Assembly: GCA_949293245.1 (NCBI GenBank)
Contig: CASFCS010000026.1
Coordinates: 1-64,000, forward strand
Direction of reading: 5' to 3'
DNA from: an uncultured bacterium
Lineage (GTDB): Bacteria > Bacillota > Clostridia > Oscillospirales > Oscillospiraceae
DNA: 64,000 nucleotides
The translations under genes and the position numbers were made by a program. Positions within the stretch are counted from its first letter, which is position 1. Each line of letters opens with the position of its first letter. A model generated the notes under the pieces. The model did no database searches, was not told the origin of the DNA, and was given only the letters and a program-made list of their open reading frames with translations. Shown piece by piece: positions 1-64,000 of the stretch.

Positions 1-798
<798 letters not shown>

Positions 799-893
799 TC
801 AGCTTTGTTGTTACGCAGTATAGCACACTGCCGGGGAAAAGAATGATAACTGTGATACAATCTGAAAAGATTTCACTGGGGCGGGGGAGGGGC

Positions 894-1445
894 TTACAGC
901 ACGCTCTTGCCCAGGTTGAACTCGCCCTTCTCCTTGTTGTCGTCGTTGATGGTGGTGGCGCCCCGCTCCAGGGCCACCATGCCGGTGCGCACCAGCTCCA
1001 GAATGCCGAACTCCATGAGCAGTTTCTCCAGGGCGTTGTCCTTGGACTCCTCGCCGATCACCGCCAGGGTGAGAGACTGGGGAGACACGTCGATGATGGA
1101 GGCCCGGAAGATGTTGGCGATCTGAATGACCTCGTTGCGCACCTCCCGGCTCTCGGCCTTCACCTTAATGAGCACCAGCTCCCGGCGGATGGAGTCGTTG
1201 GGGGGGAGGAGCTGCACGGAATACACAGGGAAAAGCTTGCGCAGCTGGTTCATCACCTGCTCGATCATCTTGTCATCCCCCATTACCTCGATGGTGATAC
1301 GGGAGACGGCGGGATCGTCGGTGGTGCCCACGGCCAGGGACTCGATGTTGTACCCCTTCCGGGAGAACAGGCGGGAGACCTGGCTGAGCACGCCGGAGGA
1401 GTTCTCCACCAGAACGGAGAGGGTGTTGCGTCGCATGGTCTTCAT
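894..1445 (-). CDS. ilvN: Acetolactate synthase small (regulatory) subunit
   Basis: Regulatory subunit of acetohydroxyacid synthase, which activates IlvB and confers valine feedback inhibition. The protein is 183 residues, within the usual 160-185. An ACT domain occupies about residues 5-75 (TLSVLVENSSGVLSQVSRLF), followed by the IlvN C-terminal domain with the ESREVRNEV and SLTLAVIGEE segments. It starts 13 bases after the ilvB stop, preceded by AAGGAGGATAAGGAT, so the two subunits are made from one transcript. The last 15 residues are an acidic/basic extension (INDDNKEKGEFNLGKSVL) beyond the conserved core. The symbol ilvH is used for the same gene in some genomes. Confidence 0.96.
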   Translation of the reverse strand: MKTMRRNTLSVLVENSSGVLSQVSRLFSRKGYNIESLAVGTTDDPAVSRITIEVMGDDKMIEQVMNQLRKLFPVYSVQLLPPNDSIRRELVLIKVKAESREVRNEVIQIANIFRASIIDVSPQSLTLAVIGEESKDNALEKLLMEFGILELVRTGMVALERGATTINDDNKEKGEFNLGKSVL

Positions 1446-1458
1446 ATCCTTATCCTCC

Positions 1459-3168
1459 TTAATCCAGCAAGAAATCGGTGACGGGGGTGCCGCCGTTGAC
1501 CATGGGGTGGACCATGGCGTCCTTGTCGATGGCGCATTCGATGACGCAGCCGGTGTCCAGGGTGAGGGCCTTGCGGAAGGCCTCCTCGAACTCCGTCTGG
1601 TTCTTGGCCCGGAAGCCGGGCAGGCCGTAGGCCTCCGCCAGCTTCACAAAGTCGGGACCCTTCTCCAGGTCGGTCTGGGAGAAGCGCTTTTCATAGAGCA
1701 GGTTCTGCCACTGGCGGACCATGCCCAGGGTGTGGTTGTTGAAGATTACGGTGATGACCGGGATGTGGTAGTGCTCCTCGGTGCACAGCTCATGGCAGTT
1801 CATGCGGAAGCAGCCGTCACCGGTGCAGTGGACCACCACCTTGTCCGGGTTGCCCACCTTGGCCCCCATGGCGGCCCCCAGACCGAAGCCCATGGTGCCA
1901 AAGCCGCCGGAGGTGATGAGCTGCCCCGGCCGGGAGAAGTGAAAGTACTGGGCGGACCACATCTGGTGCTGGCCCACGTCGGTGGCGATAATGGCGTCCC
2001 CATCGGTGAGGGCCTGGATGGTCTCCAGCACCTCGTGGGCGTGGAGGATGCCGTCCACCTTCAGGGGGACCTCCTTCCGGGAGAACACGTGCTCTTTCCA
2101 GGCGGAGAAGTCCATCTGGGTGAGCCCCTGGTTGAGCAGCTCCAGCACCCGCCGGGCGTCCCCGATGATATGGTGGTCGGTGAGGACGTTCTTGTCGATC
2201 TCCGCCCGGTCAATGTCGATGTGGACAATCTTGGCGTTGCGGCAGAAGGTGTCCGGATTGGTGGCCACCCGGTCGGAGAAGCGGCAGCCCACGGCGATGA
2301 GCAGGTCGCACTCGGCGGAGGCCATGTTGGACGCGTGGGAGCCGTGCATGCCGATCATGCCGGTGAACTGGGGGTGGTTGCCCGGCAGGGCGCCGCCGCC
2401 CATGATGGTGGAGGCCACCGGGGCGTCCAGGGTCTCCACGAACTTGCGGAACTCAGGCACCGCGCCCCGGGAGCGGATCACGCCGCCGCCCACCAGAACC
2501 AGGGGACGCTGGGACTCCCGGATCATCTCCAGCAGCTTCTGAATGTCCCCGTGGTCGGGCTCGGGGGTCTTCAGGTCGTGGCTGGCCCGGCGGAGCAGGG
2601 CAGCCAGGCGGCCGTGGTTGGCATGCTCGCTGCGGGGCAGGGGGGTGAAGTCGCAGGTGGCGGCGGTGGCGTTCTTGGCGATGTCCACCAGCACGGGGCC
2701 GGGCCGGCCGGAGCGGGCGATGGCAAAGGCCTCCCGCAGCACGTCGGCCAGCTTGGTCACGTCCTTCACCAGGTAGTTGCACTTGGTGATGGGCATGGTG
2801 ATGCCGGTAATGTCCACCTCCTGGAAGGAGTCCTTGCCGATGAGGTGCTCGGCCACGTTGCAGGTGATGAACACCACGGGGGAGGAGTCGTAGTAGGCGG
2901 TGGCAATGCCGGTGACCAGATTGGTGGCGCCGGGGCCGGAGGTGGCGAAGCACACGCCCACCTTGCCGGTGGAGCGGGCATACCCGTCGGCGGCGTGGGA
3001 GGCGCCCTGCTCGTGGGCGGTGAGGATGTGACGGATCTTCTGGCCGTAGCCATGCAGCTCAAGCTCGTCGTAAATATTCAGAATGGTGCCGCCGGGATAC
3101 CCGAATACGGTGTCCACTTCCTGCTCCAGCAGGCACTCCATGACGATTTGCGCTCCTCGCATCAACAT
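1459..3168 (-). CDS. ilvB: Acetolactate synthase large (catalytic) subunit
   Basis: Thiamine-diphosphate enzyme that condenses pyruvate with pyruvate or 2-oxobutyrate, the first committed step of branched-chain amino acid synthesis. The protein is 569 residues, typical for the family. Visible motifs are YPGGTILNIYDEL, the catalytic glutamate in AHEQGA at residue 53, and the ThDP/Mg site GDGCFRMN at about 450 with the NN pair at about 477. The frame is open upstream to 3330, but the extension is translated T-box leader. The ATG at 3168 is chosen because AAAGGAGG lies 8 bases upstream and the family N-terminus (MRGAQIVMECL) begins there. It is the first gene of the operon, controlled by the T-box at 3241-3495. 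Confidence 0.97.
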   Translation of the reverse strand: MLMRGAQIVMECLLEQEVDTVFGYPGGTILNIYDELELHGYGQKIRHILTAHEQGASHAADGYARSTGKVGVCFATSGPGATNLVTGIATAYYDSSPVVFITCNVAEHLIGKDSFQEVDITGITMPITKCNYLVKDVTKLADVLREAFAIARSGRPGPVLVDIAKNATAATCDFTPLPRSEHANHGRLAALLRRASHDLKTPEPDHGDIQKLLEMIRESQRPLVLVGGGVIRSRGAVPEFRKFVETLDAPVASTIMGGGALPGNHPQFTGMIGMHGSHASNMASAECDLLIAVGCRFSDRVATNPDTFCRNAKIVHIDIDRAEIDKNVLTDHHIIGDARRVLELLNQGLTQMDFSAWKEHVFSRKEVPLKVDGILHAHEVLETIQALTDGDAIIATDVGQHQMWSAQYFHFSRPGQLITSGGFGTMGFGLGAAMGAKVGNPDKVVVHCTGDGCFRMNCHELCTEEHYHIPVITVIFNNHTLGMVRQWQNLLYEKRFSQTDLEKGPDFVKLAEAYGLPGFRAKNQTEFEEAFRKALTLDTGCVIECAIDKDAMVHPMVNGGTPVTDFLLD

Positions 3169-3240
3169 TGTAAAAACCTCCTTTGGTAATCTGGCGCCTG
3201 GGGCGCCTGGTGGCCGCGAAACCGGGGAGCCCGGACAATA

Positions 3241-3281
3241 AAAACAGCATGGCCGATCACCCCATAGGGCGAAGCCATGCT
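3241..3281 (-). terminator. T-box attenuator terminator before ilvB
   Basis: Minus-strand hairpin with arms AGCATGGC and GCCATGCT, an inner CGCCC/GGG pairing, and then GTTTTT. It overlaps the 3' side of the antiterminator, as expected for T-box attenuation. Confidence 0.88.
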
Positions 3282-3495
3282 CCGTGGTACCACCTAAATT
3301 CTCAGACTCCCCGAAAAGGGGAAATTCCAAGCACTTGACCCTGTAACGGCGGGGGACCGTCCCGGCTTACTGCCCTCAAGGGGGTTGGGCCGGACTGCTC
3401 CCGGGAGACCTTCACTCCGCCGCGCACGAAAGCTTCCACCAACCGCTTCCTCTCTGGGCATTGACGGGGGAGTTACTGACCCGATCATCGCATTT
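3241..3495 (-). promoter_or_regulatory. T-box leader of ilvBNC, specifier GUC (Val)
   Basis: tRNA-sensing leader. On the minus strand the canonical antiterminator sequence AGGTGGTACCACGG is at 3281-3300 and is followed by a competing terminator. Stem I shows AGTAACTCCCC and GGTGGAAGCTTTC elements. The specifier region reads GTGAAG-GTC-TCCCGGGAGC. Placing the codon 10 bases before the end of the GAGC element, the same spacing as in the two aromatic T-boxes of this window, gives GTC (plus-strand 3407-3409), valine. A CTC (Leu) triplet overlaps it by one base, so leucine cannot be fully excluded. Uncharged tRNA should favour readthrough into ilvB. The identity of the element is certain; the codon is an inference from alignment. 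Confidence 0.93.
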
Positions 3496-3545
3496 TACAA
3501 TATGACACTTTCATACTGTAGCGTATGTTGGATGTATTGCTACTA

Positions 3546-3574
3546 ATCATACCGTTTGACCTTGGATTTGTCAA
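3546..3574 (-). promoter_or_regulatory. SigmaA promoter of ilvBNC
   Basis: Minus-strand TTGACA (3569-3574) and TATGAT (3546-3551) separated by exactly 17 bases, near-perfect vegetative consensus. The predicted start at about 3539 lies some 45 bases upstream of T-box stem I. Confidence 0.9.
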
Positions 3575-3812
3575 CGACATTTTTTTCTTTTCTGAAAAAT
3601 TCCCTCCGGCGCCGGGGAGCCGGGGACGGCAGCGGAGTCGGGATGTACAGGTCGTATTTTAAAGGAACAGGTGGAAATTGTTGATATTTTGACAATAAAT
3701 ATGCTAGACAGCAGGCAAACACAATGATACAATGATAAGAAGTTCGGAGGCCGAGGCCTGCGGCGGCAGCGGTCGGATCGGCATCTGTTTCGAATCAATG
3801 TGAGGTGAGGTT

Positions 3813-5138
3813 ATGTTTCATTCTTTCTATGGCGGCGTCCATCCCAAGGGGAAAAAGGACGCCACCAAGAGCAAAGCGGTGGAGCCATTGACCAACCAGC
3901 CGGCTCAGGTGGTGATCCCCATGCTGCAGCATGTGGGCGCCCCCTGCAAGCCTCTGGTAAGCAAGGGCGACACCGTGCTGGTGGGACAGAAGATTGGAGA
4001 GCCCACCGGCCTGGGCGCGCCGGTCCACGCCAGCGTGTCGGGTACGGTGGCGGCGGTGGAGCCCCGGCCCCACGCCGGCGGCACTCCGGTGATGTCGGTG
4101 GTCATTGACAATGACATGCAGGACACCCCGGCCCAGCCCATCCCCCGCCCGGCGGACCCGGAGAAGCTGACCGCCCAGCAGGTGGTGGACTTGGTGAAGG
4201 AGGCGGGCATCACCGGTATGGGCGGCGCCGGCTTCCCCACCCATGTGAAGCTCAGCGGCGCCATCGGTAAGGTGGACACCCTGATCCTCAACGGCTCGGA
4301 GTGCGAGCCCTACATCACCGCCGACCACCGCCTCATGCTGGAGGAGGGGGAGAAGCTCCTCTCCGGCATCCGGGTGCTCATGGGTGCCCTGGGTCTGGAC
4401 AAGGCCTATGTGGGCATCGAGGACAACAAGCCTGACGCGGTGGAGCACCTGCGCTCCCTGGTGGGAGAGAAGAAGGACATTGAGATCTGCTCTCTCCAGA
4501 CCAAGTACCCCGAGGGGGCGGAGAAGCAGCTCATCCAGAAGATCACCGGCCGGCAGATCCCGCCGGGCAAACTGCCTGCCGATGTGCAGTGCGCCGTGTT
4601 CAACGTGGCCACCGCCGTGGCCGTCCACGACGCGGTGTACGAGGGCAAGCCCCTGACCCACCGGCTGCTCACCGTCACCGGCGGGGCCATTGAAAAGCCC
4701 CGCAACCTGCGGGTGCCCATCGGCACCTCCTTCGAGCACATCATCGAGGAGGGGGGCGGCTTCAAGGGTGAGCCCGACCGGGTGATCACCGGCGGCCCCA
4801 TGATGGGCATCGCCCAGTTTGACCTGTCTGTCCCTGTCATGAAGGGCACCAATGCCGTCACCGCCCTGGCCGCCGACGAGGTGCCCCCCCAGGAGGCGGA
4901 CCCCACCTGCATCCGGTGCGGCAACTGTGTGGACCACTGCCCCATGCACCTGATGCCGGTGATGATCCACAACCTGATGAAGTTCCGCCGGTACAGCGAG
5001 CTGGGGGATTACAACACCATGGACTGCATCGAGTGCGGCTCCTGTTCCTACGGCTGCCCCGCCCGCATCCCCCTGGTGCAGATCATCCGGGCGGCCAAGA
5101 TGGAGATGCGGAAACTTCCCAAGAAGGAGGGTGCGTAA
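3813..5138 (+). CDS. rnfC: Rnf electron transport complex subunit C
   Basis: Peripheral iron-sulfur/flavin subunit of the Rnf complex, which couples ferredoxin oxidation and NAD+ reduction to Na+ or H+ export across the membrane. RnfC is the likely NADH-binding end. The protein is 441 residues, starting MFHSFYGGVHPKGKK. It carries the RnfC barrel-sandwich N-terminus, a central NuoF-like region (GMGGAGFPTHVKL, ILNGSECEPYITAD), and two 4Fe-4S motifs, CIRCGNCVDHCP at about 366 and CIECGSCSYGCP at about 405. It opens the C-D-G-E-A-B operon, 240 bases after the divergent ilv promoter. AGGTGAGG precedes the ATG. A TTGACA occurs at 3689 but I see no convincing -10 partner. Confidence 0.97.
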   Translation: MFHSFYGGVHPKGKKDATKSKAVEPLTNQPAQVVIPMLQHVGAPCKPLVSKGDTVLVGQKIGEPTGLGAPVHASVSGTVAAVEPRPHAGGTPVMSVVIDNDMQDTPAQPIPRPADPEKLTAQQVVDLVKEAGITGMGGAGFPTHVKLSGAIGKVDTLILNGSECEPYITADHRLMLEEGEKLLSGIRVLMGALGLDKAYVGIEDNKPDAVEHLRSLVGEKKDIEICSLQTKYPEGAEKQLIQKITGRQIPPGKLPADVQCAVFNVATAVAVHDAVYEGKPLTHRLLTVTGGAIEKPRNLRVPIGTSFEHIIEEGGGFKGEPDRVITGGPMMGIAQFDLSVPVMKGTNAVTALAADEVPPQEADPTCIRCGNCVDHCPMHLMPVMIHNLMKFRRYSELGDYNTMDCIECGSCSYGCPARIPLVQIIRAAKMEMRKLPKKEGA

Positions 5139-5139
5139 C

Positions 5140-6147
5140 ATGCCTTTGCTGAACAAACGACTCAATGTGGCATCCTCTCCCCATTTTGCCGCGGTGCCCA
5201 ATACCCGCAGCGTGATGCTGGATGTACTCATTGCCCTGGTGCCCGCCCTGGTGATGGCCGTGTATTTCTTCGGCTTCCGGGCCCTCACCCTCACCCTGGT
5301 GTCGGTGGGCGCCTGCGTGTTCTTCGAGTGGGGCTACCGCAAGCTCCTCCACAAGAGCAACACCGTGGGGGACCTGTCCGCCTGCGTCACCGGCGTGCTC
5401 ATGGCCATGTGCCTGCCGGTGACGGTGCCCTACTGGATGGCCATCATCGGCGCGTTCTTCGCCATCGTGGTGGTCAAGCAGCTTTTCGGCGGCCTGGGTG
5501 AGAACTTCATGAACCCCGCCCTGGGCGCCCGGGCCTTTTTGATGATGTGCTACCCCGCCGTGATGACCGTGTGGGTCACCAGCGGCACCTGGGTGAGCCT
5601 CATCAGCCCCGAGGTGGACGGCGTCACCGGCGCCACCCCCCTCTCTTACATGAAGAGCGGCCTGCTGCCCGAGGGGGTCACCCTGCGGCAGATGCTCCTG
5701 GGTCAGACCGGCGGCTGCCTGGGCGAGGTGTGCGCCCTGCTGCTCATTGCCGGCGGCATCTACCTGGTGGCCAACAAGGTCATCTCCCCCCGCATCCCCC
5801 TGGTGTATGTGGGCACCGTGGCGGTGCTCACCTTCCTCTTCCCCCTGGGCGGCCAGGACCGGCTGATGTGGATGCTCTACAACGTGCTGGGCGGCGGACT
5901 GCTGCTGGGCGCCATCTTCATGGCCACCGACTATGTGTCCTCCCCCGTCACCCCCAAGGGGCAGATCTTCTACGCCCTGGGCTGCGGCCTGCTGACGGTG
6001 CTCATCCGCTATTTCGGCGGCTATCCCGAGGGCGTGTCCTACGCCATTTTGATCATGAACGTCTGCGCGCCCCTGCTGGATAAGGCGGGCAAGCCCCGGC
6101 GTTTCGGCCTTGTGAAGGAGAAAAAGAAGGAGGGAGCGGACACATGA
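5140..6147 (+). CDS. rnfD: Rnf complex subunit D, membrane flavoprotein
   Basis: Integral membrane subunit of Rnf carrying covalent FMN, involved in electron transfer through the membrane. The protein is 335 residues with the RnfD/NqrB N-terminus (LNVASSPHF, followed by VPNTRSVMLDVLIALVPAL), many hydrophobic helices and the segment DGVTGATPLSYMK. The last matches the family's flavinylation motif (SGAT/TGAT-type), with the acceptor threonine in VTGATP. Start ATG 5140 is chosen over an in-frame GTG at 5131 because AAGGAGG ends 9 bases before it. Its stop overlaps the rnfG start (ATGA), consistent with translational coupling. Confidence 0.96.
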   Translation: MPLLNKRLNVASSPHFAAVPNTRSVMLDVLIALVPALVMAVYFFGFRALTLTLVSVGACVFFEWGYRKLLHKSNTVGDLSACVTGVLMAMCLPVTVPYWMAIIGAFFAIVVVKQLFGGLGENFMNPALGARAFLMMCYPAVMTVWVTSGTWVSLISPEVDGVTGATPLSYMKSGLLPEGVTLRQMLLGQTGGCLGEVCALLLIAGGIYLVANKVISPRIPLVYVGTVAVLTFLFPLGGQDRLMWMLYNVLGGGLLLGAIFMATDYVSSPVTPKGQIFYALGCGLLTVLIRYFGGYPEGVSYAILIMNVCAPLLDKAGKPRRFGLVKEKKKEGADT

Positions 6148-6695
6148 GTACGGCAACTGCGGCCAAAACCGGCGCCGGCATCGGCCAGCTGGCGGTGGTA
6201 CTCTTTGCCATCAGCGCCCTGACGGCGCTGTGCCTGGGCCTTGTGAACTATGTGACGGCTCCCATTATCGCCAAGAACGAGGCTGAGAAGGTGGCCCAGG
6301 CCATGAACGAAGTGCTCCCCTATGACGGGGAGTACACCGAAGTGACCTATTCCGGCAGTGACGCCACGGTGGAGTCGGTGTATCAGGCGGGGGACCAGGG
6401 CTATGTGGTCCAAGTGTCCCCCAGCGGCAGCTTCAGCGGCACCCTCACGGTGATGGTGGGGGTGGACAGCGCCGGGGCGGTCACCGGTATCTCCATTGTC
6501 AAGACCTCTGAGACCGCCGGTCTGGGGGCCAAGGCCGGGGAGGAGTCCTTCCGCAGCCAGTTCGTGGGCCTCACCAGCGCCTCGGTCACCAAGGACGGGG
6601 GCACCGTTGACGCCCTCACCGGCGCCACCATCACCTCCCGGGCCGTGTGCAACGCGGTGAACAGCGCCATTGCCGCGGCGGCCAGCGCGGGTTAA
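6144..6695 (+). CDS. rnfG: Rnf complex subunit G, covalent FMN protein
   Basis: Flavoprotein of the Rnf complex, held by one N-terminal membrane helix (about residues 10-35, IGQLAVVLFAISALTALCL) with an extracytoplasmic FMN-binding domain. The protein is 183 residues. The covalent FMN attachment motif is at the end of the domain: TGAT at about 159-162 in DALTGATITS, where the second threonine is the expected acceptor. GLGAKAGEESF is the other conserved FMN-domain segment. The start overlaps the rnfD stop by 4 bases. Covalent attachment requires an ApbE transferase, which is not in this window. Confidence 0.95.
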   Translation: MSTATAAKTGAGIGQLAVVLFAISALTALCLGLVNYVTAPIIAKNEAEKVAQAMNEVLPYDGEYTEVTYSGSDATVESVYQAGDQGYVVQVSPSGSFSGTLTVMVGVDSAGAVTGISIVKTSETAGLGAKAGEESFRSQFVGLTSASVTKDGGTVDALTGATITSRAVCNAVNSAIAAAASAG

Positions 6696-6707
6696 GGAGG
6701 GCGAACC

Positions 6708-7355
6708 ATGAATATCAAAAAGCAATTTACCGAGGGCCTCATCACCCAGAACCCGGTCACCGTCCAGCTGCTGGGCATGTGCTCCGTCATGGCCATCAGT
6801 ACCAGCCTCTTCAACGGCCTGGGCATGGGCCTGTCCGTGCTGGTGATCCTCACCTGCGCCAACGTGGTGATTTCCCTGCTGCGCAAGATCATTCCCAACA
6901 AGGTGCGCATCGCCTGCTACATCGTGGTCATCGCGGGCTTTGTGACCATCGTGGACCTGGCCCTGAAGGCCTGGCTCCCCGATCTGTCCGAGAGCCTGGG
7001 CCTCTTTATCCCCCTGATCGTGGTCAACTGCATCATTCTGGGCCGGGCGGAGTCCTTCGCCTCCAAAAACGGCGTGGCGGCCTCCGCCCTGGACGGCGTG
7101 TTCCAGGGCCTGGGCTACACGGTGGTGCTGGTGATCATGAGCGTGGTGCGTGAGTTCCTGGGCAACGGCACCTTTGGCGGCGGCGTGCTCAACGGCGGCC
7201 AGGGCATCCGCATCCTGCCGGAGGACATCCCCATGCTGGGCATGATCCTGCCGGTGGGCGGCTTCCTGACTTTGGCCTGCGTCATTGCGGCCATGCAGTA
7301 TTTCCTGGCCCGGGGCAAGAAGGGCGAGAAGAAAGAGGAGGTGGATGAGGGATGA
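6708..7355 (+). CDS. rnfE: Rnf complex subunit E, membrane protein
   Basis: Integral membrane subunit of Rnf, homologous to NqrD, one of the paired RnfA/RnfE antiporter-like subunits. The protein is 215 residues with about six hydrophobic helices. The conserved stretch FIPLIVVNCIILGRAESFA contains the Cys that, with its RnfA counterpart, is thought to hold an intramembrane 2Fe-2S cluster; a second Cys lies in VILTCANVV. The C-terminus is a short basic/acidic tail (ARGKKGEKKEEVDEG). AAGGAGGGCGAACC precedes the start, and the stop overlaps rnfA by 4 bases. Confidence 0.95.
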   Translation: MNIKKQFTEGLITQNPVTVQLLGMCSVMAISTSLFNGLGMGLSVLVILTCANVVISLLRKIIPNKVRIACYIVVIAGFVTIVDLALKAWLPDLSESLGLFIPLIVVNCIILGRAESFASKNGVAASALDGVFQGLGYTVVLVIMSVVREFLGNGTFGGGVLNGGQGIRILPEDIPMLGMILPVGGFLTLACVIAAMQYFLARGKKGEKKEEVDEG

Positions 7356-7966
7356 TCGACTTTGGTATGCTGTTTTCCATCGCCCTGGGGGCGATCCTGG
7401 TCAACAACTTCATCTTCTCTCAGTTCCTGGGCATCTGCCCCTTCATGGGCGTGTCCAAGCGGGTGGACACCGCTCTGGGCATGGGCATGGCGGTCATCTT
7501 CGTCATGGGCATCGCCTCGGCGGTGTGCTGGGTCATCAATGAGCTGCTGCTCACCAACCCGGTCCTCTTCCCCGACGGGAACAACCTGGAGTTCATGCAG
7601 ACCATCGCTTACATCCTGGTCATCGCCAGCCTGGTGCAGTTTGTGGAGATGTTCCTTCAGAAGGCCATGCCCGCCCTCTACCAGGCTCTGGGCGTGTACC
7701 TCCCTCTGATCACCACCAACTGCGCCGTGCTGGGCGTGGTGCTCCAGAACACCCAGAATGGTTACGACTTCCTGGAGAGCGTGGTGTACGGCATCACCGG
7801 CGGCGTGGGCTTCCTGCTGGCCATCGTGCTCTTTGCCAGCGTGCGGGAGCGGCTGGAGTTCTCCCGCTGCCCCAAGTCCTTCGAGGGCTTCCCCATCGCC
7901 CTGGTCACCGGCGGCCTCATCGCCCTGGCCTTCATGGGCTTCTCCGGCCTGAAAATCACGTTCTGA
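7352..7966 (+). CDS. rnfA: Rnf complex subunit A, membrane protein
   Basis: Membrane subunit of Rnf, homologous to NqrE and inverted relative to RnfE. The protein is 204 residues with six predicted helices. The signature FIFSQFLGICPFMGVSK near the N-terminus and LPLITTNCAVLGV in the middle carry the two conserved cysteines (ICP and TNCAV) proposed to bind a shared 2Fe-2S cluster with RnfE. GAGGAGGTGGATGAGGG lies before the ATG, inside the rnfE tail. Confidence 0.96.
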   Translation: MIDFGMLFSIALGAILVNNFIFSQFLGICPFMGVSKRVDTALGMGMAVIFVMGIASAVCWVINELLLTNPVLFPDGNNLEFMQTIAYILVIASLVQFVEMFLQKAMPALYQALGVYLPLITTNCAVLGVVLQNTQNGYDFLESVVYGITGGVGFLLAIVLFASVRERLEFSRCPKSFEGFPIALVTGGLIALAFMGFSGLKITF

Positions 7967-7984
7967 TGGGAGGATGAGGAGAGT

Positions 7985-8800
7985 ATGACAACTGTTATTC
8001 TGGCCGTTGTGGTCCTGGGCGTCCTGGGCCTGGCCTTCGGCGCGGTGCTGGGGGTGGCCTCCAAGGTGTTTGCCGTGGAGGTGGACCAGCGGGAGAGCGC
8101 CATCAAGGAGATCCTCCCCGGGGCCAACTGCGGCGGCTGCGGCTACCCCGGCTGCGGCGGCTATGCCGCGGCGGTGGCCAAGGGAGAGGCGGCCCCCAAC
8201 TGCTGCGCCGCCGGCGGCGCGGCGGTGGCCGCCCAGATCGCGGAGATCATGGGCATGAAGGTGGAGGCCACCCAGCGCCAGGTGGCCTATGTGCGCTGCA
8301 CCGGCGGCGGCAAGGCCCATTTGAAGTACGACTATGTGGGCCTGGATGACTGTCTGGCCGCCGCCCGGCTGCCTGCCGGCGGCCCCCTGGACTGCCAGTT
8401 CGGCTGTCTGGGCATGGGCAGCTGCGTGAAGGCCTGCCCCTTTGACGCCATCCATCTGGTGGATGGGGTGGCCCAGGTGGACGAGGAGGCCTGCAAGGGC
8501 TGCAAGGCCTGTGTGGCCACCTGCCCCCGCAGCATCATCACCATGGTGCCCTACGGCCAGCAGGTGAAGGTGCCCTGCTCCTCCAAGAGCAAGGGGGCCG
8601 ATACCCGCAAGGCCTGCGACAACGGCTGCATCGGCTGCAAGCTGTGCGAGAAGAACTGCCCCGCCGACGCCATCCATGTGGTGGACAACGTGGCGGTGAT
8701 CGACTACAGCAAGTGCACCGCCTGCGGCACCTGCGTGACCAAGTGCCCCCGGAAGCTCATCACCGGGAAGGACCTGGCCCCGGCCGAGAGCGCGGGCTGA
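7985..8800 (+). CDS. rnfB: Rnf complex subunit B, polyferredoxin
   Basis: Electron-entry subunit of Rnf that takes electrons from reduced ferredoxin on the cytoplasmic side. The protein is 271 residues, longer than proteobacterial RsxB (about 190) and like clostridial and acetogen RnfB. It has one N-terminal membrane helix, then the CGGCGYPGCGGY cluster motif with partner cysteine at about 73 (residues 49-74). Four ferredoxin-like motifs follow, ending in CPFDAI, CPRSII, CPADAI and CPRKLI. It is the last gene of the operon. The ATG is preceded by GGGAGGATGAGGAGAGT. The palindrome at 8815-8866 begins 15 bases after its stop. Confidence 0.97.
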   Translation: MTTVILAVVVLGVLGLAFGAVLGVASKVFAVEVDQRESAIKEILPGANCGGCGYPGCGGYAAAVAKGEAAPNCCAAGGAAVAAQIAEIMGMKVEATQRQVAYVRCTGGGKAHLKYDYVGLDDCLAAARLPAGGPLDCQFGCLGMGSCVKACPFDAIHLVDGVAQVDEEACKGCKACVATCPRSIITMVPYGQQVKVPCSSKSKGADTRKACDNGCIGCKLCEKNCPADAIHVVDNVAVIDYSKCTACGTCVTKCPRKLITGKDLAPAESAG

Positions 8801-8814
8801 GCGGATATAGTAAA

Positions 8815-8866
8815 CTCAAGGGAAAGAGATGGTTGACCATATGGTCAACCATCTCTTTCCCTTGAG
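8815..8866. repeat. Perfect 52-bp palindrome after rnfB
   Basis: Two 26-base arms (left arm CTCAAGGGAAAGAGATGGTT then GACCAT) are exact reverse complements with no loop base between them. There is no T-tract on the plus strand side, so it is not a textbook intrinsic terminator, although the RNA would fold into a very long hairpin that could end or stabilise the rnf transcript. A weaker inverted pair (AGCGGAT at 8799, ATCCGCT at 8916) flanks it. Confidence 0.9.
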
Positions 8867-8938
8867 GCGCAGGGGGAGAGTCCTGGTCAGAGAGGAAAAC
8901 ACCTGCCGCTATCCGCTGAAACAGACGGCAAAGGGACA

Positions 8939-8977
8939 CAAAATACCTCCAGGCCCCAGGGGCCTGGAGGTATTTTG
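8939..8977. terminator. Bidirectional terminator between rnf operon and 8991 gene
   Basis: Inverted repeat with 19-base arms (CAAAATACCTCCAGGCCCC and its complement) around one base. The A/T ends of the stem supply a U-rich 3' side in both directions, fitting two convergent operons. Confidence 0.75.
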
Positions 8978-8990
8978 CACATTGTGCTTT

Positions 8991-9809
8991 TTACGCGGAG
9001 GCCGGACGGGGCAGGGCGTGGGACACGCCGCTGAAATCCTGCTGGTACCAGGGGTCCGCCAGAGCGGGGAAGGCCGGGCGGAAGAAATTGACGATGGCCG
9101 CCGCCGCAGGGGCCACCTGGCTCTCCATGGCAGCCAGCAGGTCCTCCACGGCTTTCTTGTACAGGGGGTCGGGCCTGGGCCTGAGGACGCTGCTGCGGAA
9201 AAACCCCAGGGGGGGCAGCCGGGAGGCGGCGTTTACAATGTGCCGCCAGGGGGTGCCGGCCACCAGGGTCTGGAACAGGGAGGCCCGCAGATAGGCCGAC
9301 AGGCTGTCCCGGTACTGCCGGGGCTCCAGGGTGGGGTAGGCCGCCTCCACCAGATCCCCGTACTGCGCCATGGACAGAGGGGGCGTCAGGAAGGGGGTGT
9401 CCCGCAGGGGGTCGTGGCCGTGGCGCAGCAGCAGGGAGCGGTCCAGCTCCGACTCCATCCCCGCGTGGGTGAGGGGGCCGGTGTGGGCGTGGATATAGCG
9501 GTGACAGGCGCAGTCCAGGGCAAAGTGGCACAGCAGCCCCGCGCTGTACCCCCGGGACATGGGCAGCCCCGCCTCCACGCACTGCCGCAGCCGCCGGGCC
9601 ATGGGGCGCAGAGGGGCGGCGTGGACCCGGTGGCCCAGGCTGCGTACGCCCCCCTTATTGGTGATGGGGTGGTAGAAAAACAGGGGATCGGGCCCGTAGA
9701 GCCCCAGGACGAAGGCGTCCCGCTCCTGCAAAATGAGGCGCCGGGTGGGGGCGGGCAGGGCCTGGAGAACCTGCCGGCCAAAGACCAGATGGGCGAAGTA
9801 GTTTGCCAT
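8991..9809 (-). CDS. Zinc-dependent phospholipase C-like protein
   Basis: Member of the family related to the zinc-dependent phospholipase C / S1-P1 nuclease fold, commonly found in Clostridia with unknown substrate. The protein is 272 residues. Visible putative metal ligands are an N-terminal H7, GPDP at 39-42, H60/H63, and a dense motif HFALDCACHRYIHAH at 95-109 giving H95, D99, H103, H107 and H109. I see no signal peptide, so it is probably cytoplasmic, unlike secreted alpha-toxin-type enzymes, and a role as toxin is not supported. It follows the GNAT gene by 2 bases (TGA-GC-ATG), so the pair is one operon read leftward. Confidence 0.78.
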   Translation of the reverse strand: MANYFAHLVFGRQVLQALPAPTRRLILQERDAFVLGLYGPDPLFFYHPITNKGGVRSLGHRVHAAPLRPMARRLRQCVEAGLPMSRGYSAGLLCHFALDCACHRYIHAHTGPLTHAGMESELDRSLLLRHGHDPLRDTPFLTPPLSMAQYGDLVEAAYPTLEPRQYRDSLSAYLRASLFQTLVAGTPWRHIVNAASRLPPLGFFRSSVLRPRPDPLYKKAVEDLLAAMESQVAPAAAAIVNFFRPAFPALADPWYQQDFSGVSHALPRPASA

Positions 9810-9811
9810 GC

Positions 9812-10345
9812 TCAGTTCCTTTCTTGGGGTGTGGGGGCGGGGGAGAGACCCCGCTCGTAGGCCAGAAATTCCAGCGGCCGGCCGGGCAGGTGAAGGGGGG
9901 CTACGAAGTGAAAGCCCTCCCCCTCCAGCAGCCGCTGCATCCGGTGGTTGAGGCAGTAGGTGTCCATGTGGATGGAGGCCAGACCCTCCTCCCGGCCGAA
10001 GTCCTGGGCGAAGCGCAGCAGGGCCCGGCCCACACCACGGCGCTGGCAGCGGGGGGCCACCGCCAGCTTGTGCACCACCAGGGCGGGGGAGGGGAAGGAC
10101 CAGGGGAGGGTGGCGTAGGCCGCCTCCTCACAGGTGTTGAGCACCATAGTGCCCATCACCGCGCCCGCCTCGTCCCGGGCCGCATAGAGCTCCCTGGCCT
10201 CCAGGGCCTGGAGGAAGTGCTCCCGGGTGGGGTAGTCCGGCCCCCACTGGGGATTGCCCAGGGCGTTCATGTGGGCCACGGCCTCCTTCACCAGGGACCA
10301 GACGGCCTCCAGCTCATGGAGCCCAGCGGGGGATACCTGGATCAT
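9812..10345 (-). CDS. GNAT-family N-acetyltransferase
   Basis: Acetyl-CoA-dependent acyltransferase of unknown substrate. The protein is 177 residues. The GNAT core is seen as VVHKLAVAPRCQRRGVGRALL, containing the acetyl-CoA pyrophosphate-binding Q/RxxGxG/A loop (RRGVGRA), followed by the C-terminal strand/helix HMDTYCLNHRMQRLLEGEGF. The open frame runs to 10387, but ATG 10345 is preferred because GAGGAGG lies 8 bases before it and the family N-terminus begins about there. It is the first gene of a two-gene operon with the phospholipase-like protein. Confidence 0.85.
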   Translation of the reverse strand: MIQVSPAGLHELEAVWSLVKEAVAHMNALGNPQWGPDYPTREHFLQALEARELYAARDEAGAVMGTMVLNTCEEAAYATLPWSFPSPALVVHKLAVAPRCQRRGVGRALLRFAQDFGREEGLASIHMDTYCLNHRMQRLLEGEGFHFVAPLHLPGRPLEFLAYERGLSPAPTPQERN

Positions 10346-10399
10346 AAACAGCCCCTCCTCACAGTAAAAATCAGCAGATATATACATATTCCAGCCACT

Positions 10400-10428
10400 A
10401 TTTTACCCGATTTGCAGAAAAACCGCAA
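10400..10428 (-). promoter_or_regulatory. Candidate promoter for GNAT/phospholipase-like operon
   Basis: Minus-strand TTGCGG (10423-10428) and TAAAAT (10400-10405) separated by 17 bases, about 55 bases upstream of the GNAT start. The -35 is a moderate match. Confidence 0.5.
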
Positions 10429-10474
10429 CCCCCGGCGGGGGAAAAGAAAAAGGAAATTCCACGAAAAAAGGGGG

Positions 10475-10503
10475 TTGACTTTAGAACCTAAATGTGTTAA
10501 ATT
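10475..10503 (+). promoter_or_regulatory. Promoter of the Tyr T-box operon
   Basis: TTGACT at 10475-10480 and TAAATT at 10498-10503 with a 17-base spacer, about 30 bases upstream of T-box stem I. The -35 resembles that of the second aromatic T-box at 14169. Confidence 0.7.
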
Positions 10504-10532
10504 AGCGTCACAATTCAATTCCACACAACCAT

Positions 10533-10805
10533 AACGCGATGACGGAACCAAGTACGCGGTCCATTCGCCTTTTCAGAGACCTGCCGGTGGGTGCGAGGCA
10601 GGAGAGGCCGGGCTGCGGAATACTTTCCTGAGCGGCCTGCTGAGCCGGCTGCGCCACAAGGGGCGGGCGGTAGGCAGCGACGGGTGCGCCCGGTATAGCG
10701 CTGGGACCTGTTGGGGTCTGATGAGGCCGCGTTTGCGGCAAATTGAGGTGGTACCGCGGGAGTTTATCTCGCCCTCTGCAAGTGTTGCAGAGGGCGTTTT
10801 TTGTT
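10533..10805 (+). promoter_or_regulatory. T-box leader, specifier UAC (Tyr)
   Basis: Complete T-box leader. It has Stem I with GATGACGGAACCAAGTA and GGTGGGTGCGAGGCAG, then the specifier loop GCGGAA-TAC-TTTCCTGAGC. The antiterminator AATTGAGGTGGTACCGCGGG follows at 10741-10760 and the terminator at 10771. The codon in the specifier position (10 bases before the end of GAGC) is TAC at 10621-10623, tyrosine. The leader is strikingly similar to the one at 14219, where the same position reads TTC. Predicted effect: uncharged tRNA-Tyr turns on the acyl-CoA synthetase and the sodium symporter. Element identity is certain; the codon assignment rests on the alignment of three T-boxes here. Confidence 0.93.
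10771..10804 (+). terminator. T-box attenuator terminator (Tyr leader)
   Basis: Hairpin GCCCTCTGCAA / TTGCAGAGGGC with loop GTG followed by GTTTTTT. It competes with the antiterminator just upstream. Confidence 0.9.
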
Positions 10806-10861
10806 GCCCCCGCCCCGCCCCATGGCGAAGTGGCACAAACAAAAATGGGAGAGATGCAAGC

Positions 10862-12499
10862 ATGGTCATTACACAACTGCTGGAGCGCAACGCCAGGCTG
10901 TACGGCAACGAGGTCTGCCTGGTGGAGATCAACCCCTCCGAGGAGCGGGACAACGCGGTGACCTGGCGGGAGTACAGCCTGATCCAGAGCACCCGGCCCG
11001 ACGAGCCCTACCGCCGGGAGATGAGCTGGAAGGGCTTTGACCGCCGGGCCAACCGCTTTGCCAACCTGCTTTTGAGCCGGGGGCTGGAGCGGGGCACCAA
11101 GGTGGGCATTCTGCTGATGAACTGCCTGGAGTGGCTTCCCATCTACTTCGGCATTCTGAAGGCGGGCTGCGTGGCGGTGCCCCTGAACTTCCGCTACTCC
11201 AGCGAGGAGATCCGGTACTGCCTGGACCTGGCGGACGTGGAGGTGCTGGTATTCGGCCCCGAGTTTGTGGGCCGGATGGACCCCATCGCCTCCTCCCTGG
11301 ACCGGGTGAAGACCATGTTCTTTGTGGGCAAGGACAAGCCCGCCTATGCCGAGGACTGCTGCCGCCTGGTGAACTTCTGCTCCTCCAGCGCCCCGCCGGT
11401 AGCCCTGGAAGAGGAGGATGTGGCCGCCATTTACTTCTCCTCGGGCACCACCGGCTTCCCCAAGGCCATCCTCCACAACCACCGGGGGCTGTACAGCGCC
11501 TGCCTCACCGAGCAGCACCACCACGGCCAGACCCGGGAGGACGTATTCCTGTGCATCCCGCCCCTCTACCACACCGGCGCCAAGATGCACTGGTTCGGCA
11601 GCCTCCTCAGCGGGAGCAAGGCGGTGCTGCTGCGGGGGGTGAAGCCCCAGTGGATCCTCCGGGCCATCACCGAGGAGAAGTGCACCATCGTCTGGCTGCT
11701 GGTGCCCTGGGCCCAGGACATCCTGGACGCCATCGAGAGCGGCAAGGTGGACCTGGACAACTTCTATCTGGACCAGTGGCGGCTGATGCACATCGGCGCC
11801 CAGCCCGTGCCCCCCAGCCTGATCCACCGGTGGAAGAAGATCTTCCCCCACCACCAGTACGACACCAACTACGGCCTGTCCGAGTCCCTGGGCCCCGGCT
11901 GCGTCCACCTGGGCGTGGAGAACATCCACAAGGTGGGGGCTATCGGCAAGCCCGGCTTCCAGTGGGAGGCCCGCATTGTGGACGACCAGGGGCATGACGT
12001 GCCCCAGGGCGAGGTGGGCGAGCTGGCGGTGAAGGGCCCCGGCGTGATGCTGTGCTACTACAAGAACCCCCAGGCCACCGACGAGATCCTCAAGGGCGAC
12101 TGGCTCTTCACCGGGGACATGGCCCGGATGGATGAGGACGGCTTTATCTACCTGGTGGACCGGAAGAAGGACGTGATCATCTCCGGCGGCGAGAACCTCT
12201 ACCCCGTGCAGATCGAGGACTTCCTCCGCAGCAACGACAAGATCAAGGACGTGGCCGTCATCGGCCTGCCCGACCACCGGTTGGGGGAGATTGCCGCCGC
12301 CGTCATCGAGCTCAAGGAGGGGGTCACCTGCACCCGGGAGGAGATCAACGACTTCTGCATGGAACTGCCCCGGTACAAGCGCCCCCGGCGCATCATCTTT
12401 GAAAAGGTACCCCGCAACCCCACCGGCAAGATCGAAAAGCCGGTGCTGCGGGAGAGATACTGCCACGGCCGCCTGGTGGAGGCCCAGATCAACGGGTGA
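10862..12499 (+). CDS. Acyl/aryl-CoA synthetase (AMP-forming) under Tyr T-box
   Basis: Class I adenylate-forming enzyme that makes a CoA thioester from a carboxylic acid, ATP and CoA. The protein is 545 residues. The ATP/P-loop motif is FSSGTTGFPKA at about 192-202, followed by YGLSES near 340, the hinge region TGDMARMDEDG at 417 with DRKKDVIISGGENLYP, and the catalytic lysine in NPTGKIEK near 523. The frame is open to 10721 through the leader, but ATG 10862 has GGGAGAG 8 bases upstream. The family is broad (fatty, aryl, carnitine-like acids). The Tyr-specific T-box and the symporter partner suggest an arylacetate such as 4-hydroxyphenylacetate, which is inference. Confidence 0.88.
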   Translation: MVITQLLERNARLYGNEVCLVEINPSEERDNAVTWREYSLIQSTRPDEPYRREMSWKGFDRRANRFANLLLSRGLERGTKVGILLMNCLEWLPIYFGILKAGCVAVPLNFRYSSEEIRYCLDLADVEVLVFGPEFVGRMDPIASSLDRVKTMFFVGKDKPAYAEDCCRLVNFCSSSAPPVALEEEDVAAIYFSSGTTGFPKAILHNHRGLYSACLTEQHHHGQTREDVFLCIPPLYHTGAKMHWFGSLLSGSKAVLLRGVKPQWILRAITEEKCTIVWLLVPWAQDILDAIESGKVDLDNFYLDQWRLMHIGAQPVPPSLIHRWKKIFPHHQYDTNYGLSESLGPGCVHLGVENIHKVGAIGKPGFQWEARIVDDQGHDVPQGEVGELAVKGPGVMLCYYKNPQATDEILKGDWLFTGDMARMDEDGFIYLVDRKKDVIISGGENLYPVQIEDFLRSNDKIKDVAVIGLPDHRLGEIAAAVIELKEGVTCTREEINDFCMELPRYKRPRRIIFEKVPRNPTGKIEKPVLRERYCHGRLVEAQING

Positions 12500-12554
12500 C
12501 CGGCCCCGCCGGTCTCCCCATACAGTGAGGAGAAATTATGAGGAGTGATTCCCA

Positions 12555-14123
12555 ATGTTGGATATGACCATTAAACTGACCATGCTTGTTTTGTTCTTCG
12601 GCGTGATGGTGGGCATCGGCATCCACTGCCGCCGCCACGCCACCGATGTCAACGGCTTTGTCCTGGGCGGGCGCTCCGTGGGCCCCTGGCTCACTGCCTT
12701 CGCCTACGGCACCAGCTACTTCTCCGCCGTGGTGTTCGTGGGCTACGCCGGTCAGTTTGGCTGGAAATACGGCATCGCCGCCACCTGGGCGGGCATCGGC
12801 AACGCCATCCTGGGCTCTCTGCTGGCCTGGGCGGTGCTGGGCCGGCGCACCCGGGTCATGACCCAGCATCTGGACAGCGCCACCATGCCGGAGTTCTTCG
12901 GGCAGCGCTTTGGCAGCAAGTCCCTGAAGATCGCCGCCTCGGTCGTTATCTTCATCTTCCTCATTCCCTACACCGCCAGCCTCTACAACGGCCTCTCCCG
13001 GCTGTTCGGCATGGCCTTTAACATCGACTACACCATCTGCGTCATCGTCATGGCGGTGCTCACCGGAGTGTACGTCATTGCCGGGGGCTACATGGCCACC
13101 GCCATCAACGATTTTATCCAGGGTCTGATCATGATCTTTGGCATCATCGCCATCGTCGCCGCGGTGCTGGGCAGCCAGGGGGGCTTCATGGCGGCCCTGG
13201 AGGGGCTGGCCCAGGTGACGGATGAGAGCGTCTCCACCGCCCCGGGGGTGTTTGCCTCCTTCTTCGGCCCCGATCCCCTGAACCTGCTGGGCGTGGTGCT
13301 CCTCACCTCCATGGGCACCTGGGGCCTGCCCCAGATGGTGCAGAAGTTCTACGCCATCAAGAGTGAGGCTGCGGTCCACAAGGGTATGATCATCTCCACC
13401 GTGTTCGCCCTGCTGGTGGCGGGGGGGTGCTACTTCCTGGGTGGCTTCGGCCGGCTCTTCTCCGACCAGGTGGACGTGGCCGCCAATGGGTATGACTCCA
13501 TCATTCCCACCATGCTCTCCGGCCTGCCCTCCATCCTCATCGCGGTGGTTGTGATCCTGGTGCTCTCCGCTTCCATGTCCACCCTCAGCTCCTTGGTGCT
13601 GGCCTCCAGCTCCACCCTCACCCTGGACCTGCTCAAGGGCAACATCATCAAGAAGATGGACGACAAGAAGCAGGTGCGCATCATGCGCTGCCTCATCGTG
13701 GTGTTCATCGCCATCAGCGTGGTGCTGGCCATCATCCAGTACAAGTCCAGCGTCACCTTCATCGCCCAGCTCATGGGCATCTCCTGGGGAGCCCTGGCGG
13801 GCGCCTTCCTGGCCCCCTTCCTCTTCGGGCTGTACTGGAAGCGCACCACCAAGATCGCCTGCTGGACCAGCTTCGTGTTCTCCACTGTGGTGATGCTGAC
13901 CGATATCCTGGCCCCCCAGATCTTCCCCGCCATCCTCCGCTCCCCCATCAACTGCGGCGCCTTCTGCATGCTGGCCGGTGTGGTGCTGGTGCCCCTGGTG
14001 AGTCTGGTGACCCGGCCCCCGGAGAAGGAACGGGTGGAGGAAATCTTCGCGTGCTACCAGCGCACCGTCACCGTCCCCGTCACCGATTCCATCGGCGCCG
14101 GGCAGAGCGGGGCGGAGAAGTAA
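12555..14123 (+). CDS. Sodium:solute symporter (SSS family)
   Basis: Sodium-driven uptake carrier of the SSS/SLC5 family (PutP, PanF, acetate permease relatives). The protein is 522 residues with about 13 hydrophobic helices. The family signature is seen early, GGRSVGPWLTAFAYGTSYFSAV, and again in GVYVIAGGYMATAINDFIQG. The serine/threonine-rich helix 8 region SASMSTLSSLVLASSS matches the Na+ site of SSS proteins. It lies 55 bases after the CoA synthetase in the same operon; GAGGAGTGATTCCCA precedes the ATG. Substrate is not readable from sequence. The context (Tyr T-box, CoA ligase) points to an aromatic carboxylate rather than proline or pantothenate. Confidence 0.9.
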   Translation: MLDMTIKLTMLVLFFGVMVGIGIHCRRHATDVNGFVLGGRSVGPWLTAFAYGTSYFSAVVFVGYAGQFGWKYGIAATWAGIGNAILGSLLAWAVLGRRTRVMTQHLDSATMPEFFGQRFGSKSLKIAASVVIFIFLIPYTASLYNGLSRLFGMAFNIDYTICVIVMAVLTGVYVIAGGYMATAINDFIQGLIMIFGIIAIVAAVLGSQGGFMAALEGLAQVTDESVSTAPGVFASFFGPDPLNLLGVVLLTSMGTWGLPQMVQKFYAIKSEAAVHKGMIISTVFALLVAGGCYFLGGFGRLFSDQVDVAANGYDSIIPTMLSGLPSILIAVVVILVLSASMSTLSSLVLASSSTLTLDLLKGNIIKKMDDKKQVRIMRCLIVVFIAISVVLAIIQYKSSVTFIAQLMGISWGALAGAFLAPFLFGLYWKRTTKIACWTSFVFSTVVMLTDILAPQIFPAILRSPINCGAFCMLAGVVLVPLVSLVTRPPEKERVEEIFACYQRTVTVPVTDSIGAGQSGAEK

Positions 14124-14168
14124 ATTGACAGTATTCTCTGTTCCTCCGGTTTTTTCCCGAAAAACGTA

Positions 14169-14197
14169 TTGACTTTAACACATAAAAGTGATACAGT
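14169..14197 (+). promoter_or_regulatory. Promoter of the Phe T-box operon
   Basis: TTGACT at 14169-14174 and TACAGT at 14192-14197 with a 17-base spacer, just downstream of the symporter stop and 22 bases before the T-box. Confidence 0.75.
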
Positions 14198-14218
14198 TGT
14201 ACTGTTATTCGGAATAGT

Positions 14219-14476
14219 CAACGCGATGACGGAACCAAGTAGAGGTCTGAGGCCCCCTGAAGAGAGCTGCCGGCCGGTGCGAGGCAGAGGGGGCGCGGCT
14301 GTCGAATTCCTTCCTGAGCGGCCTGCTGAACCGCCGAAGTAAGCAGTGACGGGTGCGCCCGGTACAGCGCTGGGGCCTGATTGGGCCCGATGAGGCCGCG
14401 TTTTGCGGCAAACTGAGGTGGTACCACGGGAAATTCTCGTCCTCTGCAAATGAAAATTTGCAGAGGACGTTTTTTT
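14219..14476 (+). promoter_or_regulatory. T-box leader, specifier UUC (Phe)
   Basis: Second aromatic T-box. It has Stem I with GCGATGACGGAACCAAGTA and GGTGCGAGGCAG, the specifier loop GTCGAA-TTC-CTTCCTGAGC, antiterminator AACTGAGGTGGTACCACGGG at 14411-14430, and a terminator at 14438. The specifier codon TTC (14307-14309) means phenylalanine. Long blocks are identical to the Tyr leader at 10533, including the CCTGAGCGGCCTGCTGA segment, GACGGGTGCGCCCGGTA and the GATGAGGCCGCGTTT block. The two leaders therefore look like a duplication with a changed specifier. Predicted to induce iorAB, crcB, the phenylacetate-CoA ligase and the ACT protein when tRNA-Phe is uncharged. Confidence 0.94.
14438..14476 (+). 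terminator. T-box attenuator terminator (Phe leader)
   Basis: Hairpin CGTCCTCTGCAAAT / ATTTGCAGAGGACG with GAAA loop and seven T residues. Confidence 0.92.
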
Positions 14477-14530
14477 CTCCGGCGCCGCCTCCCGGCCTTC
14501 CGGCCGGTGGGACAAAAAAGGAGGAAGTAC

Positions 14531-16270
14531 ATGAAAACGCTGATGCTGGGCAACGAAGCCGTTGCCAGGGGACTCTATGAGGCGGGATGCGCGGTGGTCT
14601 CCAGCTATCCCGGTACCCCCAGTACGGAGATCACGGAGTGCGCCGCCAAGTATGACGAGATCTACTGCGAGTGGGCGCCCAACGAGAAGGTGGCCATGGA
14701 GGTGGCCTTCGGCGCCTGCCTTGCGGGCAAGCGCTCCTTCTGCGGCATGAAGCACGTGGGCCTGAATGTGGCCGCCGACCCCCTGTTCACCATGTCCTAC
14801 ACCGGGGTGAACGCGGGATTGGTCATCGCCGTGGCGGACGACGCGGGGATGCACTCCTCGCAGAATGAGCAGGACTCCCGCCACCACGCCATCGCCGCCA
14901 AGGTGCCCATGCTGGAGCCCTCGGACTCCGCCGAGGCTCTCTCCTTTGCCAAGCTGGCCTACGAGCTCTCCGAGCAGTTCGACACCCCCGTCATCCTGAA
15001 GATGTGCACCCGGGTGTCCCACTCCCAGGCCCTGGTGGAGACCGGCGAGCGGACCGAGATGGCCAAGCCCTATGAGAAGAACATCGCCAAGTACGTCATG
15101 ATGCCGGGCAACGCCATCCGCCGCCACCCGGTGGTGGAGGAGCGCACCCGCAAGCTCATCGAGTGGGCGGAGACCGCCTCCATCAACCGGGTAGAGATGG
15201 GCGGCACCCAGATGGGCATCATCACCGCCTCCACCTCCTACCAGTATGTGAAGGAAGTCTTTGGGGACTCCGTGTCCGTCCTCAAGCTGGGCATGACCAA
15301 CCCCCTGCCTGTGGAGCTCATCAAGAGCTTTGCCGCCAAGGTGGACAAGCTGGTGGTGGTGGAGGAGCTGGACCCCATCATTGAAACCCACTGCCGTGCC
15401 CTGGGGCTGGACGTCCTGGGGAAGGAGGCCCTGCCCATGGAGGGGGAGTTCTCCCAGAACCTGGTGGCGGAGAAGCTGGGCCTCCAGCCCCACGCGGGCA
15501 AGGCCCTCGCTGACGCCATTCCCCCCCGTCCCCCCGTCATGTGTGCCGGCTGCCCCCACCGCGGCCTCTTCTACACCCTGAACAAGAACAAGTGCACCGT
15601 TCTGGGCGACATCGGCTGCTACACCCTGGGGGCGGTGGCTCCCCTGGCGGCCATGGAGATGACGCTGTGCATGGGCGCCTCCATCTCCGCCATCCACGGC
15701 TTCAACAAGGCCCTGGGGGAGGAGAGCGAGGGCAAGACCGTGGCGGTCATCGGCGACTCCACCTTCATGCACTCCGGCATGACCGGCCTTGCCAACATCG
15801 CCTATAACCAGTCCAACTCCACCGTCATCATCCTGGACAACTCCATCACCGGCATGACCGGCCACCAGCAAAACCCCACCACCGGCTACAACATCAAGGG
15901 GGACCCGGCGGGCAAGATCGACCTGGAGTCCCTGTGCCGCTCCATGGGCTTCAACCGGGTCCGGGTGGTGGATCCCTACGACCTGGCCGCCTGCGACCAG
16001 GCGGTGAAGGAGGAGCTGGCGGCGGAGGAGCCCTCGGTCATCATCTCCCGCCGGCCCTGCGCCCTTTTGAAGTACGTCAAGCACAAGGCCCCCCTGGTGG
16101 TGAACAAGGACAAGTGCATCGGCTGCAAGAGCTGCATGCGCATCGGCTGCCCCGCCATCTCCATCAAGGAGGGCAAGGCCCGGGTGGACGACACCCTGTG
16201 CGTGGGCTGCGGCGTGTGTGAGCAGCTGTGCCCCGTGGGAGCCTTTGAGAGCACCGGCAAGGAGGGTTAA
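14531..16270 (+). CDS. iorA: Indolepyruvate ferredoxin oxidoreductase, alpha subunit
   Basis: Thiamine-diphosphate and ferredoxin-linked enzyme that interconverts arylpyruvates (indole-, phenyl-, 4-hydroxyphenylpyruvate) and arylacetyl-CoA plus CO2. The protein is 579 residues. An N-terminal pyrimidine-binding domain carries SSYPGTPSTEITE, the central/C-terminal ThDP domain has ADIPP-type CAGCPHRG and GDIGCYTLG, and two 4Fe-4S motifs lie at the end from about 529: CIGCKSCMRIGCP (the spacing variant typical of IorA) and CVGCGVCEQLCP. Start ATG 14531 has AAAGGAGG 7 bases upstream. The Phe T-box implies it is needed when phenylalanine is short, which favours the reductive carboxylation direction. 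Confidence 0.96.
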   Translation: MKTLMLGNEAVARGLYEAGCAVVSSYPGTPSTEITECAAKYDEIYCEWAPNEKVAMEVAFGACLAGKRSFCGMKHVGLNVAADPLFTMSYTGVNAGLVIAVADDAGMHSSQNEQDSRHHAIAAKVPMLEPSDSAEALSFAKLAYELSEQFDTPVILKMCTRVSHSQALVETGERTEMAKPYEKNIAKYVMMPGNAIRRHPVVEERTRKLIEWAETASINRVEMGGTQMGIITASTSYQYVKEVFGDSVSVLKLGMTNPLPVELIKSFAAKVDKLVVVEELDPIIETHCRALGLDVLGKEALPMEGEFSQNLVAEKLGLQPHAGKALADAIPPRPPVMCAGCPHRGLFYTLNKNKCTVLGDIGCYTLGAVAPLAAMEMTLCMGASISAIHGFNKALGEESEGKTVAVIGDSTFMHSGMTGLANIAYNQSNSTVIILDNSITGMTGHQQNPTTGYNIKGDPAGKIDLESLCRSMGFNRVRVVDPYDLAACDQAVKEELAAEEPSVIISRRPCALLKYVKHKAPLVVNKDKCIGCKSCMRIGCPAISIKEGKARVDDTLCVGCGVCEQLCPVGAFESTGKEG

Positions 16271-16273
16271 GCA

Positions 16274-16846
16274 ATGGAAACCAAGAATATTATGATCGTA
16301 GGCGTGGGGGGCCAGGGCTCCCTCCTCGCCTCCAAGCTGCTGGGCCACCTGCTCATGGAGCAGGGCTATGACGTGAAGGTGTCCGAGGTCCACGGCATGA
16401 GCCAGCGTGGCGGCAGCGTGGTGACCTATGTGCGCTACGGCGACAGGGTCTACTCCCCCGTCATTGACAAGGGGGAGGCGGACTTCATCGTCTCCTTCGA
16501 GTTGCTGGAGGCCGCCCGGTGGCTGCCTTACCTGAAGAGCGACGGGCAGATCGTCACCTCCACCCAGCAGATCGACCCCATGCCCGTCATCACCGGGGCC
16601 GCTCAGTACCCCGAAGATCTGGTGGAGAAGATGAAGGCCGCCGGGGCGAAAGTGGATGCCCTGGACTGCCTGAAGCTGGCCGAGGAGGCGGGCTCCTCCA
16701 AGGCGGTGAACATCGTCCTCATGGGGCGGCTGTCCCACTACTTCGACCTGCCTGAGGAGGCCTGGCAGGAGGCTCTGGAGGCCATGGTGCCCCCCAAGTT
16801 CCTGGAGCTCAACAAGAAGGCCTTTGCGCTGGGCAAGAACGCCTGA
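16274..16846 (+). CDS. iorB: Indolepyruvate ferredoxin oxidoreductase, beta subunit
   Basis: Gamma-type (POR/KOR gamma) partner subunit of IorA, completing the heterodimer. The protein is 190 residues, the normal length. The conserved N-terminal motif IVGVGGQGSLLASKLLG and VSEVHGMSQRGGSVVTYVRYG are diagnostic. It starts 3 bases after the iorA stop. It has no iron-sulfur motifs, as expected, because IorA carries them. It is co-regulated by the Phe T-box. Confidence 0.96.
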   Translation: METKNIMIVGVGGQGSLLASKLLGHLLMEQGYDVKVSEVHGMSQRGGSVVTYVRYGDRVYSPVIDKGEADFIVSFELLEAARWLPYLKSDGQIVTSTQQIDPMPVITGAAQYPEDLVEKMKAAGAKVDALDCLKLAEEAGSSKAVNIVLMGRLSHYFDLPEEAWQEALEAMVPPKFLELNKKAFALGKNA

Positions 16847-16878
16847 GGGGTCAAAGAAAGAGTGGAGATGAGTCCGAT

Positions 16879-17256
16879 ATGGGGATGAATCTTTTGCTGG
16901 TGGGGGCGGGGGGAGCCCTGGGCGCCATCGGGCGCTATGCTTTGAGCCTGCTGCCTGTCCGGGGAGACTTCCCCCTGGTGACGTTGTGCACCAACTTTTT
17001 GGGAGCGGTGCTCATCGGCTTTGTGGTGGAGGCTGCCGGCGCGGGCAAGCTCAGCGGCGGCGGTACCCTCTTCTGGAAGACCGGCGTGTGCGGCGGCTTC
17101 ACCACCTTTTCCACCTTCTCCCTGGAGACCATGAACCTGCTGCAAAAGGGGCAGTGGCTGTTGGGGGGAACCTACGCGGCGGCCAGCGTGGTGCTGTGCC
17201 TGGCGGGGGTGATGGCGGGGCAGTGGCTCGGCCAGCTGGTCTTCCCCGCCCGGTAG
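16879..17256 (+). CDS. crcB: CrcB/Fluc fluoride channel
   Basis: Small membrane channel that exports fluoride as an antiparallel dimer. The protein is 125 residues with four helices. Family motifs are GGALGAIGRY at the start, TLCTNFLGAVLIG in helix 2, and GVCGGFTTFSTFSLE with the Phe-box residues and Thr/Ser fluoride ligands in helix 3. The start is ATG 16879 or ATG 16885 (MGMN). It sits inside the iorAB-phenylacetate ligase operon, where a fluoride exporter has no evident role, and I see no fluoride riboswitch in the 32 bases upstream. Only one copy is in the window, so it would act as a homodimer unless a paralogue exists elsewhere. Confidence 0.93.
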   Translation: MGMNLLLVGAGGALGAIGRYALSLLPVRGDFPLVTLCTNFLGAVLIGFVVEAAGAGKLSGGGTLFWKTGVCGGFTTFSTFSLETMNLLQKGQWLLGGTYAAASVVLCLAGVMAGQWLGQLVFPAR

Positions 17257-17352
17257 GCCGCCGGCCTCAGACTTTGGGCCTCTTTTGGGCGTTTTCCAGG
17301 GAGAAAATGCCACATATCATACATGACATACACACAAGAAGGGATGATTCCA

Positions 17353-18600
17353 GTGGAACGGTATTATCAGCCGGAGATCGAGTGCGCCAGCCGGGAGCAG
17401 ATCAAGGCCTGGCAGGACGAGCGCCTGGTCAAGCAGGTCAAGCATGTGTGGGACAACGTGCCCTACTACCGCAAGAAGATGGAGGAGAAGGGGGTCACGC
17501 CTGACGACATCAAGTCCAGCGACGACCTCTATAAGCTGCCCTTCGTCACCAAGGCAGACCTGCGGGAGGCCTATCCCTACGGGCTGGTGGCCAAGCCCCT
17601 GAAGGACTGCGTGCGTATCCAGTCCACCTCGGGCACCACGGGCAAGCGGGTGGTGGCCTTCTACACCCAGCACGACATCGACCTGTGGGAGGACTGCTGC
17701 GCCCGGGCCATCGTGGCCGCCGGCGGCAGCAACGAGGACGTGTGCCAGGTGTCCTACGGCTACGGCCTGTTTACCGGCGGCCCCGGCCTCAACGGCGGCA
17801 GCCACAAGGTGGGCTGTCTCACCATTCCCACTTCCTCCGGCAATACCGAGCGGCAGATCATGTTCATCCGGGACCTGAACGCCACCATTTTGTGCTGCAC
17901 CCCCTCCTATGCCGCTTACATCGGCGAGACCATGAAGGAGATGGGCCTCACCCCCGACCAGATCCCCCTGAAGGCGGGCATCTTCGGCGCGGAGGCCTGG
18001 AGTGAGGAGATGCGCCAGGACATCCAGAACACCCTGGGCATCAAGGCCTACGACATCTACGGCCTCACCGAGCTCTCCGGCCCCGGCGTGTCCTTCGAGT
18101 GCTCCGCCCAGACGGGCATGCACATCAACGAGGACCACTTTATTGCCGAGATCATCGACCCCGACACCGGGGAGGTGCTGCCTGAGGGCAGCCAGGGTGA
18201 GCTGGTGTTCACCTCCATCACCAAGGAGGCCTTCCCCCTCCTGCGTTACCGCACCCGGGACATCTGCGTCCTCACCCGGGAGAAGTGCCCCTGCGGCCGC
18301 ACCCATGTGAAGATGTCCAAGCCCAGAGGCCGCACCGACGACATGCTCATCATCCGCGGCGTGAACGTATTCCCCTCTCAGATCGAGACGGTGCTCCTCA
18401 ACCACGGCTATCCCGCCAACTATCAGATCATCGTGGACCGTGTGAAGTCCACCGACACCCTGGACGTCCAGGTGGAGATGACCCCCGAGATGTTCACCGA
18501 CAACCTGGGCGAGATCGACCGCCGGCAGAAGGAGCTGGTGGACGGCCTGCGCTCCATGCTGGGCAAGGCGGTGCGCGTCATCGACAAGCGCAAGATTTAA
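17353..18600 (+). CDS. paaK: Phenylacetate-CoA ligase (PaaK-type)
   Basis: AMP-forming ligase that activates phenylacetate (or a related arylacetate) to its CoA thioester. The protein is about 415 residues. Family signatures: RYYQPEIECASREQI at the start, the P-loop STSGTTGKR at about 91, GYGLFTGG, YDIYGLTELSGPG, and the C-terminal AMP-binding extension RGRTDDMLIIRGVNVFPSQIE. The frame is open to ATG 17323, and another ATG lies at 17344. GTG 17353 is preferred because AAGAAGGG lies 9 bases upstream and the family N-terminus begins there, but this is uncertain. It is in the Phe T-box operon with IorAB, whose substrate in the carboxylating direction is exactly an arylacetyl-CoA. Confidence 0.92.
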   Translation: MERYYQPEIECASREQIKAWQDERLVKQVKHVWDNVPYYRKKMEEKGVTPDDIKSSDDLYKLPFVTKADLREAYPYGLVAKPLKDCVRIQSTSGTTGKRVVAFYTQHDIDLWEDCCARAIVAAGGSNEDVCQVSYGYGLFTGGPGLNGGSHKVGCLTIPTSSGNTERQIMFIRDLNATILCCTPSYAAYIGETMKEMGLTPDQIPLKAGIFGAEAWSEEMRQDIQNTLGIKAYDIYGLTELSGPGVSFECSAQTGMHINEDHFIAEIIDPDTGEVLPEGSQGELVFTSITKEAFPLLRYRTRDICVLTREKCPCGRTHVKMSKPRGRTDDMLIIRGVNVFPSQIETVLLNHGYPANYQIIVDRVKSTDTLDVQVEMTPEMFTDNLGEIDRRQKELVDGLRSMLGKAVRVIDKRKI

Positions 18601-18618
18601 ACGAAGGGAGAGAGCAGT

Positions 18619-19053
18619 ATGAGCATCAAGCAGCTTTCCGTGTTCGTGGAGAACAAGCCCGGCACCCTCTACGGCCTCACCGCGGTCCTGGCCCAGAACG
18701 GCATCGACATGCGGGCTTTGTCCGTGGCGGAGACCAATGAGTTCGGCATCCTGCGCATCATCGTGGACGACCCCTACAAGACGGCTACCCTCCTGCGGGA
18801 GGCGGGCTACGTCTACTCCATCACCCCCGTGCTGGGGGTGGCCATCCCCGATGTGCCCGGCGGCCTGAACCGGGTGCTCCAGGTGCTCACCAACGAGCGC
18901 ATCAACGTGGAGTACATGTACGCCTTCCTGGGCGGCAAGGAATCCGACGGGGCCTACATGATCTTCCGGGTGGCGGACAATGCCGCCGCCGCCGCTGCCC
19001 TCAGCGCCAGAGGCATCCGCCTGGTGGACCAGGAGGAGATCGCCGCGCTGTAA
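18619..19053 (+). CDS. Tandem ACT-domain protein
   Basis: Small protein of 144 residues made of two ACT domains: about 3-70 (IKQLSVFVENKPGTLYGLTAVL) and 72-140 (LGVAIPDVPGGLNRVLQVL). ACT domains bind amino acids, and stand-alone tandem ACT proteins next to PaaK-type ligases and IorAB are common in anaerobes. A sensor or allosteric role for an aromatic amino acid is plausible but not shown by the sequence. It is the last gene of the Phe T-box operon; AAGGGAGAGAGCAGT precedes the ATG. A strong terminator follows at 19082. Confidence 0.9.
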   Translation: MSIKQLSVFVENKPGTLYGLTAVLAQNGIDMRALSVAETNEFGILRIIVDDPYKTATLLREAGYVYSITPVLGVAIPDVPGGLNRVLQVLTNERINVEYMYAFLGGKESDGAYMIFRVADNAAAAAALSARGIRLVDQEEIAAL

Positions 19054-19081
19054 TAACGGGCCCCCGCACATTTAGAAAGGA

Positions 19082-19117
19082 AAAGGCCGCGGACGGTTCA
19101 AACCGTCCGCGGCCTTT
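19082..19117. terminator. Bidirectional terminator between ACT gene and LTA synthase
   Basis: Hairpin with 17-base perfect arms (AAAGGCCGCGGACGGTT and complement) around two bases, with A-run on one side and T-run on the other. It serves both convergent genes. Confidence 0.88.
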
Positions 19118-19124
19118 GTCATGT

Positions 19125-21194
19125 TTACGTCCAAAATTGAGGGTCATAGGAAAAGGAAATGGTGTTGCTGGTGGAGAGGACCTCAGTGCCGGATTTGCTC
19201 AACTGGCACACAGAGAGGAGGAGGTTCTCCTCGTCCGGGACCTGATCCCAGGACATCAGGATGCACTGGGGGGAGAGGAAGGTGCACTCGCTGCGGTGGT
19301 CTCCCAATACCACCCGGCTGAAGGGGGTGAAGTTCTCTCCGTGCACCAGCAGTCCGTCCACACTCTCCTCCGTCCCGGTCACCGTGATGGCCTTGACCCC
19401 CAGCTGCACCGGGGTGATCACATAGGGGGTACCTCCGCTGCAGAAGTAGCGCTCACCGTACAGCATGTCGTAAGAGAGCAGGCGCAGGGCGGACTGGTAG
19501 GCGTCGTCGTGCTCCGGGCTCTCGGGGGGGTAGTCGTAGTGCTGGTGGAGCTGGTTGATCACGCCGGTGTGCACGCCGATCAGGTCCAGCACATAGGCCG
19601 AGAGCTGGTAGGTGGACAGGTCCCGCTCCTCCGCGGGCAGGGGGAAGTTGCTCCAGATGACATACTCCGTCTGATAGCAGGAGCCCACGGACAGGTCCTC
19701 GGTGCGCACATTCAGCTCGGGCAGGTGGTCCCCGTAGAAAACCACCACTGTGTCCTCCTCCCGCTGGGAGAGGACTTCAATGAGCTCTGCCACAAAGGCG
19801 TCGGTCTCCCGCAGCTGGGCCACATAGTATTCCATGGCGGTCTTGGCCTCGGGGGTCTCGCAGCCCTCCGCGATGATGGGGGAGTCAGCGCCGTCCGCGG
19901 GGGGAGTGGTGGGGTACTTTCCGTGGGGCTGCACCGACACGGTAAAGACAAAGTCCCGCTGGGGCCCGGAATCCAGGGCATCCACAATGGGGGTCACCAA
20001 GGCACTGTCCTTGGCCCATCCCAGGGGGGTGTACTCCACGTTGTTCATATACTCCAGGGTGGTGAAGGTGCGCAGGCCCAGGGCGCCGTATACGGTGTCC
20101 CGCTGATAGAAGGTGGCGGTGTTGTTGTGGATGGCATGGGTGTCCAGCCCCATCTGGCTCAGGTTGGTGGCAATGGTCTCGCAGGCCACGTCCTGGAGGA
20201 TGGTCATGTAGGGGTATTCACAGCTGCCGAAATAATCCAGGCTCATGCCGGTCAGGACCTCAAACTCGGTGTTGGCCGTGCCGGAACCCAGGAAGGGCAC
20301 CTCCAACAGGCCGTGGGCGTACTCCTCCCGCAGGGCGGTGAGGGTGGGGAGGGGGTTCTCCGAGAAAGTGACCCCCTTGAGCCGGTTTACATCAAAGAAG
20401 GACTCCAGCTGCACAAAGATCACGTTGGGCAGCTCCTCCTCCTCTGATTCCTCCTCCTGAGGGGCAATGGTGGAGAGGACCTGGTCCACCGCCTCCCGGG
20501 AGTAGTCCTCCGGCTCCTGGATGCCCCGGTCCACCACACTGTTGGAGAAGCAGTAGACGAAGCCAAAATTCTCGTAGGCCGCGGAGATATTCAGGTAGGC
20601 GCTGGAGGAGGCGGGGGTGGACTGGAGGGCGCTGGTGGTGCCGTACACCGCCGCGCACAGCAGACACACAGTCAGCAGGGCGCTGGGATAGCGCACCGCC
20701 CGGCGATGGCTGACCCGCCAGAGTAAAATCAAAAAGGCGAAGGCCGCCAGGAACATCATCACAATGAGCACCATCTGCACCGGGTTAAGGTAGGCGCTGA
20801 ATACGCTGAACACGGAACTGAGCAGCGCGAAGTCCGAAGCACCCAGAGGAATGGTGCGGAAAGTGAGGATAATGCAGTTTGCAATACCCAGCCCCAGCCA
20901 TACCAGGCACACAAAGCACAGGAAGAAGGTGCGCTTGCGAAACAGCAGGGAGAAGGACAGGGTAGCCAGAATAATCAGAGTGCTGAACAGGAAATAGAGG
21001 GGAGACGTGAAGAGATACCCCAGAGCACCCAGCAGGGAATGCCGGGAGAGGACCTCTACCGTCAGATTGATCAGAAGCGCCAGGAAGAGAAATTGAAGCA
21101 GGGGATAGGCATCAAAACGCCGCCAAAGGGCGGCCCCTTTCCCTGCCATCCGGGAGACCCAATCTCTGGCGCCTTGCAGAATAGGACGCTTCAT
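19125..21194 (-). CDS. LTA synthase-family membrane sulfatase-like protein
   Basis: Likely glycerolphosphate transferase of the lipoteichoic acid synthase family, acting on the outer face of the membrane. The protein is 689 residues. There are about five N-terminal membrane helices (30-180), then an extracellular alkaline-phosphatase-like domain. Within it are VQLESF (metal-binding Glu near 264), the catalytic threonine in GSGTANTEFE near 306, and VFYGDHLPEL near 460. After the catalytic domain (to about 590) there is an extra ~95-residue beta-rich domain (VTGTEESVDGLLVHGENF) resembling a TIG/Ig-like fold, not part of LtaS. The ATG at 21194 has AAAGGAG 6 bases upstream. It could also modify another surface polymer. 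Confidence 0.85.
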   Translation of the reverse strand: MKRPILQGARDWVSRMAGKGAALWRRFDAYPLLQFLFLALLINLTVEVLSRHSLLGALGYLFTSPLYFLFSTLIILATLSFSLLFRKRTFFLCFVCLVWLGLGIANCIILTFRTIPLGASDFALLSSVFSVFSAYLNPVQMVLIVMMFLAAFAFLILLWRVSHRRAVRYPSALLTVCLLCAAVYGTTSALQSTPASSSAYLNISAAYENFGFVYCFSNSVVDRGIQEPEDYSREAVDQVLSTIAPQEEESEEEELPNVIFVQLESFFDVNRLKGVTFSENPLPTLTALREEYAHGLLEVPFLGSGTANTEFEVLTGMSLDYFGSCEYPYMTILQDVACETIATNLSQMGLDTHAIHNNTATFYQRDTVYGALGLRTFTTLEYMNNVEYTPLGWAKDSALVTPIVDALDSGPQRDFVFTVSVQPHGKYPTTPPADGADSPIIAEGCETPEAKTAMEYYVAQLRETDAFVAELIEVLSQREEDTVVVFYGDHLPELNVRTEDLSVGSCYQTEYVIWSNFPLPAEERDLSTYQLSAYVLDLIGVHTGVINQLHQHYDYPPESPEHDDAYQSALRLLSYDMLYGERYFCSGGTPYVITPVQLGVKAITVTGTEESVDGLLVHGENFTPFSRVVLGDHRSECTFLSPQCILMSWDQVPDEENLLLSVCQLSKSGTEVLSTSNTISFSYDPQFWT

Positions 21195-21252
21195 TGGCAA
21201 CTCCTTTCCGTTTCATCCAGATACTAGTGCGGGGCACTGAGATACACCTTAT

Positions 21253-21281
21253 AAAATAGAGGTTGCGGCCGGTAAAGTCAA
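21253..21281 (-). promoter_or_regulatory. Promoter of LTA synthase-like gene
   Basis: Minus-strand TTGACT (21276-21281) and TATTTT (21253-21258) with 17-base spacing, about 60 bases before the start codon. Confidence 0.6.
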
Positions 21282-21401
21282 GAGGCTTTCCATAGAGAAA
21301 GGATTAAAATTTTATATTAGAAGAAATAGGCTCGGGGCCGGGTAAAAAAGGAAGATCCAAAACAAACTGTGCGGTCAAAGAAAGTGAGAAAAAGAGCTTC
21401 A

Positions 21402-21430
21402 TTTACAAAAGGGCACCGGTGTAGTACAAT
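21402..21430 (+). promoter_or_regulatory. Promoter of DUF362 ferredoxin gene
   Basis: TTTACA (21402-21407) and TACAAT (21425-21430) with a 17-base spacer, 33 bases upstream of the start codon. Confidence 0.75.
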
Positions 21431-21463
21431 GTTATCTGCCAATGGAACAAAGGAGGAATTTCC

Positions 21464-22588
21464 ATGGAGAAAGCAAAGGTCTATTTTACAGATTTCCGGG
21501 TGACCATGGGCCACGGGCTGCTGGAAAAGCTCAAAAAGCTCATCCGCCGGGCGGGCATCGGGGAGATCGATATGGACAGGCGATATGTGGCCATTAAGAT
21601 CCACTTCGGGGAGCCGGGCAACCTGGCCTTCCTGCGGCCCAATTACGCCAAGGCGGTGGCCGATGTGGTGAAGGAGCTGGGGGGCCGCCCCTTCCTCACC
21701 GACTGCAACACCCTGTACACCGGCCGGCGGAAGGACGCCCTGGAGCACCTGGACGCGGCGGCGGAGAACGGCTTCTCCCCCCTGTCCACCGGCTGCCAGA
21801 TCCTCATCGGGGACGGCCTGAAGGGCACCGATGACGTGGCTGTGCCGGTGAAGGGGGGTACCTACGTCAAGGAGGCCAAGATCGGCCGGGCCATTATGGA
21901 CGCGGACGTGTTCATCTCCCTGAACCATTTCAAGGGCCATGAGGCCACCGGCTTCGGCGGAGCCATCAAGAACATCGGCATGGGCTGCGGCAGCCGGGCG
22001 GGCAAGATGGAGCAGCACAACGGCGGCAAGCCCTCGGTGGACCCGGAGCTGTGCCGGGGCTGCGGCCACTGCCTGCGGGAGTGCGCCCACGGGGCCGTCT
22101 CCATCGGGGCGGGCCGGAAGGCCGCCATTGATCACAACCGGTGCGTGGGCTGCGGCCGCTGCCTGGGGGCATGCAACTTCGACGCCATCTCCAATGACAA
22201 TCCCAGCGCCAACACCGAGCTGTGCTGCAAGATGGCGGAGTACGCCAAGGCGGTGGTGGACGGCCGGCCCCAGTTCCACATCAGCCTGGTGCAGGACATC
22301 TCCCCCTACTGCGACTGCCACAGTGAGAACGACGCCCCCATCCTGCCGGACATCGGCATGTTCGCTTCCTTCGACCCGGTGGCCCTGGACCAGGCCTGCG
22401 TGGACGCCTGCCTGCGGCAGAGCCCCCTGCCGGGCACCCTTCTCACCGACCACATGGCGGCGGCGGGGTTCCACGACCACCACGATCACTTCATCAACAC
22501 CACCCCGGAGTCTGAGTGGCGCGCCGCCCTGGAGCACGGCGAGGCCATCGGCCTGGGCACCCGGGACTACGAGCTCATCACCCTGTAA
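21464..22588 (+). CDS. DUF362 protein with two 4Fe-4S motifs
   Basis: Redox protein of unknown function. The protein is 374 residues. A DUF362 domain (about 1-185 and 240-370; motifs VAIKIHFGEPGN, LTDCNTLYTG, LNHFKGHEATGFGGAIKNIGMG) is interrupted by a bacterial ferredoxin domain, with CRGCGHCLRECAHG and CVGCGRCLGACNFD at about 197-237. The arrangement is the usual one for this family in anaerobes. It stands alone between divergent and convergent neighbours, with its own promoter and terminator. AAAGGAGGAATTTCC precedes the ATG. No signal peptide is seen, so it is cytoplasmic. An electron-transfer role is inferred from the clusters only. Confidence 0.9.
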   Translation: MEKAKVYFTDFRVTMGHGLLEKLKKLIRRAGIGEIDMDRRYVAIKIHFGEPGNLAFLRPNYAKAVADVVKELGGRPFLTDCNTLYTGRRKDALEHLDAAAENGFSPLSTGCQILIGDGLKGTDDVAVPVKGGTYVKEAKIGRAIMDADVFISLNHFKGHEATGFGGAIKNIGMGCGSRAGKMEQHNGGKPSVDPELCRGCGHCLRECAHGAVSIGAGRKAAIDHNRCVGCGRCLGACNFDAISNDNPSANTELCCKMAEYAKAVVDGRPQFHISLVQDISPYCDCHSENDAPILPDIGMFASFDPVALDQACVDACLRQSPLPGTLLTDHMAAAGFHDHHDHFINTTPESEWRAALEHGEAIGLGTRDYELITL

Positions 22589-22600
22589 CAAAGGGCATAA

Positions 22601-22647
22601 AAAACCGGCAGCGCAACCAGAGGATGTTGCGCTGCCGGTCATTTTTT
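22601..22647. terminator. Terminator after DUF362 gene, also facing the NlpC/P60 gene
   Basis: Stem ACCGGCAGCGCAAC / GTTGCGCTGCCGGT with an 8-base loop, flanked by an A-run before and seven Ts after, so active in both directions. Confidence 0.9.
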
Positions 22648-22663
22648 TAAGAGAAAAGGGGGA

Positions 22664-23590
22664 TTACACGATGCGCTTGGCGCCAACATAGCGGGCGGCG
22701 TACCAGGAGTCGGCCAGGTTGCTGATCTTCACGCCGGAGGCGGAGGAGGAGCTGGAGGCGTGGATGAACTGGCCGTTGCCGATGTAGATGCCCACGTGGG
22801 TGGCGGACTTGGAAGCGCCGAAGTCCCGGAAGAACACCAGGTCGCCGGGCTGCAGATTCTCCCGGGAGACGGAGGTGCCGTTGCCGTTAAACTGGGTGGA
22901 GGCGGTGCGGTTGATGCTGTAGCCAAACTGGCGGTAGATGTAAGAGGTAAAGCCGGAGCAGTCAAAGCTGTTGGGGCCGGAAGCGCCGTAGACGTAGGGG
23001 CAGCCCAGATACTGCTTGGCCTTGGCCACGATGGCGGCGCCGGTGGTGCTGGCACTGGCGGAGGTGGACACCGCGGCGGTGGTGGGGGTGATGTAGTCAT
23101 CGCTGACGTAGCCGGTGAGGGAGCCGTATGTAATCTTGTACCAGCCGTTTTCCTTGGCCTCCAGCTCCACCACGGTGCCGTTGTAGAGGGAGCCCACCTT
23201 GCTGTAGGCGGTGGAGGGGCCGGAGCGGACGTTCAGGGTGCCGGAGGTGAGGGTGACCTTGCCGTTGCCCAGGTCCTCCTTGTTGTCCTCTGCGGCGCTC
23301 TCGCTGGCGCTCTCACCCTCGTCGGTGACGGAGAGATAGTCGGCGGACATGTAACCGGTCTGCCCGTTGTACTTCACCTTGTACCAGCCGTTGCCCAGGT
23401 CCTCCAGCACGGTGACCTTGCTGCCGTTATACACCAGACCCATGGAGGCGCTGGAAGTAGAGGCGCCGGAGCGGAAGTTCAGGGCGCTGGCGGTGACGGT
23501 GCCCACGGAAGAGGCGCTGGCGCCCACGATGAGAGCGCCGGCCAGAAGGGCGGTGACGAGCGACTTGCGGACCAGTTTAGCGGAAATCAT
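22664..23590 (-). CDS. Secreted NlpC/P60 peptidoglycan endopeptidase with two SH3 domains
   Basis: Cell-wall hydrolase that cleaves peptide stems. The protein is 308 residues. It has a signal peptide (positively charged start, then VTALLAGALIVGASA), two bacterial SH3 domains at about 30-90 (VTASALNFRSGAS) and 108-168 (LTSGTLNVRSGPS), and a Ser/Thr-rich linker. The NlpC/P60 catalytic domain runs from about 185, with Cys211 in FDCSGF, His265 in THVGIYIGNG and a third polar site His277. GAGGGGGC lies 6 bases before the ATG. It lies 82 bases after the 96-residue protein gene on the same strand, with a weak hairpin (23649-23665) between. Confidence 0.95.
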   Translation of the reverse strand: MISAKLVRKSLVTALLAGALIVGASASSVGTVTASALNFRSGASTSSASMGLVYNGSKVTVLEDLGNGWYKVKYNGQTGYMSADYLSVTDEGESASESAAEDNKEDLGNGKVTLTSGTLNVRSGPSTAYSKVGSLYNGTVVELEAKENGWYKITYGSLTGYVSDDYITPTTAAVSTSASASTTGAAIVAKAKQYLGCPYVYGASGPNSFDCSGFTSYIYRQFGYSINRTASTQFNGNGTSVSRENLQPGDLVFFRDFGASKSATHVGIYIGNGQFIHASSSSSASGVKISNLADSWYAARYVGAKRIV

Positions 23591-23648
23591 GTATAAGCCC
23601 CCTCAGTTTTTCTCTTTTGTGCGGTGTTCTCGCTGCTGATTGGGAAAA

Positions 23649-23665
23649 GGCCGCAAAAAACGGCC
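23649..23665 (-). terminator. Weak hairpin between 23673 gene and NlpC/P60 gene
   Basis: Minus strand GGCCG-TTTTTTG-CGGCC followed by TTTT. The short five-base stem suggests partial termination at most. Confidence 0.4.
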
Positions 23666-23672
23666 GGTAGCC

Positions 23673-23963
23673 TCAGGACTTGCTCAGAGCCCGGTCCAGC
23701 CAGGTGGAACCCAAGTCGATGGCGGAGAAGAGATCCTCTTTCTCGCTCTTCTTCACCACCCGGTCCCGGCTCTTCAGGTCGGGGTCGGTGAGCTGAAGCT
23801 GCACGGCCACCCTGGTGGCCACATCCAGGTCGCTGACCTTCTTGGTGTTCAGGATCTGGAGCATGACGATGTATTTCTCGGCCATGGAGCCGTAATAGAC
23901 CAGATTGTCTTTCCGACGGAGGGGGTGGCCCTTATAGACCAGGGGAAGCTTCTCATTTGCCAT
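23673..23963 (-). CDS. Conserved hypothetical protein, 96 residues
   Basis: A short soluble protein starting MANEKLPLVYKGHPLRRKDN, with no signal peptide or membrane segment. The middle (KYIVMLQILNTKKVSDLDVATRVAVQLQL) looks like strand-helix-strand and the C-terminus is charged (SRDRVVKKSEKEDLFSAIDLG). I do not recognise the family. Support for its being real: a consensus promoter 80 bases upstream, codon use like its neighbours, and correct third-position GC bias. It probably shares a transcript with the downstream NlpC/P60 gene. Function unknown. Confidence 0.7.
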   Translation of the reverse strand: MANEKLPLVYKGHPLRRKDNLVYYGSMAEKYIVMLQILNTKKVSDLDVATRVAVQLQLTDPDLKSRDRVVKKSEKEDLFSAIDLGSTWLDRALSKS

Positions 23964-24040
23964 GGTAAGACCTCGATTCTGAAGATATAGAAGATGGGAA
24001 CTTAAAGTTCCATGAAAAGCTGATTAAAAACTGTAACCGA

Positions 24041-24069
24041 ATTGTAACACGTTGCAATCGCCGTGTCAA
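24041..24069 (-). promoter_or_regulatory. Promoter of 96-residue protein gene
   Basis: Minus-strand TTGACA (24064-24069) and TACAAT (24041-24046) separated by 17 bases; very close to consensus. Confidence 0.85.
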
Positions 24070-24201
24070 TTCTTTTTACGAGTTTTTTAGAAATTATGTC
24101 ATCCGGATTACGACACAATGACAAGAACTGCCCCCAAGGGCGGAAAGTTGCTTTTGTGTTATGTCCAAAAATACGACGGAGCGGCGGAAGCGGAGGAGAC
24201 A

Positions 24202-24230
24202 TTGAAAGGGAGCGAAAAGTGTGATATACT
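24202..24230 (+). promoter_or_regulatory. Promoter of ahcY
   Basis: TTGAAA (24202-24207) and TATACT (24225-24230), 17-base spacer. The leader of about 85 bases is very GC-rich and can form hairpins, but it does not match the SAH riboswitch core as I know it. Confidence 0.75.
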
Positions 24231-24322
24231 CTCACCCAAGACCAAAACCGGGCGGGCCGGGGGAGCTCTCCCGCCGGGACGCCGGATCAGAGGCGGGGGA
24301 CCCCCGCTTAGGAGGAACTGCT

Positions 24323-25567
24323 ATGAGTATCATCAAGGACCCCGCGCTGGCCCCGTCCGGCCAGATGAAGATCAACTGGGTGCGCAATTTCATGCCCGCC
24401 CTGTCCCAGATCGAGGAGCGCTTCCGGCGGGAGCAGCCCTTCGCCGGGCTGCGTATCGCCGTTTCCGTCCATCTGGAGGCCAAGACCGCCAACCTGGGCC
24501 TGGTGCTCCAGGCGGGGGGTGCGGAGGTGTACCTCACCGGCTCCAACCCCCTTTCCACCCAGGACGACGTGGCCGCCGCCGTGGCGGAGCGGGGGGTGCA
24601 CACCTTCGGCCTCCACGGCTGCACCATGGAGGAGTATGAAAACCTGCTGGTGGAGACCCTCAAGTGCCACCCCCACATCATCATTGATGACGGCGGCGAC
24701 CTGGTGCAGCTGCTCGCGGGCAAGTGCAGCGACTGCGCCGACTGCCTCATTGGCGGCTGTGAGGAGACCACCACCGGCATCCTCCGCCTGAAGGCCCGGG
24801 ACCGGGAGGGCACCCTCCCCTGTGCCATGATGGCGGTGAATGACGCCAAGGCCAAGCACTATTACGACAACAAGTACGGCACCGGCCAGTCCTCCTTTGA
24901 CGCCATCATGCACACCACCAACCTGATGGTGGCGGGCAAGACGGTGGTGGTGGCGGGGTACGGCTGGTGCGGCTCCGGCGTGGCCCTGCGGGCCAAGGGC
25001 CTGGGGGCCGACGTGATCGTCACCGAGATCGACCCCTTCAAGGCCCTGGATGCCACTATGAACGGCTTCCGGGTGATGAAGATGGAGGATGCCGCCCCCC
25101 TGGGGGACCTGTTTATCACGGTCACCGGCTGCAAGGACGTGATCACCGCCGACCACTTCGCCCGCATGAAGCACAACGCCCTGCTGTGCAACGCCGGCCA
25201 CTTCGACTGCGAGGTAGACGTGAAGTGGCTGCGGGAGCATGCGGTCTCCGCCATCCCTCAGCGGGAGAACATCGTGGGCTATGAGCTGCCCGGCGGCAAG
25301 GTGCTCAACGTGCTGGCTGAGGGCCGTCTGGTGAACCTGGCGGCGGGCAACGGCCACCCGGCGGAGATCATGGACATGTCCTTCTCCGTCCAGGCCCTGG
25401 CCGCCCAGTGGCTGGTGCGCCATCAGGACAGCCTGGAGCGGAAGCTCTACGACATCCCTGCCGAGATCGACCAGCAGATCGGCTGGGCCAAGCTGGCCGC
25501 CCTGGGGCTGTCCATCGACACCCTCACCCCGGAGCAGGAGGCCTACCTCAACGGGGCCAACGACTGA
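24323..25567 (+). CDS. ahcY: Adenosylhomocysteinase
   Basis: Hydrolyses S-adenosylhomocysteine to adenosine and homocysteine, relieving product inhibition of methyltransferases, in the cytoplasm. The protein is 414 residues, the shorter bacterial form without the long insertion. Visible are the N-terminal substrate domain (AVSVHLEAKTANLGLVLQ), DDGGDLVQL, the NAD-binding Rossmann motif VVAGYGWCGSGVALRAKGLGADV with ITEID, TVTGCKD, NAGHFDCEVD and the C-terminal NLAAGNGHPAEIMDMSF. ATG 24323 is chosen (TTAGGAGGA 6 bases upstream); the frame is open to 24221 through the leader. It lies directly before metK, so SAM synthesis and SAH removal are adjacent but separately controlled. Confidence 0.97.
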   Translation: MSIIKDPALAPSGQMKINWVRNFMPALSQIEERFRREQPFAGLRIAVSVHLEAKTANLGLVLQAGGAEVYLTGSNPLSTQDDVAAAVAERGVHTFGLHGCTMEEYENLLVETLKCHPHIIIDDGGDLVQLLAGKCSDCADCLIGGCEETTTGILRLKARDREGTLPCAMMAVNDAKAKHYYDNKYGTGQSSFDAIMHTTNLMVAGKTVVVAGYGWCGSGVALRAKGLGADVIVTEIDPFKALDATMNGFRVMKMEDAAPLGDLFITVTGCKDVITADHFARMKHNALLCNAGHFDCEVDVKWLREHAVSAIPQRENIVGYELPGGKVLNVLAEGRLVNLAAGNGHPAEIMDMSFSVQALAAQWLVRHQDSLERKLYDIPAEIDQQIGWAKLAALGLSIDTLTPEQEAYLNGAND

Positions 25568-25594
25568 CCCCTGTCCGGCAAAAAAATGTTCCAT

Positions 25595-25622
25595 TTGACA
25601 TTTGAGAAAAAAATGATATAAT
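25595..25622 (+). promoter_or_regulatory. Promoter of metK leader
   Basis: TTGACA (25595-25600) and TATAAT (25617-25622), both perfect hexamers with 16-base spacing. Confidence 0.88.
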
Positions 25623-25642
25623 AACTCAGCACAACTGAATAG

Positions 25643-25790
25643 CCTTATCAAGAGCGGCTGAGGGACCGGCCCTATGAAGCCCGGCAACCTGCAGATGCAA
25701 GGTGCCAAATCCGGCGGTGAAAATCGGAAGATGAGGATGGAACCTGAACTTCAATGCGCCCCGCCGGCCCGGCGGGGCGCATTTGTTTTT
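25643..25790 (+). promoter_or_regulatory. SAM-I (S-box) riboswitch of metK
   Basis: Classic S-box pattern: CTTATCAAGAGCGGCTGAGG, GACCGGCCCTATGAAGCCC, GGCAACC, then GGTGCCAAATCC and a closing segment, followed by a terminator. SAM binding should favour the terminator and so shut metK when SAM is plentiful. The kink-turn (GATGA-type GGCTGAGG...) and pseudoknot elements are in the expected order. Confidence 0.95.
25753..25790 (+). terminator. SAM-I expression-platform terminator
   Basis: Stem AATGCGCCCCGCCG / CGGCGGGGCGCATT with GCC loop, then TGTTTTT, ending 36 bases before the metK start. Confidence 0.9.
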
Positions 25791-25825
25791 CCAGACTCCC
25801 GGATACAGAAAGGAAGATCGAGTAC

Positions 25826-27016
25826 ATGCTGACAAAACGTCTTTTTACCTCCGAATCGGTGACGGAGGGACATCCCGACAAGATCTGCGACCAGATTTCC
25901 GACGCGGTGCTGGACGCCATTCTGGAGCAGGACCCCATGGGCCGGGTGGCCTGCGAGACCACGGTGACCACCGGCCTGGTCCACGTGATGGGGGAAATCA
26001 CCACCAGCTGCTATGTGGACATCCCCAAAATCGCCCGGGACGTGGTGCGGGAGATCGGCTATGACCGGGCCAAGTACGGCTTTGACTGCGACACCTGCGC
26101 CGTCATCACCTCCATCGACGAGCAGTCCGCCGACATCGCCCTGGGGGTGGACAAGTCCCTGGAGGCCAAGGAGGGGGGCGACGGGGAGGACCTCACCAAC
26201 GGCGCCGGCGACCAGGGCATGATGTTCGGCTACGCCTGCGACGAGACCCCTGAGCTCATGCCCCTGCCCATCTCCCTGGCCCACCGGCTGGCCATGCGGC
26301 TGACCCAGGTGCGCAAGGAGGAGCTGGTGGGCTACCTGCGGCCCGACGGCAAGACCCAGGTCACCGTGGAGTACGACGAGAACGACCGCCCCGTCCGGGT
26401 GGACGCGGTGGTGATCTCCACCCAGCACGGCCCTGAGGCATCTCTGGAGGAGATCCGGCGGGACATGATCGAGCTGGTCATCAAGCCCACCATCCCCCAG
26501 GAGCTGATGGACGAGAACACCCGGATCTATGTCAACCCCACCGGCCGCTTTGTCATCGGCGGGCCCCAGGGGGATTCCGGCCTCACCGGGCGCAAGATCA
26601 TTGTGGATACCTACGGCGGCTCCGCCCCCCACGGCGGCGGCGCCTTCTCCGGCAAGGACCCCACCAAGGTGGACCGCTCCGCCGCCTACGCCGCCCGCTG
26701 GGTGGCCAAGAACGTGGTGGCCGCGGGCCTGGCCCGGAAGTGCCAGGTGCAGCTGGCCTACGCCATCGGCGTGGCCCAGCCCGTCTCCGTCCGGGTGGAC
26801 ACCTTCGGCACCGGCGCCGTGGCCGACCAGAAGCTGGAGGAGGCGGTGGTCAAGGTCTTTGACCTGCGGCCCACCGCCATCATCCGGGACCTGGACCTGC
26901 GCCGCCCCATGTACCGGAAGCTGGCGGCCTACGGCCATTTCGGCCGCACCGACCTGGACCTCGCCTGGGAGCGCACCGACAGGGCCCAGGCCCTGAAGGC
27001 CTGTCTGGAGGGCTGA
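25826..27016 (+). CDS. metK: S-adenosylmethionine synthetase
   Basis: Makes SAM from methionine and ATP, cytoplasmic homotetramer. The protein is 396 residues, standard length. Motifs: [20 protein letters not shown] with the ATP/Mg residues at the start, [15 protein letters not shown] (methionine loop region), and [22 protein letters not shown] near 260 (phosphate-binding). ATG 25826 is preceded by AAAGGAAGATCG. Upstream in-frame codons from 25754 are riboswitch sequence. Expression is controlled by the SAM-I element, and a hairpin with T-rich tail follows the stop. Confidence 0.98.
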
Positions 27017-27026
27017 AAACCTGAAA

Positions 27027-27060
27027 TTTGGCGGTATGGGGTTGTGCCCATACCGCCAAA
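27027..27060 (+). terminator. Hairpin after metK overlapping next promoter
   Basis: Arms TTTGGCGGTATGGG and CCCATACCGCCAAA around six bases, then CTTGTAT. It probably ends the metK transcript. It overlaps the -35/spacer of the following promoter, an unusually compact layout. Confidence 0.65.
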
Positions 27061-27070
27061 CTTGTATAAT
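27042..27070 (+). promoter_or_regulatory. Promoter of glycosyltransferase operon
   Basis: TTGTGC (27042-27047) and TATAAT (27065-27070) with a 17-base spacer. Confidence 0.6.
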
Positions 27071-27122
27071 GGTAAGAGCACGGCCCCTTACGGGGCTTTA
27101 CCCTGTACCACGGAGGAACACC

Positions 27123-28253
27123 ATGCCGAATGTACTCTATCTGCTGAATTTCGCCGGCAAGGCCGGGACGGAGCGCTATGTGGAGACCCTGGTGCGCCGT
27201 CTGGGCGGCGCCGGCATCACGCCCTTTTTCGCCTATAACATCGAGGGGGGGCTGGCGGCGCGCATGGAGGAGCTGGGGGTGCCGGTGCGCCGGCTGGAGA
27301 TGCGCAGCCCCTTTGACCTGCACGCCGCCGGAATGCTGGCCGGGCTGTGCCGGGAGTGGGACATTGACCTGATCCACACCCACTACCTCCGGGAGAACTA
27401 TGTGGCCATGCTGGCCAAGGGGCGCTGCCGGGGGGTGAAGGTGGTGTACACCAACCACTTCATCATGGTCAACAACGCCGTCACCCGCCTGACCAACCGC
27501 CTGCTGGACTCCCGCCAGGACCAGATCATCGCCGTCTCCAACGCCAGTCGGGAGCAGATGATCGCCAACGGCTGGAGCCCGAAAAAGATCACCCAAATTT
27601 TCAACGGCGTGGACGCCGCCGCCTGGGCGGGGGCCAGGGAGGAGTCCACCCTCCGCCGGGAGCTGGACATCCCCCCGGACCGGTTTACCATGGTGTCCGC
27701 CGGGCGCTTCTCCCATGAGAAGGGGCAGGACGTGTTTCTCCGGGCCCTCCGGGCGCTGAAGGAGCGGACCCGCCGCCCCTTTACCGCGGTCCTCACCGGG
27801 GAGGGGGAGGAGCTGGAGCCCTGCCGGGCCCTGGCCCGGGAGCTGGGCCTGACGGAGGAGGAGGTCAGATTCACCGGCTTCCGCCAGGATATGAAAAATG
27901 TCTACGGCGGCGGGGACCTGTATGTGAATCCCTCCCGGAACGAGGCGCTGTCTTACGGCATCCAGGAGGCCATGGCCTGCGGCCTCCCGGTGGTGGCCAC
28001 CGACGCCGGCGGGCCCCGGGATATCATCCCCCGCCGGGAGGACGGCGGGGTGCTGGTCCCCTGCGAGGACCCCGAGGCCATGGCGGAGGCCATCCTCCCC
28101 TTTGCGGAGGACCATGAGCTGGCCCGGACCCTGGGGCTGCGGGCGGCGGAGACCATCCGTACCCGCTTTGACGTGGATACCATGTGCGGCCAGACCCTGC
28201 AGGTCTATGAGAAGGTGTGCGCCGCCGGCACAAGAAGGGAGAAAAAGGCGTGA
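27123..28253 (+). CDS. Family 4 glycosyltransferase
   Basis: GT-B fold retaining glycosyltransferase transferring a sugar from an activated donor, probably to a cell-surface polysaccharide or lipid. The protein is 376 residues. N-terminal Rossmann domain begins VLYLLNFAGKAGTERYVETL. The C-terminal donor domain has VSAGRFSHEKGQDVFLRAL and the EX7E motif in NEALSYGIQEAMACGLPVV near 285. ATG 27123 has CGGAGGAAC 5 bases upstream. The next gene, an O-antigen ligase-like protein, begins 2 bases after its stop, so the two probably act on the same glycan. Donor and acceptor cannot be told. Confidence 0.9.
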   Translation: MPNVLYLLNFAGKAGTERYVETLVRRLGGAGITPFFAYNIEGGLAARMEELGVPVRRLEMRSPFDLHAAGMLAGLCREWDIDLIHTHYLRENYVAMLAKGRCRGVKVVYTNHFIMVNNAVTRLTNRLLDSRQDQIIAVSNASREQMIANGWSPKKITQIFNGVDAAAWAGAREESTLRRELDIPPDRFTMVSAGRFSHEKGQDVFLRALRALKERTRRPFTAVLTGEGEELEPCRALARELGLTEEEVRFTGFRQDMKNVYGGGDLYVNPSRNEALSYGIQEAMACGLPVVATDAGGPRDIIPRREDGGVLVPCEDPEAMAEAILPFAEDHELARTLGLRAAETIRTRFDVDTMCGQTLQVYEKVCAAGTRREKKA

Positions 28254-28255
28254 CA

Positions 28256-29779
28256 ATGGTAGAAAACAGCCTGTTTCTATGCGCCATCTGGCATATCGTC
28301 CAGTGGTTTCGGGAGAGCTGGCCCAGCAGCGCCGTGGGGGGCTGGTTCCACCGCCGGGCGGAGATGTTCCGCCGCTGGTACCACGGCAGCTGGGTGTGCC
28401 AGGTGGCCGTGCGGGAGGGGGCCATTGCCCGCAGCTGGGAGGGCAGCGTGACCTGCCTGCTGCTGACGGTGATTGCCGACCTGCCAAGCCGCTTTTTCCG
28501 CTGGCTCTACCGGGCGGCCCAGCCCCTGTGGGACGGCAGCGTGGTCTTCCACCTGGTGACCGGGGTGGGGGGCGCCGTGTGGTTTACCGCAGGGGCCCTG
28601 GTGATGGTGATGCTCTCCATCGACTATGCCAAGTGGAACAACCTGTACGCCTTCCTGGGGACGGTGGCCATCACGGGACTCTTCATCCTGGCCTCCGGGA
28701 TGCAGCAGCGCCAGCGCCTCCAGGTCCGGGCCCTGAACCCCTACCTGGTGCTGCTGATGGCCATGGCGGTCTTCGGCACCGCGGCCTCCCGCAGCAGCAG
28801 CGAGAGTCTGCGCTTCCTGGTGTTCTACATCACCGCCTTCCTGCTGGTGCTGGTGCCCCTCAGCGGCATCCACAGCTACCGGCAGCTCCACCGGATGCTG
28901 TGCGTCATGGCGGTGGGCCTGACGGTGGCGGGGGCCTACGGCTGCTATCAGAGCTATATCGGCGTGGAGGTCAACGCCTCCCAGGTGGACCTGCTCCTCA
29001 ACGTGGGGATGCCCGGGCGGGTCTACTCCTTCTTCGACAACGCCAACAACTTTGCGGGCATCCTGGTGCTCCTTACCCCCCTGCTGCTGGGGCTGCTACT
29101 CAACAGCCGCCACTGGGGCACCCGGCTGTTTTTGCTGGTGAGCCTGGGGGCCTGCCTGGTGTCCATGGCGGCCACCTACTCCCGCACCGGGTATGTGGGC
29201 CTGGTGCTGGCGGTGATGGTCTTTGTGGCCCTGCTGAATTGGCGGCTGGTGCCGGTGGCCATTGTGGCGGGGCTGGTGGCCCTGCCCTTCCTGCCGGACA
29301 CCATCTGGAACCGCATCCTCACCATTGGCAACACCTCCGACAGCTCCACCACGTACCGCTTCCACATCTGGAATAAGTCCTTCGAGCTGCTGCACGACCA
29401 CTGGCTCACCGGCACGGGCCTGGGGAGCACCGTGGTCAACGAGACCTTCCAGGATTACCCCGCCATGTTCAACGGCGCCCGCCCGGTCCACACCCACAAC
29501 AGCTATCTGCAGATGTGGTGTGAGATGGGTATATTCGGCATGTTGGTCTACCTGGGCATGCTGGGACGGCAGATCAAGGTGGCCCTGCGGGCCTACACCG
29601 CCGCCTCCCGGGAGATCAGGACCATGCTGGCCGCCGCCCTGGGGGCCCTGACGGGCTCCATGGCCATCAGCCTGATGGAGTACACCTGGTACTACCCCCG
29701 GGCCATGTTTATCTTCTGGTTCCTCATGGGGGTCATTCTCGTCTGCGTCAGACTCAGCCGCGCTGAGCGGACGGCCTGA
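28256..29779 (+). CDS. O-antigen ligase/polymerase-family membrane protein
   Basis: Polytopic membrane protein of the Wzy_C (O-antigen ligase, WaaL/Wzy) superfamily, 507 residues with about 12 hydrophobic helices in two blocks. The hallmark HNSYLQMWCEMGIFGMLVY lies near residue 412 in the large outer loop/helix region, and RTGYVGLVLAVMVFV upstream is also typical. A soluble N-terminal stretch of about 85 residues (Trp/Arg-rich, WFRESW, WYHGSWVCQ) precedes the first helix. It couples with the preceding glycosyltransferase. In a Gram-positive host it more likely polymerises or transfers a teichoic-acid-like or exopolysaccharide chain than LPS. A GTG at 28250 is an alternative start. Confidence 0.85.
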   Translation: MVENSLFLCAIWHIVQWFRESWPSSAVGGWFHRRAEMFRRWYHGSWVCQVAVREGAIARSWEGSVTCLLLTVIADLPSRFFRWLYRAAQPLWDGSVVFHLVTGVGGAVWFTAGALVMVMLSIDYAKWNNLYAFLGTVAITGLFILASGMQQRQRLQVRALNPYLVLLMAMAVFGTAASRSSSESLRFLVFYITAFLLVLVPLSGIHSYRQLHRMLCVMAVGLTVAGAYGCYQSYIGVEVNASQVDLLLNVGMPGRVYSFFDNANNFAGILVLLTPLLLGLLLNSRHWGTRLFLLVSLGACLVSMAATYSRTGYVGLVLAVMVFVALLNWRLVPVAIVAGLVALPFLPDTIWNRILTIGNTSDSSTTYRFHIWNKSFELLHDHWLTGTGLGSTVVNETFQDYPAMFNGARPVHTHNSYLQMWCEMGIFGMLVYLGMLGRQIKVALRAYTAASREIRTMLAAALGALTGSMAISLMEYTWYYPRAMFIFWFLMGVILVCVRLSRAERTA

Positions 29780-29786
29780 GAAAGTA

Positions 29787-29822
29787 AAAAGTGCCCGCGG
29801 CAGTCATGCCGCGGGCACTTTT
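29787..29822. terminator. Bidirectional terminator after O-antigen ligase-like gene
   Basis: Arms AAAAGTGCCCGCGGCA / TGCCGCGGGCACTTTT with GTCA loop. It serves the convergent lipoprotein gene too. Confidence 0.9.
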
Positions 29823-29832
29823 CATACAATGT

Positions 29833-30378
29833 TCAGACGCCGGGCTGCTGGAGTCCCTGTACAAACTCCGCAAACTCCTGGCTGCTCCGCAAAATCAGGG
29901 CGGTCACACCGCCCTCCTCCGTGACCACCTGCCCCGACAGGGTGATGGTCTGGGCGGTGTCCCCCTGGGCGAAGGTCACCTCCGCTTCAAAGTCATAGAC
30001 CCCCTCCGTGGCGCTCTCCGTAAGGGTGATGGTGTCCGGGACGGAAGTGAAGCCGGAGACCACCGCCTCGTACTGCGGGTAGAGCTGGTTTTGGATCATG
30101 GTGTCCGTCAGGTCATCCGACACATTCTCCCCCAGGAGATTGGCCACGGCGTTGTGGATGTCCTTGTCATCCATGGCCAGGATGGCCTCCTCCAGGGCGG
30201 GGTCGGGGGCGGTGAGCCAGCGGGTGAGGACCTCCTCCGCTGCCTCCTCCGCCGAGGGGCCCGTGGGCAGGGGGGAGCTCTCCACCGGCCCGTCCCCGTC
30301 AAACAGGGAGCAGCCGGTCAATGCCGCCGCCAGGGCGGCACACAGCAGCAGACAGGGGATAGAGTACAGTTTTTTCAT
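29833..30378 (-). CDS. Putative lipoprotein
   Basis: Probable surface lipoprotein of 181 residues. The N-terminus MKKLYSIPCLLLCAALAAALTGC ends in the lipobox LTGC, so processing and lipidation at that cysteine (about residue 22) are expected. The mature part is acidic, with a helical first half (EEAAEEVLTRWLTA...EEAILAMDDKDIHNAVANLLGE) and a beta-rich second half (GVYDFEAEVTFAQGDTAQTITLSG). This layout resembles DUF5105/DUF4878-type lipoproteins but I cannot name a family. ATG 30378 is chosen because GAGGAGG lies 6 bases upstream; codons up to 30402 are open but lack a site. Function unknown. Confidence 0.8.
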   Translation of the reverse strand: MKKLYSIPCLLLCAALAAALTGCSLFDGDGPVESSPLPTGPSAEEAAEEVLTRWLTAPDPALEEAILAMDDKDIHNAVANLLGENVSDDLTDTMIQNQLYPQYEAVVSGFTSVPDTITLTESATEGVYDFEAEVTFAQGDTAQTITLSGQVVTEEGGVTALILRSSQEFAEFVQGLQQPGV

Positions 30379-30450
30379 CAAGACCCTCCTCATGCTTGCC
30401 ATATTGTACTGTTCTCATTGCAACAGAAATGAAAAAAATGTCAATTATGC

Positions 30451-30493
30451 CAAAGGGCTGTTCCCCAACAAAATCCTGGGGAACAGCCCTTTG
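30451..30493. terminator. Terminator downstream of rhomboid-like gene
   Basis: Arms CAAAGGGCTGTTCCCCA / TGGGGAACAGCCCTTTG around nine bases, immediately after the rhomboid-like stop codon on the minus strand. Confidence 0.85.
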
Positions 30494-30494
30494 T

Positions 30495-31385
30495 TTATGA
30501 ATCCTGAATATGGACGTGGTTGTTGATGTGGTTCATGCAGTAGCAGTAGTAGCCCGAGCATTTGGAGCAGTAGCGGAACTCCATGTTGGGGTCGTCCCGG
30601 TCGGTGATGCCGCACACGGCGCACTTGTGGGTGTACCCCCCGGTCTCACGGGCCTTCTTTTTGGCCTGCCGCTGGGCCTTGCGGAAATTGATGGTGCCCG
30701 GTGCGGTGCGGTGGCGCACCCGCATTCCCACCATGGACAGGAGGGAGGGGGCGAAGAACACCAGGTAATTGGCCACGGCCACCACAGGGAGCAAAGCGTA
30801 GATATAGGCCCCCGCCATCAGGTAGCGGATGATCTCCCAGGCGAAGAGGGCCGCGTCGAACCAGGCCAGCCACTTGATCTTAATGGGGATGATGAAAAAG
30901 AGCAGCAGCTGCATGTTGGGCCACAGCGTGGCGAAGGCAAAGAAGAGGGAGAGGTTCACATAGTAGATGCTGGCGGTGACCAGGTGGTGCTGGGCAGTGT
31001 ATTCAAAGCCCAGAATACCCCCAACCGCCATGCCGTACAGGATGTTGAGCAGCACGCCAAGAAGGTAAAAGAAGGTGAACTTGGCGGTGCCCCATTCCCG
31101 CTCCAGGGTACTGCCCACAAAGTAGTAGAAGTAGCAGGAGAGCACCAGGAAGATCACATCGGTGCTTTCGGGCACAAAGACGAAGGTGAGCAGCCGCCAC
31201 ACCTCCCCCTGGAGGATGAGGCCGGGGATGAAGGTGAGCATGCTGCTGAAGGTGCCCTGGCTGAACAGGTCCATGAGATAGACCAGCACGTTGCCCGCCA
31301 CGATCACCGCCATCAGGTTGGGGATACCCAGCCTGGGGTGCCGGGCGCACAGGCGGTCCAGCCAGGTGTAGCCGTTGGAATACAA
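30495..31385 (-). CDS. Rhomboid-like membrane protein with C-terminal zinc-ribbon, no catalytic motif seen
   Basis: Polytopic membrane protein of 296 residues. The rhomboid-fold features are the L1-loop WR motif (GEVWRLLTFVFVP near 62-75) and the LEREWGTAKF turn near 93. The region where a protease would have GxSG reads VTASIYYVNLSLFFAFATLW, and no TM6 histidine is evident. It is therefore probably a non-proteolytic rhomboid/derlin-like protein. After six helices a basic stretch (RKAQRQAKKKARE) leads to a cytoplasmic zinc finger, CAVC...CSKC with further CYCMNHINNH at the end. The start is TTG 31385 with GAGGAGG 8 bases upstream. A TACAAT (31440-31445, minus) may be its -10. Confidence 0.82.
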   Translation of the reverse strand: MYSNGYTWLDRLCARHPRLGIPNLMAVIVAGNVLVYLMDLFSQGTFSSMLTFIPGLILQGEVWRLLTFVFVPESTDVIFLVLSCYFYYFVGSTLEREWGTAKFTFFYLLGVLLNILYGMAVGGILGFEYTAQHHLVTASIYYVNLSLFFAFATLWPNMQLLLFFIIPIKIKWLAWFDAALFAWEIIRYLMAGAYIYALLPVVAVANYLVFFAPSLLSMVGMRVRHRTAPGTINFRKAQRQAKKKARETGGYTHKCAVCGITDRDDPNMEFRYCSKCSGYYCYCMNHINNHVHIQDS

Positions 31386-31492
31386 GGGCGGTTCCTCCTC
31401 AAACGTAAACTTGACATGCGGGAAAGGGATGCGGTATCCATTGTAGCCTGTCCACAGGGAGAAATGGAGAATATTTTGTAAACAATCCGCTT

Positions 31493-33817
31493 TTACTTGA
31501 GGACCTTGCGGATGAGCCCCTTCATGCCGGGGGTGAGCAGCCGGCTGGCCGCCCGGTAGGGGAGGGGGGGCCGGGTCAGGAACTGCCGGGACACCTGGTC
31601 AAAGGGCTCCACGGCGAAGGCGCTGAAGAAGGCCTGCCGCCGGGGGCTGTGGGGCGCGGGGGCAGAGAGACTGGGGTTGCCCGCCACCGCCTCCTCCAGA
31701 GGCCGGGCCGCGCAGCCCAGGGAGGGGCGCAGGTCCTCAAAGACCGCCTGGGCCCGGGGGGTGTTCAGCAGCACCAGGGACACCCCCTTCTCCCGGTCCA
31801 CCGGCAGCTTGGCCTTGGGGTCCAGCCCCCAGAAGTCCCCCAGGGTGAAGTCCCCGGGGCGCTGGGCCTGGGCGTAGGGGCACTGGCCGCAGGCGGGGCG
31901 CAGGAAGAGCTGCATCCCAAAGCCCCGGCCGAAGGGGGTCTGGTACAGGGGCTGGGACAGGGGGGGCGTCTCCCCCCGGAAGACTGCGGTAAGGTGGGCC
32001 TTCTTCCAGCCGCCGGGGCCCTTGTCCCGGAAGGCCAGGGAGGCCACCGGGGCCCCCGCCTCCTCCTCCAGCTGGCGGACGTAGGCCTCGTACACCCCGG
32101 GGGAGGGGACCCCGTGGCACACCAGGTCGCAGGTCAGGAGGTTGTCGTACTCCCGCCCCAGGAAGGAGCGCAGCCCGGCGATCTGGCAGGGGGTGCCGGA
32201 GAAGAGCACCGGCGTGCCCGCGTCCAGCAGGGCCTTGGCCTGGCGGAAGGTGGTGCCCAGATCGCTCTGGACGTATTTGGACCCCCGCATGGCCTCCAGC
32301 TCCGGGAGGGTGCGGGCGGCGGTGTGGTACACCCTGCGGCAGTCCTCCGAGAGCACCGCGCCGAAGACCACGCCCCCCTGGTCCAGCACATAGGACCCCA
32401 GCAGGGAGAAGATTCCACCGGAGGAGCTGGCCATGCGCACAGACTCCTCCGGCGCCCAGGCGGCCAGGGTCTCACGGGGCTGGAAGAGGGGGAGGGAGGA
32501 CAGGGGGGGACACACCTGCTGGCAGCGGCGGCAGTAGACGCAGCTCTCCCCCACCTGGGGCCGGAGGAAGCCCTCCTTGTCGGGCACCATGGTGATGGCC
32601 CCCACGGGGCACACCGCCTGACAGGCGGAGCAGCCCGTGCAGCTCTGGCGGGAGGCCAGTACCGGGCGGCGGGGGGCCTCCTCCTGGGGGGCGGGGGCGG
32701 CGTCGGCCACCGGGCCCTCCAGGGCGGCGCGGAGGTAGTCCAGGGACTGCTCCCGGGCCGCCTCCAGGCGGCGGTCCACCTGGCTATAGTCCACCGGGGT
32801 GTCCAGGCCGTCGGTGTTCTCCATGCCCACCACCCGCTGGGTGCAGCCCAGCCGGGTGAGCAGGCTGTACACCCGGGAGTTCTGGGGGGTGTCCCGCTCC
32901 TTGGGGGAGACGGAGGTGAAGAAGTCCTTCTGGAACTGGAGGGAGAACACGGTGCCGTGGAAGGAGTTGGTGCATACGAAAGCGGCGTGGCGGAACAGGC
33001 CCAAAAACTCCGCCGGCCCCGCGTCCAGCACCAGCTTCCACGCCCCCTTCATCCGGCGGCGCTGGCCCAGCTGCACAATGGGCCACCCGGTCTTGCGGGA
33101 GAGCTCCAGGGCGTAGGGGTCCAGGGCGCTGTGGTCCGAGATGAAGTAGCACAGGATATAGGGCCGGTCATAGCCCGGGTCGGCGGCCAGGGCGCCCCAC
33201 TCCTCCCGGTTCAGCAGCAGCGTGGGGTCCAGCACCACGGTGGCCCGGCGGCCGGTAGCCTTCTCCAGCTTGTCCCGGCCGGACTCCTCCCGCACGGACA
33301 GGGCGGAGTAGGGCTCCACCGCCCGGCGCAGCTCCCCCTCCTCCTCCGGGGAGAAGGGGGCCTCCCCCAGGCTGGGGGCGTAGGAGATCCGGCGGCCCTC
33401 CTTCACAAAGGTCTGGAGATAGGCGGGCTCAAAGCGCTTGTCGGCAAAGAGTTTGGGATTCCAGATCTGGTCGCTGCCGGCGATATACACATCGTAGACC
33501 GGGGGGTCCGCCGCCAGGGCCTCAAAGGAGGGGTAGCGCTTGGGAGAGAGGCGCATCTGATCCCGGATAAAGGCCTCAAACCGGGCGGCGCGCCGGCGGA
33601 AGGAGGCCAGGTGCATGGTGGTGCTCACGTTCCGGGCGGTCCCCCACAGGGAGGTCCACTTGGTGTAGAGCTTTCTGCCCTCGTAGCTGTAGGGGGGGCG
33701 GTAGTTGACGATCTCACAGCTGTGGCCCAGCTTTTCTACGGCCCGCATGGTGGCCAGGGCCTGAAGCTGCGCGCCGTAGTGGTGGGCCCAGTGTAAGGTA
33801 ATAAGTCCGCTGGTCAA
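31493..33817 (-). CDS. Polysaccharide pyruvyl transferase / F420-hydrogenase beta-subunit-like fusion
   Basis: A 774-residue fusion. Residues 1-350 are a polysaccharide pyruvyl transferase domain (GLITLHWAHHYGAQLQAL at the start, AGSDQIWNP near 113, TNSFHGTVFSL near 283). Residues 393-437 hold two 4Fe-4S motifs (CTGCSACQAVCP, CVYCRRCQQVCP), and the rest is FrhB N- and C-terminal domains (SSGGIFSLLGSYV, SGTPCQIAGL, CDLVCHGVPSP, LGDFWGL). Such FrhB-like proteins sit in polysaccharide loci and are thought to be redox partners for nucleotide- or glycan-modifying enzymes. The start is TTG 33817: AAAGGAG lies 9 bases upstream and the domain begins there; the frame is open to 33871. It stands alone and is divergent from rpoB. 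Confidence 0.88.
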   Translation of the reverse strand: MTSGLITLHWAHHYGAQLQALATMRAVEKLGHSCEIVNYRPPYSYEGRKLYTKWTSLWGTARNVSTTMHLASFRRRAARFEAFIRDQMRLSPKRYPSFEALAADPPVYDVYIAGSDQIWNPKLFADKRFEPAYLQTFVKEGRRISYAPSLGEAPFSPEEEGELRRAVEPYSALSVREESGRDKLEKATGRRATVVLDPTLLLNREEWGALAADPGYDRPYILCYFISDHSALDPYALELSRKTGWPIVQLGQRRRMKGAWKLVLDAGPAEFLGLFRHAAFVCTNSFHGTVFSLQFQKDFFTSVSPKERDTPQNSRVYSLLTRLGCTQRVVGMENTDGLDTPVDYSQVDRRLEAAREQSLDYLRAALEGPVADAAPAPQEEAPRRPVLASRQSCTGCSACQAVCPVGAITMVPDKEGFLRPQVGESCVYCRRCQQVCPPLSSLPLFQPRETLAAWAPEESVRMASSSGGIFSLLGSYVLDQGGVVFGAVLSEDCRRVYHTAARTLPELEAMRGSKYVQSDLGTTFRQAKALLDAGTPVLFSGTPCQIAGLRSFLGREYDNLLTCDLVCHGVPSPGVYEAYVRQLEEEAGAPVASLAFRDKGPGGWKKAHLTAVFRGETPPLSQPLYQTPFGRGFGMQLFLRPACGQCPYAQAQRPGDFTLGDFWGLDPKAKLPVDREKGVSLVLLNTPRAQAVFEDLRPSLGCAARPLEEAVAGNPSLSAPAPHSPRRQAFFSAFAVEPFDQVSRQFLTRPPLPYRAASRLLTPGMKGLIRKVLK

Positions 33818-33971
33818 GTTTGATCGCTCCTTTGGCGTGTGATGGGCCCGCAGTGCGGGCCGGCGGGGCAAACGTCCCGCAGATGACCGCGATGATGGTA
33901 TTTTACCACATCACGCCGCCGCCGCGCAACGGCGGCGTGGAGGGGGGAGAAAAAGGAAGAAAAACAAAAAC

Positions 33972-33997
33972 AGCGCCTTGACAAAAATCAAGGCGCT
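33972..33997 (-). terminator. Inverted repeat on rpoB -35 box; minus-strand terminator shape
   Basis: Arms AGCGCCTTGA / TCAAGGCGCT around CAAAAA. On the minus strand it is followed by GTTTTTGTTTTTC, a good intrinsic terminator. On the plus strand it covers the TTGACA box of the rpoB promoter. It lies upstream of both divergent genes, so it would stop antisense transcription leaving rpoB or attenuate a longer leader of the 33817 gene. Confidence 0.65.
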
Positions 33998-34007
33998 ATG
34001 GTATACT
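33978..34007 (+). promoter_or_regulatory. Promoter of rpoBC
   Basis: TTGACA (33978-33983) and TATACT (34002-34007), 18-base spacer. The leader is about 150 bases with GC-rich segments around CAGGGAATACCCTGCGG. I recognise no known ribosomal-protein leader in it. Confidence 0.75.
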
Positions 34008-34165
34008 AAAATGCTTTTATATGCAGAGGTACGGCAGGGAATACCCTGCGGTAAACGCAGTGTAGCAGTTTTTCCTCAAAAAAGCAAGAGGGATGCCGTA
34101 AATATGTAACAACTGTGCCGGGTGTATCGGCCTCAATTCTGACGAGTGGAGCGTGATTTAACAAA

Positions 34166-37884
<3,719 letters not shown>

Positions 37885-37905
37885 GAAAAGGGAGGACGAT
37901 AGGAC

Positions 37906-41775
<3,870 letters not shown>

Positions 41776-41805
41776 TCCCGCCCCTACCTTTATAAATAAC
41801 CGTGC

Positions 41806-41842
41806 ACAGCGCCGGAGGCCCGTGGCCTCCGGCGCTGTTTTT
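41806..41842 (+). terminator. rpoBC terminator
   Basis: Arms ACAGCGCCGGAGGCC / GGCCTCCGGCGCTGT with CGT loop, then TTTT. It separates rpoBC from the str-type operon. Confidence 0.92.
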
Positions 41843-41878
41843 CGGTGAAAAAGAGAAAAGCCTATGCCGGGATAGGGG

Positions 41879-41907
41879 TTGACTTCCCATTTGACCTATG
41901 ATATAAT
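41879..41907 (+). promoter_or_regulatory. Promoter of L7Ae-rpsL-rpsG-fusA-tuf operon
   Basis: TTGACT (41879-41884) and TATAAT (41902-41907) with 17-base spacing, 39 bases before the L7Ae-like GTG start. Confidence 0.88.
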
Positions 41908-41946
41908 TCCAAATTGCGTTGGTATGCCTGAAAGGAGGTCTGCACG

Positions 41947-42186
41947 GTGCTGACACAACTGGAAAACAGCCCTAAAGTGGTTGGGGCCAAGCAGACGAAG
42001 CGGGCCATCCGCGACGGCGGGGCCAGGGTAGTATTCCTGGCGGAGGACGCCGATCCCCAGGTGACCGGTCCCATCGAGGCCCTGTGCCGGGAGGCGGGGG
42101 TGAGCGTGGAGCGGGTGAGCTCCATGAAGGCCCTGGGCCAGGCCTGCGGCATTGCCGTGGGCGCCGCGGTGGCGGCACTGATTTGA
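41947..42186 (+). CDS. L7Ae-like RNA-binding protein (YbxF type)
   Basis: Small kink-turn RNA-binding protein of the L7Ae/L30e family, equivalent in position to Bacillus YbxF between rpoC and rpsL. The protein is 79 residues: [39 protein letters not shown] has the family's KVVGAKQT and VFLAEDAD segments; a C-terminal hydrophobic helix ([12 protein letters not shown]) ends it. The start is GTG 41947 with AAAGGAGG 9 bases upstream. K-turn binding is known for relatives; the cellular target is unknown. Confidence 0.88.
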
Positions 42187-42221
42187 TTTTAACAGAATAA
42201 GATTTCCTTATTCTGTTAAAA
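42187..42221. repeat. AT-rich inverted repeat between L7Ae-like gene and rpsL
   Basis: Arms TTTTAACAGAATAAG / CTTATTCTGTTAAAA around ATTTC, starting at the L7Ae stop. It is shaped like a terminator with an A-rich tail, and is almost pure A/T in a GC-rich region. It could be an attenuator or processing site in the operon. Confidence 0.7.
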
Positions 42222-42271
42222 TATATATCATGCGCCCACAGGGCGCAACCAGTCAGGAAAGGAGGAAAACC

Positions 42272-42697
42272 ATGCCTACTTTTAACCAGCTCGTCCGTAA
42301 GGGCCGTGAGAAGGTGACCTACAAGTCCAATTCTCCCGCCATGCAGTATGGCCTGAACACCCTGAAGAACCGCGAGATCGACCTGCCTTCTCCCCAGAAG
42401 CGCGGCGTGTGCACCGCTGTTCGTACTTCCACCCCCAAGAAGCCCAACTCCGCGCTGCGTAAGATCGCCCGTGTGAAGCTCACCAATGGGTACGAAGTCA
42501 CCGCCTATATCCCCGGTGTCGGCCACAACCTGCAGGAGCACTCTGTGGTGCTCATCCGCGGCGGCCGTGTGAAGGACCTGCCCGGTGTGCGTTACCACAT
42601 CATCCGCGGCAGCCTGGACACCCAGGGCGTCAACGGCCGTATGCAGGCCCGCTCCAAGTACGGCGCCAAGCGGCCCAAGGCCGGCAAGAAGAAGTAA
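42272..42697 (+). CDS. rpsL: 30S ribosomal protein S12
   Basis: Decoding-site protein of the small subunit, 141 residues, in the upper family range with a C-terminal extension rich in KRPKAGKKK. It begins [20 protein letters not shown]. The two streptomycin-resistance positions are wild type: the lysine in [11 protein letters not shown] and the lysine in [17 protein letters not shown] 42272 follows GGAAAGGAGGAAAACC; the frame is open from 42230 but without a site. It is followed by an unusually long 243-base gap before rpsG. Confidence 0.98.
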
Positions 42698-42940
42698 TCT
42701 GGTTTTCAGATCTCTTCTTTCGGGACATGCCGTCCCACACTGAAATGCGTAATGCGTATCCGCGCAGGGCGCAGCCTTGCCGATGCGTTTCCTGATAGAG
42801 GGGAACGTTTCCGGCGGGCACAGCGGGCTCATAGGTCCGCTCAAACACGGAGACCATTTTGGCCGCGGGCCGCGCAGGCGGCGCCGGGCCGATGCTTCGA
42901 GTACCTATGAAATCATTATTATATGAAGGAGGGAAGCGAA

Positions 42941-43411
42941 GTGCCCAGAAGAGGAAACGTACCCAAGCGGGAGATCCTGCCTGACCCGCTGTATAATTCC
43001 GTCTTAGTCACTAAGCTCGTCAACAGCATCATGCTCGACGGCAAGAAGGGCGTTGCCCAGAAGGTCGTTTACGGTGCCTTTGACATCATCCGGGAGAAGA
43101 CCGGCAAGGACCCCCTTGAGGTCTTCACCGCTGCCATCGAGAACATTATGCCTTCCCTGGAGGTCAAGGCCCGCCGCGTGGGCGGCGCCACCTACCAGGT
43201 GCCCATTGAGGTGCGCCCTGAGCGCCGCCAGACCCTGGGTCTGCGGTGGCTGACCAACTACAGCCGCAGCCGCAGCGAGAAGACCATGAAGGAGCGCCTG
43301 GCCGGCGAGATCATGGATGCCGCCAACAACACCGGTTCCGCCGTGAAGAAGCGCGAGGATACCCATAAGATGGCGGAGTCCAACAAGGCCTTTGCCCACT
43401 ACCGCTGGTAA
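42941..43411 (+). CDS. rpsG: 30S ribosomal protein S7
   Basis: Primary 16S rRNA-binding protein that nucleates head assembly, 156 residues. Core motifs: [55 protein letters not shown] and the C-terminal helix [15 protein letters not shown]. The start is GTG 42941, with GAAGGAGGG 8 bases upstream; an in-frame ATG at 42923 lies before the ribosome-binding site and is rejected. It is separated from rpsL by 243 bases, a space that in other bacteria can hold an S7 autoregulatory site. Confidence 0.97.
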
Positions 43412-43422
43412 GGAGTTACAGT

Positions 43423-45494
43423 ATGCCTAGGAAAGTTACCTTAGAGAACACCAGAAACATTGGCATCATGGCTCACATCGACGCCGGCAAGACCACCACC
43501 ACCGAGCGCATTCTCTACTACACCGGCGTCAACTACAAGATCGGCGAGACCCACGAGGGTACTGCCACCATGGACTGGATGGCCCAGGAGCAGGAGCGCG
43601 GCATTACCATCACCTCCGCCGCCACCACCTGCTATTGGACCGGCTCCAAGCAGCAGTTCCCCCAGACCCGTATCAACATCATCGACACCCCGGGCCACGT
43701 GGACTTCACCGTGGAGGTGGAGCGTTCCCTGCGCGTGCTGGACGGTTCCGTTACCGTTATGTGCGCCAAGGGCGGCGTGGAGCCCCAGTCCGAGACTGTG
43801 TGGCGCCAGGCTGACCACTACAAGGTCCCCCGGATGATCTACGTCAACAAGATGGACATCATGGGCGCCGATTTCTACAACGTGCTCAACATGATCCACG
43901 AGCGGCTCAAGTGCAACGCCGTGCCCATCCAGCTGCCCATCGGCTCCGAGGAGACCTTCAAGGGCATCATCGACCTGGTGGAGATGGACGCCGACGTGTA
44001 CTACGACGAGCTGGGCAAGGACATGCGGGTGGAGCCCATCCCCGAGGACATGATGGATCTGGCCATGGAGTACCGCACCAAGCTGGTGGACGCCTGCGCC
44101 GACCTGTCCGACGAGGTGATGGAGCTGGCTCTGGAGGAGCAGGAGATCCCCGCCGAGCTGCTGCGCAAGGTGATCCGCCAGGGCACCATCGACAACCTGA
44201 TCGTCCCTGTCACCTGCGGCACCTCCTACAAGAACAAGGGCGTGCAGAAGCTGCTGGACGCCATCGTGGACTTCATGCCCTCCCCCCTGGACATCCCCGC
44301 CATCAAGGGTGTCAACCCCGACACCGACGAGGATGACGAGCGTCCCGCCGACGACAAGGCCCCCTTCTCCGCTCTGGCCTTCAAGATCATGACCGACCCC
44401 TATGTGGGCCGTCTGTCCTTCTTCCGGGTGTACTCCGGTATGCTCAACGCCGGCGAGTCCGTGCTCAACTCCACCAAGAAGCAGAAGGAGCGCATGGGCC
44501 GCATCCTGCAGATGCACGCCAACCACCGTGAGGACATCGAGACCGTCTACTCCGGCGACATCGCCGCCGCCGTGGGCCTCAAGAACACCACCACCGGCGA
44601 CACCCTGTGTGACGCCGCGCACCCTATCATTCTGGAGTCCATGGAGTTCCCCGACCCCGTGATCCGGGTGGCCATCGAGCCCAAGACCAAGGCTGGTCAG
44701 GAGAAGATGGGCATCGCTCTGGTGAAGCTGGCCGAGGAGGACCCCACCTTCAAGACCTACACCGACGAGGAGACCGGTCAGACCATCATCGCCGGTATGG
44801 GCGAGCTCCATCTGGAGATCATCGTGGACCGTCTGCTCCGCGAGTTCAAGGTGGAGGCCAACGTGGGTGCGCCCCAGGTAGCCTACAAGGAGACCATCAA
44901 GAAGAGCGTGGAGCAGGACACCAAGTATGCCCGTCAGTCCGGCGGTAAGGGCCAGTACGGCCACGTCAAGATCCGGGTGGAGCCCAACGAGTCCGGCAAG
45001 GGCTACGAGTTCCACAACGAGATCGTGGGCGGCGCCATCCCCAAGGAGTATATCCCCGCTGTCGACGCCGGTATCCAGGGCGCCATGCAGGCGGGTGTGC
45101 TGGCCGGTTACCAGGTGGTGGACGTGAAGGTCACCCTGTACGACGGCTCCTTCCACGAGGTGGACTCCTCCGAGATGGCCTTTAAGATCGCCGGTTCCAT
45201 GGCCTTCAAGGAGCCATCATGAAGGTGTCCGTCATTGTCCCCGAGGACTATATGGGCGACGTCATGGGCGATCTGAACAGCCGCCGCGGCATGATCCAGG
45301 GCATGGAGGCCCGGCCCGGCGCCCAGCAGATCGACGCGCTGGTGCCCCTGAGCGAGATGTTCGGCTACGCCACTGACCTGCGCTCCCGCACCCAGGGCCG
45401 CGGCCAGTACTCCATGGAGCCCCACAGCTACGCGGAGATTCCCAAGAGCATTGCCGAGAAGATCATCGCCAGCCGCGGCCGCAAGGACGACTGA
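43423..45494 (+). CDS. fusA: Elongation factor G, broken by about 34 missing bases
   Basis: Translocase GTPase. Frame one encodes domains I to IV, from [20 protein letters not shown] with GTP motifs [20 protein letters not shown] and NKMD, to [12 protein letters not shown] at 45213, then reads into a stop at 45222. Domain V continues in the -1 frame ([20 protein letters not shown] to the stop at 45494), whose first ATG overlaps the upstream stop as ATGA. Compared with other EF-G proteins the 11 residues that normally lie between SMAFKE and PIMKV (ending VLLE), plus one base, are absent at about 45211-45215. Both parts together give about 690 residues, the normal size minus this gap. Error is likelier than a true split gene. 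Confidence 0.9.
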
Positions 45495-45586
45495 TATAAA
45501 ACTATTGCAATCCGGCAGCATTTGCTATAAAATGTTGTCACAACCGCAGTTATCATTCCACATGGAAAATAAGGAGGAAACTCAAA

Positions 45587-46792
<1,206 letters not shown>

Positions 46793-46821
46793 GTTATCCC
46801 ACCCCGTTTCTGCTGCAGCAT

Positions 46822-46856
46822 AAAATCCCGGCGGACTCAGGTCCGCCGGGATTTTT
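46822..46856 (+). terminator. Terminator after tuf
   Basis: Arms AAAATCCCGGCGGAC / GTCCGCCGGGATTTT with TCAG loop and T-tail. Confidence 0.92.
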
Positions 46857-46857
46857 C

Positions 46858-46886
46858 TTGTGCGAAGGTGGGAAATGTGGTACACT
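46858..46886 (+). promoter_or_regulatory. Promoter of mechanosensitive channel gene
   Basis: TTGTGC (46858-46863) and TACACT (46881-46886) with 17-base spacing. Confidence 0.55.
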
Positions 46887-46923
46887 GTTGAAAACCTGAT
46901 GCCCTGAAAAGGAGGGACAAGAG

Positions 46924-47796
46924 ATGGATGGAAGCGTGCCGGAGATCACGGTCTCCGAAAACGGCTCTTTGCTGGAGAATATTTTATACACCAAGATCGG
47001 CGGTATTACCGTGGGGCGCATCCTGGGGGTGGCGGTGCTGGCCCTGGTGTGCCTGATGGTGATCAAGCTGCTGATGAAGCTGGTGACCCGCAGCCTGGCC
47101 CGCACCCGCCTGGACGAGGGAGTGCGGCGCATTGTAGCCTCGGTGATCCGGGTGGTGCTCCTCTTTATCATGGTGCTCATCCTGATGGACTCCCTGGACA
47201 TCTCCATCACCTCTCTGGTGGCCACCTTGTCGGTGGTGGGACTGGCCATCTCCCTGGCTATCCAGAACTTCCTGTCCAATGTGGCCGGCGGTATTCAGCT
47301 TCTGAGTACCAAGCCCTTTGGGGTGGGAGATTACATCGAGGCGGGCAGCACCGGCGGCACGGTGGACGAGGTGGGGCTCTTTTATGTGAAGATGCACACC
47401 CCGGACAACAAGGTCATCCAGATTCCCAACAGCCAGGTGGTGTCCGACAAGATCATCAACTACTCCGCCCAGAGTGCCCGCCGGGTGGAGTTCAATGTGA
47501 CCGCCTCCTATGATGCCCCGGTGGAGCAGGTGAAGGCTGCCCTCTATCGGGTGATTGAGGGCCACAAAAAGGTTCAGACTGATCCACCCCCTCAGGCCCG
47601 GGTCAGCAACTACGGCAGCAGCTCCATCGAGTATGTGGTGCGGGCTTGGTGCCCCACGGAGGATTACTGGGACGTGTACTACGACCTGATGGAGGGCGTG
47701 AAGGTGGAGTTTGACGCCCAGGGCATTGAGATGACGTATGACCACCTGAATGTCCACATGATCCCCCCCGCAGCGCAGCAGGGGAACAAGAGCTAA
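46924..47796 (+). CDS. MscS-family mechanosensitive channel
   Basis: Small-conductance mechanosensitive channel that relieves turgor on osmotic downshock. The protein is 290 residues, typical of minimal MscS. Three N-terminal membrane helices (about 30-130) are followed by the pore helix with Gly/Ala repeats (VVGLAISLAIQNFLSNVAGGIQLL). The beta domain has FGVGDYIEAG...GTVDEVGLFYVKM and NSQVVSDKIINYS, and a C-terminal alpha/beta vestibule domain follows. AAAGGAGGGACAAGAG precedes the ATG. It is monocistronic, with a promoter after the tuf terminator and its own bidirectional terminator. Confidence 0.94.
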   Translation: MDGSVPEITVSENGSLLENILYTKIGGITVGRILGVAVLALVCLMVIKLLMKLVTRSLARTRLDEGVRRIVASVIRVVLLFIMVLILMDSLDISITSLVATLSVVGLAISLAIQNFLSNVAGGIQLLSTKPFGVGDYIEAGSTGGTVDEVGLFYVKMHTPDNKVIQIPNSQVVSDKIINYSAQSARRVEFNVTASYDAPVEQVKAALYRVIEGHKKVQTDPPPQARVSNYGSSSIEYVVRAWCPTEDYWDVYYDLMEGVKVEFDAQGIEMTYDHLNVHMIPPAAQQGNKS

Positions 47797-47811
47797 AGCG
47801 CATATCTGCCA

Positions 47812-47845
47812 AACTGGAGCGGCGCCGTCGGGCGCCGCTCCAGTT
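47812..47845. terminator. Bidirectional terminator between mscS-like gene and phosphate transporter
   Basis: Arms AACTGGAGCGGCGCC / GGCGCCGCTCCAGTT with GTCG loop, between convergent genes. Confidence 0.8.
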
Positions 47846-47853
47846 CTTCCTAT

Positions 47854-48834
47854 TTACCAAAGAGACATCCGGGTGATGACCCAGGCCAGGGCTCCGCAGC
47901 AGGGGAAGGTGAGCAGCCAGGTCAGGAGGATCTCCACCATGATCTGCCCCCGGACCTGCCCCTTGCCCCCGGCGGCTCCCGCCCCGAAGATGGCGGAGAT
48001 CTTGGTGTGGGTGGTGGACACGGGCAGCCCCAGCAGGGTACACCCCAGCAGGCAACCCCCCGCCCCCAGGTCGGCAGCCAGTCCCCCGGCGGGGGAGAGG
48101 GTGGTCATCTCCCGGGCTACGTTGTCAATGATGCGCTTTCCCCCCATGGCCGTGCCCAGGGCCATGAGGGCCGCGCCCCCCAGGGCCAGGGACACCGGAA
48201 TGGTCACCGTTTCCCCGGGGCTCTCCCCCCGGGCCAGGGCGGGGGCCAGCAGAAAGAGCACCAGGAATTTCTGCCCGTCCTGGGCTCCGTGGAGAAAGGC
48301 CATGATCCCCGCCGCAGCCTGCTGCCCCCGCCGGAGGGCAGCAGGGGGGAGGCGGCGGTCTGTCAGACGCCGGGTACACCACCGCCCGGCGGCCATGCCC
48401 GCCAGCACCGACAGGAGAAGGCCCGCCAGGGTGAGCCCCCAGGCCCCCCGGGCCTGGAGGGTGAGGTCCCCCCGGAGAGCCAGGGCGCTGCCGGCCAGCC
48501 CGGCGGCCAGGGCGTGGCTCTCGCTGGTGGGGATGCCCAAGCGCCAGGCGGCGGTGGCCCACAGCACCACGGCGGCCAGAGCGGCCTGGAGCGCTACCAG
48601 GGACTGGGCGGGGGAGGAGCCGAAGTCGGCCAGGTCCCACACAGTCTGGGCCACGGCGGGGCGGACCAGGGAGACCACCAGGGCCCCCAGAAAGTTGCAC
48701 CCCGCCGCCAGACACACCCCCCGCCGGAAGGTCAGCGCCCCGGTGGACACGGCGGTGGCGATGGCGTTGGGGGCATCGGTCCAGCCGTTGACCAGGATCA
48801 CCCCCGCTGCCAGCAGCATCACAGTCCAGTGCAT
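47854..48834 (-). CDS. PiT-family inorganic phosphate transporter
   Basis: Low-affinity phosphate (or metal-phosphate) symporter in the membrane. The protein is 327 residues with about ten helices. The paired family signatures are visible: GWTDAPNAIATAVSTGAL near residue 18 (variant of GxNDxxNAxGT) and GLPVSTTHTKISAIFGAG near 275. GIPTSESHALAAGL in the middle is a repeat-related motif. ATG 48834 is chosen because GGAGG lies just upstream; the open frame to 48888 has no site. No PhoU-like partner is adjacent. The specific ion is not certain: sulfate permeases of the same family exist. Confidence 0.88.
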   Translation of the reverse strand: MHWTVMLLAAGVILVNGWTDAPNAIATAVSTGALTFRRGVCLAAGCNFLGALVVSLVRPAVAQTVWDLADFGSSPAQSLVALQAALAAVVLWATAAWRLGIPTSESHALAAGLAGSALALRGDLTLQARGAWGLTLAGLLLSVLAGMAAGRWCTRRLTDRRLPPAALRRGQQAAAGIMAFLHGAQDGQKFLVLFLLAPALARGESPGETVTIPVSLALGGAALMALGTAMGGKRIIDNVAREMTTLSPAGGLAADLGAGGCLLGCTLLGLPVSTTHTKISAIFGAGAAGGKGQVRGQIMVEILLTWLLTFPCCGALAWVITRMSLW

Positions 48835-48869
48835 GGCCCTCCCCCTCTCCGGGGGCGGGACAAAATAGA

Positions 48870-48899
48870 GCCGCCCCCCTATCACCATACGGGGGCGGC
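48870..48899 (-). terminator. Terminator after dinB
   Basis: Minus-strand stem GCCGCCCCC / GGGGGCGGC with an 11-base loop, then CTCTATTTTG. It lies in the 80-base gap between dinB and the phosphate transporter. Confidence 0.65.
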
Positions 48900-48915
48900 G
48901 GGGGAAGTATGACCC

Positions 48916-50118
48916 TCAGGGCTCTTTTTCCGGGGGGATGGCGGCGGGGTGGAGGGCCTCCCGGCCGTAGCGGGAGTGAATGGCGTCCAGGGTGCGCTCC
49001 AGTTTCTCCAGCTTGTCCCGGTGTCGTTGCTCCTGGCCCTGGAAGAGGTCCAGCTGCTCGGCGGCCTGGTCCTCCTCCACCAGGCTGTGGGCGGTGAGAG
49101 TGAGGGCCCGGATGGGGGAGCGGGGGTTCCAGGTATCCCCAATGAGCTCCATGGCGGCCTGAAAGAGCTCCCGGGACACGCAGGTGGGGGCGGGCAAAGG
49201 CTTCTGGCGGCAGATGTCCCGGAAGTGGGGGTCCCGGATGGTGACCTGAAGGGTGGCTGCCTTCTGCCCGTGGGCCCGCAGCCGCCGGGCCACCTGCCGG
49301 GCCAGGGGGGCCACCCCCGCCCGGATGGCCTCCTCCCCCACCAGGTCCTGGGAAAAGGTGGAGCCGTTGCCGATGGACTTGGGCGGGGCGTTCCGGGCGG
49401 CGGGGTCCACCGGGGCGGCGTCCAGCCCGTTGGCGTACTCCCACAGCTGCCCCCCCTGCTTGCCCAGGAGGGAAACCAGGGCCCCCCGGTCAAAGGCGGC
49501 CAGGTCCCCGATGGTGGCGATGCCGTAGGCCGACAAGGTGCGCCCGGCGGCCCGTCCCACAAACAGCAGGTCGGTCACCGGCAGGGGCCACACCAGGGCG
49601 CGGAAATTTTCCCGGGAAATGACGGTGGTGGCGTCCGGCTTTTTGTAGTCGCTGCCCAGCTTGGCGAAGATCTTGTTGAAGGACACCCCCACCGAGGCGG
49701 TGATGCCCAGCTCCCCCCGGATCTCCCCCCGGATGCGGTCGGCCAGGGCCCTGGGGTCCCCGCCGAAGAGGTGGAGGGTGCCCGTGACGTCCAGCCAGCT
49801 CTCGTCGATGCCGAAGGGCTCCACCAGGTCGGTGTACCGGTCGTAGATGGCGGCGGCCCGGCGGGAGAAGGTCCGGTAGCGGTCGTGGTGGGCAGGGAGA
49901 AGGGTGAGGTCCGGGCATTTCTGCCTGGCCTGGAAGATGGGCTCCCCGGTTTTGACCCCGGCGGCCTTGGCGGGCTCATTTTTGGCCAGAATCACCCCGT
50001 GGCGCTGCTCCGGGTCCCCGGTGACGGCCACAGGCAGGGCACGCAGCTCGGGGTATTCCAGCAGCTCCACCGAGGCGTAAAAACTGTTGAGATCGCAGTG
50101 GAGGATCACCCGGTCCAT
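48916..50118 (-). CDS. dinB: DNA polymerase IV (Y-family)
   Basis: Error-prone translesion polymerase. The protein is 400 residues. Palm/finger motifs: HCDLNSFYASVELLE with metal-binding Asp, VILAKNEPAKAAGVKTGE, and the second metal site GIDESWLDVTG. The thumb and little-finger domain includes SIGNGSTFSQDL. The C-terminus has a family-typical extension with QLDLFQGQEQ, resembling a beta-clamp-binding motif (QLDLF). The ATG at 50118 follows GAGAGGAGGGAGGCGCC. The promoter is overlapped by a Gram-positive LexA box, so induction by DNA damage is expected. Confidence 0.95.
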   Translation of the reverse strand: MDRVILHCDLNSFYASVELLEYPELRALPVAVTGDPEQRHGVILAKNEPAKAAGVKTGEPIFQARQKCPDLTLLPAHHDRYRTFSRRAAAIYDRYTDLVEPFGIDESWLDVTGTLHLFGGDPRALADRIRGEIRGELGITASVGVSFNKIFAKLGSDYKKPDATTVISRENFRALVWPLPVTDLLFVGRAAGRTLSAYGIATIGDLAAFDRGALVSLLGKQGGQLWEYANGLDAAPVDPAARNAPPKSIGNGSTFSQDLVGEEAIRAGVAPLARQVARRLRAHGQKAATLQVTIRDPHFRDICRQKPLPAPTCVSRELFQAAMELIGDTWNPRSPIRALTLTAHSLVEEDQAAEQLDLFQGQEQRHRDKLEKLERTLDAIHSRYGREALHPAAIPPEKEP

Positions 50119-50154
50119 GGCGCCTCCCTCCTCTCCGCCGGTTTCTCTGATACC

Positions 50155-50194
50155 AGCATACCACAGTGGGGAGGATTAGTCAAACATATGTTCT
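50155..50194 (-). promoter_or_regulatory. dinB promoter with LexA (SOS) box
   Basis: Minus-strand TTGACT (50178-50183) and TATGCT (50155-50160), 17-base spacer. Directly upstream and overlapping the -35 is GAACATATGTTT (50182-50193), matching the Bacillus/Clostridium SOS operator GAACNNNNGTTY. LexA binding there would block the promoter. Confidence 0.85.
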
Positions 50195-50206
50195 AAATTG
50201 CGGCAA

Positions 50207-50237
50207 AAAGCCGGCGCCCCGAGAGGACGCCGGCTTT
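50207..50237 (-). terminator. Terminator after CofE-like gene
   Basis: Minus-strand arms AAAGCCGGCG / CGCCGGCTTT around an 11-base loop with TTTTTG. It isolates dinB from the upstream gene. Confidence 0.85.
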
Positions 50238-50243
50238 CAGACG

Positions 50244-51443
50244 TTATTCGGTGGTGTAGTTGTCGAAATACCCCTGGATCAGGACGATGGGGGTGCCCTT
50301 ATCGCCGCTGCCGGAGGTGAGGTCGCACAGGGAGCCGATCAGGTCGGTGAGCCGCCGGGGGGTGGTGCCCTGGGCGGCCATCTTGCCCACCAGGCTGCTG
50401 CCGTCCTTCTTGCGGATCTCCCCCTGAATGGCCTGACGCAGGGCCTCGCCGCTCAGGTCGGCAAAGTCGTTGTCCGCCAGGTACTTGAGCTTGAGCTCGT
50501 TGGGGGTCCCCTCCAGGCCGGGGGTGTAGGCCGGGGAGACCACCGGGTCGGCCAGCTCCCAGATCTTGCCCACGGGGTCCTTGAAGGCGCCGTCGCCGTA
50601 CACCATGACCTCCACGTGCTTGCCCGTGGCGGACAGGATGCGCCGCTGGACCTCCTCCACCAGCTCCTGGCACTCGGCCCGGGGGAAGAGCTTCACCTTG
50701 TCCTCGGTGGACTTGTTGGAGCCCAGCAGGCCGTAGGTCTGGTTCCAGCCGCTGCCGTCCACGCTCTCGTTGAGGATCTCGTCCAGGCCCAGCACCACCT
50801 TGCCTCCGGCGGCCTTCAGCAGGCGCTTGGAGCGCTGGCGGGTGTGAATGTCGCAGGTGAGCACCGCGTCGGTGTACTTCAGAATGGCCCGGGGATCGTT
50901 GGCGAAGATGACCTCCACCTGGGCCCCGCAGGAGCGGATCAGGTCGGAGTAGTAGTCGATGTAGTCCACGCCGGTGAAGGGGTGGAGAATGTGGCCGAAG
51001 AGGGAGCGGAACTGGTCCAGATCCAGCACGTCGGTGTAGGGGTTGACCCCCTTCTCGTCCACCAGATCCAGGTCCACCAGATGGTTGCCCACCTCGTCGG
51101 AGGGGTAGCTCAGCTGGAGGACGATCTTGCTGGCCCCCTTGGCAATGCCCCGCAGGCAGATGGCGAAGCGGTTGCGGCTGAGAATGGGGAAGACCACGCC
51201 GATGGTGCCCCCGCCCAGCTTGGCGCGGACATCGGCGGCGATCTGGTCCACCGTGGCGTAGTTGCCCTGGGCCCGGGCCACGATGGCCTCGGTCATGGCG
51301 ATCACGTCCCGGTCCCGCAGGGAGAAGCCCTCGTCCGCCGCGGCGGCCAGAACAGAATCCGTGACGATCTGGGCCAGATCGTCCCCGGTGCGAATGATGG
51401 GGGCGCGGATGCCCCGGGCGACGGTACCCACCATACGACTCAT
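50244..51443 (-). CDS. Coenzyme F420-0:L-glutamate ligase-like protein
   Basis: Related to CofE/FbiB, which adds gamma-linked glutamates to F420-0, though here in a lineage not known to make F420. The protein is 399 residues, longer than CofE (about 250). The N-terminal RMVGTVARGIRAPIIRTGDDLAQIVTDSV and DRDVIAMTEAIVARAQGNY match the CofE start. The rest has FPILSRNRFAICLRGIAKGASKIVLQLS and GLLGSNKSTEDKVKLFPR. Substrate is unknown; an amino-acid ligase on another acceptor is possible. ATG 51443 is used, with GTG at 51452 as alternative; neither has a good ribosome-binding site. Promoter and terminator show it is monocistronic. Confidence 0.78.
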   Translation of the reverse strand: MSRMVGTVARGIRAPIIRTGDDLAQIVTDSVLAAAADEGFSLRDRDVIAMTEAIVARAQGNYATVDQIAADVRAKLGGGTIGVVFPILSRNRFAICLRGIAKGASKIVLQLSYPSDEVGNHLVDLDLVDEKGVNPYTDVLDLDQFRSLFGHILHPFTGVDYIDYYSDLIRSCGAQVEVIFANDPRAILKYTDAVLTCDIHTRQRSKRLLKAAGGKVVLGLDEILNESVDGSGWNQTYGLLGSNKSTEDKVKLFPRAECQELVEEVQRRILSATGKHVEVMVYGDGAFKDPVGKIWELADPVVSPAYTPGLEGTPNELKLKYLADNDFADLSGEALRQAIQGEIRKKDGSSLVGKMAAQGTTPRRLTDLIGSLCDLTSGSGDKGTPIVLIQGYFDNYTTE

Positions 51444-51542
51444 AACAATCACACATCCAATCCATACAATTTACGTCCCCCTATGGGGCCCCCAGGGGCC
51501 CGGGGCGCGGAAGAGCGCCGGGGGAGACAGTGATACAAGAAT

Positions 51543-51571
51543 ATTATACTCCCAAAGACCCGATCTGTAAA
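51543..51571 (-). promoter_or_regulatory. Promoter of CofE-like gene
   Basis: Minus-strand TTTACA (51566-51571) and TATAAT (51543-51548), 17-base spacer; about 95-base leader. Confidence 0.8.
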
Positions 51572-51715
51572 ACAAAAAAACAGGAATTTCGCGCTGCCGC
51601 GGCAAATTTCCGCTCACGCGCCCCGGGAAATTTCCGCCGGGGAAACCGTGGGAAAAGGGGTGGGAGTGTGCTATACTAGTGTCTGCTGAAGAAAGGGAAA
51701 AGGGGGAAAAGGCAC

Positions 51716-52690
51716 ATGGAGAGACAGCGGGGAGAGAATGAGCTCCTTCTGACCTGCCGGGAGGCGGGGGCGGGGGTGGAGATCCTGCGCTGCGCCACCG
51801 GGGACCGGGAGGTGCGCCTGCCGGAGCGGGTGGCGGGCCGCCCGGTGACCGCCCTGGGACCCTACGTCCTGGCGGGGCGGGAGCCCCGGCTGCCGGGGGA
51901 GGGGCTGTTTCAGGTGTGGGTCACCTGCGGCGCCCCCCGGCCCCCGGAGCACCGGCCGGAGGAGCTGCGGGCCCTGGTGGTGCCCCCGGGGGTGGAGTCC
52001 CTGGGGGACTACGGCCTGTACGGCTGCCGGAACCTGGAGCGGCTGGCCCTCCCGGGCACCCTCACCGCCCTGGGCAGCGGGGCGCTGATGAACTGCGCCG
52101 CCCTGCGGGTGGTGGAGCTGGAGGAGCACAGCGGCGGGGGCTGCCTGGGGCGGCTGCTCTCCGAGTGCCCCGGGGACCTGGAGGCGGCGCTGGACACCCC
52201 GGCGGGGCGGGGGCGCCTCTTCTTCCCCGCCTACCAGGAGGAGCTGGAGCTGCTGGTGGCCCCCCACATCTTCCAAAACCGCATCCTGGGGGGCGGATAC
52301 GCCTGCCGCCAGTGCGTCACCGGGGGCCAGGTGGCCTACACCCAGTACGACGGCTGCGCCGGGCGCCTGCTGGCCGAGCAGAACTACGCCGCCGCCGGGT
52401 ACATGGCGCTGTGCCGCCTGTCCGCCCCCCTGAACCTGTCCGCCGCCGCCCGGCGGACCTGGGAGGGGGTGCTGCGGGATCACGGGGGAGATGTGGCCCG
52501 CCGCCTGGTGGAGCGGGGGCAGACCGGGGACCTGGCCTTCCTGCTGGAGGGGGACCTCCTGAGCCGGGAGGCCGTGGAGGGGGCCTGCGACACCGCCCGG
52601 GCCCTGGGCAGGACGGCGGTGCTGGCCCTGCTGCTGGACCACTGCCGCCCCGCCGCGGGGCGGGGGATGGATAAGACCTATGAACTGTGA
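51716..52690 (+). CDS. BspA-like leucine-rich repeat protein
   Basis: A 324-residue protein without signal peptide. Residues about 20-135 hold BspA-type (LRR_5) repeats, seen as LRALVVPPGVESLGDYGLYGC, then NLERLALPGTLTALGSGALMNC and ALRVVELEE. The remainder is Ala/Leu/Arg-rich and helical, reminiscent of repeat scaffold ends (RRLVERGQTGDLAFLLEGDLLSREAVEGACDTAR). The gene starts a three-gene operon with a VWA-like protein and a MoxR ATPase, 14 bases before the second. It could be the recognition or scaffold part of that system. An extended -10 (TGCTATACT, 51669-51677) lies upstream. Base composition is extremely GC-rich. Function unknown. Confidence 0.8.
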   Translation: MERQRGENELLLTCREAGAGVEILRCATGDREVRLPERVAGRPVTALGPYVLAGREPRLPGEGLFQVWVTCGAPRPPEHRPEELRALVVPPGVESLGDYGLYGCRNLERLALPGTLTALGSGALMNCAALRVVELEEHSGGGCLGRLLSECPGDLEAALDTPAGRGRLFFPAYQEELELLVAPHIFQNRILGGGYACRQCVTGGQVAYTQYDGCAGRLLAEQNYAAAGYMALCRLSAPLNLSAAARRTWEGVLRDHGGDVARRLVERGQTGDLAFLLEGDLLSREAVEGACDTARALGRTAVLALLLDHCRPAAGRGMDKTYEL

Positions 52691-52704
52691 GAGGGGGGAG
52701 GACC

Positions 52705-53988
52705 ATGGCGCAGGAGGAGCGCTGGCGCACATTGGGCCGCAAAATTCTGGAGAGCGCCCGGGGGGAGCTGACGGTGAACCTGCCCTACATGGGGGGCATC
52801 CTGGGAATGCTGGCCTTGGGGGAGGGGTATGACACCCCCTCCCTGGCCACCGACGGCCAGGTCCTCCACTACAGCGGCCCCTGGCTGGCCCACCGGTACA
52901 GACGGGGCAGCAGCCTGGTGTGCCGGGCCTGGCTCCACGTGATCTTCCACTGCCTGCTGCGCCACCCGGCCAAGAGCCGGGGGCGGGAGCGGGCGCTGTG
53001 GGACGTGAGCTGCGACATGGCGGTGGAGGCCCTGCTGGATAGCCTGGACTACCCCTGCCTCAAGGGCGGAGGGTCCGCCCCCTTCCGAAACAGCCAGTAC
53101 CGCCGCCTGGGGGAGGGGAAAAAGACCCTCACGGCGGAGGCCATCTACCGCACCCTGGGCCGGCGGCACCTGTCCCCGGAGGAGCTGGCCGCCCTGGAGC
53201 GGGAGTTCGCCGTGGATGACCACAGCCTGTGGAGCCCCCAGGGGGACCAGGAGCGGTGGGACCGGGGGGCCCGCCAGGTCCAGACCGCCATGGAGACCGT
53301 GATGAGCCAGACCATCCAGGGGGGCGAGGCCATTCTGGAGCAGCTGAAGGTGGAGGGCCGGGGGAGCCACAACTACCGGGCCTTTCTGGAGCGCTTCGCC
53401 GTCACCGGGGAGGAGCTGGAGCTGGACAGCGACGCCTTTGACTACGGCTACTACGCCTACGGCCTGCGGCACTACGGAAACATGCCCCTCATCGAGCCCC
53501 TGGAGACCCGGGAGGTGCGCCGGGTGCGGGACCTGGTCATTGCCATCGACACCTCCCTGTCCACCTCGGGGGAGGTGGTGCGGGACTTTCTGTCCTACAC
53601 CTTTGACATACTCCGGGAGAGCGAGAGCTTTTTCCGCCGGTTCCGGCTGCGGCTGCTCCAGTGCGACGACCAGCTGAGGGCCGACCAGGTGATCCGCACC
53701 CGGGAGGAGCTGGAGGAGCACATGGCCCACTTCCAGCTGTCGGGCCAGGGGGGCACGGACTTCCGCCCGGTGTTCCGCCGCGTGGAGGAGCTGCGCCAGG
53801 CGGGGGAGCTGCCCGACCTGCGGGGGCTGCTCTACTTTACCGACGGCCTGGGCTTCTACCCGGAGAAGCGGCCCGATTACGACGCCGCCTTCGTGATGCT
53901 TGCCAGACAGGGCTTCCCTGACCGGGTGCCCCCCTGGGGCATCCGGGTGCTGCTGGATGAGGACGAGATACAAGGAGATACGCCATGA
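52705..53988 (+). CDS. VWA-like / putative metallopeptidase-like protein (DUF2201 type)
   Basis: A 427-residue protein with two parts. The N-terminal half resembles the putative metallopeptidase domain paired with VWA-like domains: WLHVIFHCLLRH at about 77-87 gives an HxxxH...H pattern. The C-terminal half is a VWA-like domain with the MIDAS-type DTSLSTSGE near 283 and GQGGTDFRPVF near 353. Such proteins are standard partners of MoxR AAA+ ATPases. ATG 52705 follows GGGGGGAGGACC. The stop overlaps the moxR-like start (ATGA), so the two are translationally coupled. Peptidase activity is not established for the family. Confidence 0.85.
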   Translation: MAQEERWRTLGRKILESARGELTVNLPYMGGILGMLALGEGYDTPSLATDGQVLHYSGPWLAHRYRRGSSLVCRAWLHVIFHCLLRHPAKSRGRERALWDVSCDMAVEALLDSLDYPCLKGGGSAPFRNSQYRRLGEGKKTLTAEAIYRTLGRRHLSPEELAALEREFAVDDHSLWSPQGDQERWDRGARQVQTAMETVMSQTIQGGEAILEQLKVEGRGSHNYRAFLERFAVTGEELELDSDAFDYGYYAYGLRHYGNMPLIEPLETREVRRVRDLVIAIDTSLSTSGEVVRDFLSYTFDILRESESFFRRFRLRLLQCDDQLRADQVIRTREELEEHMAHFQLSGQGGTDFRPVFRRVEELRQAGELPDLRGLLYFTDGLGFYPEKRPDYDAAFVMLARQGFPDRVPPWGIRVLLDEDEIQGDTP

Positions 53989-55499
53989 ACATCAAACGAG
54001 CCAAAGAAGAGATCACCGCCACCGTCCGGGCCTACCTGGCCCGGGATGAGGTGGGGGCCTACCGCATCCCAACGGTCCGCCAGCGGCCCATCCTGCTCAT
54101 GGGCCCGCCGGGCATCGGCAAGACCCAGATCATGGAGCAGATCGCCCGGGAGCTGGACGTGGCCCTGGTGTCCTACACCATCACCCACCACACCCGCCAG
54201 TCCGCTCTGGGGCTGCCCTTTATCCGGGAGAAGGTGCTGGGGGGCGAGAGCCGCACGGTCACCGAGTACACCATGAGCGAGATCCTCTCGGCGGTGTATA
54301 CCGCCATGGAGGACACCGGACGGCGGGAGGGCATCCTCTTTCTGGACGAGGTGAACTGCATCTCCGAGACCCTGGCCCCCATGATGCTCCAGTTCCTCCA
54401 GTGCAAGACCTTCGGCAACCAGCCCCTCCCCCAGGGGTGGGTGCTGGTGACGGCGGGTAACCCCCCGGAGTACAACAAATCCGTGCGGGAGTTCGACATC
54501 GTCACCCTGGACCGGGTGCGGCGGATGGACGTGGAGGCGGATTACGCCGTGTGGAAGGAGTACGCCCAGCGCCGGGCCCTCCACGGGGCGGTGCTCACCT
54601 ACCTGGAGCTGAGGCCCGACCAGTTTTATCAGATCCGCCGGACGGCGGAGGGGCTGGAGTTCGTCACCGCCCGGGGGTGGGAGGACCTGTCGGAGCTGCT
54701 GTACGTCTACGAGGACCTGGGGCAGGCCGTGGACCAGACGGTGGTGGGGGAGTACCTCCAGTGTCCCCAGGTGGCGGCGGACTTTGCCGCCTACTGGCTG
54801 CTGTACAACAAGTACCGCCAGGCCTACCGGGTGGAGGAGCTTTTGGCGGGTCAGTGGACCCCCCTCCAGGCCCGGGAGCTGGCCCAGGCCCCCTTTGACG
54901 AGCGGCTGAGCGTGCTGGGCCTGGTGCTCTCTGCCCTCCGGCGGGACGCCCGGCAGGCCTGGCGGCTGGACAAGCTCACCGACCGGCTCCACCGGGACCT
55001 GCTGGCGGCCCGGGAGGCCCTGGGGACGGCCCACCCCGCCCGCACCCTGACGGAGCGCCGGGAGGAGCTGGAGCGGGAGGAGACCCGCCAGGGAAGCGGC
55101 GGGGACAGAGAGGTCCTGCGCCTGACCCTGGAGGAGCGGGGCCGCCTGGAGGAGCTGGGCGCCCTGCTGGAGGGGACGGAGGAGGACCCCCAGGGGGCTT
55201 TCCAGAGGCTGAAGGAGGCCTTCCAGGACGACGTGGACCGCCGGGCGGCCTGGGCCGGCCGGGTGGAGGAGGAGCTGGAGCGGGCCTTCGCCTTCCTGGA
55301 GGAGGCCCTGGGGGAGGGGCAGGAAATGGTCCTCTTCGCCACGGAGCTCACCGCCGACTACCACCTGTCCTGGTTCATCCAGACCTTCGGCTGCCAGGCC
55401 TACTACCGCCACAACCGCGCCCTTCTCTACCAGGACACCCAGGGCGCCCTTCTGGAGGAGATCGCCCGGGCGGAATCGGCAGGGCAGGAACAGGAGTAA
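53985..55499 (+). CDS. MoxR-type AAA+ ATPase
   Basis: AAA+ chaperone-like ATPase of 504 residues. Walker A is MGPPGIGKTQ at 39-48, Walker B is ILFLDEVN at 117-124, sensor 1 is VTAGNPPEYNKS near 160, and the arginine-finger region is LDRVRRMDVEADYAVW. The C-terminal 200 residues (from about 310) are a long charged, largely helical region (TEEDPQGAFQRLKEAF, VEEELERAFAFLEEALGEG) not found in short MoxR proteins. It partners with the upstream VWA-like protein and the LRR protein. In known systems MoxR-VWA pairs remodel or insert cofactors into target complexes; the target here is unknown. Confidence 0.88.
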   Translation: MNIKRAKEEITATVRAYLARDEVGAYRIPTVRQRPILLMGPPGIGKTQIMEQIARELDVALVSYTITHHTRQSALGLPFIREKVLGGESRTVTEYTMSEILSAVYTAMEDTGRREGILFLDEVNCISETLAPMMLQFLQCKTFGNQPLPQGWVLVTAGNPPEYNKSVREFDIVTLDRVRRMDVEADYAVWKEYAQRRALHGAVLTYLELRPDQFYQIRRTAEGLEFVTARGWEDLSELLYVYEDLGQAVDQTVVGEYLQCPQVAADFAAYWLLYNKYRQAYRVEELLAGQWTPLQARELAQAPFDERLSVLGLVLSALRRDARQAWRLDKLTDRLHRDLLAAREALGTAHPARTLTERREELEREETRQGSGGDREVLRLTLEERGRLEELGALLEGTEEDPQGAFQRLKEAFQDDVDRRAAWAGRVEEELERAFAFLEEALGEGQEMVLFATELTADYHLSWFIQTFGCQAYYRHNRALLYQDTQGALLEEIARAESAGQEQE

Positions 55500-55576
55500 A
55501 CTTCCATAAAATAGAAATGAATCGGGAATATATACAAAAACCTTACAGATTCTCGTAAAATACCGGGCAGTCTCCC

Positions 55577-55606
55577 TTGAAAAAAGGGGCGTCCTTCCAG
55601 TATAAT
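55577..55606 (+). promoter_or_regulatory. Promoter of PAS-GGDEF-EAL gene
   Basis: TTGAAA (55577-55582) and TATAAT (55601-55606), 18-base spacer, 80 bases before the start codon. Confidence 0.75.
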
Positions 55607-55685
55607 GGAGTCCATGGAGATAGCCTGCCCGGGCACAACTCCCACCTGGGCGGGCCGGCGGGTCCTGCCTGCCGAAGGAGGGCGC

Positions 55686-57809
55686 ATGAAGAAGGAATAT
55701 TTCGACTTTGACAGCTGGCGAGAGCGCATCGGCCTGAAGGAGCTGCCCGCCCATGCCCTGTGTGATATGTTCCTGGTGGATCACAAGAAGGGGCAGGTCA
55801 TGCTCAGCTTCAACCTGGCCAAACTTTTCGGCAAGGATGCCGCTTTGGCCCCCAGCCAGATCAGTGTGGAGCTCATGGCGGACCGGTGTACTCCGGAGAG
55901 CCGGGACATCTTCCTCCAGGACCTGGCCCGGCTGCGGGAGGGGCGCACCGCCAAGACGGACAGCCACCTCAACATGCGCCTGGAGGGGAAGTACGCCAAC
56001 CTGCTGGTGATCATGCTGTCCGTGGCGGGCAACGAGATGGCCCTGGGCATGTGCCATGTGAACTTCGATTTGATGCACGAGCATGACATGGAGCTGGAGC
56101 AGGCCATCACCAAGCTGGAGGAGGCCCAGTGCATCAACCAGCTCATTCTGGAGGGCAGCACCGATTATATCTATCAGCTGGACCTGATCCGCAACGAATG
56201 TACCTTCTCCCCCAAGGCCATGGACGTCCTCCCCCTGGAGAGTCCCACCTTCGGCAACGCCATGGACCGGCTGCTGGGGTTCATCGTGCCGGAGGACCGG
56301 CGGGTCTTTCTGGAGTCCTTCACCCCCTTTCTCACGGGGAAAAGCCGCTACCACACGGCGGAGTACCGGGTGAACACCAAGCAGGGCAAGGTGATCTGGA
56401 TCAGCTGCCACGGCAAAGGCATCCACGACAGCGCCGGCCGTCCTCTGATGATCGCCGGGTCCCTGATGGATGTGACCAGCCAGAAAGAGGCGGAGGAGCG
56501 CATCCGCAGCATGCTCTACTACGACATGATGACCGGCCTGAAGAACCGCCACTGCTTTGACAAGGAGCTGACGGAGTACCTCCAGGAGGACCCGGGGGCG
56601 GAGGGCAGCGTGCTGTGCATCGACATACACAATTTTAAGGTGTTCAATGAGATCTTCGGCCACAACTTCGGCAACAAGATCCTCAAGGAGTTTGCCCGCA
56701 TCCTGAGTCTGTACATCAGCGACAATCTGGGCATCTACCGCATGGACGGGGACGAGTTCCTCATCCACCTGCGGGAGAGCCAGCCGGAGGCCATCCTGGA
56801 TAAACTGGCTCCCTTCCAGATGTACCTCAACCAGCCCCGGGTGCTGGAGGGGCACACCATCTATATCCGGGCCAACGTGGGGGTGGCCATCTACCCCACC
56901 CACGGCGCCACCAGCGAGGAGCTGCTGAAAAACGCCGAGACCGCCATGCTCATGCACGCCAAGAGCGACTGCCAGCAGACCGTGTTCTTCCGCAGCGAGA
57001 CCAGCGACATCCTCAGCAAGCGCTACCTTCTGGAGAATGAGCTGCGCAACGACATTGCCGCGGGGATGCGCAATTTCCGCCTGGTGTACCAGCCGGTGGT
57101 GGAGATAGAGGAGGGGGGAAAGCCCTTCTGGCATGGGGCGGAAGCTCTGCTGCGCTACCGCAACGAGGCCCTGCCCGACGTGACCCAGAAGGACCTGATC
57201 GAGACCCTGGAGTACTCCGACATGATCATCCCCGTGGGCCGCTGGGTGCTGGATACCGCCATCCGGGAGTGCGCCCGCTGGCACAAGATGGGCCACCCGG
57301 CCTACATCAATGTGAACATCGCCGCCCAGCAGGTGTCGGACGACGGGCTGGTGCTCCACATCCAGGACTGCTGCAAAAAGTGCGGCCTGGACCCCAAGTG
57401 GCTGGTGTGCGAGCTCACGGAGACCTCCCTCATCAACAATCTGGAGATTGCCAACCAGTTCTGCGTGGACCTGATGAACATCGGGGCCGGGGTGGCGCTG
57501 GACGACTTCGGCACCGGGTACTCCAGCTTCAACTACCTGCGGCGGCTGCCCATCAGCCAGATCAAGGTGGATCGGGACTATGTGCAGCACCTGAACACCG
57601 ACCCCTACAACCAGATCATCCTGCGCTGCCTCTTTGACCTGGGCCAGACCCTGGGGCTGCAGCTGTGTGTGGAGGGAGTGGAGACGGAAAACACCATGGA
57701 CCTCCTGCGGCAGATGGGCATCCGGCTGATGCAGGGCTTCCTCTTCGACCGCCCTCTGGAGGTGGACGTGTTCCGCAAGGAGCTCCTCAACCACCACGCC
57801 CCCGCATGA
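55686..57809 (+). CDS. PAS-GGDEF-EAL cyclic-di-GMP protein
   Basis: Likely c-di-GMP phosphodiesterase with sensory input. The protein is 707 residues, with no membrane segment. Two PAS-like modules lie at about 10-140 and 147-275 (IYQLDLIRNECTFSPKAMDV; EYRVNTKQGKVIWISCHGKG). A GGDEF domain follows at about 275-430 with the signature reading RMDGDEFL, that is DGDEF in place of GGDEF. The EAL domain is at 445-700 with AEALLRY, NVNIAAQQ, ELTETS, LDDFGTGYSS, and the catalytic lysine-glutamate region IKVDRDYV / VEGVETE and QGFLF. All EAL catalytic residues appear present, so it probably degrades c-di-GMP, with GGDEF possibly regulatory. ATG 55686 follows GAAGGAGGGCGC. Confidence 0.93.
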   Translation: MKKEYFDFDSWRERIGLKELPAHALCDMFLVDHKKGQVMLSFNLAKLFGKDAALAPSQISVELMADRCTPESRDIFLQDLARLREGRTAKTDSHLNMRLEGKYANLLVIMLSVAGNEMALGMCHVNFDLMHEHDMELEQAITKLEEAQCINQLILEGSTDYIYQLDLIRNECTFSPKAMDVLPLESPTFGNAMDRLLGFIVPEDRRVFLESFTPFLTGKSRYHTAEYRVNTKQGKVIWISCHGKGIHDSAGRPLMIAGSLMDVTSQKEAEERIRSMLYYDMMTGLKNRHCFDKELTEYLQEDPGAEGSVLCIDIHNFKVFNEIFGHNFGNKILKEFARILSLYISDNLGIYRMDGDEFLIHLRESQPEAILDKLAPFQMYLNQPRVLEGHTIYIRANVGVAIYPTHGATSEELLKNAETAMLMHAKSDCQQTVFFRSETSDILSKRYLLENELRNDIAAGMRNFRLVYQPVVEIEEGGKPFWHGAEALLRYRNEALPDVTQKDLIETLEYSDMIIPVGRWVLDTAIRECARWHKMGHPAYINVNIAAQQVSDDGLVLHIQDCCKKCGLDPKWLVCELTETSLINNLEIANQFCVDLMNIGAGVALDDFGTGYSSFNYLRRLPISQIKVDRDYVQHLNTDPYNQIILRCLFDLGQTLGLQLCVEGVETENTMDLLRQMGIRLMQGFLFDRPLEVDVFRKELLNHHAPA

Positions 57810-57815
57810 CAGAAA

Positions 57816-57851
57816 AACCTGGGCGCCGGACACAAGTCCGGCGCCCAGGTT
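57816..57851. terminator. Bidirectional terminator between EAL gene and ArAE gene
   Basis: Arms AACCTGGGCGCCGGAC / GTCCGGCGCCCAGGTT with ACAA loop; T-rich on the plus side, A-rich before. Confidence 0.85.
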
Positions 57852-57861
57852 ATGTTTTCTG

Positions 57862-58407
57862 CTATTTCCCGCTCTGCGCGGCCTGCTGCTCCGGCTCCTT
57901 GTTTCCAGGGAGCAGGCGGTTCACCGCCAGGGCCACCAGAATACCCACGATGGTCTCCCCCACCCGGGCAATGGTGTAAAAGTAGCGCTCCTCCCCGCTG
58001 TGGGAGAGCAGCACCGCGCAGCACACCACGGCCCCGATGGAGCTGGCGGCAGGCTGGCCGATGCGGTTGCACACCCAGATGGTCAGCAGCACTCCCAGCC
58101 CCAGGGCAAAGCCCATCACGATACCGGAAGAGAGGGCGCTGTCCAGCGTGAGGATCAGCAGGCCCACGCCGCCGCCGATGAGAGTGCCGATGATGCGGGA
58201 GAGGCCCTGCATCTTGCTCTTGGAGAGGGAGCCCTGCATACAGATCACCGAGGCGATGCAGGCGTAAAAAGGACCTACCTGGTCCAGCGGCCCCCCTTCC
58301 ACAGGGCTGTATCCCCAGAAGGGGAGGAACACCAAAAAGCTGATGATCACCGCCACCGCGGTCTTGATGGTGCGCATGCCGGGCAGAGCCGCCCTCAACT
58401 TGTCCAT
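57862..58407 (-). CDS. Aromatic acid exporter-family (ArAE/FUSC-like) membrane protein
   Basis: Membrane protein of 181 residues with about six helices, resembling the N-terminal membrane part of the aromatic acid exporter family (ArAE_1/DUF939, YgaE/YhfK relatives). The start MRTIKTAVAVIISFLVFLPFWGYSP and the conserved turn SLSKSKMQGLSRIIGTLIGGGVGLL are typical. It lacks the cytoplasmic C-terminal domain of full-length members. It is the last gene of the dnaX-ybaB cluster, 33 bases after ybaB, in the position where recR is often found. Transported compound unknown; the aromatic-acid name is inherited from the family. Confidence 0.82.
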   Translation of the reverse strand: MDKLRAALPGMRTIKTAVAVIISFLVFLPFWGYSPVEGGPLDQVGPFYACIASVICMQGSLSKSKMQGLSRIIGTLIGGGVGLLILTLDSALSSGIVMGFALGLGVLLTIWVCNRIGQPAASSIGAVVCCAVLLSHSGEERYFYTIARVGETIVGILVALAVNRLLPGNKEPEQQAAQSGK

Positions 58408-58440
58408 AGCCGGGGGTCACTCCATTCTGTCTGTCTCTGC

Positions 58441-58782
58441 TCAGAAGGGCAGATTCAGCCCGCCGGTCAGGCGGGACATCTGCTCGGCGGCGTCGTCCCC
58501 CGCCTTGCGGGTGGCCTCGTTCACCGCCGCCACGATCAGGTCCTGCAGCATCTCCACGTCGTCGGGGTCCACCGCCTCAGGATCGATGGTCACCGAAACC
58601 AGCTCCCGCTTGCCGGACACCCGGGCGGTCACCACGCCGCCGGCGCTGGCCTCGTACTCCTTGCTCTCCAGCTCGGCCTGCATCCGCTGCATCTCCTGCT
58701 GCATCTTCTGGGCCTGCTTGATCATGTTCATGTTCATGCCGCCCATGCCGGCCATACCCCGGCCGCCAAAGCCCTTTGCCAT
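58441..58782 (-). CDS. YbaB/EbfC nucleoid-associated protein
   Basis: Small DNA-binding, nucleoid-associated protein of 113 residues. After a Gly/Met-rich start ([16 protein letters not shown]) comes the YbaB core: [43 protein letters not shown], and [18 protein letters not shown]. It lies 16 bases after dnaX on the minus strand, the usual dnaX-ybaB order. GGAGGAAACATCC precedes the ATG. Confidence 0.95.
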
Positions 58783-58798
58783 GGATGTTTCCTCCTTA

Positions 58799-60547
58799 TT
58801 ATTCGATTATGGTCACGTTGTCCAGCCCCAGAAGGGAATCCAGGGCGTCTGTCTCCTCTGCTGCCGGTGCTGCCGGCTGGGGAGCGGTGCGGGGGGCCGT
58901 CCCCACCTTCACCGCGGCGCGGATATTCCGCCCCATCACCTCCCGGGCGGTTTCTTCCACCGCTGAGAGGATCTCCGGCTTGTTGATCATGGATTTGATA
59001 AAATCCGTCTCCACCCACAAAGTGAGGTGCTCTCCCGAGAGGGTGCCGCTCACCATGGTGGGGTCCCCCAAAAAGATGTAGTCCGCCACAGACAGCCGGG
59101 ACTTTACCGCCAGGCGCAGCCCGTCCCAGATGTTGTCCCCGCCGGCGGGGGAGGGAGCGGGAGCCGACGGGGGGGCAGCGGGTGCCGGAGCGGGCTCCGC
59201 CGGCCGGACTGCCGTTCCGGCCCTGGCGGGCTTGGCCGCCGGGGGCGGGGGGGAGACAGGCTCGTCCAGGTCCCAGGGGGGCAGGTCGTCCTCTGCCGGG
59301 GGGGGCGGCGCGTCGGAACCGCGGGCAGGGGGGACCGTCTCCAGCTGGGCCTGGATTTTGGCCCCGCTGGGGGCCGCCTCCCGGACCGGAGCCGAGGGGA
59401 CTCCCCGGGCCACCGCCTCCTCCAGACTGGCGATCCGGGCGGAGAGGCCGGTGGGGGAGTTGTCCAGGCGCTGGTCGCACATGCGGATGAGGCACAGCTC
59501 CGTATCAATACGCCGGTTGGCGCTTTTGGCCAGATCGGCGGCAGTGTTTTGCAGCAGGGTGAGCATCTGCAGCAGCCGGGGGCCGTCCAGCAGCCCGGAG
59601 AGCTCCCGCAGGCTGTCCTCGTCATAGCCCCCCTTGCACAAAACCGGGGCGCTGGCGGGGGCAGTCTTGCGGATGAGAAGGTCTCGGCACAGAGTGGCCA
59701 GCTCCCCCAGCAGGGAGGCCATCTCCTTCCCGGCGGCATACAGGGTGTCCAGTGTGCGCAGGGCCTGCTCTGTCTGGCCCTGGGAAATGAGGCGCAGCAG
59801 CCGGGCGGTCTCCAGCCCGCCGGCCAGGCCCAGCTCCTCCAGCACGTCTTTCTCGTCTACCTGGGTGCGCCCGCCCATGGACTGGTCCAGCAGGGACAGG
59901 CCGTCCCGCAGCCCGCCGTCGGCCAGCCGGGCCAGGAGGGAGGCGGCCTGGGGGGTGAGCTCCACGCCCTCCTGCCCGGCCACGTACTTCAGCCGGGCGG
60001 CCAGGGCGTCGGGGTGGATGCGTTTGAAGGAGAACTGCTGGCACCGGGACTGGATGGTGGCGGGCACCTTGTGCAGCTCCGTGGTGGCCAGAATGAACAT
60101 CAGATGGGCGGGGGGCTCTTCCAGGATCTGCAGGAGGGCGCTGAAGGCCTGGCCGGACATCATGTGGACCTCGTCCACGATGTACACCCGTTTTTTCACC
60201 TGGGCGGGGGTGTAGATGGCCTCGTCCAGAATGGCCCGCACGTCGTCCACCTTGTTGTTGGAGGCGGCGTCCAGCTCCATCACGTCCAGAATGGCCCCGC
60301 TGAGGATGCCCCGGCAGGCGGGGCACTGGTTGCAGGGGTTGCCGTCCACCGGGTGCTGGCAGTTCACCGCCCGGGCCAGAAGCTTGGCGCAGGTGGTCTT
60401 GCCGGTGCCCCGGGTGCCGGTAAAGAGATAGGCATGGGACAAGCGCCCGGTCTCCACCTGGCGCTTGAGTGTCTGTGTGATATGTTCCTGTCCCACCACT
60501 TCGTCAAAGGTCTGGGGACGCCACTTGCGGTACAGCGCCTGATACAT
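58799..60547 (-). CDS. dnaX: DNA polymerase III subunits gamma/tau
   Basis: Clamp-loader ATPase of the replisome. The protein is 582 residues. The AAA+ module has Walker [10 protein letters not shown] at 44-52, the zinc-binding cysteines C63, C72, C75 and C78 ([15 protein letters not shown]), DEVHMMS as Walker B, and [15 protein letters not shown] with the SRC arginine-finger motif. The C-terminal tau-like part is Pro/Ala-rich (about 390-470) and ends in a folded domain. ATG 60547 follows AAGGAGGGTGACGGAC; GTG 60556 is an alternative. It is downstream of the SRP RNA gene, as in Bacillus (scr-dnaX). Confidence 0.97.
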
Positions 60548-60604
60548 GTCCGTCACCCTCCTTGTGAGATTTGCGGCGGCAAAAGAAAAGAGATCGGTTC
60601 ACAA

Positions 60605-60879
60605 CAAGGCCGCACACCGGCCTTTGAAGCGTGCGCTATGTCCGTTACCTGCGCAGCCGGCTCAAGAACGGTACCCCCGCGGCACACGCGGCTTGCCGCT
60701 TAGTGCTGCTCGGTTCCCCGCCTGACACGGTTCACGGGGCCACGTTGCGCGGGACCGGCCTATCATCGCTGCTTACGCAGGGCAGACGACACAGCGCACG
60801 TCCGGGGGCCGGGATTCATCCCTGCTATAGCGGGTTGCAGATACAGGGCACCGCTAACTCCCCGACTAGTGCGGCCTTG
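60605..60879 (-). ncRNA. ffs: Signal recognition particle RNA, large Firmicutes type
   Basis: RNA scaffold of the SRP. On the minus strand the ends pair (CAAGGCCGCA with TGCGGCCTTG). The helix 8 signature GTCAGGCGGGGAACCGAGCAG, with the Ffh-binding GTCAGG...GGAA...GAGCAG pattern, lies in the middle. An Alu-like 5' region (GTTAGCGGTGCCCTGTATCTGCAACCCGC) makes it the long type of about 270 nt, as in Bacillus and Clostridia. A further outer stem pairs 60883-60893 with 60591-60601, followed by CTCTTTTCTTTT, suggesting a longer precursor and a terminator. It lies directly before dnaX. Confidence 0.94.
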
Positions 60880-60914
60880 CTCTGAACCGATCTGGTTCCA
60901 CAAAGCTATGGATT

Positions 60915-60943
60915 ATTGTACTACATCTTCTCCAATTTATCAA
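60915..60943 (-). promoter_or_regulatory. Promoter of SRP RNA
   Basis: Minus-strand TTGATA (60938-60943) and TACAAT (60915-60920) with 17-base spacer, about 35 bases from the mature RNA end. Confidence 0.75.
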
Positions 60944-60965
60944 GTCGCACTTTTCAAAAAAAGTC

Positions 60966-60993
60966 TTTACATTTCTGAAATATCTGCTATAAT
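60966..60993 (+). promoter_or_regulatory. Promoter facing the tRNA-Ala locus
   Basis: TTTACA (60966-60971) and TATAAT (60988-60993) with 16-base spacer and an extended TGC before the -10. Divergent from the SRP RNA promoter; probable driver of the tRNA gene. Confidence 0.7.
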
Positions 60994-61054
60994 ATAAAAG
61001 CTGTCAGTTCTCCGGAAGAAAAAGAAAGGGCAGCGATAGAAAAGACATCAATAT

Positions 61055-61093
61055 GGGCCTATAGCTCAGCTGGGAGAGCGTTCGGTTCGCATC
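61055..61093 (+). pseudogene. Degenerate 5' half of a tRNA-Ala
   Basis: The first 26 bases (GGGCCTATAGCTCAGCTGGG then AGAGCG) are a perfect acceptor strand and D-arm of a bacterial tRNA-Ala. They are followed by TTCGG-TTCGCAT-CC, an anticodon loop identical to the intact gene at 61225, but the 3' anticodon stem does not pair and no T-arm or acceptor 3' strand follows. It looks like a tRNA fragment left by recombination or by sequence loss. Confidence 0.75.
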
Positions 61094-61224
61094 CATATGT
61101 AGTCACATCCCACAGCTTTGGTTTCCTTCCAACTTGGCAGTCCGATTTTCCGGATTTCGCCTCAAAATCGAATATCTCAAAAATCTGTTTTTCATAACTT
61201 TTTTAATTGAAAAATGGCTGATTT

Positions 61225-61300
61225 GGGCGGTTAGCTCAGCTGGGAGAGCGCGGCGTTCGCATCGCCGAGGTCGAGGGTTCGATCCCCTTACCGTCCACCA
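61225..61300 (+). tRNA. tRNA-Ala (anticodon CGC)
   Basis: Full cloverleaf: acceptor GGGCGGT/ACCGTCC including the alanine identity pair G3-U70, D-arm GCTC...GAGC, anticodon stem CGGCG/CGCCG around loop TTCGCAT with anticodon CGC (reads GCG), T-arm GAGGG-TTCGATC-CCCTT, and encoded CCA. A terminator follows at once. Confidence 0.93.
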
Positions 61301-61307
61301 AAATTGG

Positions 61308-61339
61308 AAATCGCCGCAGTGAAAACTGCGGCGATTTTT
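61308..61339 (+). terminator. Terminator after tRNA-Ala
   Basis: Arms AAATCGCCGCAGT / ACTGCGGCGATTT with GAAA loop and T-tail. Confidence 0.9.
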
Positions 61340-61388
61340 CATTTGACCACAGAAATACCACAGACGGATTTCCGGTTTGACCACTTGA

Positions 61389-61423
61389 CGGGCACCCCCT
61401 TCTCGGGAGTGCCCGCCTTTTTT
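61389..61423 (+). terminator. Second terminator-like hairpin downstream of tRNA-Ala
   Basis: Stem CGGGCAC / GTGCCCG with a partly paired interior, followed by CCTTTTTTG. Between the two terminators TTTGACCAC occurs twice (61342 and 61374), a possible short direct repeat at an integration boundary. From 61424 to 61583 I see no supported gene. Confidence 0.65.
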
Positions 61424-61583
61424 GTTTACAGCGGCCCAGAAGTTGAGGGGCTTTCTTCGGAATCTGGGATATGACGGTGACCTGGCCAGCGCCTACGACC
61501 ACTTTATGCGCCGGACGATGTTCCTCCAGCGCATAGAGGAGGTTCAGAGTTCCAGAGGCCTAAAAGCGAGCCAAGATATTTTG

Positions 61584-62336
61584 TTATCCTTCAAACTTCT
61601 CAATCCGGCAGAGCCCCATTTTCCCCCACGGGCCGCTGACCATTTTGCCCAGGGCCGAAGAAATTTGTATGGCGTGCTCTGCGTTAGCCGCGATCAGGAA
61701 GTAATCTCTCACAGTGCCTTTTGGGCAGGTAAGAACGGATACCGGTTTATTTTGAACCCCTTCGATTCCAAGCAATCTTTCTTTGAACTCCGGGAAAAAG
61801 GTCTCCGGCTTTTTCCGGGGACGGTGATTGTAGAGCACCACACTTTGTCCCCGCTTCAAGTAATCGCTCAGTTCTTCGTCCCATACATACTTGACGCTTT
61901 TCGCCGAACGCTTTCCAACGCTCTTCACGCTGAGACCATTGTCGGGATCCAGAAAAACAATCTCACAAGGTGCCAATGTCTCCAAGGCATTGTTGTGCCA
62001 CTGATATCGGCCAGCAACAGAAATCGCTTCGTGATAATACACTGTTTTACCGGGATTCAGAAGAGCTGCTTGTTCCAGCTGAGCAATGGAACGTACATCA
62101 CTTTCCGAGATTTCACGCAGCGCACCAGCCAGGGGTTCGTCACACACGAAATACTTCGGATTGATTTTGTGTTTTCCATCCTCATGGAGAAAGGTGCCAG
62201 TATCTTTGTCCCGCTCGCTTTCCGGCGGCTCTGCCTTATACCAGTTGACACCCAAAGAAAAACCCTCCGAAAGAAGTGCTTTCAAAAGTCCGAATTTCCC
62301 AAAATCACCAATGTCGCCCGCATATCGATCCTGCAT
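61584..62336 (-). CDS. Unrecognised conserved protein of accessory island, DPDNG motif
   Basis: A 250-residue soluble protein starting MQDRYAGDIGDFGKFGLLKALL. Conserved-looking features: the N-terminal motif RYAGDIGDFGKFGLL, a GVNWYKAEP strand, HEDGKHKINP, and VFLDPDNGLSVKSVG after a predicted strand. That last segment is shaped like motif IV of Rossmann-fold methyltransferases (D-P-P-Y-like), but I do not claim the activity. SVVLYNHRPRKK and KPVSVLTCPKGTVRDYFLIAA follow. I recall similar GDIGDFGKFGLL proteins as hypotheticals near restriction or mobile genes, but cannot verify that. ATG 62336 follows GAGGGAATGT; GTG 62348 is an alternative. It is the last gene of a three-gene minus-strand operon, more AT-rich than the rest of the window. 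Confidence 0.78.
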   Translation of the reverse strand: MQDRYAGDIGDFGKFGLLKALLSEGFSLGVNWYKAEPPESERDKDTGTFLHEDGKHKINPKYFVCDEPLAGALREISESDVRSIAQLEQAALLNPGKTVYYHEAISVAGRYQWHNNALETLAPCEIVFLDPDNGLSVKSVGKRSAKSVKYVWDEELSDYLKRGQSVVLYNHRPRKKPETFFPEFKERLLGIEGVQNKPVSVLTCPKGTVRDYFLIAANAEHAIQISSALGKMVSGPWGKMGLCRIEKFEG

Positions 62337-62360
62337 ACATTCCCTCACTTTTTCAAACGC

Positions 62361-62909
62361 TCATGATGGATGTTCTTCCTCCGACAGGCGGAACACCACC
62401 ATCTCATCTATCGATATTTCACTCAGTTTGCAGGGGATACCGCCCCGAAGATAGGGCTGTAACTGATAAAATGCCATGCATTGCTCCAAATGCTCCAGCA
62501 GCTTGGCAGAGCGGCGGCGGTATCCATACTGCTTCAGCAGGGTTCGCAGCTTGATGCGCACATAACCGCAGTCCGAGAAAAATCGCAAGCGGAATCGCAC
62601 TTCTTTGAAGTACAAATCCAAATTCGAGAAATCACTGAGAAAGGATTCTTCACTGAGATGGGCACCGCAATCGGCGGCATCCCGCTGAATCACAGGAAAT
62701 TCCCGGTCGATACAGGGTTTCTCCCGAAGGTACAGCGACCAGTAGGCCACATCCAGCAGAAAGGTACGCCTGCTTTTCGCCAAATCCGGTGCAAGAAATG
62801 TCTGTTCCTCTGCCCATATTTTCTCCAAAAGCGCCGACTCCGCCCGGATGTCCAAGTCCCGGAAGCTCAGAAGCGCCGCCACGTCCAAAGCAGCATAAGG
62901 AAGCCCCAT
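62361..62909 (-). CDS. Unrecognised protein, middle gene of accessory operon
   Basis: A 182-residue soluble, mainly helical protein (MGLPYAALDVAALLSFRDLD, AESALLEKIWAEEQTFL). It is rich in aromatic and charged residues (YFKEVRFRLRFFSDCGYVRIKLRTLLKQYGYRRRS) with no membrane segment or catalytic signature that I recognise. Its ATG overlaps the stop of the helicase-HNH gene (TAATG), so expression is coupled to it. Lower GC than the surrounding chromosome suggests transfer. It may be an accessory or regulatory partner of the nuclease. Function unknown. Confidence 0.75.
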   Translation of the reverse strand: MGLPYAALDVAALLSFRDLDIRAESALLEKIWAEEQTFLAPDLAKSRRTFLLDVAYWSLYLREKPCIDREFPVIQRDAADCGAHLSEESFLSDFSNLDLYFKEVRFRLRFFSDCGYVRIKLRTLLKQYGYRRRSAKLLEHLEQCMAFYQLQPYLRGGIPCKLSEISIDEMVVFRLSEEEHPS

Positions 62910-64000
62910 TACTGGTCCCCCTTGCGTCCATTACAGCTGCGGCACAGGATCTGCAGATTTTCCGGCACGCTCTTTCCACCTTTGTTCATGGGGAGGATAT
63001 GATCCACTTGAAAGGGAACCCTGCTGGCCGCTTCCATGCCGCAGCAGGCACAGCGATAGGTTCCCTGCGGCGTTTGGGCCTTGTCAAAGGCCCCATCTCT
63101 CAGTTCTTTTTCTCTCTGGGGATCCAGCTTGCCGATCTCATAGAGGGGGAGATCTTCCAACGCCTTGGTGTCATAAGTAATATGCTCGTCATAGAGGCCG
63201 GGATGGGCCAGCTTGTTTTTCTCGATCTCCACCTGATGCATAAAGTATAGCTTTCGCCCAAAGAACAGCCGCAGAAGGTTGTCATCCCCCTGGTTCCAAA
63301 GCGAATCAACATACTCCGCCGCTTTCCTCTGACCCATATCCTCATCCCAAATGTGTTTGGCAATGGCTCCCACATCCAGACGGCTGCGGTCAATATGGTC
63401 AAAGGTATAGAAGGCAGGGGCTGCCTCATACTGGGCATAGTACTTCAAAATGCGCACCACATCATCTGTTGAGTAAGGCGGGATCATCTCGCCGCAGAAA
63501 TAGGTATTCCGGCACTGGCGCTCCATCTGCCTCAGAACTTCCTTGGGCAGATACTCCTCTGTCGCACCAAAACTTGAAAAGAGGGCGGGCAAATTCTTCA
63601 TCATCTGGCGGTAGGCCTCTGCCGTACTGTCATAGACCATGACCTGACAGGAGAGGTCCATGCCGTTTTCCTCCAGATAGGAAAAGGCATACATCCCCAC
63701 GGGGATCCGCTGGGTAAAAGGCACCTTCTCCAAGGCAGTGGTATCGATGGAGTTATCCAGCATGGTAGCAAATTCTTCAATTTTGGAGAGGGAAATCATG
63801 CGGATTTCCCTCTGAATGCGGTCTGCCATATCGTCCGAGAACTCGTTATTCCCTTCAAACAGGCTCTCGGGATTGACCCAGGCGATATGCTCATCCCAGT
63901 CGTCCACAAAGGATACGATGTAGGCGGTATCCGTTCCTCCTGCAGCGGGTCCGCGCAGTGCGCGTCCCACCATCTGGGTCATCAGAATGGTGGAGACGGT
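62909..64000 (-). CDS. SF2 helicase with C-terminal HNH nuclease, N-terminus beyond window
   Basis: The 363 visible codons are the C-terminal part. They open with superfamily 2 helicase motif VI (TQMVGRALRGPAAGGT), so the ATPase core lies past 64000. A long helical middle follows (about 60-310 of the visible part). The end is an HNH endonuclease: CACCGMEAASRVPFQVDHILPMNKGG and LQILCRSCNGRKGD, with zinc cysteines CxxC...CxxC and the catalytic DH pair. This architecture (DNA/RNA translocase plus HNH) is typical of phage-defence or restriction-like genes. It is the first visible gene of the island operon and overlaps the next by TAATG. Confidence 0.88.
   Translation of the reverse strand, partial: TVSTILMTQMVGRALRGPAAGGTDTAYIVSFVDDWDEHIAWVNPESLFEGNNEFSDDMADRIQREIRMISLSKIEEFATMLDNSIDTTALEKVPFTQRIPVGMYAFSYLEENGMDLSCQVMVYDSTAEAYRQMMKNLPALFSSFGATEEYLPKEVLRQMERQCRNTYFCGEMIPPYSTDDVVRILKYYAQYEAAPAFYTFDHIDRSRLDVGAIAKHIWDEDMGQRKAAEYVDSLWNQGDDNLLRLFFGRKLYFMHQVEIEKNKLAHPGLYDEHITYDTKALEDLPLYEIGKLDPQREKELRDGAFDKAQTPQGTYRCACCGMEAASRVPFQVDHILPMNKGGKSVPENLQILCRSCNGRKGDQ

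Follow-up and report, generated by a model that had tools for sequence, protein, structure and literature searches.

The described enzyme closest in fold to the protein considered here is RlmJ, the 23S rRNA m6A2030 methyltransferase (DUF519, PF04378), and PMC3814359 reports that its residues K18 and D164 are essential, that D15 positions K18 and that N12 touches the substrate adenine. Our protein resembles RlmJ in its whole-chain fold (Z 11.1-11.2, ~200 residues), in a Lys-Asp pair, in the positioning Asp of the motif X helix and in the order of its elements, and differs from it in having no DTHAGxGxY loop, in carrying DPDNG for DPPY and in having no counterparts of Y4, H6 and H19. TcmP, the three-Cys-motif partner (TIGR04474), has a similar motif IV, FLDPYGL as compared with FLDPDNGL, but unlike our protein it retains a SAM loop, YIDAFAGTG. 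The ADP-ribose conflict modules of PMC9503650 (macro, ARH, PARG, NADAR, KptA) are alike in their gene neighbourhoods and through one NADAR fusion, whereas the domain itself resembles none of the macro, NADAR and ART domains; the available part of that paper contains no RlmJ-like or methyltransferase component, and the word methyltransferase has 0 occurrences there.

The window, the whole 64,000-nucleotide stretch of DNA that was analysed, encodes the protein on its minus strand. An open reading frame at 61584-62348, open to a GTG at 62348, contains both GDIGDFGKFGLL and LDPDNGL. The internal ATG (MQDRY...) at 62336 has an AGGGA-like sequence just upstream and agrees with the starts of homologues; by sequence it is the better start. 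The gene is accordingly given as 61584-62336, with a product of 250 amino acids that holds both motifs and that we list as an RlmJ-fold protein from the reading frame, the homologue alignment and the fold model. Within it, the N-terminal motif MQDRYAGDIGDFGKFGLL occupies residues 1-18 (62283-62336, minus strand), strand 1 and the loop that follows it occupy residues 29-53 (62178-62252, minus strand), and the DPDNG motif, residues 130-134 (61935-61949, minus strand), sits at a strand end, where RlmJ has DPPY. Both the window genome and contig L015, which is 98% identical, keep this frame open. An antisense open reading frame at 61422-62366 overlaps the gene.

A pattern-based search of genome contigs yielded 411 matching stretches, 359 of them relatives of the protein, and the best 80 of these 359 were retained. 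In the homologue alignment every one of the 64 rows has M1, Y5, G7, D8, D11, K14, W32 and G54, together with R110, W113, D130, P131, D132, N133, E155 and R210. The core of the family thus consists of DPDN and, in the first motif, of Y-G-D-D-K, all constant across the 64 aligned homologues; judging from the relatives and their alignment, neither motif is a product of chance. The motif pair on which the original prediction was built is therefore borne out, both motifs lying in one minus-strand gene and being conserved across homologues. Pfam, NCBIfam, PHROG and PADLOC models gave no meaningful match to the protein; a scan of 64 family members against family models returned matches that were weak, confined to few members and mutually unrelated, and sequence searches of the PDB gave no meaningful match either. 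The literature, which can be searched by words and not by sequence, yielded no description of the family, which appears to be unnamed and is without a model in any library used.

An AlphaFold2 model built on a 61-sequence alignment has a mean pLDDT of 96.6 and a pTM of 0.93. Its top Foldseek match is RlmJ (E 1e-3, probability 0.99), and a structural aligner superposes 203 residues on RlmJ (Z 11.1, rmsd 4.3). In all, ten entries of the RlmJ/DUF519 type score Z 9.6-11.1, followed by spermidine synthase as the next fold at Z 8.0 and by other methyltransferases lower down; among viral models Foldseek found nothing at E 0.001. A separate model of the divergent homologue L098 (pLDDT 89.8) again gives RlmJ, with Z 11.2 over ~204 residues and the next fold at 7.9. 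On these models the protein is assigned an RlmJ-like class I methyltransferase fold. The Rossmann-type protein expected from the motif pair is thus what structure prediction and fold search return, since the closest solved fold is that of the methyltransferase RlmJ, on the target and on a second homologue alike, and not a fold unrelated to Rossmann enzymes. The likeness to RlmJ is one of common fold and not of common function. Profile comparison of the family with RlmJ by HHalign, whether local or global, does not reach significance (E 0.33), and we therefore call the protein RlmJ-like in fold without placing it in the RlmJ family. PF04378 (DUF519) does not match the protein (0 of 1 in the search of its own genome).

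Both structural alignments, that of the target and that of L098, begin with an offset of 4, model residue 1 or 2 pairing with RlmJ residue 5 or 6, and the sole profile-level local match between the family and RlmJ gives the identical register. With this offset Y5, G7, D8, D11 and K14 fall on RlmJ H9, G11, N12, D15 and K18, and further along the chain D130 and P131 are in register with RlmJ D164 and P165. The counterparts of the essential K18 and D164 are thus K14 and D130, both invariant (64/64), as is D11, the counterpart of D15. In the models, then, the Lys-Asp catalytic pair of RlmJ and the Asp that positions its lysine appear to be kept in the family, and much of the adenine-pocket segment is kept as well. 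The cofactor signature is a different matter. The SAM loop pattern is found in 1 of 64 rows of the family versus 10 of 11 RlmJ rows (and in 7 of 12 TcmP rows, some of which are incomplete), the DTHAGAGRY loop of RlmJ being replaced by GVNWY, and the catalytic DPPY reads DPDN(G) in all 64 rows. RlmJ Y4 and H6, which are essential, have no counterpart, 62 of the 64 rows having Q2 where RlmJ has H6, and the alignment provides none for H19.

These data bear directly on the reading of the protein as a SAM-dependent RlmJ-type nucleic-acid methyltransferase with a divergent SAM site that modifies RNA or DNA in mobile elements. It is a serious rival, favoured by a nearest fold that is RlmJ, with other methyltransferases after it, and by the retained Lys-Asp pair, and a SAM loop that is not recognisable does not prove that SAM binding is lost. 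However, the SAM loop pattern, the motif IV and the Y4, H6 and H19 positions all count against it, as does a predicted secondary structure that, from strand 1 to strand 4, has one strand-helix unit less than RlmJ, and overall we give this reading somewhat less weight than our preferred one. Of the suggestion that the protein is a methyltransferase, the fold stands, and the activity is no more than a proposal, since neither the classical SAM loop nor DPPY is present.

The profile of TcmP is related to that of RlmJ (E 1.3e-5), whereas comparison of our family with TcmP is not convincing (E 0.006, probability 6%), and the 64 members together match 15 families, TIGR04474 not among them. DUF5131, which we take to be the partner of TcmP, is matched by 2 of 111 neighbour proteins, and two DUF5131-like frames seen by eye are both in L086, beside the homologue.

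The invariant residues admit other readings of the same scaffold. One is a nuclease or phosphoesterase that would use the acidic DPDNG cluster with E155, K149, H171 and R210: invariant acidic and basic residues lie at the ends of predicted strands, and GIY-YIG neighbours (L054, E 7.4e-5; weaker in L014, 0.0059) and a 2H phosphoesterase next to the homologue in L045 suggest nucleic-acid processing, yet no nuclease family or fold was matched convincingly and the top fold is that of a methyltransferase, which leaves this reading improbable. Equally improbable, in our estimate, is a non-catalytic binder, such as a sensor, antitoxin or inhibitor, on a retained methyltransferase scaffold. The vanished cofactor signature would fit a binder, and so would the recurrent occurrence of the domain fused to or beside catalytic domains, NADAR among them, but sixteen residues are invariant across distant phyla, and because many of these are polar and at strand ends we regard them as an active-site pattern.

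The gene closes a run of five on one strand in an island that is bordered by a tRNA-Ala and in part extends past the window on the same contig. The island comprises a 156-aa gene with weak Mrr-type matches, a 458-aa gene with a DUF6884 match (E 1.2e-40; L007:7186-8562, equivalent to 65186-66562 of contig C26 and so beyond the window), a RadD-like helicase of 750 aa that carries an HNH domain at its C-terminus, an orphan of 182 aa and the target. The C-terminal part of the helicase gene is at 62909-64000 (minus strand), its start lying beyond the window, and the 182-aa gene, which belongs to no family, is upstream of the target at 62361-62909 (minus strand). A GIY-YIG reading of the C-terminal region of the 458-aa gene, made by eye, was set aside as being without Pfam support. 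Two integrase genes, also recognised by eye, lie upstream of the five-gene set. The tRNA-Ala(CGC) at the border (61225-61300, plus strand) is a plausible integration site. A decayed tRNA-like copy at 61051-61093, 170 bp from the intact tRNA-Ala and 81% identical over 43 nt to its start, is probably a relic of integration; a direct repeat as an integration mark was looked for at the far side of the island and not found.

The original prediction had proposed that a methyltransferase here could form a restriction-like pair with the HNH helicase, in which it would supply the protection. Among the loci examined, the helicase-HNH gene is next to a target homologue only in the window and in L015, which at 98% identity is probably the same element; the other helicase match among the loci then examined is in L057, 34% identical over 481 aa and five genes away. 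The 182-aa gene that stands between helicase and target is found in 1 of 245 class genomes, its own, and in L015. The pairing is not conserved and was dropped, no conserved nuclease partner of a restriction-modification methyltransferase being seen at these loci; the target probably does not provide the protection in a restriction system. For the methyltransferase reading in general, restriction genes near some homologues, McrBC by Pfam and HsdR by eye, are in its favour, but a conserved restriction partner is lacking. RhuM genes (Pfam) and DUF262 types (by eye) also occur near some homologues.

We found a different association when the neighbourhoods of the family were compared across 93 loci, grouped at 70% identity into 55 clusters. 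Of these clusters, 6 (L019+L095, L064+L096, L039, L056, L043 and L149) have a macro-domain gene within 3 kb and none has one at 3-8 kb, and an ADP-ribosylglycohydrolase (ARH) gene lies within 3 kb in 4 (L019+L095, L030+L039, L065 and L069), with one far match. The chance expectation in equal flanking DNA is ~0.08 clusters for macro and ~0.10 for ARH, as calculated from 148 class genomes with 101 macro and 124 ARH matches (the latter entered as 125), taking genomes to average 2.5 Mb. ADP-ribose-processing genes are linked to the family above background in this post hoc test, whose neighbour HMMs were seeded from loci already seen; the single macro case that lies outside the HMM seed is L149, which came from an independent sample of genomes. 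It may be that macro genes are just frequent in defence islands. In 47 of the 55 clusters no macro or ARH gene stands within 3 kb, and the window island, which is without macro, ARH and NADAR, is among them, the macro and ARH genes of the window genome being on other contigs. Further links come from single loci and one clade: in Coriobacteriaceae the family domain is fused to NADAR in one open frame (E 2.9e-45; L022 and L037 by Pfam, L023 by eye), L069 has ARH and microbial PARG genes in a row (PARG E 5.1e-30), L062 has a KptA gene, a GNAT-KptA gene, near the target homologue, and the 2H phosphoesterase of L045 belongs to this set as well.

Our preferred reading, to which we give a probability of roughly 40%, is that the protein is an RlmJ-fold conflict enzyme with a remodelled cofactor pocket that works with ADP-ribose chemistry in phage-host conflict. 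The fold, the family, the lost SAM signature, the Lys-Asp pair and the mobility are firm, and the reaction is what we infer. As an active enzyme with such a pocket, the protein would recognise an adenine-containing group and would act as an accessory to ADP-ribose chemistry alongside macro, ARH, PARG or NADAR hydrolases; its substrate might be ADP-ribosylated nucleic acid or nucleotides derived from NAD or ADP-ribose. In the window it would do so from the end of an operon, on the tRNA-Ala-linked island, that also holds helicase-HNH and DUF6884 genes. A bolder version, which we think unlikely as it stands, makes it a phage-conflict enzyme of a new class, in which an RlmJ-type scaffold has kept the Lys-Asp pair and taken up, in place of SAM, a nucleotide derived from NAD or ADP-ribose, or else an ADP-ribosylated base, so as to serve as a writer, eraser or processor beside macro, ARH or NADAR hydrolases. 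A methyltransferase fold that has apparently lost its SAM signature but not its catalytic pair, and that is linked with ADP-ribose erasers, offers a testable route to new nucleotide chemistry in bacterial immunity or counter-defence.

The distribution of the family is that of a mobile, dispensable gene, patchy, horizontally scattered and sometimes decayed; the loci that carry it are of mobile or defence type, and the protein is probably a mobile phage-conflict enzyme. In whole-genome samples the gene is found in 5 of 391 genomes of the class and 9 of 398 of the phylum, several of the matches being fragmentary or interrupted, and by record titles the family ranges over Bacillota, Actinomycetota, Pseudomonadota, Bacteroidota, Nitrospirota, Campylobacterota and one archaeon. 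A plasmid search gave 3 records with the family, divergent queries returning identical records or a subset, and searches of phage records with the target and a divergent query gave no family member. In loci L151 and L154, both viral contigs, a homologue stands amid genes that by eye resemble phage structural or packaging genes, in the manner of a 'moron'. L011:8016-8294 is a shortened copy with the N- and C-terminal parts present and the middle absent, and in L065 an N-terminal remnant lies upstream of a full copy.

Several homologues have additional partners. A small gene with the motif TLCGSTRF, nucleoside-deoxyribosyltransferase-like by eye, adjoins the homologue in L045, L049, L056, L098 and L150; these neighbours were left uncounted because those of L056 and L098 have no Pfam or NCBIfam match. 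The homologue at L058:3902-5356 bears a C-terminal extension of ~240 aa with no Pfam match, and those of L087 and L088 bear one that is ACT-like by eye. In four Ruminococcus loci (L048, L050, L054 and L060) the domain and a short-chain dehydrogenase-like domain share one open frame by eye, and in L062 and L059 a short-chain dehydrogenase-like gene is a separate neighbour of the homologue.
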